A stretch of 33,853 nucleotides of DNA, taken from a virus. Shown one piece after another: positions 1 to 33,853 of the stretch (the first letter of the stretch is position 1; each line of letters starts with the position of its first letter). A program made the position numbers and the translations under genes. The notes under the pieces are model-generated. The model did no database searches. It had not been told where the DNA came from and saw nothing but the letters and a program-made list of their open reading frames with translations. The stretch is taken from positions 1 to 33,853 of the IMG/VR virus record IMGVR_UViG_3300025131_000220; one strand, given 5' to 3'.

Positions 1-30
1 AAACATTTAAAGCTTCATTAAACGAGTAGA

Positions 31-408
31 ATGAGACCGAAAAAGAAGATTGTTCGATTACGGAATCAACATCCATTAATGTCAAATGCAGAGATTGGTA
101 GAAAAGTTGGAGTTTCCAGATCATATGTCCATACTATTTTAAAGAAAAATGATCTAGTAACCAATGTCCCACGCACATTAACCATAAAACATTGTGTCCT
201 TTGCGGTAATGTTATGAAAGGTAAGAAGCTCAGTCTTACCTGTTCACAGCGTTGCCGCTTTTTATATAACCGCATTAAAGTCGAGTGTTCTTACTGTACA
301 GTAGAGTTCTATTTAAGGCGTAGTGAAGTCTCTCAAAGATATAAACGAGGATATAAAAATATATATTGTTCTCGTTTGTGTTATAATAGAGGTCAGCGCA
401 ACAGCTAA
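31..408 (+). CDS. HTH and double Cys4 zinc-cluster protein
   Basis: Small basic protein of 125 residues. Residues about 17-39 read as a helix-turn-helix (N-A-E-I-G-R-K-V-G-V-S-R-S-Y-V), followed by two Cys4 clusters: C55/C58 with C71/C75, and C86/C89 with C113/C117. HTH plus zinc knuckles suggests a DNA-binding regulator or an accessory domain of the kind that accompanies phage homing endonucleases, but no HNH or GIY-YIG catalytic motif is visible. The ATG lies 12 bases after an in-frame TAA, so the start is nearly fixed, although the ribosome binding site is weak. It sits upstream of the promoter at 411-439 and so is probably the last gene of a preceding unit. Function not assigned. Confidence 0.7.
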   Translation: MRPKKKIVRLRNQHPLMSNAEIGRKVGVSRSYVHTILKKNDLVTNVPRTLTIKHCVLCGNVMKGKKLSLTCSQRCRFLYNRIKVECSYCTVEFYLRRSEVSQRYKRGYKNIYCSRLCYNRGQRNS

Positions 409-410
409 AT

Positions 411-439
411 TTGCCATATATCATTTTACGTGGTATACT
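411..439 (+). promoter_or_regulatory. Sigma-70-type promoter with extended -10
   Basis: TTGCCA (411-416) and TATACT (434-439) are separated by exactly 17 bases, and TGG directly before the -10 gives an extended -10 (TGn). Both boxes match the consensus at 5 of 6 positions. It lies in the gap between two genes, 35 bases before the ATG at 474, and would let host RNA polymerase transcribe the replication operon. This is the best promoter I see in the first half of the window. Confidence 0.75.
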
Positions 440-473
440 TGTGTAAATTAGTCGAAGAAAAGGAGGAAATATT

Positions 474-803
474 ATGAGTAAAGCAACAGTGGAAAGCATA
501 GTTGAATATCTATATGATGTTCTAGAATGTGAGGAAGCACAAACTAAGCCTATCATCAAAAAGTTTATAGCTGATATTGAACTCTTTGATAAAAAACAAC
601 ATGATTATGGGCCACATAATATAGGTAAATTTGGTACTACCGGTGTTTTAGTACGTAGTAGTGATAAACTAGAGAGGCTGATTAACCTTTATAAGAGGAA
701 TGAGAAGCCTGAAGTAGATGAGCCTATTACCGAAACTTGGCAAGACCTATCAGTATATGGAGCAATCGCTAGAGTTTGTGAGGACGATGAGTGGGTAAGT
801 TAA
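474..803 (+). CDS. Nmad1/DUF1599-like nucleotide-modification-associated protein
   Basis: 109 residues. The core K-x-H-D-Y-G (about 57-61), L-V-R-S-S-D-K-L-E-R-L (about 74-84) and T-W-Q-D-L-S-V-Y-G-A-I (about 102 on the helix before the end) follows the pattern I know from the DUF1599/Nmad1 family, alpha-helical proteins related to MazG-type nucleotide pyrophosphohydrolases and found in phages with modified or unusual nucleotides. The start ATG has AAGGAGG spaced 8 bases upstream. It is the first gene after the promoter at 411-439 and abuts the sigma-like gene with no gap. A role in handling a nucleotide pool is likely by family; the substrate cannot be read from sequence. Confidence 0.65.
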   Translation: MSKATVESIVEYLYDVLECEEAQTKPIIKKFIADIELFDKKQHDYGPHNIGKFGTTGVLVRSSDKLERLINLYKRNEKPEVDEPITETWQDLSVYGAIARVCEDDEWVS

Positions 804-1307
804 ATGGAAATTAATAACGATTTAATTGTACAATGGGAGCCTAAAATTCAAAAGTTATTAGCTAATACTTTTGTAGTTGGGATGGATAGAGATGATATCG
901 CACAAGAACTCCGCATTGCTATTATTAAAGCGGCTAAGGGATTTGATGAAGATAGAGGAGTTATCTTCCATACATACCTTCATACAGCCATGGTTAATAC
1001 CTTAAGAACATTAATCTCTAGGGGACAGAGACAACAAATAGATTTAAGCTTAGAAACGACTGTTACCGATGAAGAGCTTATCCCATCATCTATATTAAAA
1101 GCATTAGAAGACCCTGTAAATACCTTTGAAGAAATAGACTTTAACGATCTATTAGCTGGATTTAAGCTAACTTCTACAGAACGTTCCTTTATTACATTAC
1201 GTTTAGAAGGATTAACTATGGACGAGATTTCAGAAGATTTACAAACATCTGCATACAAGTTACGATCAGTACTTAGAGAGAAGTTAGGAGATTTTTTTGG
1301 TCAATAA
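804..1307 (+). CDS. Sigma-70-like RNA polymerase sigma factor
   Basis: 167 residues, two sigma regions. Residues about 25-72 resemble region 2 (D-R-D-D-I-A-Q-E-L, K-A-A-K-G-F-D-E-D-R-G, F-H-T-Y-L-H-T-A-M-V-N), the segment that binds the polymerase clamp and the -10 element. Residues about 120-165 resemble region 4 with a helix-turn-helix (L-T-S-T-E-R-S-F-I-T-L-R-L-E-G-L-T-M-D-E-I), which reads the -35. This is the short ECF/late-phage sigma layout. The gene begins one base after the previous stop (TAA then ATG), so it may be translationally coupled. It could direct transcription of late genes; several TAGTATAAT motifs occur before late genes, though a link is only a guess. A related HTH regulator without sigma function remains possible. 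Confidence 0.75.
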   Translation: MEINNDLIVQWEPKIQKLLANTFVVGMDRDDIAQELRIAIIKAAKGFDEDRGVIFHTYLHTAMVNTLRTLISRGQRQQIDLSLETTVTDEELIPSSILKALEDPVNTFEEIDFNDLLAGFKLTSTERSFITLRLEGLTMDEISEDLQTSAYKLRSVLREKLGDFFGQ

Positions 1308-1560
1308 ATTTTTTGGGGGACGAAGAAACCGAAGAAAAGGTGAACTTTTAAAACGACCTAAACCGGATTTGACAGATGAGGAAAAAAGGTTTACACTTAT
1401 CTACGTACAAGAGGGTACGTCTGAGGCGAAAAACCTTGGAGTATACCAATCATTAGAAGAAGCAAAGGATGTATTACAAAAAAGTGTGGTTAAAACAGGT
1501 GTGTTACACATTTTTACAGAAGATAGCAGAGTTTTATATTCTGAGAACAGGGAGGTATAG
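1297..1560 (+). CDS. Small protein of unknown function
   Basis: 87 residues, starting with TTG that overlaps the end of the sigma gene by 11 bases; TAGGAG lies about 7 bases upstream and supports this start. The N-terminus is strongly basic (G-G-R-R-N-R-R-K), followed by an alternating strand/helix pattern: F-T-L-I-Y-V strand, S-L-E-E-A-K-D-V-L-Q-K helix, V-L-H-I-F strand, and a charged end. That pattern fits a small alpha/beta fold. Not recognised. It is tightly placed between the sigma gene and the helicase, so it belongs to the same transcript. Confidence 0.7.
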   Translation: MVNKFFGGRRNRRKGELLKRPKPDLTDEEKRFTLIYVQEGTSEAKNLGVYQSLEEAKDVLQKSVVKTGVLHIFTEDSRVLYSENREV

Positions 1561-2808
1561 ATGCAAAGCAGTGATTTTATAGAATCTGGAATCATTTTCA
1601 GTTTGAATACACGAGCCGATTTAGGTAAGTTTAAGTATTCTAAGTCTGATTTTCAAAAACACGGTGACGCTTACACGTTTTTAGTAGAGCATTTCGATAA
1701 TTATGGAGAATTTCCGTCTCCTGAAACGCTATGTGAGAATTATCCTACACTTGATCCATCAGCACAAAGCCTTAACTTAGACTATGCTCTAGACGCTTTT
1801 CGGGATCAGTTATTATTTAGACAAATTGTAGGTACTTTTCAATCAAATAAAGAATTGGTGAGTACAGAACCTAAACAAGCGTTGTCTAAAATTATGACTG
1901 CTTTAGGAGATATTGAATTAGTCTATGATGAAGATGTGGTTGAGTACAGTAGAAAGGCTGATAAGAGATTAGAGTCATGGAAAGACCGTAAAACGAAGCG
2001 TAAACTTGGAGGTGGTCTACTTGGAGTACCAACATCCTTCCCAACTATCAATTCTACAGGTGTAGGATGGATGCCGGGAGAGTTGATTTCTCTTTATGCA
2101 AGACCTACGGTAGGTAAAACATGGTTATGTGTCCATGCAGCAGCTACAGCAGTGCTAAACGGCTTCAGAACTCTGTTAGTTTCTACAGAAATGCCTGTAG
2201 ATTCCATTAGTTTAAGAACAGATGTTGTTCTAGCTAATATGATGGGGTACAATCTATCGCATAGAGCCTTGAGAAACGGTGATGAAATGGATGAAGAGGA
2301 GTATAGAGTCTTCCTTCAAGCTGTGGAAGATCAACAGTTACTAGTTTGTGACCATATAGAAGGAGCTTCCAGCATTACAATTGATAGTATAGCTAGTCTT
2401 ATTCGGAAACATTCACCTGATTTCGTAGTTTTAGACGGTATCTATCTAGTTAGTACAGGTAAATTGCAAAAAGCTATGTGGGAACAGTCCCACGCAGTCT
2501 TTTATGGTATGAAAAACTTATGTTTGTCTACCAACACACCTATTTTAGTATCTACTCAGGCTACGAGAGACGCTGCAGCTAATATGTTCGCTCCTCCTAG
2601 ACCTGATCAGGTAGCTTTTGGTGACGCATTGATTAGAGCATCAGATGTAGCGATGGCAATGGCTATGGTAGAGGGCGATGACCAGAAAAGATTAGTCCAA
2701 TATCAGAAATATAGAGATGGGCAACTACATTTAGATTCTACAATGTTAAATTGGGATGTAAATAAGGGAAACATTAACGAAGTTCCTTATGAAGATCAAA
2801 TATTTTAA
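1561..2808 (+). CDS. DnaB-type replicative DNA helicase
   Basis: 415 residues with the RecA-like core of DnaB helicases in the C-terminal two thirds. The Walker A box is at R181-P-T-V-G-K-T187, preceded by the typical G-E-L-I-S-L-Y-A strand; V-V-L-D-G-I around residue 290 is the Walker B strand; T-P-I-L-V-S-T-Q near residue 330 is the H3-like motif. The N-terminal 130 residues are less conserved and would be the primase-interacting and ring-forming part. It is expected to unwind the fork as a hexamer in front of the polymerase at 5029-6996. The ATG directly follows the preceding TAG, with GGGAGG 6 bases upstream. The primase gene lies two genes on. Confidence 0.85.
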   Translation: MQSSDFIESGIIFSLNTRADLGKFKYSKSDFQKHGDAYTFLVEHFDNYGEFPSPETLCENYPTLDPSAQSLNLDYALDAFRDQLLFRQIVGTFQSNKELVSTEPKQALSKIMTALGDIELVYDEDVVEYSRKADKRLESWKDRKTKRKLGGGLLGVPTSFPTINSTGVGWMPGELISLYARPTVGKTWLCVHAAATAVLNGFRTLLVSTEMPVDSISLRTDVVLANMMGYNLSHRALRNGDEMDEEEYRVFLQAVEDQQLLVCDHIEGASSITIDSIASLIRKHSPDFVVLDGIYLVSTGKLQKAMWEQSHAVFYGMKNLCLSTNTPILVSTQATRDAAANMFAPPRPDQVAFGDALIRASDVAMAMAMVEGDDQKRLVQYQKYRDGQLHLDSTMLNWDVNKGNINEVPYEDQIF

Positions 2809-2820
2809 GAAGGAGGTACT

Positions 2821-3021
2821 ATGAGTATGTTTAATTGGTTGTTTAGTAATAACATGGATAGGGAAAATAGCACATTTGTGAAGACTCTCAAGAGCAAAGG
2901 CGCAAATAAAACTGCTGTTACTATCACTGTTGGTGACATTAAGAATGGTATTGTTGTAGACGAATACGGCTACAATAATGAAGTCGTTCTATTTCTACGC
3001 AAGAACAAGAAGGATAGGTAG
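2821..3021 (+). CDS. Small protein of unknown function
   Basis: 66 residues with an excellent ribosome binding site (AAGGAGG, 5 bases before the ATG). The middle is a strand-rich piece (K-T-A-V-T-I-T-V-G-D-I, G-I-V-V-D-E-Y-G, N-E-V-V-L-F-L) and the tail is basic (R-K-N-K-K-D-R). It sits between helicase and primase, so a replication accessory role is plausible, but no family is recognised. Confidence 0.65.
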   Translation: MSMFNWLFSNNMDRENSTFVKTLKSKGANKTAVTITVGDIKNGIVVDEYGYNNEVVLFLRKNKKDR

Positions 3022-3023
3022 AG

Positions 3024-3884
3024 ATGGATTGGACTCAACTATTACTTGAAGCAGGGTTGGATATCCCTTTAGAAAACCCTCAATTCATTATAAAATGCCC
3101 CTTTCACGATGATGTCCATGCTTCTTGCTCCATAAATGTCGATAAAGGCATGTGGATTTGCTTTAGAGGATGTGGACAGGGAAGTTTAAGGTCTTTTATA
3201 CAGAGGTTTCTAGGGTTTGATGACTCTGCTTTAAGTAAATACTTAGATGAACGTGAGTTCTCCTTTGACATAAATATGTTTGATGAGGAATTGCCACTAG
3301 AAACAGGGGATTTACCCGAAGTCGAGTCTCCCTTTAAGCATGGATATGTTCCAGAGTGGATTTTCGACAGGGGATTTAATAAGAAAGTCTTAAAACGATG
3401 GGATTGTGGGATAGATAGCTATAATAATCTAATTATTCCTATTAAAGACAGAGGATTTAGACTGGTGGGATGGGTTACTCGTCAATATAACAGGGAACCT
3501 AAGTATCTATATTCAAAAGGATTGAAGAAATCGAAAGTTTTGTTCGGAGAATTCAATATTGAACCATGTTCCTTTGTTTGTATAACAGAAGGAACTTTAG
3601 ACACCATGTGGTTGGATCAACACGGCTATAATTCTGTAGCAATACTAGGGGCAAACATGTCCACTAGTCAACAAGAAGCAGTTTTAAAGCTGCCAACCGA
3701 TGAATTGGTACTGTGTTTAGATAATGATGATGCAGGGAGAATAGGTACGGATCGCATCATGAGTTGCATATCTAATAGATTTGTGGTAAGCTATGTACAA
3801 TTACCAAATGGATACAAGGATGTGCAAGATATTCGAGACAAAACATTATTAAGTGAAGTAATTAAAGAAAGAACTTTTTGGTAA
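3024..3884 (+). CDS. DNA primase, CHC2 zinc finger plus TOPRIM
   Basis: 286 residues. The N-terminus carries the CHC2-type zinc ribbon of bacterial and phage primases: C25-x2-H28 and C46-x3-C50. A TOPRIM fold follows: I-T-E-G-T-L-D (about 189-195, the catalytic Glu) and L-C-L-D-N-D-D-A-G (about 231-239, the DxD metal site). It would lay RNA primers for the polymerase and probably works with the helicase two genes upstream. It is much shorter than cellular DnaG (about 600 residues) because the helicase-binding domain is missing; this compact form is usual in phages. The stop is followed by the ribosome binding site of the SSB-like gene. Confidence 0.85.
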   Translation: MDWTQLLLEAGLDIPLENPQFIIKCPFHDDVHASCSINVDKGMWICFRGCGQGSLRSFIQRFLGFDDSALSKYLDEREFSFDINMFDEELPLETGDLPEVESPFKHGYVPEWIFDRGFNKKVLKRWDCGIDSYNNLIIPIKDRGFRLVGWVTRQYNREPKYLYSKGLKKSKVLFGEFNIEPCSFVCITEGTLDTMWLDQHGYNSVAILGANMSTSQQEAVLKLPTDELVLCLDNDDAGRIGTDRIMSCISNRFVVSYVQLPNGYKDVQDIRDKTLLSEVIKERTFW

Positions 3885-3907
3885 GCAGAAATAAGAAGGA
3901 GGAAAAA

Positions 3908-4606
3908 ATGAGCGGTATAAATAGAATAGCTACAAAACGAGAACAGATTAGGAATCCTCAATCGGATAAACCTACAAATAGAGAAGTATGGTTTAAGGAC
4001 GGAGATCAGGCTTTTATATCACCTGTAGCAACAGGAGATGAGAATGATAACAAGCTTGATGAAATCTACCTATACACATTCAGAAATTCAGAATCTAGGT
4101 GGACTAACCGTCTGATTGATGATTCTGTAGATAATAGTGATGTTCCTGCAAATATGAGACCTTCTCATAAGTTTGCTTTTTGGGCATATATACATGAGAT
4201 AGTCCATCCAGAGAAGAGGAATGATTCATGGGAAGAAGTGGCCGGTCCCGGTGGACGTAAAGTGTTCAAAGAGAACGTAGAAGATTTCCGTATTATAGCA
4301 CTGACATTTGGTAGAAGTGATTATATATGGAATCAGTTAGTGGATGTCTACAATGATTGGGGCGGTCTGAATAAAGGAGTTATGCGAGTTAAACGTACTG
4401 GTACAGGAATGTATGATACATCATATGCTCTAGCAGCAACTGCCAGAAACTCAGAAATTCCTGATGAACGATTAGAGGAAGTTAACGAACTTCCATCTAT
4501 ACGAGCGTACTTCCTTGAACGGTATGGAAATACCACATCTGTAGAAGGTGGAACTGAGGCAGTATCTTTAGACGAAGAAGATAAGTCTAATGACAACTTA
4601 TTCTAG
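3908..4606 (+). CDS. Probable single-stranded DNA-binding protein
   Basis: 232 residues. I chose ATG 3908 because AAGGAGG lies just upstream; an in-frame TTG at 3878 also exists but would put that binding site inside the gene. The body is rich in aromatic and basic residues (W-F-K-D-G-D-Q-A-F, Y-L-Y-T-F-R, F-A-F-W-A-Y-I-H-E) and the last 25 residues are acidic and end in D-N-L-F. An acidic tail with a terminal aromatic is the protein-interaction feature of phage SSBs such as T7 gp2.5 and T4 gp32. Location between primase and polymerase supports the role. No fold-level match was tested. Confidence 0.65.
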   Translation: MSGINRIATKREQIRNPQSDKPTNREVWFKDGDQAFISPVATGDENDNKLDEIYLYTFRNSESRWTNRLIDDSVDNSDVPANMRPSHKFAFWAYIHEIVHPEKRNDSWEEVAGPGGRKVFKENVEDFRIIALTFGRSDYIWNQLVDVYNDWGGLNKGVMRVKRTGTGMYDTSYALAATARNSEIPDERLEEVNELPSIRAYFLERYGNTTSVEGGTEAVSLDEEDKSNDNLF

Positions 4607-5039
4607 ACTAGAGATAGACGAATACTTTTCTCAGATCGCTACTTTAGTAGGTGAACGCAGTACTTGTAGAAGACGTAAGGTGGGATGTGTTCTAGTAGAT
4701 TCTAGAAAACATATTGTAGCTACTGGTTATAATGGAGTCCCATCTGGATTTACGCATTGTCTAGACCAGCCCTGCGAGGGAGCTACTGCTCCTTCTGGGG
4801 TTGACCTAGATAAATGTCTGGCAGTCCATGCTGAAGTTAATGCATTCCTACAACTAACTTCTGAAGATACATTAACAGCCTACTTACCAGCAACTCCATG
4901 CTTTTCTTGTGCTAAGATGATATGTAATAGTAATGTTGTTAGAATAGTGGCTCAGGAATGGTATCCTCATCCTACGGTTAAAGAAATGTTTGAGAATGCT
5001 GATATAGAATTAGTAGTAAGGAACAGTAATGTTAGTTAA
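4590..5039 (+). CDS. dCMP deaminase
   Basis: 149 residues, zinc-dependent cytidine/deoxycytidylate deaminase family. The zinc ligands and catalytic Glu are visible: H80-A-E82 and P-C104-x2-C107. G-C-V-L-V-D near the N-terminus and G-Y-N-G-V-P-S-G-F are typical of dCMP deaminases. The enzyme turns dCMP into dUMP, feeding thymidylate synthesis, usually as a hexamer under dCTP/dTTP control. Family members often have an extra zinc site, for which the Cys around residues 54-60 are candidates. The gene overlaps the SSB-like gene by 17 bases and the polymerase gene by 11, indicating coupled translation. Confidence 0.9.
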   Translation: MTTYSRLEIDEYFSQIATLVGERSTCRRRKVGCVLVDSRKHIVATGYNGVPSGFTHCLDQPCEGATAPSGVDLDKCLAVHAEVNAFLQLTSEDTLTAYLPATPCFSCAKMICNSNVVRIVAQEWYPHPTVKEMFENADIELVVRNSNVS

Positions 5040-6996
5040 TGTAGAAAATTATGAGACCGTTAAAAACGAATTAAAACTTTTCGATAGTTTAGTAGTTGAT
5101 GTAGAAACAAATGGTTTAAATTCATTCACTAAGAATCAAATATGTGGTATAGGATTAGGAACATTAGAAGGAAAGACTTATTACTTTCCGTTTCTTCACC
5201 AACAGGGGGGAAATCTCCCACAAAACCTTAAGCTCGACCTTATAGAGTTTCTTAATACTGTCGATAGTTTAATAGGATATAATATTAAGTTCGATCTTCA
5301 TTTTCTAGTGAAAGAGGGGCTAGTTATTAAAGATCAAAAATTGATAGATGTTATTGTTATGGTTAGACTTACAGAACCTTCTGAAGAGAATGATCTATCA
5401 TTAACTAAGACTATAACGCGTAGTTATGGTGAAGAGGCTGCACAATACGATATAGACACGAAGAAGTACCTAAAGACTAATAAATGGCATAAGGACTTCT
5501 CTGAGGCTCCTGTGGATGTGCTAGGGCCATACTGCGAACAAGATGTAAAGTGGACGGCTGCTTTATATAGAGATAGGTTAGAACAAATAAAGCATACACA
5601 ACAAGAAAAAGTGTTTGAATTAGAGTGCAAATTAACAAAAGTTCTCTATAATATGGAGCATAAAGGTATTTCTATTGATCTTCCATATGCTAGTAAAGCA
5701 GCTACAAAGATTAAAGAACGACAACAGGAACTTACTGAGCAGATATTCGCTGAAGTAGGGGAATTTAATATTAATAGTACTCAACAAATTAGTGAGGTGA
5801 TGAATAATAATGGTATATATTCACCTATCGTAACTCCAAAGGGAGCGCAATCGTGGAATGAAGCAGCCTTAGTGCAGATTAACAATCCATTAGCTGGCTT
5901 AATTCGTCAGTATAGAGCATTAGGAAAACTTTTTTCTACTTATTTAGAACCTTATTTAGAGAGTAATGTTCAACATACTTCATTTTGTAATTGGGGAACA
6001 CTGACAGGAAGGCTATCATCTCGTGAACCAAACCTTCAGAATATACCTAGGAATCATTTTAAACTGGCGACCGTTGATTTAGATGATGAGGAACGAGATG
6101 TGGTTAGAGGAAGGGTCAACGCGTTAATAGCTTCTAAAGGTGGAGCGACTAATTTAGAGTTAGACGACGATGTAGTAGACACATGGAGCTTTATTGGGGA
6201 CGAATCCTACGATGAATCTGATAAATCCCAAATAGCTATAAGGAGATTGTTTGTACCTAGGGAAGATTACTCTTTAATTTCTTTTGATTATTCTCAAATG
6301 GAAGTTAGAGTCTTTTTAAGCTACTTCCAAAATGATGAAATTACAGAGTTGTTAAGTAAATCAGGTATTGATTTTCATGGAGAAGCAGCTAAATTAGCGT
6401 TTAATGTTAAAGAAGAAGATAAAGAATTTAAATTTTATAGGCAAATGGCTAAAGCTATTACTTTTGGAACTATTTATGGGATAGGAAGTAACAAATTGTC
6501 CCAACAGTTGGGTACATCAGCAAGACAAGCATTAGATTATAAGAGAAAATATTTCGCAGGACTGAAAGGTTCCAAAGAATTTTTCGATAGCGTAGTACAA
6601 ACAGTGACAAATCGTGGGTGGATTAAGAATAGATATGGTAGAATATATAAAATCCCTAAAGATTTAGGGTATAAAGGAGTAAACTATCTGGTTCAAGGCA
6701 CATCAGCCGACATCTTAAATGAAAGAATAATAGAAGTAGATAAATACTTACAAGGAACTAACAGTAATGTTTTATTACAAGTTCATGATGAGATTATTTG
6801 CGAGATACATAAGGATGATTTGGATGTTGTACCACCTGAAATTCAAAGGCTGCTGGAAACTAATAGTTTAAACATTCCTTTATATGTTGATATGGAGGTG
6901 TGTACTCCATCTTGGGCGACTAAAAAAGATTTTAATGCAGATTTGCCATCTATGGCAAAAGATGATATAATAGATCACATAGATTGGAACGAATAA
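5029..6996 (+). CDS. Family A DNA polymerase with 3'-5' exonuclease
   Basis: 655 residues. The proofreading domain has exo I D24-V-E26, exo II D89 in N-I-K-F-D, and exo III Y168-x3-D172 (DEDDy type). The polymerase domain has motif A with D420 in F-D-Y-S-Q-M-E-V-R, motif B R471-Q-M-A-K-A-I-T-F479-G-T-I-Y-G, and motif C Q584-V-H-D587-E588. Phe at position 479 of motif B matches E. coli Pol I rather than the Tyr of T7. No 5' nuclease domain is present. Oddity: about 64 residues separate N-L-Q-N-I-P (335-340) from R-R-L-F-V-P (405 on), where cellular enzymes have about ten; this acidic insert is discussed as a finding. It would be the phage replicase. Confidence 0.95.
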   Translation: MLVNVENYETVKNELKLFDSLVVDVETNGLNSFTKNQICGIGLGTLEGKTYYFPFLHQQGGNLPQNLKLDLIEFLNTVDSLIGYNIKFDLHFLVKEGLVIKDQKLIDVIVMVRLTEPSEENDLSLTKTITRSYGEEAAQYDIDTKKYLKTNKWHKDFSEAPVDVLGPYCEQDVKWTAALYRDRLEQIKHTQQEKVFELECKLTKVLYNMEHKGISIDLPYASKAATKIKERQQELTEQIFAEVGEFNINSTQQISEVMNNNGIYSPIVTPKGAQSWNEAALVQINNPLAGLIRQYRALGKLFSTYLEPYLESNVQHTSFCNWGTLTGRLSSREPNLQNIPRNHFKLATVDLDDEERDVVRGRVNALIASKGGATNLELDDDVVDTWSFIGDESYDESDKSQIAIRRLFVPREDYSLISFDYSQMEVRVFLSYFQNDEITELLSKSGIDFHGEAAKLAFNVKEEDKEFKFYRQMAKAITFGTIYGIGSNKLSQQLGTSARQALDYKRKYFAGLKGSKEFFDSVVQTVTNRGWIKNRYGRIYKIPKDLGYKGVNYLVQGTSADILNERIIEVDKYLQGTNSNVLLQVHDEIICEIHKDDLDVVPPEIQRLLETNSLNIPLYVDMEVCTPSWATKKDFNADLPSMAKDDIIDHIDWNE

Positions 6997-7009
6997 AAAG
7001 GAGTAAATT

Positions 7010-7195
7010 ATGAAATTGTCAAAAAAACTAATCACATTAGGAATATTAACCGCTAGTGCTGTAACCGTAATTGTTAATTTTGAAGGGGTGGTATTAGGCT
7101 CAAAGAAGGCTTATAAATATGCGAATAAGTTTAAGAAAGCTAAAGATGAGCATACTTATGACAAGCTTACGAAAGATGATGTGGCTTGGGGATAG
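7010..7195 (+). CDS. Small membrane-anchored protein, function unknown
   Basis: 61 residues with a good AAGGAG site 7 bases before the ATG. A basic start (K-L-S-K-K) is followed by a hydrophobic stretch at about 7-29 that could be a signal anchor or one membrane helix, and then a Lys/Tyr-rich charged tail (residues 32-57). No Cys and no lipobox. Typical of small phage proteins that sit in the inner membrane; not recognised further. Confidence 0.65.
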   Translation: MKLSKKLITLGILTASAVTVIVNFEGVVLGSKKAYKYANKFKKAKDEHTYDKLTKDDVAWG

Positions 7196-7196
7196 C

Positions 7197-7427
7197 ATGA
7201 GCATTGTAATTAAATGCATGTTCCCAGATGAAATGATTCGTAGACCTGTAATATATGAATTAGGGACTCGATTTTTAGTCGTGACTAACATTAAACAGGC
7301 TGATATAACTCCCTATGTTGGATGGGTTACATTAGATGTAACAGGTGAAAAGCAGGAAATAGAAAAAAGTATAGAATGGCTTAAACAAATTGGTGTAGAA
7401 GTAGAGCTATTAGAGAAGGAGGATTAA
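7197..7427 (+). CDS. Stand-alone NIL-domain protein
   Basis: 76 residues. The ATG at 7197 follows the previous TAG by one base; a longer reading from 7119 would run across the upstream gene in another frame and is rejected. The whole protein matches the NIL pattern: strand I-V-I-K-C-M-F at the start, R-R-P-V-I-Y-E-L-G helix entry, V-G-W-V-T-L-D-V-T-G strand, E-I-E-K-S-I-E-W-L-K helix, and G-V-E-V-E-L-L final strand. NIL is the ferredoxin-like, ACT-related domain best known as the methionine-sensing tail of the MetN transporter ATPase. As a free domain it probably binds a small ligand or acts as a dimer; no ligand is known here. Confidence 0.65.
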   Translation: MSIVIKCMFPDEMIRRPVIYELGTRFLVVTNIKQADITPYVGWVTLDVTGEKQEIEKSIEWLKQIGVEVELLEKED

Positions 7428-7429
7428 AT

Positions 7430-7648
7430 ATGGCAAAAGTTAGCGTACATTTAGGATTTACGTTTAGAGTGGGTGATTTATCTACTAATCAATATGGACG
7501 TATGGATTTATCTGTAGATCAGATTGATACAGAACTGCCTATAGATGAACAATTAAAGGAATCAGAGCAGGCTGCAGAACTGGTGTGGCAATTTGTTAAA
7601 GGGAAGATTGATTCGCAGATTGATGGAGTATTAGATGAGTCAGAATAG
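7430..7648 (+). CDS. Small conserved-looking phage protein, function unknown
   Basis: 72 residues, ATG with AGAAGGAGG upstream. It has an N-terminal strand pair (V-S-V-H-L-G-F-T-F-R-V-G-D-L), a central Q-I-D-T-E-L motif, and a C-terminal amphipathic acidic helix (E-Q-L-K-E-S-E-Q-A-A-E-L-V-W-Q-F-V). I recall similar short proteins with N-Q-Y-G and Q-I-D-T-E-L near replication genes of phages, without a known role. It overlaps the next gene by 14 bases. Confidence 0.65.
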   Translation: MAKVSVHLGFTFRVGDLSTNQYGRMDLSVDQIDTELPIDEQLKESEQAAELVWQFVKGKIDSQIDGVLDESE

Positions 7649-7895
7649 TAGTGGAGAAGGGCTAAGAGCAAGTGTTTTAGAGGCTGTATTGGCTGAACGA
7701 GAACGTCAAGAAGGTCTCTGGGGAGACCAATCAGGGCATTCTGACGCGTGGTGGACTGTTATAGCAGCAGAAGGGAGCGGTAAAGTAGCTAGAGCCGTTT
7801 ATGAACAGGATGTAGCTAAGGCTTACTTAGAGATTATTCAAATCTGTTCCGTATACTTTGCTTGGGCTGAAGCTATATTAAGGAGAACTAAATGA
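7635..7895 (+). CDS. MazG-like nucleotide pyrophosphohydrolase-type protein
   Basis: 86 residues. The layout V-L-A-E-R-E-R-Q-E-G-L-W-G (about 18-30), then I-A-A-E-G-S-G-K-V-A-R-A-V-Y (about 45-58) and L-E-I-I-Q-I-C-S-V-Y-F-A-W-A-E-A follows the small phage relatives of MazG, where helices carrying Glu and Asp bind magnesium and cleave (d)NTPs to monophosphates. The usual E-E-x-G-E is replaced by A-E-G-S-G-K, so one metal-binding Glu may be absent and activity is uncertain. GGAG lies 7 bases before the ATG. The gene ends in an ATGA overlap with the recombinase gene, a clear case of TGA used as a stop. Confidence 0.55.
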   Translation: MSQNSSGEGLRASVLEAVLAERERQEGLWGDQSGHSDAWWTVIAAEGSGKVARAVYEQDVAKAYLEIIQICSVYFAWAEAILRRTK

Positions 7896-8836
7896 AAAAT
7901 TCTGCTGAAGAAGTTATCGAAGATTTATTAAAGACTACAAAATTAGATTTCCATAGAGGTTCTGATGATTCCTTCTTATACAGTAGGATACCTTTTGGTA
8001 TACCAGCTTTAGACCATCTTACAGGAGGAGGAATACCTAAGAAGAGAATGACAATTCTATATGGCCCTACTAACGTAGGGAAATCATACTTAGCTTCACA
8101 GATAGCTGTCAATGCTCAAAAGGCTGGTGGAACGGCTGCATGGATAGACACAGAGCTATCATGGGATAGTGATTGGTATAAAAAATGTGGGGTTGATGTA
8201 GATAACACCCTAGTCTCTCAACCAGTTAACGGTGAAGAGGCTATGGATATGGTACGAGAGTTAATGCAGATGGGGATAGATGTGATTATTCTTGACAGTA
8301 TTGCAGGATTAGTTCCTACGACTGTCGCAGAAGAAGAGTTTTCATATAATCCTATGGCATGGCAAGCTAGATTCGTAAATTCTGCCCTGCCTAAACTATT
8401 ACCTAACTTAAAGAAGGGATCAGCATTGGTCGCAATTAACCAAGTTAGAAGTAGTATTGGCCCTGTAGCCTTAGATAATATGCCCGGAGGACTTGCTCAG
8501 TCATTCTTTGCACACTTCTTATTACAAGTTCGTAGAAAAGGGTGGATTGAAGATAAGGATAAGGCTAAGGTAGGCTTTGATATGGAGATAAGACTAAGGA
8601 AAACTAAGGTAGGTGGGGAGAACTGGGACTCTGCGATTGTACCATTTAGGGTTGAAGGCGGTATTGATGTCTTGGAAAGCTTCATTAGAGAAGGAATTGA
8701 TAAGAAAGTGATAACACAAGCTGGTGCATGGTATACTTATAACGGAGAAAAGGCTATGGGTTTGAATGGAATCAAAGCTTTGTTTAGAGATACGGAAGGA
8801 TTATTCGACAAATTGAAGGGAGAGGTGGTAGTATGA
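7892..8836 (+). CDS. RecA/UvsX-type recombinase
   Basis: 314 residues. Walker A is G58-P-T-N-V-G-K64-S65; the D-T-E strand end is at about 91-93 (I-D-T-E-L-S-W); Walker B is V-I-I-L-D-S-I-A-G near residue 130; L-V-A-I-N-Q-V-R near 175 is the DNA-binding loop 1 border and the N-M-P-G-G region begins loop 2. This is the RecA core without the long C-terminal domain of cellular RecA (about 350 residues), as in phage homologues. It would form filaments on ssDNA for strand exchange and recombination-dependent replication. Linked genes for a Cas4-like nuclease and a RuvC-like resolvase make a recombination block. Start and stop both lie in ATGA overlaps. Confidence 0.9.
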   Translation: MKNSAEEVIEDLLKTTKLDFHRGSDDSFLYSRIPFGIPALDHLTGGGIPKKRMTILYGPTNVGKSYLASQIAVNAQKAGGTAAWIDTELSWDSDWYKKCGVDVDNTLVSQPVNGEEAMDMVRELMQMGIDVIILDSIAGLVPTTVAEEEFSYNPMAWQARFVNSALPKLLPNLKKGSALVAINQVRSSIGPVALDNMPGGLAQSFFAHFLLQVRRKGWIEDKDKAKVGFDMEIRLRKTKVGGENWDSAIVPFRVEGGIDVLESFIREGIDKKVITQAGAWYTYNGEKAMGLNGIKALFRDTEGLFDKLKGEVVV

Positions 8837-9084
8837 GCGTAGATAATTATTTATTGATTAGAAAAGAGCAAAAATCGTGGGTTGGGTATCTAGAATCAGC
8901 ATCTAGGGATAAACCTACACTTTTACATGAGCATTTTAGGGCTGGTTCAATAGAAGAAGCTGTAGAAACTGCTCAAAATACAGATACTGAATACGGAATA
9001 CAGTTTGATTTAGGAGATGAATCAAATATTTTTAATGAATTAGTAAGTTTAGATACTGCATGGACATTAGAGAAGTTGAGTTAA
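8833..9084 (+). CDS. Small protein of unknown function
   Basis: 83 residues, started by the ATG within the ATGA overlap with the recombinase; AGAGGTGG precedes it. Sequence is acidic with a strand-helix-strand feel: Y-L-L-I-R-K-E-Q near the start, then S-I-E-E-A-V-E-T-A-Q helix, then G-I-Q-F-D-L. No known motif. Coupling to the recombinase suggests co-expression and perhaps a partner role. Confidence 0.6.
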   Translation: MSVDNYLLIRKEQKSWVGYLESASRDKPTLLHEHFRAGSIEEAVETAQNTDTEYGIQFDLGDESNIFNELVSLDTAWTLEKLS

Positions 9085-9087
9085 ATC

Positions 9088-9441
9088 ATGTCTTCTATTA
9101 AACCTAGGGATTATACTGAACAAGAAAATATAATTGCTGAGTGTTTGTCTGAATTTGGGCTAAGATACGAACAGCAATACGACTTTTATCCGTATACCGT
9201 TGATTTCTACATTGCTGAGATTAATATGGTGATTGAAGCTGACGGTGTATATGGACATTTACGTAAGCGAGAGGATAAAAGAGACTATAACCTAGTGAAT
9301 GTTTACGGAGTACCCCATGTAGTACATATAAAAGAAACTACGAAAGGAGAAATTAAAGAGATATTATGGCAGGAATTAAACAAATTACAAAACGAGCAGA
9401 CAAACCATCCAAATCCAAAACTCCAAGAAAGCCACGAGTGA
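9088..9441 (+). CDS. DUF559/Vsr-like PD-(D/E)xK endonuclease-related protein
   Basis: 117 residues. E-N-I-I-A-E-C-L-S-E-F-G, Y-E-Q-Q-Y-D-F and Y-T-V-D-F-Y-I-A-E (about 29-50), then M-V-I-E-A-D-G-V-Y-G-H (about 48-58) match the DUF559 pattern, whose fold is that of Vsr mismatch endonuclease and other PD-(D/E)xK nucleases. The D of V-D-F-Y-I and the E of V-I-E-A-D-G are the expected metal ligands. The final 25 residues are polar and overlap the next gene by 76 bases. It could nick or resolve recombination intermediates. Family placement is good; the DNA substrate is unknown. Confidence 0.65.
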   Translation: MSSIKPRDYTEQENIIAECLSEFGLRYEQQYDFYPYTVDFYIAEINMVIEADGVYGHLRKREDKRDYNLVNVYGVPHVVHIKETTKGEIKEILWQELNKLQNEQTNHPNPKLQESHE

Positions 9442-10067
9442 AGAATCAAGATACATGGCTTCTTAAACATATAGATAATAACCTAAAGTATACAAAGAAG
9501 TGGACTGTTAAGGACGTATTCTATCCTTCTATGTTAGGAAATCTATGTGATAGATACCTATACTTGGCTTATAATGGTAAATTAGCTGATCAAGTTATTG
9601 AAGCGAAGACAGCTAGGATTTTTGATAATGGATCGGCTCTAGAAGTCCGAATGAAGAAATACTTTGAACGAACAGGGTTATTCTTAGCTGAAGAGCAGTC
9701 AGTTAAATTGAATATGCCACCTATTTCAGGAAGGTACGACTTTTTATTAAAGCATGAAGAGCGTGGTCGAATAATACTAGAGTTGAAATCTATTAACGAT
9801 AGAGGTTTCTCAGCTTTAATTGACAGTCCAAAGCCCGAACATTCTATACAGTTACAGATTTATTTGAATCTAGCAGGTGTGGATAATGGTGTGGTCTTAT
9901 ATGAGAACAAGAATGATCAGACATTGAAAGCATTTAAGGTAGATAGGGATGAAGATACGTGGAATTCTATATTGGAACGATGCACACGTATACAATCTAT
10001 GACTCCTGCAGAAATGCCTGTAGATTGTACAGGAGAATTTTTCTGTGGGTGTAGGGGGGTAAAATGA
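9366..10067 (+). CDS. Cas4/RecB-like PD-(D/E)xK nuclease with probable Fe-S cluster
   Basis: 233 residues. Nuclease residues are D125 in S-G-R-Y-D-F, E139-L-K141 and the following Q-L-Q-I-Y (RecB motif). Cys61 (N-L-C-D-R-Y-L-Y) and a C-terminal trio C221, C227, C229 match the one-plus-three arrangement that holds a 4Fe-4S cluster in Cas4 and AddB. By family it would be an exonuclease that makes single-stranded overhangs, fitting the RecA gene upstream and resolvase downstream. The start ATG overlaps the DUF559 gene by 76 bases, with only AAAGAG close by, so a slightly later start cannot be excluded. No CRISPR repeats are in the window, so an adaptation role is not suggested. Confidence 0.75.
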   Translation: MAGIKQITKRADKPSKSKTPRKPRVKNQDTWLLKHIDNNLKYTKKWTVKDVFYPSMLGNLCDRYLYLAYNGKLADQVIEAKTARIFDNGSALEVRMKKYFERTGLFLAEEQSVKLNMPPISGRYDFLLKHEERGRIILELKSINDRGFSALIDSPKPEHSIQLQIYLNLAGVDNGVVLYENKNDQTLKAFKVDRDEDTWNSILERCTRIQSMTPAEMPVDCTGEFFCGCRGVK

Positions 10068-10582
10068 TAGAAGAAAGGGAAACACGGTGGACACCTATGA
10101 AGGCATTAGGTAAAGCGCAAAAACAACTAGACGATTTAACCGTTCCCTCGTTAGGTAAGGAAATAACTAAAGATTACCAATTGAATTTTACTGATCTTAT
10201 GAATGAAGACAATCGTAAACTAGAGGAATATTTAACTGCATACGGAGGTTACAAGGCTTATCTAGAAACGCAGTTAGCCGATATAACCTCTAAGAAAAAC
10301 GCAATAGAAGCTGCCTTTGATGAAGGGTATGCTACGGCTATCTTTCGTTTGGCTGAGGAACGAGAAGAGGAGGGTAAAAAGAAGTTAACTCGTGAGGAAG
10401 TACGAGGAGCAGCTATGTCAAAATATGAACAATTAAAAGAACTTAGACAAGAAGTTATAGAACAAGAGATTGTTCATACAAGAGTAGTGGGTTTGCTCAG
10501 TGCTTATAAAGCAGCATATGATGCTGTATCGAGAATAGTAACTTTAAGAACTTATGGAAATGACAACATTAAACACGGATAA
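10064..10582 (+). CDS. Coiled-coil protein of unknown function
   Basis: 172 residues, ATGA-overlapped with the nuclease gene before it. Nearly all helix: heptad-like repeats run from about residue 55 to 155 (K-L-E-E-Y-L, L-E-T-Q-L-A-D-I, K-Y-E-Q-L-K-E-L-R-Q-E-V-I-E-Q-E-I-V). No catalytic motif. Its place between a Cas4-like nuclease and a RuvC-like resolvase suggests a recombination accessory or mediator role, but this is inference from position only. Its end overlaps the resolvase gene by 29 bases. Confidence 0.6.
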   Translation: MIEERETRWTPMKALGKAQKQLDDLTVPSLGKEITKDYQLNFTDLMNEDNRKLEEYLTAYGGYKAYLETQLADITSKKNAIEAAFDEGYATAIFRLAEEREEEGKKKLTREEVRGAAMSKYEQLKELRQEVIEQEIVHTRVVGLLSAYKAAYDAVSRIVTLRTYGNDNIKHG

Positions 10583-11084
10583 TATAAGCGGTAATTTATA
10601 TATGGGATTAGACTGTTCAAGCAAAGCTATTCATTGCGTATGGGTAGACGATCAGGAACGTCTTGTAGCTGAATGTAAATGGAATAGTAAAAAGAAGAAT
10701 TTTGAGGAAAGATTCCTTGATTTTGGCGTAAATTTTTGGGAGTCTCTTAGTAAAATAAAAGTAATACTGAATGATATGGTTCCAGTACAAGCTGCTGTAG
10801 AGGCGGCTATTTATATTCAGAACCCAAAAGCAACTATAGCCATTGCATCAGTAGCTGGATTAGCTCGTTTTGCATGTCATGTCAATGGATTTGATTGCGA
10901 GTTTGTAGATAATACTAAATGGAAACGAGATATACTAGGAAAAGGTAATGCTAGTAAATTAGAAATTAAAGAATTTGCTATAGAGAAGTGGGGTAAGGAT
11001 AAGTTCCCAGAACAGGACTTTGCAGATGCCGCTTGCATAGCATTGTGGAAGAAAAGGAGTATTGATAATGGTAGGAGGACTTAG
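10554..11084 (+). CDS. RuvC-like Holliday junction resolvase
   Basis: 176 residues with an RNase H/RuvC fold. Acidic residues fall where expected: D20 in M-G-L-D-C-S-S-K, E83 in A-A-V-E-A-A-I-Y, and D155/D158 in Q-D-F-A-D-A-A-C-I-A. The K-x-x-I-L-G-K-G-N-A-S-K segment before the last acid is typical of RuvC-like phage resolvases. It would cut four-way junctions before packaging. The ATG at 10554 is not well supported by a ribosome binding site; ATG at 10560 or 10602 would keep all catalytic residues. The gene overlaps its neighbours on both sides. Confidence 0.8.
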   Translation: MEMTTLNTDNISGNLYMGLDCSSKAIHCVWVDDQERLVAECKWNSKKKNFEERFLDFGVNFWESLSKIKVILNDMVPVQAAVEAAIYIQNPKATIAIASVAGLARFACHVNGFDCEFVDNTKWKRDILGKGNASKLEIKEFAIEKWGKDKFPEQDFADAACIALWKKRSIDNGRRT

Positions 11085-11538
11085 TAATATACGTGACGGA
11101 GAGATAAAAATTGGTTTTACTTCTCCTGTTGAGCAAGAGATAAAGGAATATAAGGATACTTTTCCAGATGATCTGACAACACTGGAAGAGGTTAAACAGA
11201 AATATGGCGCAGTTATATGGTGTCAATATACGAAATGTAAATATAATAAGTCAGTAGAAGGTTTGCAGAGGACTACAGGAACTGTACTTAAAAATAGGTC
11301 TTATAACCCTATAAATGAACAAGAACAGGTCTGGAGTAATATATGCACAAGAGATGAAATAGCTATTAAGTTTGATAATGTAGTTACTTCTAATGGGGCA
11401 AAAACGAAAGTACCATCTTGCTTTACTTCAGTAACCGGAACATCTGGTCATATGGATTGGAGTAGCCTCCTTCAAAGTGACGGCTCACCTCACGGAGGGA
11501 ATATTGATTCACAAAGTAGTATAAATAGCGGTTATTAA
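11068..11538 (+). CDS. Cys4 protein of unknown function
   Basis: 156 residues. I chose ATG 11068, eight bases after GGAG; TTG at 11062 would be too close to it. A Cys4 site is possible: C52-x4-C57 (W-C-Q-Y-T-K-C), C93 (N-I-C-T-R-D-E-I-A-I) and C118 (V-P-S-C-F). The segment resembles short zinc-binding modules in other phage proteins in which an N-C-x-R-x-E-I follows a C-x4-C. The tail after about residue 125 is Ser/Gly-rich and probably disordered. It lies just before the small terminase. Confidence 0.6.
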   Translation: MVGGLSNIRDGEIKIGFTSPVEQEIKEYKDTFPDDLTTLEEVKQKYGAVIWCQYTKCKYNKSVEGLQRTTGTVLKNRSYNPINEQEQVWSNICTRDEIAIKFDNVVTSNGAKTKVPSCFTSVTGTSGHMDWSSLLQSDGSPHGGNIDSQSSINSGY

Positions 11539-11557
11539 TAAAAAGGAGAGTTACGAT

Positions 11558-12064
11558 ATGCCAAAGAGGTTCCCAGAGAAAGTTAGATTAAGTGCTATGG
11601 AGATGTATTTGAAAGGTGATAAACCTGCAAAGGATATCGCTGCGACTGTTTCCAAGACTTATAAAGTTAATGTGACTCCCTCTACTATTTATTCATGGGC
11701 GAGATCAATGAATTGGAAAGAGACACAGGTGGAAGCTAGAACAGAGGCTATAACTTCCGTTAAAGAGAAGGAGAGTATTAGGTTTTCACGACTTCAAGAC
11801 GAACATTTGGATACTTACGAAAAGATTCGCCATCAGGCAGAGCATGAACTAGGGAATTTGAACTATACTAGGGCTTTCGATGCTGCTAAAGCGGTTGATT
11901 TAGGTATTCAAGGAGAACGAAAAGTGATGGAAGGGTTGATAAACCTACAGTTTGTGCAGGATATTCTGGGTGTCTTAGTAGAAGAAATCCAAGACCAAGA
12001 GGCTCTTAAGCGTATTTCCGTAAGAATGAAAGGCTTAATGCAGAGTAGGTCTGATAATGGTTAA
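11558..12064 (+). CDS. terS: Terminase small subunit
   Basis: 168 residues with AAAAGGAGAG before the ATG. The N-terminal 55 residues form a helix-turn-helix (M-Y-L-K-G-D-K-P-A-K-D-I-A, then T-P-S-T-I-Y-S-W-A-R-S-M-N-W), the DNA-recognition part of small terminases. Residues about 75-165 are helical and would form the oligomer ring. Its stop overlaps the large subunit gene (8 bases), the classic terS-terL pair. It should select the packaging site; pac or cos lies probably in or near this gene but I see no obvious repeat. Confidence 0.8.
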   Translation: MPKRFPEKVRLSAMEMYLKGDKPAKDIAATVSKTYKVNVTPSTIYSWARSMNWKETQVEARTEAITSVKEKESIRFSRLQDEHLDTYEKIRHQAEHELGNLNYTRAFDAAKAVDLGIQGERKVMEGLINLQFVQDILGVLVEEIQDQEALKRISVRMKGLMQSRSDNG

Positions 12065-13754
12065 AGATGGAGTAACTACATTTGACAAAGCTTTTGACGT
12101 ACTAGCACAAGGACTTCAAACACATCAAAGTATTAAAGTTGGAAGTTTTTGGGAGTTCCTTAGAGACACTTGGTCTCAAGGATTTGATCATCCGGAATAT
12201 TTTAATGCTTGGCATATTGGAATTTTAGCAGAAGATATTGAAAGAGCTTTGCAAGAAGGTAAAAATTATGTTGCGGTTTTACCTAGATTCCATTTTAAAA
12301 GTACTATATTGGGACACGCTTTCAGTGTTTGGCAGTTGTTAAAATCGTCTAGGGATTGTTCTATACTGTATTTATCTTATAGTGACGGTATGGCTAAATA
12401 CCATATCAACGAAATAAATAAGACAATTGCAAGAAATCCTATATTGAAAGAAATGTTCATTAGTAAGAATCCTAAAGCAGATTTTTCATTTAGGTATAAT
12501 GTTAATAATAGACCAGTTGAAATAATGCATGGAGGATTGTTTTCTTTTAAACGAGGTATGCATGTTAATGGAGCATTAATCGCCGATGACGTACTACGTG
12601 ATCCAGAGAATCCTTTGAATCCTGCACAGTTGGCTAAAGTAGAAGATCACTTTTTAACAGAAAGTTTGTTTATACCTCTTAAGGGCGTACCAACAATAGT
12701 ATTGGGAACTCCTATGATGCCCGGTGATTTGTTGACAAAGCTGCAAAATGATGATAGATTTATAAGTAGAGTTTTACCTGCCCTTGATCCAACACCAAAT
12801 CGTAGAGTGTTAATGCCAGAATTGTATAATGAAGAATGGTTGTTACAACAGCAGGAAGCTAGACCTAAATCGTTTGCTTCAGAATTTATGTTGATTCCAC
12901 ACTTCTCAACGGAATCATATTTTGAATCTGAAGATATTGAAAAGTGTGAAGATGTAAATTTAAGGAATTTACCTGTTACAAAATCTTATGAGCCTGAAGG
13001 TAATGAAGATATATTTGCTGGGTTTGATGTCGGAAAGAAAAGGCATCCATCCCATTTAGTCATCTTTAGACAAGTAGGTTCAAAATTAGAACAGATACAT
13101 CAGTCATGGTTAGATGGCTGGTCTTACACCGATCAAATCGAATATTTGAATGATGTAGCAGAGAAGTTTAATATTACAAAGGGTTATATTGATAATACGA
13201 GAGGAGAACTAGAAGACAGAGGATTAGACAAGGCATGGTATCCTATACACTTCACAACGAAGTCTAAGAATACTATGGCACAGATTTTTGAACAGTATGT
13301 TCATGGAGGCAATCTAAAGTTAGTTAGAGATGAAAGACAAAGACAACAGATTTTATCTGTGAATAATGAGTTAAAAGCTCCAGAGACACCTATGGGACAT
13401 GGAGATGCATTTTTTTCGATTGCTATGGCTCTACAAGCGGCTTATGAAACCAGTAATGGTAGATTTGTATCGTTAGGCAGTTTAACTGACTGGCAAGAAG
13501 CAGTAGCTCCAGATACAGAAGAGAATAATAAAAGAGCTATAAATATATCCGTTTCGGATAATGTACGTCGAAGAGCAACATCAGTAGAAGATGAAGACGT
13601 AGAGACTCCAACATTTAATTTATCTTGGAAGTCAGAAGAAAGTATCGAAGAGATTGAAGCTCCAAATCCCCATTGTGAAGAGATAGTGTGTATGGAATCG
13701 TTTTGGGTTCCAGAACGAGGATTATGCCTATATTGTGGGTACAGAAAGAAATAA
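12057..13754 (+). CDS. terL: Terminase large subunit
   Basis: 565 residues. ATPase: Walker A-like P76-R-F-H-F-K81-S-T83 (a variant of the G-x4-GK-S/T loop common in terminases), Walker B A-L-I-A-D177-D178, and V-L-G-T-P-M motif III near residue 220. Nuclease: A-G-F-D324-V-G-K-K begins the RNase H-like domain, with Y-I-D-N-T-R and G-H-G-D-A-F-F further on supplying other acids. It pumps DNA into the prohead and cuts it. Unusual: the last 40 residues hold C-E-E-I-V-C and C-L-Y-C, a small zinc ribbon. The reductase gene follows after 24 bases. Confidence 0.9.
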   Translation: MVKDGVTTFDKAFDVLAQGLQTHQSIKVGSFWEFLRDTWSQGFDHPEYFNAWHIGILAEDIERALQEGKNYVAVLPRFHFKSTILGHAFSVWQLLKSSRDCSILYLSYSDGMAKYHINEINKTIARNPILKEMFISKNPKADFSFRYNVNNRPVEIMHGGLFSFKRGMHVNGALIADDVLRDPENPLNPAQLAKVEDHFLTESLFIPLKGVPTIVLGTPMMPGDLLTKLQNDDRFISRVLPALDPTPNRRVLMPELYNEEWLLQQQEARPKSFASEFMLIPHFSTESYFESEDIEKCEDVNLRNLPVTKSYEPEGNEDIFAGFDVGKKRHPSHLVIFRQVGSKLEQIHQSWLDGWSYTDQIEYLNDVAEKFNITKGYIDNTRGELEDRGLDKAWYPIHFTTKSKNTMAQIFEQYVHGGNLKLVRDERQRQQILSVNNELKAPETPMGHGDAFFSIAMALQAAYETSNGRFVSLGSLTDWQEAVAPDTEENNKRAINISVSDNVRRRATSVEDEDVETPTFNLSWKSEESIEEIEAPNPHCEEIVCMESFWVPERGLCLYCGYRKK

Positions 13755-13778
13755 ATATGAAATTGGGGAGGTATATGA

Positions 13779-15701
13779 ATGATAACGGCAACTAAGTCGG
13801 TGCAAGAACTTCAACAGTCCGATCTTCTATCAGAGCAAGCTCAGGTAGTATTAGGACATCGGTACTTTTTGAAGGATGAAAATAGCAATGTAATAGAAAA
13901 TGGGGACGGACTCTTTAAAAGAGTCGCAAAAGCAATAGCTTCTATAGACAGTAATTACTATGGATTACCTGTTGAAGCGGAATTATTAGAAAATGATTTT
14001 TACGCAATGATGAAAAATCTAGAGTTTCTACCCAATTCCCCAACATTAATGAATGCTGGAACAGAACAGGGAACTTTATCAGCATGTTTTGTTTTGCCGT
14101 TAGAAGATTCTATGGAAGGGATAATGAAAGCCGCCACTGATTCAGCTATGGTACAGAAATTTGGAGGGGGGACTGGCTTTGCGTTATCAAAAATTAGACC
14201 TCGCGGAGACAAAATTAAAACTACTCATGGTATTGCATGTGGCCCAATTGAGGTATTAAAAACTCTTTCTAGGGTATCATCCATGATTACACAGGGAGGT
14301 AAGAGAGATGGTGCGAATATGGCAGTCATGTCAATCTATCATCCTGACATCCTTGATTTTATTGATTGTAAGTCTGTTGAAGGTGACATACACAATTTTA
14401 ATATATCGGTGGGAGTGGACTCCCGATGGATGAATTATGTCATGACTAACAGCGACTACCCACTAATTAATCCTAGTGATAATTCAGTAACTGGTTATTT
14501 GAATGCGCGAGAAGTATTTAACAAGATTGTTGAAAGTGCTTGGAAAAATGGGGAACCGGGTATAATTTTCTTGGATTATGTGAATAATGATAATCATGTC
14601 ATAGAGGAATATGGAGAAATGATAGCTACTAATCCATGTGGAGAACAACCACTACTTGGAAATGAAAGTTGCAACCTAGGCTCTATAAATCTATCTAAGT
14701 TCTTCTATTCTAATACAGAGATAAAAATAGGTGGAGTAAACCTAGATGGTACAACGAGTGACAGTTCATGGCACTATAAAATTAAATGGGGTGCTTTAGA
14801 AAACATAACTAGATTAGCAGTACATTTTTTGGATAATGTAATTGATGCTAATTATTACGCCACTCCTGAAATAGAAAAGATGACTAAATCTACTCGAAAA
14901 ATAGGGCTTGGTGTGATGGGATTCGCAGATTTACTTATCCAAATGAAGGTTCCTTATGATTCAAAGGAAGCACAAGAAGTGGGTACGTACATAATGCAAG
15001 AAATTAGAAGATGGTCTGACGACGAATCTCGTAAATTAGCAGAGGTTCGAGGAACCTTTCCCGCATGGGATAATAGTACGTATGATAAAGAAACTGAGGC
15101 ATATAGAAATCACTGCAGATTAACTGTAGCACCTACTGGAACTATATCTATGATTGCAGATACGTCTAGTGGTGTTGAACCAACATTTGCTTTGGCGTGG
15201 AAGAAACAAAATATTCTTGAAGGAAAGACACTTAATTACGTTAACAAATATTTTGAAGCTGATGCAAAGAGCTATGGTTTTTATTCTGAAGATTTAATGA
15301 ATTATCTGGCTGAAGGAGGTTCTTTGCGAGATAGGGAAGAAGTTCCTCAGTGGGTTAAAAGTATATATGTTACGGCTCCAGAGATTTCTCCTAGCAATCA
15401 TGTATTGATGCAAGCAGCGTTTCAGAAGTCCGTGGATGCAGGTATATCTAAGACGATTAATTTTGCGAATAGCGCAACTCTTAAAGATGTTGAGGATGCA
15501 TATATGTTAGCGTGGACTACAGGTTGCAAAGGAATAACCGTTTATAGGGCTGGTAGTAGAGATAAAGAGGTTTTAGTTAAGGGAAACGCAGATTTAGATA
15601 TGATTGAGGATTTTGATTGTTGTGAAACTCCTAATGTCGCTTATGAATCTGGATGCCACACATGTAAAACTTGTGGATGGAGCGCATGTTTAGTAGCTTA
15701 G
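13779..15701 (+). CDS. nrdJ: Class II (adenosylcobalamin-type) ribonucleotide reductase
   Basis: 640 residues; makes deoxyribonucleotides from ribonucleotides. Visible: redox Cys C103 (L-S-A-C-F-V-L-P), the [11 protein letters not shown] loop, N285-P-C287-G-E289 (finger loop with radical Cys), C298 in E-S-C-N-L-G-S-I-N, and A-P-T-G-T-I-S near residue 450. The C-terminal C626-x2-C629-x2-C632-G-W-S-x-C637 is typical of B12-dependent NrdJ and passes electrons from a thioredoxin or redoxin. No NrdB partner gene is nearby, supporting class II. GGGGAGG lies 7 bases before the ATG. It sits between terL and portal, outside the replication block; the putative seleno-redoxin at 17226-17453 is the natural electron donor. 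Confidence 0.9.
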
Positions 15702-15703
15702 TA

Positions 15704-15712
15704 TAGTATAAT
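15704..15712 (+). promoter_or_regulatory. -10-like motif TAGTATAAT after the reductase gene
   Basis: A perfect TATAAT preceded by TAG, directly after the nrdJ stop and 42 bases before the next GTG start. I see no good -35 box 16-18 bases upstream. The same nine bases appear at 26308-26316, 27060-27068 and 27105-27113, always between genes, so this may be a phage-specific promoter core. Confidence 0.45.
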
Positions 15713-15754
15713 ATATTATTGGGGTATCTACTTACTATCTAGGAGGTAAAATAA

Positions 15755-17092
15755 GTGCATAAGTTTCTCAATCGAATCTTTAATTGGAAGGCTATAGCCA
15801 CAGTTTCTAGGAGAACTATAGGAACTTTGGCACTATTAGTAGGGCTATTAGGTTTAGCAGTGTTATTTGTTAACCCTATGCCAGTACTTGTTTCAGTGCT
15901 ACCATTTTATTATGGGAATATTTTAGGTACAGGTTATTGGATATATATAGAGCAATCAGTTGTTCAAGGTTGGTTAAACACATTTTGGAAAGAGATAGCT
16001 ATTTCTGCTAGCGTATCTTCTGTAGCACTATTCTTAGGGATTGTGTTACTCAGAAAAGGGTTAAAGAATGGTTTATTTGCTTTCGGTAGAGATGTAAAAG
16101 CCTCACCAAGAAATGCAATAGAAGCACCAAAGCATCTATATCGTAAAACTATTGTATGGCGTAATTGGTTACTAGAAAAAGTAGACTACTTACAAACGGA
16201 AAGTGCAAAATGGAAGAGAACCTTCCAGATTATGAAATCTCCGTACAGTTTTCTTAGAATGATGGGCTTTAGCCCACAAATGGCAGCTAGCTTCCTAATA
16301 GCTGGTTCCGCAGTTGGTGGCGGTGTGGTTGTTAATGAGACAGTATTTGCTGAGAAATCATTTGCTCGTGGCGACGCTGGAATTTATGCCGCTTCTCTTG
16401 CTCCAGACATGGGAATACCGGGAAGTCCTCCCTTAGATATACCTACAGAGTATGTTGAAGGCTCAAATACCCTTCGGATTGACCTTGGGTCAACTCCAGT
16501 TCGGGAAATAACTATTGAAAATGTCTCAGTCGGAACTGTTTTCACAGGGTCTGCATTACCGTCAGGAGAATCTAATGTGGTACAAGTATCAGGGAATACT
16601 ATATCTGGCGGTACTAATACACGATTAGAAATAGGTCATTTAATATTTGAAAATTCTCGTTGTAAAAAGCTAACCCTTACTGATATACAGGCCCATACAA
16701 TTATTGTAAAAGGCAATGCCAGTGATGGTCAGTCAATAGCACCAAGTCCCGGAACTAGTCGTATGAGAGCTATAGGTGGGGGACATCAACAAGCTGATGC
16801 CATGATCACCAATGGAGGTACGTATGACCGAATATGGATTCAGGCGCCGGCAAGTGGGGTTAATGGGAAGGTAGGTATTTTAAGACTGTCTAATTTATAC
16901 ACAAAAGGTGGAGACTGTATTCTATCTAAAATGAATGTAGGAACTATGGAGATTGTCTTAAACGAGATCGGAATGGGCAATGGTTTTGCTACTAAAGAGT
17001 TTACTATTGCTACTACAGTGACAGGGGCTAATATAACGGTTCAAGACAATGTTGAAGTGAGTATAGCTGAACCTGTTACCGCTGGTCATTAA
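15755..17092 (+). CDS. Membrane protein with beta-rich C-terminal half, function unknown
   Basis: 445 residues from a GTG start with TAGGAGG 8 bases upstream. Hydrophobic segments at about 22-52, 78-100 and 172-196 suggest three membrane passes, the last ending in a V-F-A-E-K-S site like a signal-peptide cleavage point. From about 225 on the sequence turns into repeated short strands (L-R-I-D-L, I-T-I-E-N-V-S, L-T-L-T-D-I-Q, I-I-V-K-G-N, I-L-R-L-S-N, M-E-I-V-L-N) reminiscent of a right-handed beta helix, probably outside the membrane. Not recognised. It could be a surface or superinfection-exclusion protein. Its position between nrdJ and the redoxin gene is unexplained. Confidence 0.75.
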   Translation: MHKFLNRIFNWKAIATVSRRTIGTLALLVGLLGLAVLFVNPMPVLVSVLPFYYGNILGTGYWIYIEQSVVQGWLNTFWKEIAISASVSSVALFLGIVLLRKGLKNGLFAFGRDVKASPRNAIEAPKHLYRKTIVWRNWLLEKVDYLQTESAKWKRTFQIMKSPYSFLRMMGFSPQMAASFLIAGSAVGGGVVVNETVFAEKSFARGDAGIYAASLAPDMGIPGSPPLDIPTEYVEGSNTLRIDLGSTPVREITIENVSVGTVFTGSALPSGESNVVQVSGNTISGGTNTRLEIGHLIFENSRCKKLTLTDIQAHTIIVKGNASDGQSIAPSPGTSRMRAIGGGHQQADAMITNGGTYDRIWIQAPASGVNGKVGILRLSNLYTKGGDCILSKMNVGTMEIVLNEIGMGNGFATKEFTIATTVTGANITVQDNVEVSIAEPVTAGH

Positions 17093-17105
17093 TGAATAGG
17101 AAAAA

Positions 17106-17213
17106 ATGTTCGGGTACAAAAGTAATTTGATAAAAATTGCGGATGGTGATACAATAGATGTAGTAGGCTTTTCCGCTGTTCTAAAAAACAGCGGATTCGC
17201 CTTTAAATGGTGA
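17106..17213 (+). CDS. Possible 35-residue protein
   Basis: Short reading frame starting at ATG with TAGGAAAAA before it, ending in TGA just before the ribosome binding site of the next gene. The peptide has I-K-I-A-D-G-D-T-I-D-V-V-G-F and ends F-K-W, which looks protein-like. However, a promoter (17127-17155) and a hairpin (17165-17202) lie inside it, so the region may be a regulatory leader rather than, or as well as, a gene. Confidence 0.4.
   Translation: MFGYKSNLIKIADGDTIDVVGFSAVLKNSGFAFKW
17127..17155 (+). promoter_or_regulatory. Sigma-70-type promoter upstream of the seleno-redoxin gene
   Basis: TTGATA (17127-17132) and TACAAT (17150-17155) are 17 bases apart, and TGA before the -10 forms an extended -10. 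Transcription would begin near 17162 and include the hairpin at 17165-17202 in a leader of about 65 bases before the ATG at 17226. It would allow the redoxin and following genes to be expressed apart from the late operon. Confidence 0.55.
17165..17202 (+). terminator. Leader hairpin (terminator-like or regulatory)
   Basis: An 8-bp perfect stem CCGCTGTT / AACAGCGG (17173-17180 with 17187-17194) closes a six-base CTAAAA loop; an outer AGGC/GCCT pairing (17165-17168 with 17199-17202) extends it across a 4x4 internal loop. Only TTT follows, a poor U-tract, so it may be a weak terminator or a leader structure of the redoxin mRNA. Confidence 0.5.
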
Positions 17214-17225
17214 AAGGAGTAAATT

Positions 17226-17453
17226 ATGGCAACAGTAACGGTATATACAGCGCTTGGTTGAGGCCCATGTGTGATGACCAAGTCTTGGTTAAATAACAAT
17301 AATATATCTTTTAGAGAGAAAAAAGTTGAACGAGAAGGTGTAGCAGAGGAACTAATGGGTTTAGGACACAGAGTTACACCAGTAATTATGATAGACGGAA
17401 CAGCGATAGTTGGGTATAGTCCTAAGAAGTTAGAGGAAGCGTTGAAGATATAG
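17226..17453 (+). CDS. Glutaredoxin/NrdH-like selenoprotein candidate (in-frame TGA as selenocysteine)
   Basis: 75 codons, ATG with AAAGGAG 6 bases upstream, TAG stop at 17451-17453. Codon 12 (17259-17261) is TGA. Reading through gives V-T-V-Y-T-A-L-G-U-G-P-C-V-M-T-K-S-W-L, the N-terminal beta-alpha unit of a glutaredoxin with U12-x2-C15 replacing C-x2-C. Later hallmarks are present: R-V-T-P-V-I-M-I-D-G (cis-Pro loop) and I-V-G-Y-S-P-K-K-L-E-E-A-L. A stem-loop fitting bacterial SECIS rules lies at 17275-17291. TGA is a normal stop elsewhere in the window. The role inferred is electron donor to the class II reductase at 13779-15701. A gene finder would report only the fragment from GTG 17271, losing the active site. 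Alternative: a TGT/TGC to TGA mutation or sequencing error. Confidence 0.83.
17275..17291 (+). promoter_or_regulatory. Candidate bacterial SECIS element
   Basis: Stem TGACCAA (17275-17281) pairs with TTGGTTA (17285-17291), seven pairs including one G-U, with a three-base loop GUC (17282-17284). The loop starts with G and begins 21 bases after the TGA, inside the 16-37 range described for bacterial SECIS elements, where a G at the start of the loop contacts SelB. The hairpin is inside the coding region, as bacterial SECIS must be. Base pairing was judged by eye, not by folding software. Confidence 0.7.
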
Positions 17454-17463
17454 GAGGAAAGCA

Positions 17464-17892
17464 ATGGTATTAGGAAATATGTTACGAGAACGAGACGTTC
17501 AGTATACAGCACTTAAAGACGATGTTACAAATACATGGAGAATTCTAGATACGTGGCATGATGATTTAAAGAGTCTAGGTGCAGATGACGATATCCCTGA
17601 TGATAGTAAAGCAGTCACGATAATAACCGAAGGAGGCTTTTTAGCTATTATTAGAGAAGCAGCAAGGCTAGGAGTACTAGAGAATGTCGAATTAAATGGT
17701 ACGGCTTATGAAGGTATGTATGAAGAAGAAGTACAGGAAATGAAGGAGAAAGTAGTAGAATATGAAAAGGAGATCGCTAAATTACAAGTAGTTAGTAATG
17801 AGAGTGAATCTTTTAAATTAAAAGGAAAGGCTCTTGACGCAATGCTTAAGTTAGCAGCTATGTCAGATGTAGCCTTATTGAGCGAGGAATAA
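17464..17892 (+). CDS. Protein of unknown function upstream of portal
   Basis: 142 residues, ATG with AGGAGG 5 bases upstream. Acidic, mostly helical: a middle piece with T-I-I-T-E-G-G-F-L-A-I-I-R-E-A-A-R-L-G, then a coiled coil at about 90-115 (E-V-Q-E-M-K-E-K-V-V-E-Y-E-K-E-I-A-K-L). Not recognised. It lies three bases before the portal gene and so is probably part of the head operon. Confidence 0.65.
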   Translation: MVLGNMLRERDVQYTALKDDVTNTWRILDTWHDDLKSLGADDDIPDDSKAVTIITEGGFLAIIREAARLGVLENVELNGTAYEGMYEEEVQEMKEKVVEYEKEIAKLQVVSNESESFKLKGKALDAMLKLAAMSDVALLSEE

Positions 17893-17895
17893 AAC

Positions 17896-19563
17896 ATGAA
17901 ATTATCAGATTATTTACCTGAAGTTCCAGCATTTGCTCAACAGATGAATACTTTAAGTGATCAGATTCACCAATTCCAGTTGATGAAAGAGTCAGGAGAT
18001 ACAGGTCAAGCCCCTACAATTGGTCTAGACCATGTGGTAAACACTTGGGTTCGACACCAAATGGCTTACAGGCAACAGCTTGTAATGGACTTACAGACTA
18101 TATGTATGACAGTAGAAGAAATTCGATCTCCTTTAAATCACATAACAAGTGAAGTATTTAGGAGAGGTCTACAATGGAAACCTTTGGTAGCTAATCCAGA
18201 TGAAAGTCAAATTAAAGTCTTTAGTGAGTTCATAAAAGATTGTAATGTGTTTGATCAAAGTCTGGAAGAAGTCCTAAGACAATTCCATTTTGATGTAAAC
18301 TCTATTGACGACGGATTTTTATACCTAGCTAAGGAATATTATAGTTCTAGTGATGGGAGTTTGAGGTCTAAGGTCAAAGAGATTCGTAGATTGAATCCAT
18401 CTTTGGTGGAATTTGATCTAGATGTATCTGGTTTGCCTAAGAACGCTCACTTCCTATGCCCGATACATAGAGATGAAGTTAAAGATACTCCTCAACAATG
18501 TGATCACGGCGGCTGTGAAAGACAGTGCCAAGCAGTTATGTATAAATACTATCATCGTAATCAACAGATTTATTTGTTTGATTCTGAGATAATACATATG
18601 ACTAAGTTCTCTCCTTCCGAAACGTATGGCTGGTCACCAATACTAACAATTTTTGAGAAGGCTTTGACGTTGATTGGAATGGATAAGAACCTCTATAGGT
18701 ACTTCTTTGAGAGAAAGATGCCAGCTTCTATGGTTATGGTGACTACCGATGATCCTGAGAGCCTTAGAAGGGAAAGAGCTAATATAGCTGCCCAAACTAG
18801 ACTTGATCCTAACTATATTCCTATGATAGCTGTTTCAGCTAGGAATCAACGAGGACGAGTTGACCTTGTACGATTATTCCATACTCTACAAGAGATGGAT
18901 TATCTTCCTGTTAGAGAAGAAATTCGGGAACGAGTAGCTGCTATGTGGGGAGTTACCCCTGCTTGGCAAGGCGCACCAGATGCTTTTGGTGGGCTATCTA
19001 GTCAAACACAGCAGTTAGTTGTTATGAGTCGTGTAGTGGAATCAGATCAGAGACTCTTACATGAGAAGGTACTCCCTGTTCTATTAGACGCTTTTGGTAT
19101 TACTGACTGGGCTTTAGTTCTACCTAATCCAGAAGAAAAAGCTGAAGCAACTAAAATCAGTTTTGCACAACAGAAGATTCAAGTTGCAAGTGCTTTGGCT
19201 CAACTAGGATTTACCGTTACCTTAAAAGAACAAGGAATAGACTTAGGTGACATAGAGTTCGCTATAAGTGGCGAGTATGTACCGAAGGCTCAGATGGAGG
19301 GAGAAGCACAAGCTATGCAAATTGCACAACAAGAACAACAATTTAAGATGCAACAGCAACAACAGGAGCAACAGGAGCAGCAAATAGATATGGCTCAACA
19401 GCAAGCTAATGAAACAGGGGAGCCTGTAGAAGTCGATGTCGGAGGCGGTGGTGGAGAAGCTATCCAAGCTGCCCTTCTTAAAGCTGAGAAGACTCAACGA
19501 GAGAAGGAAGAAGAGTACGCATTTGAAGTAATGAGAGAAGAAGAATACGAAGAGGAAATGTAA
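17896..19563 (+). CDS. Portal protein
   Basis: 555 residues. Recognised as a portal by overall layout: long helical N-terminus, Y-G-W-S-P-I-L-T-I-F-E-K-A-L near 240, the F-F-E-R-K-M-P-A-S-M-V-M-V strand near 275, A-F-G-G-L-S-S-Q-T-Q-Q-L near 370, and a Gln-rich C-terminal tail (about 475-505). Twelve copies would form the DNA entry vertex where terminase docks. Unusual: residues 188-211 hold C188-x2-H191, C202, C207 and C211 (H204 also), a likely zinc site inside the portal. The stop overlaps the next ATG (TAATG). Confidence 0.8.
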   Translation: MKLSDYLPEVPAFAQQMNTLSDQIHQFQLMKESGDTGQAPTIGLDHVVNTWVRHQMAYRQQLVMDLQTICMTVEEIRSPLNHITSEVFRRGLQWKPLVANPDESQIKVFSEFIKDCNVFDQSLEEVLRQFHFDVNSIDDGFLYLAKEYYSSSDGSLRSKVKEIRRLNPSLVEFDLDVSGLPKNAHFLCPIHRDEVKDTPQQCDHGGCERQCQAVMYKYYHRNQQIYLFDSEIIHMTKFSPSETYGWSPILTIFEKALTLIGMDKNLYRYFFERKMPASMVMVTTDDPESLRRERANIAAQTRLDPNYIPMIAVSARNQRGRVDLVRLFHTLQEMDYLPVREEIRERVAAMWGVTPAWQGAPDAFGGLSSQTQQLVVMSRVVESDQRLLHEKVLPVLLDAFGITDWALVLPNPEEKAEATKISFAQQKIQVASALAQLGFTVTLKEQGIDLGDIEFAISGEYVPKAQMEGEAQAMQIAQQEQQFKMQQQQQEQQEQQIDMAQQQANETGEPVEVDVGGGGGEAIQAALLKAEKTQREKEEEYAFEVMREEEYEEEM

Positions 19564-22500
19564 TGTCAGCTAATGATTTTGATCTACATGATGGCTTTGA
19601 TCTAGAACTTCCAAAGCCTGAAGATGAGTATGATGGTAAAGAGATACCTAATAACCAACGTCTATATTTAAATGCTGCAGAAGCTGAAGCATATGTAGCT
19701 AGGGGTCATAGAGTTTATCATGGCCCTCATCAAGGAACATTTATAGATGAGACTGAATTAGAGTCAAAGACAGTACGAGTTGTGCCATTTAGGTATGTGC
19801 ATGAGAAACAGGCGTGGATCAAAGACTTCATAGAAAATGATCCAGAAACAGGGAAGAAACGAGAATATGCTGAACCATTCGTATTAAAAAAGACAACTGG
19901 TGATATAACACTAGCTAAAATGTACCATGTTCCGAATCACGGCCCAGATACCTTACTATATGAGGATGGTGTTGAAAGAGTAAGTGGATCGGACGAAGCT
20001 AAAGAAGCTAAGAAGAAAGGTATTAAACCTAAAAAACATTGGGAAGATTCTAATCCTGACGTAAAAAAACCCAAAAAGTCAACTCATAATCATGTTATTA
20101 GTAAAAATAAGACCCCAACTTTAAGTGGGGCTGATAACATTCCTGTACATGCACAAAATGTTTATGTATCGGCTGATGAAACGGCCCCTATTCAAGCAGT
20201 CTTTTGGAATCCTGTCGAGGGAAAGACTAGGCATATATTTAGTAAAAAGGTGGCTTCAAGTAATAAGGTTACTAAGTGGTCTGATTTACGAGAGCATTGG
20301 GATCACTTACCAACCACTATAGAGAAAATTTTAGCAGGTACTGATACCGCTGAGATGGATGATAGTCATAAAGTTGTCGCTCTCATCGCATTAACCGGTT
20401 TTAGACATGGGGAAGCAAGCGACGAAGGTAATAAACTAGCAGCGAATGAAGAAGAATTTAAAGCTAATGGAAGAACATCTAAGAAAAATACAGGGGAACG
20501 TACTGGTACAGGAACAAATGCATTACAAGCACGAGACGTTACACTAACAGAAGCAGACGGAGATAAACCTGCGTCAGTCCGATTTTATTTCTCAGGAAAA
20601 GCAGGCGTGTTACATGACCATACATATACTGAGGGTGAGGGAAATGGTTCTTCAGTAGTAAATATTATACGACAAGCTTTAAAAGGTAAGGAGTCTACAA
20701 ATAGACTTTTCTCAGATACGAATGAGCTTAAAAACAGAAATAAATTAAGAAGTTTTGTTCCCGAAGAATATGCACTTAACGGTCATATGGAAACTACGAA
20801 AGAATTAAACATAAAAGATATAAGATCGTATATGGGAACAATGGCAGCTAGGAAAGAAATACAAAGATATATAAAAGAAGTTGGAGACCCTAGAGATGAG
20901 AAAGCATTTCCTACTCTTAAACAGAGAAAAACAGCCTTTGAAAAAATGAGAGACTCTGCTGGATTCGCTGCAGGAGAAGTGTTAAATCATAAAACACGGG
21001 ATACGATAAAGAATGATGAGGGGGAAGTTATTGAAACTAAGTGGAACCCTAAGAAATCTGAAGCGATAAAGAGTTATATTGACCCAAAGGAATGGGAAGA
21101 GTATAAACCTAAAGATGTTATTCTTAAGCTTATGAACATGGTAAAAGATTTACAGACTCTATCGAAAGCGTTGCCACCCAATGCAGTCTATTCTTCAACG
21201 GAAGCTCCTCCTAAAGGAGCTATGACCTTTGTAACGGACAAGCAAGAAGCAGAATATTGGTTACAACAAACGGAAGTCTTTCCACAAACTCCAGATGTAG
21301 GAGATTTAATTGAGGCTGATCCACAGGCGCAACAAATTTTACAAGATTTAGTAGCACAAGAAGGAACACCTTATGTAGTAGGTGGTGGGGTACGAGATGT
21401 TCTGGTAGGCAAACCTAGTAAGGATATAGATATTGAAGTGCATGGAGTTCCTATAGATAAATTAGGACAGCTTATGGTTAAACATGGAGGTGAAACAAAA
21501 CAAGTAGGTAAACAATTTGGAGTGTTTAAAGTAGGTAACGTAGACGTATCATTACCTAGAACAGAAACTAAAACAGGAACTAAGCACACAGATTTTGATG
21601 TGCAAGCACATACAGAACTACCATTAAAACAAGCGGCACGTAGAAGAGACTTTACTATGAATGCTTTGATGTATGATGTAAAGAATCATAAAATTATAGA
21701 CTTTTTCGGTGGACATGACGATATCGTGGCTAAAAAGATTAAACATGTAGATGATGACACTTTTATAGAAGACCCATTACGTGTGTATAGAGCCGCTCAA
21801 TTTGCAGGGAGATTTGGTTTTTCCATTGATGAATCCACTATAAAGTTAGCTAGGTCGATGGATTTGTCCGATTTACCAAAAGAAAGAGTTTTTGAAGAAA
21901 TGTCAAAGCTCTTACTGAAATCACCGAAACCTTCTGTAGGTTTACAGGCTTTAGATGATATGGGTGTCTTAGATCAGCAAATGTCTGAATTAAAGCAGTT
22001 ACAGAGTACGCATCAAAGAGGGGATTATCATGCAGAAGGGGATGTTTTTGAACATACAAAAATGGTTGTTGACGAAGCAGCCAAAATCAGCAAGAATTTT
22101 AAACGAGGGAAGGATCGACAAATTATCATGTTAGCTGCTCTTTGTCACGATTTAGGTAAACCAGCTACGACTGATGAAAAGGGTAGTGCTTTTGGACACA
22201 GCAAAGCTGGACTAGAACCTACCAAACAATTGTTAAATAAATTTACTGACGATAAAGAAATTATAGATATAGTTTTATCCTTAGTAGAACATCATTTAAT
22301 TCCGTTACAATATCATAGGGATAAAACAGGAGATAACTCTTTCAGGAAATTAATTAATAAACATGGAACTAATTTTCTTCATTTATTATCGGCAGTTTCC
22401 GAAGCAGATAATGCTGGGAGATTGCATAGACAAGATGATGGTAAGGTAATAAAACCGACTAATGAAGCGAATGAATGGTTTAGAGCCGCTATTAATAGGA

Positions 22501-23171
22501 TAGGGACAGAAGAAGGAATCACATCCGAAGGTACACTAAAACCATTAGTTACTGGTAAAGACTTGCTTGATCTAGGTTTTGTACAGGGCAAACGAATTGG
22601 AGAAGTGTTACAAGATATTCAACGACGACAAGAAGCTGGAGAATTAACGGATAAGAAAGAAGCGGTTGAATACATCCAAAACATTCATAAGTCTTATGTT
22701 AGTGACTATTTCTTAAAAGCTAAAGGTAAATACAAAGGACGAACAGGTGGAATAACTCCTGATTGGACAATGAAAGTACCCGGTGAAGAGAGAGATATAG
22801 ATGAATGGGCAGAAGCTCGTAAGAAGAAGGCAGAAGAACGACAATGGGGAATCAAACCTGTAGGTGGACAACCAATGTCTAAGACATGGGTAGGTTCATT
22901 AAATGAGAAAGGTTTTTCATCACCTTTAATTAAACAGGTATTAGGTTCTCAAATGTGGTTTATACAAGACGGTGTTGACTATGTAGCTACATTAGGGAAT
23001 GAAGTAGTTACAACAGTAGAAAAAGCTACTTTCACGTATAATAAACCTAGTGTATCTTATGCACCTTCAGGACGGAATAACCACAATTCAAATAGAAGAA
23101 GTTCAGGTAAGCAAGGAGAGAGATATCAAGGTGATATTATAGACGATGAGGAGGATGATCATAATGTCTAA
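19563..23171 (+). CDS. Topoisomerase IB - tRNA nucleotidyltransferase - HD multidomain protein
   Basis: 1202 residues, ATG overlapping the portal stop. (1) N-terminus (about 25-60) with V-Y-H-G-P-H-Q-G-T-F, like linkers in phage head proteins. (2) About 190-520: topoisomerase IB, starting I193-P-V-H-A-Q-N-V-Y-V, with the full catalytic set R281, K346 (F-S-G-K-A-G), R421 (K-D-I-R-S-Y), H476 (L-N-H) and Y505 (S-Y-I-D-P). (3) About 595-850: class II nucleotidyltransferase of the CCA-adding/poly(A) polymerase family, V-G-G-G-V-R-D, D621-I-D623, and R-R-D-F-T-M-N-A near 695. (4) About 840-960: HD domain, L-C-H862-D863-L-G-K-P. (5) C-terminal part ending in an acidic tail. Placement after portal suggests a minor head protein injected with DNA. 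Each domain is well supported; the combined role is inference. Confidence 0.85.
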   Translation: MSANDFDLHDGFDLELPKPEDEYDGKEIPNNQRLYLNAAEAEAYVARGHRVYHGPHQGTFIDETELESKTVRVVPFRYVHEKQAWIKDFIENDPETGKKREYAEPFVLKKTTGDITLAKMYHVPNHGPDTLLYEDGVERVSGSDEAKEAKKKGIKPKKHWEDSNPDVKKPKKSTHNHVISKNKTPTLSGADNIPVHAQNVYVSADETAPIQAVFWNPVEGKTRHIFSKKVASSNKVTKWSDLREHWDHLPTTIEKILAGTDTAEMDDSHKVVALIALTGFRHGEASDEGNKLAANEEEFKANGRTSKKNTGERTGTGTNALQARDVTLTEADGDKPASVRFYFSGKAGVLHDHTYTEGEGNGSSVVNIIRQALKGKESTNRLFSDTNELKNRNKLRSFVPEEYALNGHMETTKELNIKDIRSYMGTMAARKEIQRYIKEVGDPRDEKAFPTLKQRKTAFEKMRDSAGFAAGEVLNHKTRDTIKNDEGEVIETKWNPKKSEAIKSYIDPKEWEEYKPKDVILKLMNMVKDLQTLSKALPPNAVYSSTEAPPKGAMTFVTDKQEAEYWLQQTEVFPQTPDVGDLIEADPQAQQILQDLVAQEGTPYVVGGGVRDVLVGKPSKDIDIEVHGVPIDKLGQLMVKHGGETKQVGKQFGVFKVGNVDVSLPRTETKTGTKHTDFDVQAHTELPLKQAARRRDFTMNALMYDVKNHKIIDFFGGHDDIVAKKIKHVDDDTFIEDPLRVYRAAQFAGRFGFSIDESTIKLARSMDLSDLPKERVFEEMSKLLLKSPKPSVGLQALDDMGVLDQQMSELKQLQSTHQRGDYHAEGDVFEHTKMVVDEAAKISKNFKRGKDRQIIMLAALCHDLGKPATTDEKGSAFGHSKAGLEPTKQLLNKFTDDKEIIDIVLSLVEHHLIPLQYHRDKTGDNSFRKLINKHGTNFLHLLSAVSEADNAGRLHRQDDGKVIKPTNEANEWFRAAINRIGTEEGITSEGTLKPLVTGKDLLDLGFVQGKRIGEVLQDIQRRQEAGELTDKKEAVEYIQNIHKSYVSDYFLKAKGKYKGRTGGITPDWTMKVPGEERDIDEWAEARKKKAEERQWGIKPVGGQPMSKTWVGSLNEKGFSSPLIKQVLGSQMWFIQDGVDYVATLGNEVVTTVEKATFTYNKPSVSYAPSGRNNHNSNRRSSGKQGERYQGDIIDDEEDDHNV

Positions 23172-24063
23172 ACGAAAAAAGATAGAAAAAATAGAGACTG
23201 GTTCCAGTATGGAAGGTTCTAATATGGGAGGAACAAAACCTAACATAAAGAGGGTTAGGCAACGACAACCTAATGCTCCAGAGTATCCACCTACTAAGGG
23301 AGGGCTACTAGGCACTCAACAAATTGACTGGAAGAAGGATAAAGGTAAAACTCCTACAGGTAAGGGGGGTTCTGGTTCAACGAATTCTGTAGGTAATTTT
23401 GGTGCTGCTATAGAAAAAGAAGATGGTGGTGGTGGAGATGGAGGCTTTGGTGACGGTGGAGGAACCGTATTTACCTCAACTAACGCAGGTATTTTCAATC
23501 CTACATACGGAGGTAATGGAAAGAAACCTCGTGTAAAATCTAAGAAGAAGCGTACAGGCATTGAACGATTAGGAGTTTTCCTTACGGACGGTTCTCCTGA
23601 AAGAAAGATGACTAAAGCATTACAAGAATGGGTAGACAACCATGCTCAACGTACAGAGATTTTAAGTAAGGAAGAACCACCTAAAGTAGTTGAACGAAAA
23701 GGGCATCTAGATAATAAGGCTGCAGTAAAACAGAAAGATATGGAAGACAAAATTTCAAGTTTGGATGAGTCTGCCAAGAAATCTGGAGAGCGTTCAGAGT
23801 TTCCAAATGATCATGTATCCCCTCATATAGAAGATGTTAAGCTATCTAAGAAGAACCTCCTAAAACAACCACAAGCATTTGGAAACCCTCAAGATGACGA
23901 ATTAAAACGAGGAAGTAAGTTGGATAATGAGAAATGGAGTGAGTCAGTAGAGTTACAGATAGAGAAATTTATCGAAGATTTAAATGGCAACCGTCAAAGT
24001 ATTTTAGATGATATAAATATACGTAAAAGCAATACTCCAGAGTCGTTACTAAGGCGTTACTAG
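23164..24063 (+). CDS. Gly-rich, low-complexity protein, possibly a head component
   Basis: 299 residues. ATG 23164 is preferred because GAGGAGG precedes it by about 9 bases; an in-frame ATG at 23146 lies before that site. The N-terminal 100 residues are basic then strongly Gly-rich (D-G-G-G-G-D-G-G-F-G-D-G-G-G around 85-100); the rest is Lys/Glu-rich and helical. No enzyme motif. Overlaps the large upstream protein by 8 bases. Such disordered proteins between portal and capsid are often virion-associated or scaffold-like, but this is only position-based. Confidence 0.6.
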   Translation: MSKRKKIEKIETGSSMEGSNMGGTKPNIKRVRQRQPNAPEYPPTKGGLLGTQQIDWKKDKGKTPTGKGGSGSTNSVGNFGAAIEKEDGGGGDGGFGDGGGTVFTSTNAGIFNPTYGGNGKKPRVKSKKKRTGIERLGVFLTDGSPERKMTKALQEWVDNHAQRTEILSKEEPPKVVERKGHLDNKAAVKQKDMEDKISSLDESAKKSGERSEFPNDHVSPHIEDVKLSKKNLLKQPQAFGNPQDDELKRGSKLDNEKWSESVELQIEKFIEDLNGNRQSILDDINIRKSNTPESLLRRY

Positions 24064-24075
24064 GAGAATTTGACA

Positions 24076-24363
24076 ATGGTAAATCCGTCTGTTATACTGT
24101 GTCCCAAATGCGATGGGTGGATGCATATTAATTTAGATAAAGATTTACATTGTTTGAGATGTGGAAAAGTTATTGCGTTACAGATAAGGAGGAAGTATGA
24201 TTCCAGAAAAGGCAAAATCAGAGATAAGAAGAAAGAAGGCAGCAGGACAGACTTGGACAGGGATAGCGAAGTGGCTGGGCGACGAGTACGGAATAGATAT
24301 TCACCGCACAACACTACAGCGATGGCACGACAAGGAGGTCTATTCAGACGAAATAGAAGATGA
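24076..24363 (+). CDS. Zinc-ribbon small protein
   Basis: 95 residues from ATG 24076 (GGAG 9 bases upstream; TTG 24070 is too close). C-P-K-C near residue 10-13 and C-L-R-C near 28-31 make a classic zinc ribbon. The following stretch is very basic and overlaps the next gene by 167 bases in another frame, with many Arg/Lys; this second part may be real or only open by chance. The ribbon part is convincing; the length is not. Confidence 0.5.
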   Translation: MVNPSVILCPKCDGWMHINLDKDLHCLRCGKVIALQIRRKYDSRKGKIRDKKKEGSRTDLDRDSEVAGRRVRNRYSPHNTTAMARQGGLFRRNRR

Positions 24364-25516
24364 GTTTGTGGAGTTACCAGACGATAGGATTAAGCTAGAT
24401 AAGAAGGTAGCTACATATAAGGCAGAAGCTAGTTACTTTAAAAAGTTATATGAGAAATCTATAAAGGATGATGCTAAGAAAGAAATTATTATTGATGCTA
24501 TCAAGAATAATGCACCATCATTTCCTACGTTAAATGATATCCATAAACCTTCCAAGAATTCAGACTCCTCTAAGAAAAGAGGAAACACTCCACAGGTTGT
24601 TGTAGCACCGTTAAGTGATTTACATATAGGTGATAACGTAAATCTAGAACAGATGTCCGGATTAAATAGTTATGATATTGATATATTTAATAGACGTTTA
24701 CATGGTTGGTCTACACAGTTATTAAATCTTGTAGAGTTGCGTAGAAACGTAGCCCCTGTAGATGAATTGGTGATTCCTATGTTAGGAGATATGGTTAGTG
24801 GTGATATTCACGAAGAGTTAGCCAGAACAAATATTGATAATTGTATGCAACAAATGATTCGAGGAGCGAATCTAATTGCTCAGGCGATAATGTTCTTGGC
24901 TCCACATTTCTCGAAGATAACTATTCCATGTGTTGTAGGTAACCATGGTCGTATGACTAGGAAACCTCCTATGAAAGATAAGTATATGGATTGGGATTTC
25001 ATGCTATATCAATGGATTGCAGCATATCTTCGTGATCAAAAGCACATTACTTTCAGTATTCCTAAAGCGTTTATAAATTCATTTGAAGTAGGTAAGAGCA
25101 ACATTTTAATTATGCATGGCGATTCTATATCAGGTGCTGGCAGTACTCAAGCTATCTCAAAAGGAGTTACAGGACTAAGAGCATTCCTTCAATATAGAAA
25201 TACTTTAGAGGATGCTATACTCACTTCACAGGATGATACGATAACACAGTTTGATTCTGTTATGATGGGGCATTTCCATCGTATAGAAGAGATAGATATT
25301 GGAACAGGAACAATTCATATATGTGGTACAATGAAGGGTGGAGATGAGTTCGCTGCCCAAAGGCTTCATGCAATTAATAAGCCTAGACAATTAGTAACTT
25401 ACTGGCATCCTAAATACGGTAACGTGGGTAAAGAAGTTATATACTTGAATAGGTATGACACTTCTCATAAGATGTTTGTTGATGTAGTACCAGAATTATG
25501 GATTGAAGGAGTTTAA
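24197..25516 (+). CDS. HTH-fused calcineurin-like metallophosphoesterase
   Basis: 439 residues with AAGGAGGAAGT right before ATG. Residues 1-48 form a helix-turn-helix (A-G-Q-T-W-T-G-I-A-K-W-L-G, then H-R-T-T-L-Q-R-W-H). The second part has the full two-metal phosphoesterase set: S-D141-L-H143, G-D198-M, G-N249-H250-G, M-H-G-D near 310, and G-H-F-H near 355. Family members cleave phosphodiesters in nucleic acids or nucleotides (for instance Mre11 and phage T7-like phosphoesterases). The substrate here is unknown. A DNA-binding HTH attached to it suggests a nuclease. It lies in the head gene block. Confidence 0.8.
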   Translation: MIPEKAKSEIRRKKAAGQTWTGIAKWLGDEYGIDIHRTTLQRWHDKEVYSDEIEDEFVELPDDRIKLDKKVATYKAEASYFKKLYEKSIKDDAKKEIIIDAIKNNAPSFPTLNDIHKPSKNSDSSKKRGNTPQVVVAPLSDLHIGDNVNLEQMSGLNSYDIDIFNRRLHGWSTQLLNLVELRRNVAPVDELVIPMLGDMVSGDIHEELARTNIDNCMQQMIRGANLIAQAIMFLAPHFSKITIPCVVGNHGRMTRKPPMKDKYMDWDFMLYQWIAAYLRDQKHITFSIPKAFINSFEVGKSNILIMHGDSISGAGSTQAISKGVTGLRAFLQYRNTLEDAILTSQDDTITQFDSVMMGHFHRIEEIDIGTGTIHICGTMKGGDEFAAQRLHAINKPRQLVTYWHPKYGNVGKEVIYLNRYDTSHKMFVDVVPELWIEGV

Positions 25517-25595
25517 TAACAATCATGAAAGTGGGGAATATATTAATGATAAGTTTCCAGTTAGTTGGAAGTATTTAATTGGATAGGAGATAGTT

Positions 25596-25695
25596 ATGGT
25601 TATTACTTAATAACCCTGTAAATATTATTACTGTTTCAAAAGAAGATAAAGAAGATTCGAGAGTAGCCCTAGATAGAATGTTAGCATTAGTTTAA
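25596..25695 (+). pseudogene. Short frame-broken reading frame in a 191-base gap
   Basis: Between 25517 and 25707 there is no intact gene. ATG 25596, 6 bases after a GGAGA ribosome-binding-like site, stops after four codons (M-V-I-T), but skipping one T gives M-V-I-T-N-N-P-V-N-I-I-T-V-S and a helix-like acidic end up to the TAA at 25693-25695, 32 residues in all. It looks like a small gene with a one-base insertion, or chance. The bases 25517-25595 hold only very short frames and no clear signal. Confidence 0.3.
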
Positions 25696-25707
25696 GGAGG
25701 CAGGAAA

Positions 25708-26004
25708 GTGAATATAAAGGAGTGGATAAGTGAGTATAATGAAGAAGCAATGATGGCAGATGGTTTTGATGATGCCATTATAGGTATCTGTGAACGTTTT
25801 GGTAACGAGCCAGTAGTTGCATATGATAGGGATAAAGCTATCGAGATTTTAATGGAGATGGTGGCAGAAGGACACGAAGAAGACGACGAAGACATTAGAG
25901 ATATGGCTGAAGAGTATTTTGTATATAATGTTATAGGTTCTTATGTGGGTGAAAATACACCTGTTTTCGTATCATTAGTTCCTTGGGATGACATAGACGA
26001 ATGA
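25708..26004 (+). CDS. Small acidic phage protein of unknown function
   Basis: 98 residues from GTG with AAGGAGG 7 bases before it. M-A-D-G-F-D-D-A-I-I-G-I-C-E-R-F-G-N-E-P (about 16-35), V-A-Y-D-R-D-K-A-I-E-I-L, an acidic stretch E-E-D-D-E-D, then F-V-Y-N-V-I-G-S-Y-V-G-E-N-T-P-V-F. I recall this pattern from small proteins in many phages, without a known function. The stop overlaps the next ATG (ATGA). Confidence 0.65.
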   Translation: MNIKEWISEYNEEAMMADGFDDAIIGICERFGNEPVVAYDRDKAIEILMEMVAEGHEEDDEDIRDMAEEYFVYNVIGSYVGENTPVFVSLVPWDDIDE

Positions 26005-26288
26005 AGGATGCAATTTTTCAAGCAGGGCAGGATTTTAAGTTCGTCTATAATAATATAACAGTAGAAACAGATGGGCCTAGTAACTACGAAGTGTTTATAA
26101 ATTATGGTGACGAGGACAATGTGTACTGTAAAGTACCTACTATGTATAAATTACTACTTTTTCTAGAGGAGTTGACAGGTAAGCGTCCGATGTTTACTGT
26201 CGGCTATGATTACGATATAGAAAGGTCTAAAAAGAGGACTGTGACTAATATTCCTTCTGCGGTTAGAGAAGGAATCGACTTTATATAA
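26001..26288 (+). CDS. Small protein of unknown function
   Basis: 95 residues, ATGA-coupled to the gene before it. Strand-rich N-terminus (F-K-F-V-Y-N-N-I-T-V-E-T), then Y-K-L-L-L-F-L-E-E-L helix and R-P-M-F-T-V-G-Y-D-Y strand. No known motif. It is followed directly by the promoter at 26289-26316. Confidence 0.6.
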   Translation: MKDAIFQAGQDFKFVYNNITVETDGPSNYEVFINYGDEDNVYCKVPTMYKLLLFLEELTGKRPMFTVGYDYDIERSKKRTVTNIPSAVREGIDFI

Positions 26289-26316
26289 TTGAAAAATTAT
26301 CATTATATAGTATAAT
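26289..26316 (+). promoter_or_regulatory. Promoter with perfect TATAAT
   Basis: TTGAAA (26289-26294), a 16-base spacer, and TATAAT (26311-26316), preceded by TAG. It lies in a 51-base gap before ATG 26340. It shares the TAGTATAAT core with three other gaps, but is the only one of the four with a clear -35. Confidence 0.65.
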
Positions 26317-26339
26317 ATAATAATGCTAGGTAGGAGTGA

Positions 26340-26804
26340 ATGATGCCTGATAAAAACCCTTTAGAACGGATCAAAGAAGCTATTTTGGCGGCAATCGAAA
26401 AAGATTCCTCAGCATGGATGGATGATTTGGAGGAAAAGTACCCTGAATGGAAAGGCTCAAGAGTCTTAACAAAGGGACAAGACTCACTAACTTTTGGTTT
26501 CGATAACGATCTTGCTGATAAACTTGAAGTAGGATCACCTGCCAAACCTGTAATAGGTACATATATACAGAAGGTTAAGAGCCATAATCGAAAACAAGGA
26601 AGATCAAAACAAAGGGTTAGGCGACATAGCAGAACCTATAAGAATCATATACCAGTACAATTACCTGATGGGCAGTGGAGAATGGTCAGTAGTATACCAG
26701 AGGTTAAAGCTAAACGACCCATCTCTAAATCTGCTACAAAAAGGTATACAGGAAAAGACATGGAAAAACTAATTGCTGATGTAATTAAAGATACATTTAA
26801 ATAG
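26340..26804 (+). CDS. Basic protein of unknown function
   Basis: 154 residues; TAGGAG precedes a double ATG. An N-terminal helix (L-E-R-I-K-E-A-I-L-A-A-I-E-K) is followed by an acidic piece, then a strongly basic Arg/Lys segment at about 80-105 (H-N-R-K-Q-G-R-S-K-Q-R-V-R-R-H-S-R), which could bind nucleic acid or pack against DNA in the head. L-P-D-G-Q-W-R-M-V-S near 117. Function not recognised. Confidence 0.6.
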   Translation: MMPDKNPLERIKEAILAAIEKDSSAWMDDLEEKYPEWKGSRVLTKGQDSLTFGFDNDLADKLEVGSPAKPVIGTYIQKVKSHNRKQGRSKQRVRRHSRTYKNHIPVQLPDGQWRMVSSIPEVKAKRPISKSATKRYTGKDMEKLIADVIKDTFK

Positions 26805-26827
26805 AAAAGCTTAGAAGGGAGTATACG

Positions 26828-27043
26828 ATGACAGATTTACAGGTGACAGATGACCAAGAGTATATCATAGCGAGGCATTCTCGTATGGTAGGTAAGGTAT
26901 TAGATTTAATAGAGGCTACAATACCAGAAGGTAATCAGTGTGAACGCTTTAAGAAGCTGATTCAAGTACCTTTATATGATTACAGAAACGAAGTTTTAAG
27001 GCTAACAACCGGCGAATTATCGGAAATAGACGAATCTAGTTAG
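26828..27043 (+). CDS. Small helical protein of unknown function
   Basis: 71 residues, AGAAGGGAG before ATG. It is nearly all helix (E-Y-I-I-A-R-H-S-R-M-V-G-K-V-L-D-L-I-E-A-T, F-K-K-L-I-Q-V-P-L-Y-D-Y-R-N-E-V-L). I associate I-P-x-G-x-Q-x-x-x-x-K-x-L-x-x-x-x-x-Y-x-x-R with short proteins near phage capsid genes, but the role is unknown. Confidence 0.6.
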   Translation: MTDLQVTDDQEYIIARHSRMVGKVLDLIEATIPEGNQCERFKKLIQVPLYDYRNEVLRLTTGELSEIDESS

Positions 27044-27059
27044 GATTTTACGTTCCTGA

Positions 27060-27113
27060 TAGTATAATAAAACAAGGCAAAATTATAATATATTGCCTAA
27101 ATTATAGTATAAT
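27060..27113 (+). promoter_or_regulatory. Two TAGTATAAT promoter-like motifs before the scaffold and capsid genes
   Basis: TAGTATAAT occurs at 27060-27068 and again at 27105-27113, 45 bases apart, in the 136-base gap between 27043 and the ATG at 27180. Neither has a convincing -35. An inverted repeat (27075-27098) lies between them. The leader that follows ends in AGGAGG. This is a likely late promoter region for the most highly expressed genes. Confidence 0.5.
27075..27098. repeat. Inverted repeat AGGCAA-12 nt-TTGCCT
   Basis: Perfect 6-base arms (27075-27080 and 27093-27098) around an AT-only 12-base centre. It is placed between two promoter-like motifs, so it may be an operator for a dimeric regulator; as RNA it would be a weak hairpin. 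Confidence 0.45.
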
Positions 27114-27179
27114 TCCCAAATAGTCGGAGGTGGCTAAGACCAACTGTTAGGGGCATTGCACGAATAGGAGGAAACTATT

Positions 27180-28031
27180 ATGGCAGATGAGCTTATGACG
27201 AAGGTCGAAAAGCAGATGGAAGGCACTAACCTTGCGCTAGCCGCCGTAGCTGAAGTCTTGCAAAAGATGGATGCCCGATTTTCTAGTGATGAGGAAGCAG
27301 AGATAATGAAGAGTGAGCAGGATGCCGCCAATGAAGAGAGGTTGTCTCTTGTAAAAGACATCGCTTCAGAGGTAGCAGGTATTTTGAAGCAGGGTGGAAT
27401 GGATGTAGATGGTACGAAAGTACGGAGTGCCGGTAAAATTGGGAAACCAAATAGTGCCGATGATTCTGAAAAACCAGCTAATCTTTCGAGTAACATTGCT
27501 GATCAACAGGCTACTATACAGGCTATGAAAAAGCAAGAAGAAGAGGAAGAAGAAGAGGACGAGATGCCACCAAAGGGTGGATACATGAAGACTGATGTTC
27601 CCGGTCATGAAGATGACGAGGAAGATGTAGAAAAAGACGATGACGACGATGAGGAAGACGTAGAAAAAGAGGGTGCTGATGAGTATCCTGCAGAAGAAGA
27701 TGAGCCAGAAGAAGAAAAATCAATGAGGAAAGAACTGAAAGCTCTTAAGAAACAACTTAAAGAAGTTGGTTCTAATATGGATAAGGCGATTACTAAGGAA
27801 GCTGAGAGCCGCCTTCGCAAGATGGGCTTTAGAGAAGAGAACGGACTACAGAAACCACAACGTGTTGAGACTCCTCTAGGAGTTGATGGTTCTACACCTA
27901 TCGTAAAGAACGATAATGCTGCAGAGACCGTTGATCAACTAACAGGAATGTCTTATAAACAGCTTCGTGACTTACAACACCAGATAGAAACTGGTAATAC
28001 TGAAGGAGTTCCAAGGGAACTTCTTGATTAA
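27180..28031 (+). CDS. Probable scaffolding protein
   Basis: 283 residues, AGGAGG 8 bases before ATG. Very acidic: runs of Glu at about 119-126 and alternating Asp/Glu at about 143-180, with a tandem D-E-E-D-V-E-K unit repeated about 14 residues on. Flanked by helices: K-M-D-A-R-F near 30 and E-L-K-A-L-K-K-Q-L-K-E-V near 185. An acidic, coiled-coil-containing protein directly before the major capsid gene is typical of phage scaffolds, which shape the prohead and are then lost or cleaved by the protease. No serine protease motif is seen in it. Confidence 0.7.
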   Translation: MADELMTKVEKQMEGTNLALAAVAEVLQKMDARFSSDEEAEIMKSEQDAANEERLSLVKDIASEVAGILKQGGMDVDGTKVRSAGKIGKPNSADDSEKPANLSSNIADQQATIQAMKKQEEEEEEEDEMPPKGGYMKTDVPGHEDDEEDVEKDDDDDEEDVEKEGADEYPAEEDEPEEEKSMRKELKALKKQLKEVGSNMDKAITKEAESRLRKMGFREENGLQKPQRVETPLGVDGSTPIVKNDNAAETVDQLTGMSYKQLRDLQHQIETGNTEGVPRELLD

Positions 28032-28066
28032 TATGAATAAATTAGATTTAAATAGGAGGAAATATC

Positions 28067-29404
28067 ATGGCTAATCCATCCCTTAGTGAATATTTAGCCC
28101 AATCGCAGCGTGGATTGTACCAGTCAGTATTCGGTCCTGAATACTTGATGAAGCAGAGCTACTTTACAGTAGACACTGCCACCGGTATATTCAACACTAC
28201 TTATGGGCGTAAGGTTTGGCAAGCCCTGAACAACCAAACACGTTTCTTCAATGCCATTCCCAGAACAGTCTGGGGAAATACGGCTGGTTGGCGTGTTAGG
28301 ACGGACAGGGGTTCGGGACGATCCCGACCTGTGACAGAGACTGGTTCTCTCCCGACAGTAGATATTTCCAACATTGAGACGGTATCGAGCTTGCCTCGCG
28401 TCGTTTCTACGACCTTCGGAGCATCCGTGAAGTCAGTCTTCACCGCTCAATTAGAAGGCGGTGTTGGGGATGTGCTGGCGTTAGAGAATGAGAATGCACA
28501 GCTTGACCACGTAAAGGAAATTAACGAGGAACTACTTGCTGGTTCCGCATATCTAGTATCTGCAGGTGGAGCAACATCGTTTACAGTACCTGCAGCAGTA
28601 GCAAAACATTTTAAAGTCGGTGATGCAGTTGGAATGAACAACGTTGGTACAGGATTCGACAGGACTTCCGGTTCTGCGGTATCCGCAGTTAACACCTCTA
28701 CTGGTGTAGTAACTGTCGCTAGCGGTACTGCTTATGCCGATGGAGACGTAGCATTTATCTACAGTCGTGCTGGTCTCACCTCAATTGACGACGTCGTTGC
28801 TGAAGACGGCGCGGTAGTTGGTGGTGCGTCTGGTGGAGCCAACGTTAGGGCTTATGATCTAACTCAGGCTGGACGAGCTGCAGGTGATTGGGACGCTGGT
28901 GCTTATGTCTCCCATAACTCAGGTGTGGGACGAGACTTGTCTCTCACACTACTTGACACAGCCATTCAGAAGGTCAGAGAGAATGGTGGAGAGCCTAAAC
29001 TGATTCTTCTTGGACATGACCAATACTTCAAACTAGAGCGACTTTTGAACTCTAACCAGAGGTACATGGGACAGGAAGAGTATCAGGTAGGTGTAGGTTC
29101 AGAGCGAACCTTCCCCGGCACTCGAACTGGTCTAGTGTTGGCTACGTATCAAGGAATTCCAATTCTTCCAGATGCTGATGTGCCGAAGTCGGTTTCATCT
29201 GCAGATGCAGTATTGGGAAGCAATGTCTATGTTTTGGATACAGACTATCTTGAAATTGCAGTTGCTCAACCTACTCAGTACGTTGAGAACCGTGACTACT
29301 TCGCAGCTAATGCCCTAGTGGTAAGAGGTTTGCTCTATACCATGGCAGAAATGCGATGCAAGAACATCTTTGTCCAAGCAAAGATCGCAGATTTGAACAG
29401 TTAA
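28067..29404 (+). CDS. Major capsid protein
   Basis: 445 residues, GGAGG spaced 8 from ATG. HK97-fold capsid features: N-terminal Y-L-A-Q-S-Q-R-G-L-Y arm, then R-V-R-T-D-R-G-S-G-R-S-R near 78-89, a central inserted domain at about 165-235 rich in small strands (G-V-V-T-V-A-S-G-T-A-Y), and C-terminal F-F-A-A-N-A-L-V-V-R-G-L-like end. No enzymatic motif. Its codons look richer in G+C and more regular than its neighbours, consistent with heavy expression. A hairpin follows the stop. Best-supported head gene after the portal. Confidence 0.8.
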   Translation: MANPSLSEYLAQSQRGLYQSVFGPEYLMKQSYFTVDTATGIFNTTYGRKVWQALNNQTRFFNAIPRTVWGNTAGWRVRTDRGSGRSRPVTETGSLPTVDISNIETVSSLPRVVSTTFGASVKSVFTAQLEGGVGDVLALENENAQLDHVKEINEELLAGSAYLVSAGGATSFTVPAAVAKHFKVGDAVGMNNVGTGFDRTSGSAVSAVNTSTGVVTVASGTAYADGDVAFIYSRAGLTSIDDVVAEDGAVVGGASGGANVRAYDLTQAGRAAGDWDAGAYVSHNSGVGRDLSLTLLDTAIQKVRENGGEPKLILLGHDQYFKLERLLNSNQRYMGQEEYQVGVGSERTFPGTRTGLVLATYQGIPILPDADVPKSVSSADAVLGSNVYVLDTDYLEIAVAQPTQYVENRDYFAANALVVRGLLYTMAEMRCKNIFVQAKIADLNS

Positions 29405-29413
29405 ATAACCCTT

Positions 29414-29453
29414 GTGTGTGGGGGGGGTGTAAGAAATCTTATGCCCCCTACAC
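29414..29453 (+). terminator. GC-rich hairpin after the major capsid gene
   Basis: Left arm GTGTGTGG plus a G run and GTGTAAG, loop AAAT (29434-29437), right arm CTTATGCCCCCTACAC. Core pairing GGGGGTGTAAG with CTTATGCCCCC gives 11 pairs (two G-U). Only TTTAAT follows, so termination strength is doubtful; it may instead protect the capsid mRNA. Confidence 0.55.
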
Positions 29454-29486
29454 ATTTAATAAACTTTATAATGGAGGAATAACGAT

Positions 29487-29809
29487 ATGGCATTAACAAT
29501 TTCAACTCCAAGCAATGCAATGGATGTAGTAGGAGTTCCCGGTAAAATAAATATGTCATAAAGAGAATTTTATTCGATAGTTCATATGCTACTGGTGGGG
29601 AGTCGTTAACGCCTACCCAACTAGGGTTTGACAGTCTTCATATTATGTTAACATCATCTGAAGATAATGGATATGTAGCTGAGTATGATTATTCGGGTGA
29701 GAAATTAGTTCTTTATGAGGCAGGTGCTGATGGAGCCGCACTAGATGAAGTCGCAGATACGACTGATGTCAGTTCGGTCTACGTTAGAATACTAACATTT
29801 GGTGTGTAA
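29487..29809 (+). CDS. Small head (decoration-type) protein, frame broken at an A run
   Basis: ATG 29487 with GGAGG 11 bases upstream opens M-A-L-T-I-S-T-P-S-N-A-M-D and stops after 24 codons at 29559-29561. The other part reads on in the -1 frame without a start: F-D-S-S-Y-A-T-G-G-E-S-L-T-P, Y-V-A-E-Y-D-Y, L-Y-E-A-G-A-D-G-A, ending at TAA 29807-29809. Adding one A to AAAA at 29544-29547 restores one frame (V-P-G-K-N-K-Y-V-I-K-R-I-L-F-D) of about 107 residues. I associate F-D-S-S-Y-x-T-G-G with small proteins found right after phage capsid genes. So the gene is real in origin; whether the break is error, mutation or recoding is open. Confidence 0.65.
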
Positions 29810-29812
29810 CCT

Positions 29813-29842
29813 AAAGGGTGGGTATAGAGATATACCCCCTTT
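29813..29842 (+). terminator. Hairpin after the small head protein gene
   Basis: GGGTATA (29819-29825 region) pairs with TATACCC around a GAGA loop, and an outer AAAGG pairs with CCTTT across a two-base bulge; the right arm ends in TTT then ATTG. It looks like a weak intrinsic terminator, similar in place to the one after the capsid gene. Confidence 0.5.
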
Positions 29843-29863
29843 ATTGTGTAGAAGGAGTTATTT

Positions 29864-30136
29864 ATGGCCTCTAAACAGAAAAAACAAGACCTTTCAATAG
29901 ACTTAGCCGTCTATATGGAGAGATTAGATACTTATATATCAACACAAAGTACACTAAATGAAACATTATGTAGAGGCTTAGATAAGGTAAATGATGAGTT
30001 AGAAGACTTAAGGTCATGGAGAAACAAGATGTACGGAGCGAAAGCCTTAGCAGTCTTCACTGGAATCCTATTTGCTCATGCTACTGTGGTCTTGGGAGCA
30101 GTATTAGGATTAATACGACTAAGATTGGGAGTGTAA
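29864..30136 (+). CDS. XhlA/holin-like protein with one membrane helix
   Basis: 90 residues, AGAAGGAG before ATG. Residues 10-55 form a coiled coil (Y-M-E-R-L-D-T-Y-I-S-T-Q-S-T-L-N-E-T), then K-M-Y-G-A-K-A and a C-terminal hydrophobic stretch at about 62-84. The coiled coil plus terminal membrane helix resembles hemolysin XhlA-type accessory holins. It lies inside the head operon rather than next to a lysin, so a virion membrane or assembly role is also possible. Confidence 0.55.
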   Translation: MASKQKKQDLSIDLAVYMERLDTYISTQSTLNETLCRGLDKVNDELEDLRSWRNKMYGAKALAVFTGILFAHATVVLGAVLGLIRLRLGV

Positions 30137-30139
30137 TTT

Positions 30140-31066
30140 ATGGCAAATGAAAGACATACAGATGCGAGAGGTTGGGATATAGACTTTTCTACCCGACAAG
30201 CTCTCCATCCTTATACAAGATATTCACCTTTTAGGGCTGCAACCTCAACCACAGTATCTACATTATTCACAGTTGACAGAGGTGAAACTGCTACAAATTG
30301 GGTAACTAACCCTAGAGTTGAAGCAGCCGACATCACAATGTTTACCGCGACAGGGTCAGCTATTTCGAGAGATACTGGACAACAATCATTAGGAACAGCA
30401 TCACTTTTAGTAAACCCTGACAATTCTGCAGCAGATGAAGGTGCTTACTGGGATTCACCGACAATACCTTTTAATATTAATCCTCAACATCTCTCAGTAC
30501 AAGTAGAACATAGAGGGGCATCGGCTTCAGGTGCAGTTACTCTTGAGATAATGGATACAGATGGAAATATACTTGCAACGAGTGGTACAGATGACCTAGC
30601 AGCAAGTTGGAAAAGGCTTACTGCTCAGTATACAATTCCCGGAAGTACTGCTGCCGCAGCATATAGACTATCTATAACTACTACTGCTCAACACAACATA
30701 AGTTTTTATGTTGATAAAATCATGTTTGAAGTCAGAGACGATTCTACAGCAGTGTCTACTTATGTAGACGGTGACAGCGGACTAAATTACGAGTGGACAG
30801 GAACGGCTAGTGCATCCACTTCAATTAAAAAACCGGGATTAGCCCTCATTAAAGGGATAACATTAAAGAATGAGTCTGGAACCGAAGCCGACATTGTGTA
30901 CGTAGCTTTTGATACTATAGCTTCTACGACAACTGGAATAGCTGTGTTAGGTGGAGGAACATTGGAAACAAACATACCGCTAGGATTTACTAATAAGATT
31001 ACCGTAATAGCTGCTCAGAATACTCCAACGGTTAGTGGAGTCGTCTGGGGAACACATTACGTCTAG
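30140..31066 (+). CDS. Beta-sandwich virion protein, carbohydrate-binding-like
   Basis: 308 residues, starting 3 bases after the previous stop. Residues about 50-200 resemble a CBM4/9-type jelly roll: W-V-T-N-P-R-V-E, T-G-Q-Q-S-L-G-T-A-S-L-L-V-N-P, L-S-V-Q-V-E-H-R-G, W-K-R-L-T-A-Q-Y-T-I and F-Y-V-D-K-I-M-F. It is followed by Y-E-W-T-G-T-A-S-A-S-T-S near 230, a motif I know from phage adsorption proteins, and a beta-rich end. It is probably on the virion surface; sugar binding is inferred. Confidence 0.6.
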   Translation: MANERHTDARGWDIDFSTRQALHPYTRYSPFRAATSTTVSTLFTVDRGETATNWVTNPRVEAADITMFTATGSAISRDTGQQSLGTASLLVNPDNSAADEGAYWDSPTIPFNINPQHLSVQVEHRGASASGAVTLEIMDTDGNILATSGTDDLAASWKRLTAQYTIPGSTAAAAYRLSITTTAQHNISFYVDKIMFEVRDDSTAVSTYVDGDSGLNYEWTGTASASTSIKKPGLALIKGITLKNESGTEADIVYVAFDTIASTTTGIAVLGGGTLETNIPLGFTNKITVIAAQNTPTVSGVVWGTHYV

Positions 31067-31081
31067 AGGAGAGAATATAGA

Positions 31082-32605
31082 ATGAGTGATCTTTATTCAT
31101 GGGTATCTGACGATGCTGAAATAATGTTATTGGAAAAAGCTCAGAACGGCAGAACCACAGTTAATGATATTCAAGGAGCTTTAGATGAGTATCAACGACT
31201 ATGGAAAGCTGGAATAGCTTCCAAGGCTGAGGTTCTAACACTGTCTCGCGCTTTTCCAAACGCTCCTGAATATGCTGAAGCTGCTAGTGAGTTCGTAGAT
31301 TCCGATCCTATAGTTGTTGGTGGCCCTGCCTCTGTAGAATTAATAGACAAAGAAGGTCATATGATTACTACAGATGCTTTGGAACAAGCTTTCAAACGCT
31401 ACATGGCTAACTTCCGTACACGGAATGCTATGGTACTACATAGCGATGTTCAAGTAGGTTGGGCATTACCAGCCTATATCAGCAAGGGTGGACAGATATT
31501 CAAGTCTGGTGTAGACAGTAAAGGTCTATACTTTATATGTGAAATCAGAGATGATACTCGTATAGCAAATCGAGTTATTGATCAAATCAATGATGGAAAG
31601 CTTAGAAGTTATTCTATAGCTGGATCAGCTACCAAGACTCAAAACATGCAGAAAGGATTAATGCCTTACATGCAGGTTGACGAAATGGAACTTGCAGAAG
31701 TGACTGTATGTGAAAAAGGAGTTAATCAGGGGGCTGGTTTCGATCTATTAAAGAGTCTCGCTACTCCCACAGGCTCATGTATAGATGGAAGTTGTCTTGT
31801 TAAATTAGAAAAACGAGACGGTCAAGTCAGTCCTGAAGAAGCAGGATTACGACATTCTACTGCTCCAGAACTAGAAGCTGGTATTAAATGTGAATCATGC
31901 CAGTTCTTTGTCAGAAACGCTGAAGATGATGCAGGTCGATGTGAACTAGTTATGGGTGACATTCATCCTAATGACTGGTGTAAATTGTATAGTCCTAATA
32001 TATCTTCTGAGGGGGGTGATCCAACATCTGATGGGGGGAGTAAACCTAATGTATTGGAGATTATTCTTATGGAAAATAATGAGGGGAAAATAGATTTTAT
32101 TAAATCATTTGAAAAGTGGCAAGAACTACAGAAGTCTGCAGATTGTGCATGTAGCGAATTCGGTCACGACACTATATCTGTCTTTACGAATATAATGGCA
32201 AAGGCAGAAAATAAAGACCCATTTAAAAATGGGGAGTCTTTCAGTACCTTGCATAACTATGCAGCAAGAGATGCAGAGCATCATCAACTATTAAGGGAAT
32301 ACGGATTTCCCTCTGAGCAACCGCTTGAAGGAATGAGGTATACACCTGTCGTAGAAGTAGAAACGAATGATTGGGGAGTACCGATAAACCATAAACCGCC
32401 ATGGACGGTAAACGAGGCTGGACAAGACCTAGGAGATAAGCTGGATGAAGACTCACCTGACTTCACTGATTCCGTTAAAGCGGAAGCTAGAAGAAGGGCA
32501 GACGCTTCTGGACATCCATGGTTTGAAGTACCCTCAAGCATAACGAAACAGTTTTTAGACTATTCTAAGGAAGACAAAGATATAGCTAAATTAATAAAGG
32601 AGTAA
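31082..32605 (+). CDS. Prohead-protease-like (XkdF-type) protein with Cys4 module
   Basis: 507 residues. Residues about 115-230 follow the XkdF/prohead protease pattern: V-L-H120-S-D-V-Q-V-G-W, then F-I-C-E-I-R-D-D, L-R-S176-Y-S178-I-A-G-S-A, and L-A-E-V-T-V-C-E-K-G. H120 and S176 or S178 are candidate catalytic residues. After it comes C270-x2-C273-x13-C287-x12-C300, a Cys4 site (Fe-S or zinc). A third, helical part around 345-420 and a C-terminal A-E-A-R-R-R-A-D-A-S-G-H-P region follow. In many phages the protease precedes the capsid; here it follows. The fold call is moderate, the activity uncertain. Confidence 0.65.
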   Translation: MSDLYSWVSDDAEIMLLEKAQNGRTTVNDIQGALDEYQRLWKAGIASKAEVLTLSRAFPNAPEYAEAASEFVDSDPIVVGGPASVELIDKEGHMITTDALEQAFKRYMANFRTRNAMVLHSDVQVGWALPAYISKGGQIFKSGVDSKGLYFICEIRDDTRIANRVIDQINDGKLRSYSIAGSATKTQNMQKGLMPYMQVDEMELAEVTVCEKGVNQGAGFDLLKSLATPTGSCIDGSCLVKLEKRDGQVSPEEAGLRHSTAPELEAGIKCESCQFFVRNAEDDAGRCELVMGDIHPNDWCKLYSPNISSEGGDPTSDGGSKPNVLEIILMENNEGKIDFIKSFEKWQELQKSADCACSEFGHDTISVFTNIMAKAENKDPFKNGESFSTLHNYAARDAEHHQLLREYGFPSEQPLEGMRYTPVVEVETNDWGVPINHKPPWTVNEAGQDLGDKLDEDSPDFTDSVKAEARRRADASGHPWFEVPSSITKQFLDYSKEDKDIAKLIKE

Positions 32606-32627
32606 CATAGAGGGGGTAGGGAATTTA

Positions 32628-32888
32628 ATGAAATTAGGTTTCGTAACTAAATTTTTTAGAAAGCTTGTAGGCCGTGAGAAACATGATAGAGCGTTAGACG
32701 AATACAACAGACTAGAGTATAGGAATGGACATCTACTAAATAAAGCAACCAAACGTTCAGATTCAACTTTAAGTAGAAGAGATGAGGTTAAAGATAGGCA
32801 GCTATACCTGTCTTTGTATTATTGGGGTAATCATTGGTACGAAGAGAAAGCACTAAACGATCTCCATCGAGAAAGATTTAGGAGGTAG
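32628..32888 (+). CDS. Small basic protein of unknown function
   Basis: 86 residues with GGGGGTAGGG upstream of ATG. Very basic and helical (F-F-R-K-L-V-G-R-E-K-H-D-R-A, H-L-L-N-K-A-T-K-R, L-S-L-Y-Y-W-G-N-H-W-Y). No motif recognised. Its last codons contain the AGGAGG of the following gene. Confidence 0.6.
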   Translation: MKLGFVTKFFRKLVGREKHDRALDEYNRLEYRNGHLLNKATKRSDSTLSRRDEVKDRQLYLSLYYWGNHWYEEKALNDLHRERFRR

Positions 32889-32893
32889 AGAAG

Positions 32894-33046
32894 ATGATGG
32901 GAAAACTTAGACCGCAAATATTTCTAGCTATAATCGTACTAGGTGTCTTATCTGGAATAGGTGTATGGCAAGGAATGGCTGAGATAGCCACTGGATGTAC
33001 TGGTGGAATTATTGCCTTGGGCATGAAATTAATGGAGAATGAGTAA
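32894..33046 (+). CDS. 50-residue membrane protein
   Basis: ATG 8 bases after AGGAGG (32880-32885), which is inside the previous gene. After M-M-G-K-L-R-P-Q there is a hydrophobic helix at about 9-25 (I-F-L-A-I-I-V-L-G-V-L-S-G-I-G-V), then W-Q-G-M-A-E-I-A-T-G and a second hydrophobic piece up to about 43. Two short helices could make a hairpin. Small phage membrane proteins of this type are common in lysis or head regions; role unknown. Confidence 0.7.
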   Translation: MMGKLRPQIFLAIIVLGVLSGIGVWQGMAEIATGCTGGIIALGMKLMENE

Positions 33047-33057
33047 GGGGGAGAAAT

Positions 33058-33228
33058 ATGGTAAGCTTAAATTCTTGTACTTGTTTAACAGCAGATAGCT
33101 GTACTTGTGGAGATGATTGTACTTGTGAAGGATGTGGATGCGAGAACTGCGTAGGTGGAGCCACTCAATGTGCTTGTGGTGGAAACTGCGCCCATGGTTC
33201 AAATATTGTCATAGAATCTTCAGATTAA
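33058..33228 (+). CDS. Metallothionein-like Cys-rich protein
   Basis: 56 residues, GGGGGAG 6 bases before ATG. Twelve Cys (7, 9, 15, 17, 21, 23, 26, 28, 31, 38, 40, 44) plus His46: repeated C-T-C, C-x-C and C-x2-C units, with no Phe or Trp. This is the pattern of a metallothionein, a small protein folding around Zn, Cu or Cd through Cys thiolates. Cys make up about one fifth of the protein. Its end overlaps the opposite-strand protease gene by 9 bases. Role in infection (metal buffering, or delivering metal to the many zinc proteins here) is inference. Confidence 0.75.
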   Translation: MVSLNSCTCLTADSCTCGDDCTCEGCGCENCVGGATQCACGGNCAHGSNIVIESSD

Positions 33229-33666
33229 GTACTTTACTTTATGCTCATCAAACGACGTTTGCAGTTCTTGTTTAGCATCTTCACTAATAAATTCTTTAAC
33301 TACTTCTAAATAAACCTTAGCATAATTTGGCCCGTGGTGATCTGTTGGGCCTCTCTGATAGTTAACTATATGAGACATCTCATGGCATATATAAGGTATA
33401 CTTCGAGCTAAAGGAAAGGGTAGTACAAGAGAAGACATAGTAGCAAATGCGACACGACCATTCTTAATAGAAGTCTCATAAGTTACTTTGGGTGTCTCGA
33501 TACCAGCCCAATCAGAAATTTCCTTAACGAAGTGCTTTACTTTAGGTCTTGAGAGTATTTTAAAAGAACTCCAAAACGAAGTAAATACCTCTGCTTCATA
33601 AAGTTTCTTTCTCTGGAAATCCCTAACATGTGGATTTGGAATGTCTCCTATATACGCACTACCCAT
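33220..33666 (-). CDS. HExxH metalloprotease-like protein (SprT/TIGR04338-like)
   Basis: 148 residues on the - strand. I-C-H95-E96-M-S-H99 is the zinc protease motif, followed by T-D-H-H-G-P-N-Y near 108-116 that could give the third ligand; this layout matches SprT-like and TIGR04338 putative metallohydrolases in phages and bacteria. The N-terminal 60 residues contain V-K-H-F and W-A-G-I-E-T-P. Target unknown. It begins the - strand part, next to the metallothionein-like gene, and the upstream ribosome binding site is poor. Confidence 0.7.
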   Translation of the reverse strand: MGSAYIGDIPNPHVRDFQRKKLYEAEVFTSFWSSFKILSRPKVKHFVKEISDWAGIETPKVTYETSIKNGRVAFATMSSLVLPFPLARSIPYICHEMSHIVNYQRGPTDHHGPNYAKVYLEVVKEFISEDAKQELQTSFDEHKVKYLI

Positions 33667-33673
33667 TCTCTAC

Positions 33674-33853
33674 TTAATCCTTTTTCCCAAACACACTGCC
33701 TGTCAATAAAGCACCAAAGGCTAAGTGGAATAGTCCACCACCCTTTAATGTGAAAGGTTCATGTTGAGATACAAGTTTCTTTAAATACTCCATTTGTACT
33801 AAGGGGTCTTCAATTGCTTGGAGATGGCTCATATAATCAGCTAGGTCTAATCC
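33674..33853 (-). CDS. Partial gene, C-terminal 59 residues, function unknown
   Basis: Runs off the right edge of the window. The visible end has a helix (D-Y-M-S-H-L-Q-A-I-E-D-P), then V-Q-M-E-Y-L-K-K-L-V, and a Gly/hydrophobic part K-G-G-G-L-F-H-L-A-F-G-A-L-L-T-G-S-V-F-G-K-K-D before TAA (33674-33676 on the + strand as TTA). It is upstream of the metalloprotease gene on the - strand and probably in one transcript with it. Not recognised. Confidence 0.6.
   Translation of the reverse strand, partial: GLDLADYMSHLQAIEDPLVQMEYLKKLVSQHEPFTLKGGGLFHLAFGALLTGSVFGKKD

Follow-up and report, generated by a model that had tools for sequence, protein, structure and literature searches.

Conserved in-frame UGA codon and SECIS-like hairpin in a phage glutaredoxin-fold gene: evidence for a putative viral selenoredoxin downstream of a class II ribonucleotide reductase

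Introduction

A short reading frame in a viral contig raises the question of whether a phage can encode a selenoprotein, since a UGA codon stands in frame where a small redoxin would have the first Cys of its active site. The contig (IMG/VR record IMGVR_UViG_3300025131_000220), referred to below as the window, was analysed over its whole length of 33,853 nucleotides. Glutaredoxins with a UxxC motif are a known family of bacterial selenoproteins, marine ones included (PMC1088965, PMC13188914), and tRNA-Sec genes have already been reported from phages (PMC6145125, PMC10747093). We found no phage selenoprotein in a search that covered the open-access literature, few subscription papers and no preprints, so that priority is unproven, and neither phages nor viruses are named in the two reviews consulted. 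The initial annotation of this DNA had held phage selenoproteins to be rare or unreported, which agrees with the searched literature, where only phage tRNA-Sec genes are mentioned.

Results and Discussion

The reading frame and the predicted fold

A Shine-Dalgarno sequence (AAAGGAG, 17213–17219, plus strand) can be read directly upstream of a frame at 17226–17453 on the same strand, which opens with ATG (17226–17228), passes through TGA at codon 12 (17259–17261) into GGC CCA TGT, encoding G-P-C, and closes with TAG (17451–17453). The TGA occupies the first Cys position of a C-x-x-C motif, and the TGT at 17268–17270 encodes the resolving residue, Cys15. Read through, the gene would specify a YruB/NrdH-like protein of 75 residues with selenocysteine (U12) as the first residue of U-G-P-C. 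The ordinary list of open reading frames holds only 17271–17453 (GTG start, 60 aa) at this locus, and gene callers would therefore report a mere fragment. On re-reading, the ribosome binding site, start, TGA, G-P-C and stop described in the initial annotation proved exact, as did its statement that standard calling yields a fragment from 17271.

The read-through protein matches the Pfam Glutaredoxin family (PF00462; E value 3.9e-10) over residues 4–60, i.e., across the TGA, with 40.2 bits against a gathering cutoff of 22.9; this score, together with the thioredoxin-like fold of the model, places it in the glutaredoxin superfamily. The AlphaFold2 model of the 75-residue protein has a mean pLDDT of 94.9, and its best matches among solved structures are BC3987 and cGrx1 of Clostridium oremlandii (TM 0.91), with NrdH proteins lower. 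The clostridial cGrx1 (PDB: 7c10) is also the top sequence match in the PDB (E value 1.7e-11). Scores against narrower curated families fall below their cutoffs, both for the top match of the library, the YruB family TIGR02196 (61.6 bits; cutoff 88.55), and for NrdH TIGR02194 (51.1 bits; cutoff 85.75). The Uxx-star model NF041212 gave 35.4 bits against a cutoff of 66, and the protein thus lies outside curated Uxx-star.

The codon at the active site of homologues

Homologues were collected from 80 viral contigs that encode a related portal protein and from IMG/VR, which was scanned twice with a DNA pattern built on the TGA motif; these scans need TGA and are therefore blind to other codons at that position. 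A Cys-coded alignment search, which returns Cys versions only, served as the count of the latter. TGA is present at the active-site codon of 44 distinct homologues from many IMG/VR contigs and metagenomes, in the motif U-G-P-C or U-R-P-C. The aligned TGA homologues are 42–75% identical to the window protein, and one close homologue (74% identity) has TGA at the same codon. The Cys form was found in a single lineage, consisting of three contigs with one sequence (L083–L085, the same as records L069–L071; Cys-coded motif search). Four DNA-pattern matches (L135, L180, L182 and L184) were set aside, as no redoxin is present there.

An estimate independent of the codon comes from loci chosen by the portal protein, whose gene lies at 17896–19563 (plus strand; phrog_18178, E value 2.8e-38) in the window. 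Of the 59 such loci that extend far enough upstream, 24 carry the Sec form, three the Cys form (all with a single sequence) and 32 no redoxin gene at all; because about half of the related phages do without it, the gene is accessory.

The comparison with homologues, named in the initial annotation as the check on its reading, thus returned a Sec-type UGA in 44 distinct sequences and Cys in one lineage, and bears out the placement of the TGA at the first Cys of C-x2-C. Two marks of a selenoprotein gene are therefore found: an in-frame UGA that aligns with Cys in homologues, with the frame conserved on both sides, and UGA-containing homologues from several genomes. A nonsense mutation or sequencing error in a Cys-type NrdH gene could also have produced the TGA, in agreement with the 60-aa fragment from 17271, which is all that standard calling yields. 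This origin is effectively ruled out by the 44 homologues from many metagenomes that share the TGA, with the remaining frame conserved, and the hairpin described below is retained only together with the TGA; we give this explanation next to no weight.

Many other TGAs with conserved flanks occur in frame in the window, and we regard most of them as shadow frames of other genes; at 17259 all 49 of 49 matches have U. Of 41 sequences, 36 have GGC or GGG as the Gly codon that follows the UGA (17262–17264 in the window), and GGA or GGT make up 78% of the Gly codons of the window. This bias may reflect a constraint that acts on the UGA context or on a lower stem.

The genetic code

A UGA at a Cys position could also be read as Cys, or as another residue, if the codon had been reassigned throughout these phages. 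TGA nevertheless ends five of the 40 listed genes of the window (at 7895, 8836, 9441, 10067 and 26004), and relatives of the TGA-ending genes stop with TAA or TAG near the same place. Elsewhere in the window, 102 codons TGT or TGC encode Cys, and these two codons also specify the second Cys of the redoxin motif itself in 42 of 42 counted sequences. A changed code was rejected on these grounds, and its probability is negligible. The initial annotation had listed four TGA stops (7893–7895, 8834–8836, 10065–10067 and 26002–26004) and concluded that the code is unchanged; both points hold, with the stop at 9441 as a fifth.

A SECIS-like hairpin within the coding sequence

A hairpin that resembles a bacterial SECIS element (UGACCAA-GUC-UUGGUUA; 17275–17291, plus strand) starts 13 nt past the UGA, inside the coding sequence, and had gone unnoticed in the initial annotation. 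Its first paired base is nt 14, 20 nt lie between the UGA and the GUC loop, and the loop G is nt 21. Location within the gene is the bacterial arrangement, and the bSECIS model specifies a loop of 3–9 nt, a stem of 4–16 bp, a G at loop position 1 or 2, a distance of 16–37 nt from UGA to loop, and an MFE of at most -7.5 kcal/mol (PMC13188914). With its 3-nt loop and 7-bp stem, the window hairpin is within the limits for loop, stem, loop G and spacing; its MFE of -6.8 kcal/mol misses the energy limit, and the values for relatives range from -6.1 to -18.1 kcal/mol, several of them passing it. The hairpin thus fits the bacterial SECIS model, the energy of the window's own copy excepted. Rfam returned nothing at gathering and otherwise only a chance match (E value 1.3).

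A hairpin with 6–8 pairs is present in all 42 of 42 scored sequences, in one of the registers tested, and a G is kept at or beside the start of the loop. A 5-nt loop results in five sequences (L003, L037, L080, L091 and L103), whose innermost pair is open. Within the main group of 28 sequences, 13 have C-G and 13 have U-A at one stem pair, and 15 cells changed on both sides were observed against 6.7 in shuffles, with 0 of 500 shuffles as high, although these counts are not probabilities because the sequences are related; controls with slid partners gave at most 5 such cells. Among 35 sequences the covarying pair is C-G in 16, U-A in 14, C-A in 5 and U-G in none; on trees of the portal and of the redoxin its state changes 6–8 times. 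The base on the 3' side of the pair is the wobble position of a Leu codon, and the change is therefore silent in the protein. A divergent group of six sequences has a different 7-bp hairpin, shifted by 3 nt (CGAAAGC-GUG-GCUUUCG or UGAARGC-GUG-GCUUUCA; loop GUG, 23-nt spacing), although folding of one member, L140, predicts a competing helix. In L181 and L183, where the conserved Trp is replaced by Tyr, GUGAAAG-GGUAU-CUUUCAC can form, as judged by reading the sequence.

The Cys lineage keeps the peptide M-A-T-K-S-W-L but has ACG AAA rather than ACC AAG, and the hairpin is absent in that register while the surrounding protein is nearly unchanged. The Thr codon of the stem is ACC in 32 of 36 sequences, and ACC accounts for 10% of the Thr codons of the window, a choice that fits selection on the RNA. 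Synonymous recoding of the window sequence alone gave an equally good stem in 15% of draws; the protein motif by itself favours pairing. The hairpin evidence accordingly draws its weight from the combination of compensating changes, rebuilt hairpins and hairpin loss in the Cys lineage.

Hairpins downstream of stop codons are able to stimulate read-through. A near-cognate tRNA might therefore decode the UGA at a low level without selenium, stimulated by the hairpin, to give an 11-residue peptide along with the full protein, and a Sec machinery in the host is presumed. The UGA, however, coincides precisely with the catalytic Cys position, and Trp or Arg there would destroy redox function; no use is evident for the 11-residue product; the hairpin is absent from the Cys lineage; and the size, loop G and spacing of the hairpin agree with the SECIS model. 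We consider selenium-free read-through improbable, if somewhat less so than mutation or reassignment.

From the UGA and the hairpin, both of which are conserved, we infer incorporation of selenocysteine, and judge it very likely, as far as sequence comparison can tell, that the UGA at codon 12 of the window is recoded in this way. The U-x2-C redoxin proposed in the initial annotation is thus supported by the TGA homologues, to which the SECIS-like hairpin adds independent evidence at the RNA level. The in-gene hairpin would direct the decoding, as bacterial SECIS elements do, and SelB and tRNA-Sec of the host would insert selenocysteine at the UGA.

Host and selenium machinery

A search of 22 viral records, of which many are fragments, gave no tRNA-Sec above cutoff, no SelB and no SelD, and the host would therefore have to supply Sec decoding. 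Four viral records have weak tRNA-Sec matches that proved to be tRNA-Tyr; four related viral contigs (L144–L147) carry tRNA-Tyr genes.

The replication genes are of bacterial type (a PolA-like polymerase, a DnaB-like helicase and a DNA primase). Portal and major capsid (28067–29404) proteins have no relatives among deposited phages other than distant ones (22–31%) in haloarchaeal and methanogen-associated tailed viruses. For this reason we weighed an archaeal host, but the in-gene hairpin and the bacterial-type replication genes favour bacteria. A search of genome contigs with the portal protein gave one match, the phage-like L142 in a Daviesbacteria MAG. This 110-kb contig, from a groundwater MAG of uncertain binning, is probably a phage contig; it has a related terminase – class II reductase – portal block, with a portal 60% identical, and no redoxin in the stretch examined. 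The phages themselves are uncultivated and probably marine, the latter a provenance that we assume from the IMG sample numbers.

The neighbourhood and the probable partner

The redoxin gene lies downstream of a gene for an adenosylcobalamin-dependent (class II) ribonucleotide reductase, NrdJ (13779–15701, plus strand; TIGR02504, 648 bits, cutoff 400), with a Cys-rich C-terminal tail, and upstream of a small ORF and the portal gene. A 445-aa ORF (15755–17092) without a Pfam match, whose counterpart in L002 is at 3087–4373, stands between reductase and redoxin. It is followed by the 5' remnant of a gene (17107–17225, plus strand; alignment with L002) that is intact in L002 (4609–4992) and nuclease-like by eye; about 260 bp are missing between the remnant and the redoxin ribosome binding site. 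The order in L002 is as in the window: reductase, large ORF, two small genes, redoxin. Beyond the portal gene, one frame of 1202 aa (19563–23171) has matches to topoisomerase IB, to the head of CCA/poly(A) nucleotidyltransferase and to an HD domain.

Class II reductases require an external dithiol donor, often thioredoxin or an NrdH-like protein. From the position of the gene and the kind of protein we infer that the selenoredoxin is the donor, and consider this partnership with the phage reductase reasonably probable. The small UxxC protein would then pass electrons to the reductase by fast thiol-disulfide exchange, and the two together would aid dNTP supply during infection. A selenoredoxin with another role, i.e., repair of peroxide or methionine-sulfoxide damage or takeover of host redox, is a less likely prospect. 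MsrA is the proposed target of the related clostridial cGrx1 (PMC7642778), and many related phages have the reductase without the redoxin; the location downstream of the class II reductase in both the window and L002, and the NrdH-type matches, speak for the reductase instead.

Taking the reductase as partner, we lean, by a small step only, towards the combined proposal that widespread, probably marine tailed phages carry a SECIS-bearing selenoredoxin dedicated to a B12-dependent reductase, that phage DNA synthesis needs both selenium and cobalamin of the host, and that this is the first described family of phage selenoproteins. If so, tailed phages would join the users of the 21st amino acid, selection for a SECIS at the RNA level would be established in viral genes, phage nucleotide synthesis would be tied to the selenium status of the host, and the range of hosts would be constrained to those that decode Sec. 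As standard annotation misses such genes, further phage selenoproteins may be hidden.

Comparison with known systems

The closest characterized protein is cGrx1 of Clostridium (Alkaliphilus) oremlandii, a native selenoprotein with a catalytic selenocysteine in a U(or C)PxC motif (PMC7642778). The window protein has the same fold (PDB: 7c10; TM 0.91) and 39% identity; cGrx1 is, however, cellular and clostridial, with MsrA as proposed partner, whereas the gene in the window belongs to a virus and has a class II reductase nearby. Ten Sec-containing UxxC glutaredoxins (COG0695) were identified in the Sargasso Sea metagenome, with a bacterial SECIS (PMC1088965), and the window gene resembles them in its probable marine setting and its SECIS-like hairpin; the words phage and virus are absent from that paper. 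Our results raise the question of whether some metagenomic 'bacterial' selenoredoxins are viral.

Fold and length are also those of NrdH redoxins and YruB-family glutaredoxins, among them Cys forms from cultured phages such as gp80 of Bacillus phage G, annotated as YruB-like. The window protein differs from these in its scores, which are under the curated cutoffs, and in its putative Sec instead of Cys; matches in deposited phages are all less than 60% identical. By the NCBIfam description, Uxx-star (NF041212 and relatives) comprises small glutaredoxin-like (seleno)proteins, a likeness in kind that stops short of the curated family in score. As far as searched, a phage UxxC family is new; cellular UxxC glutaredoxins are known.
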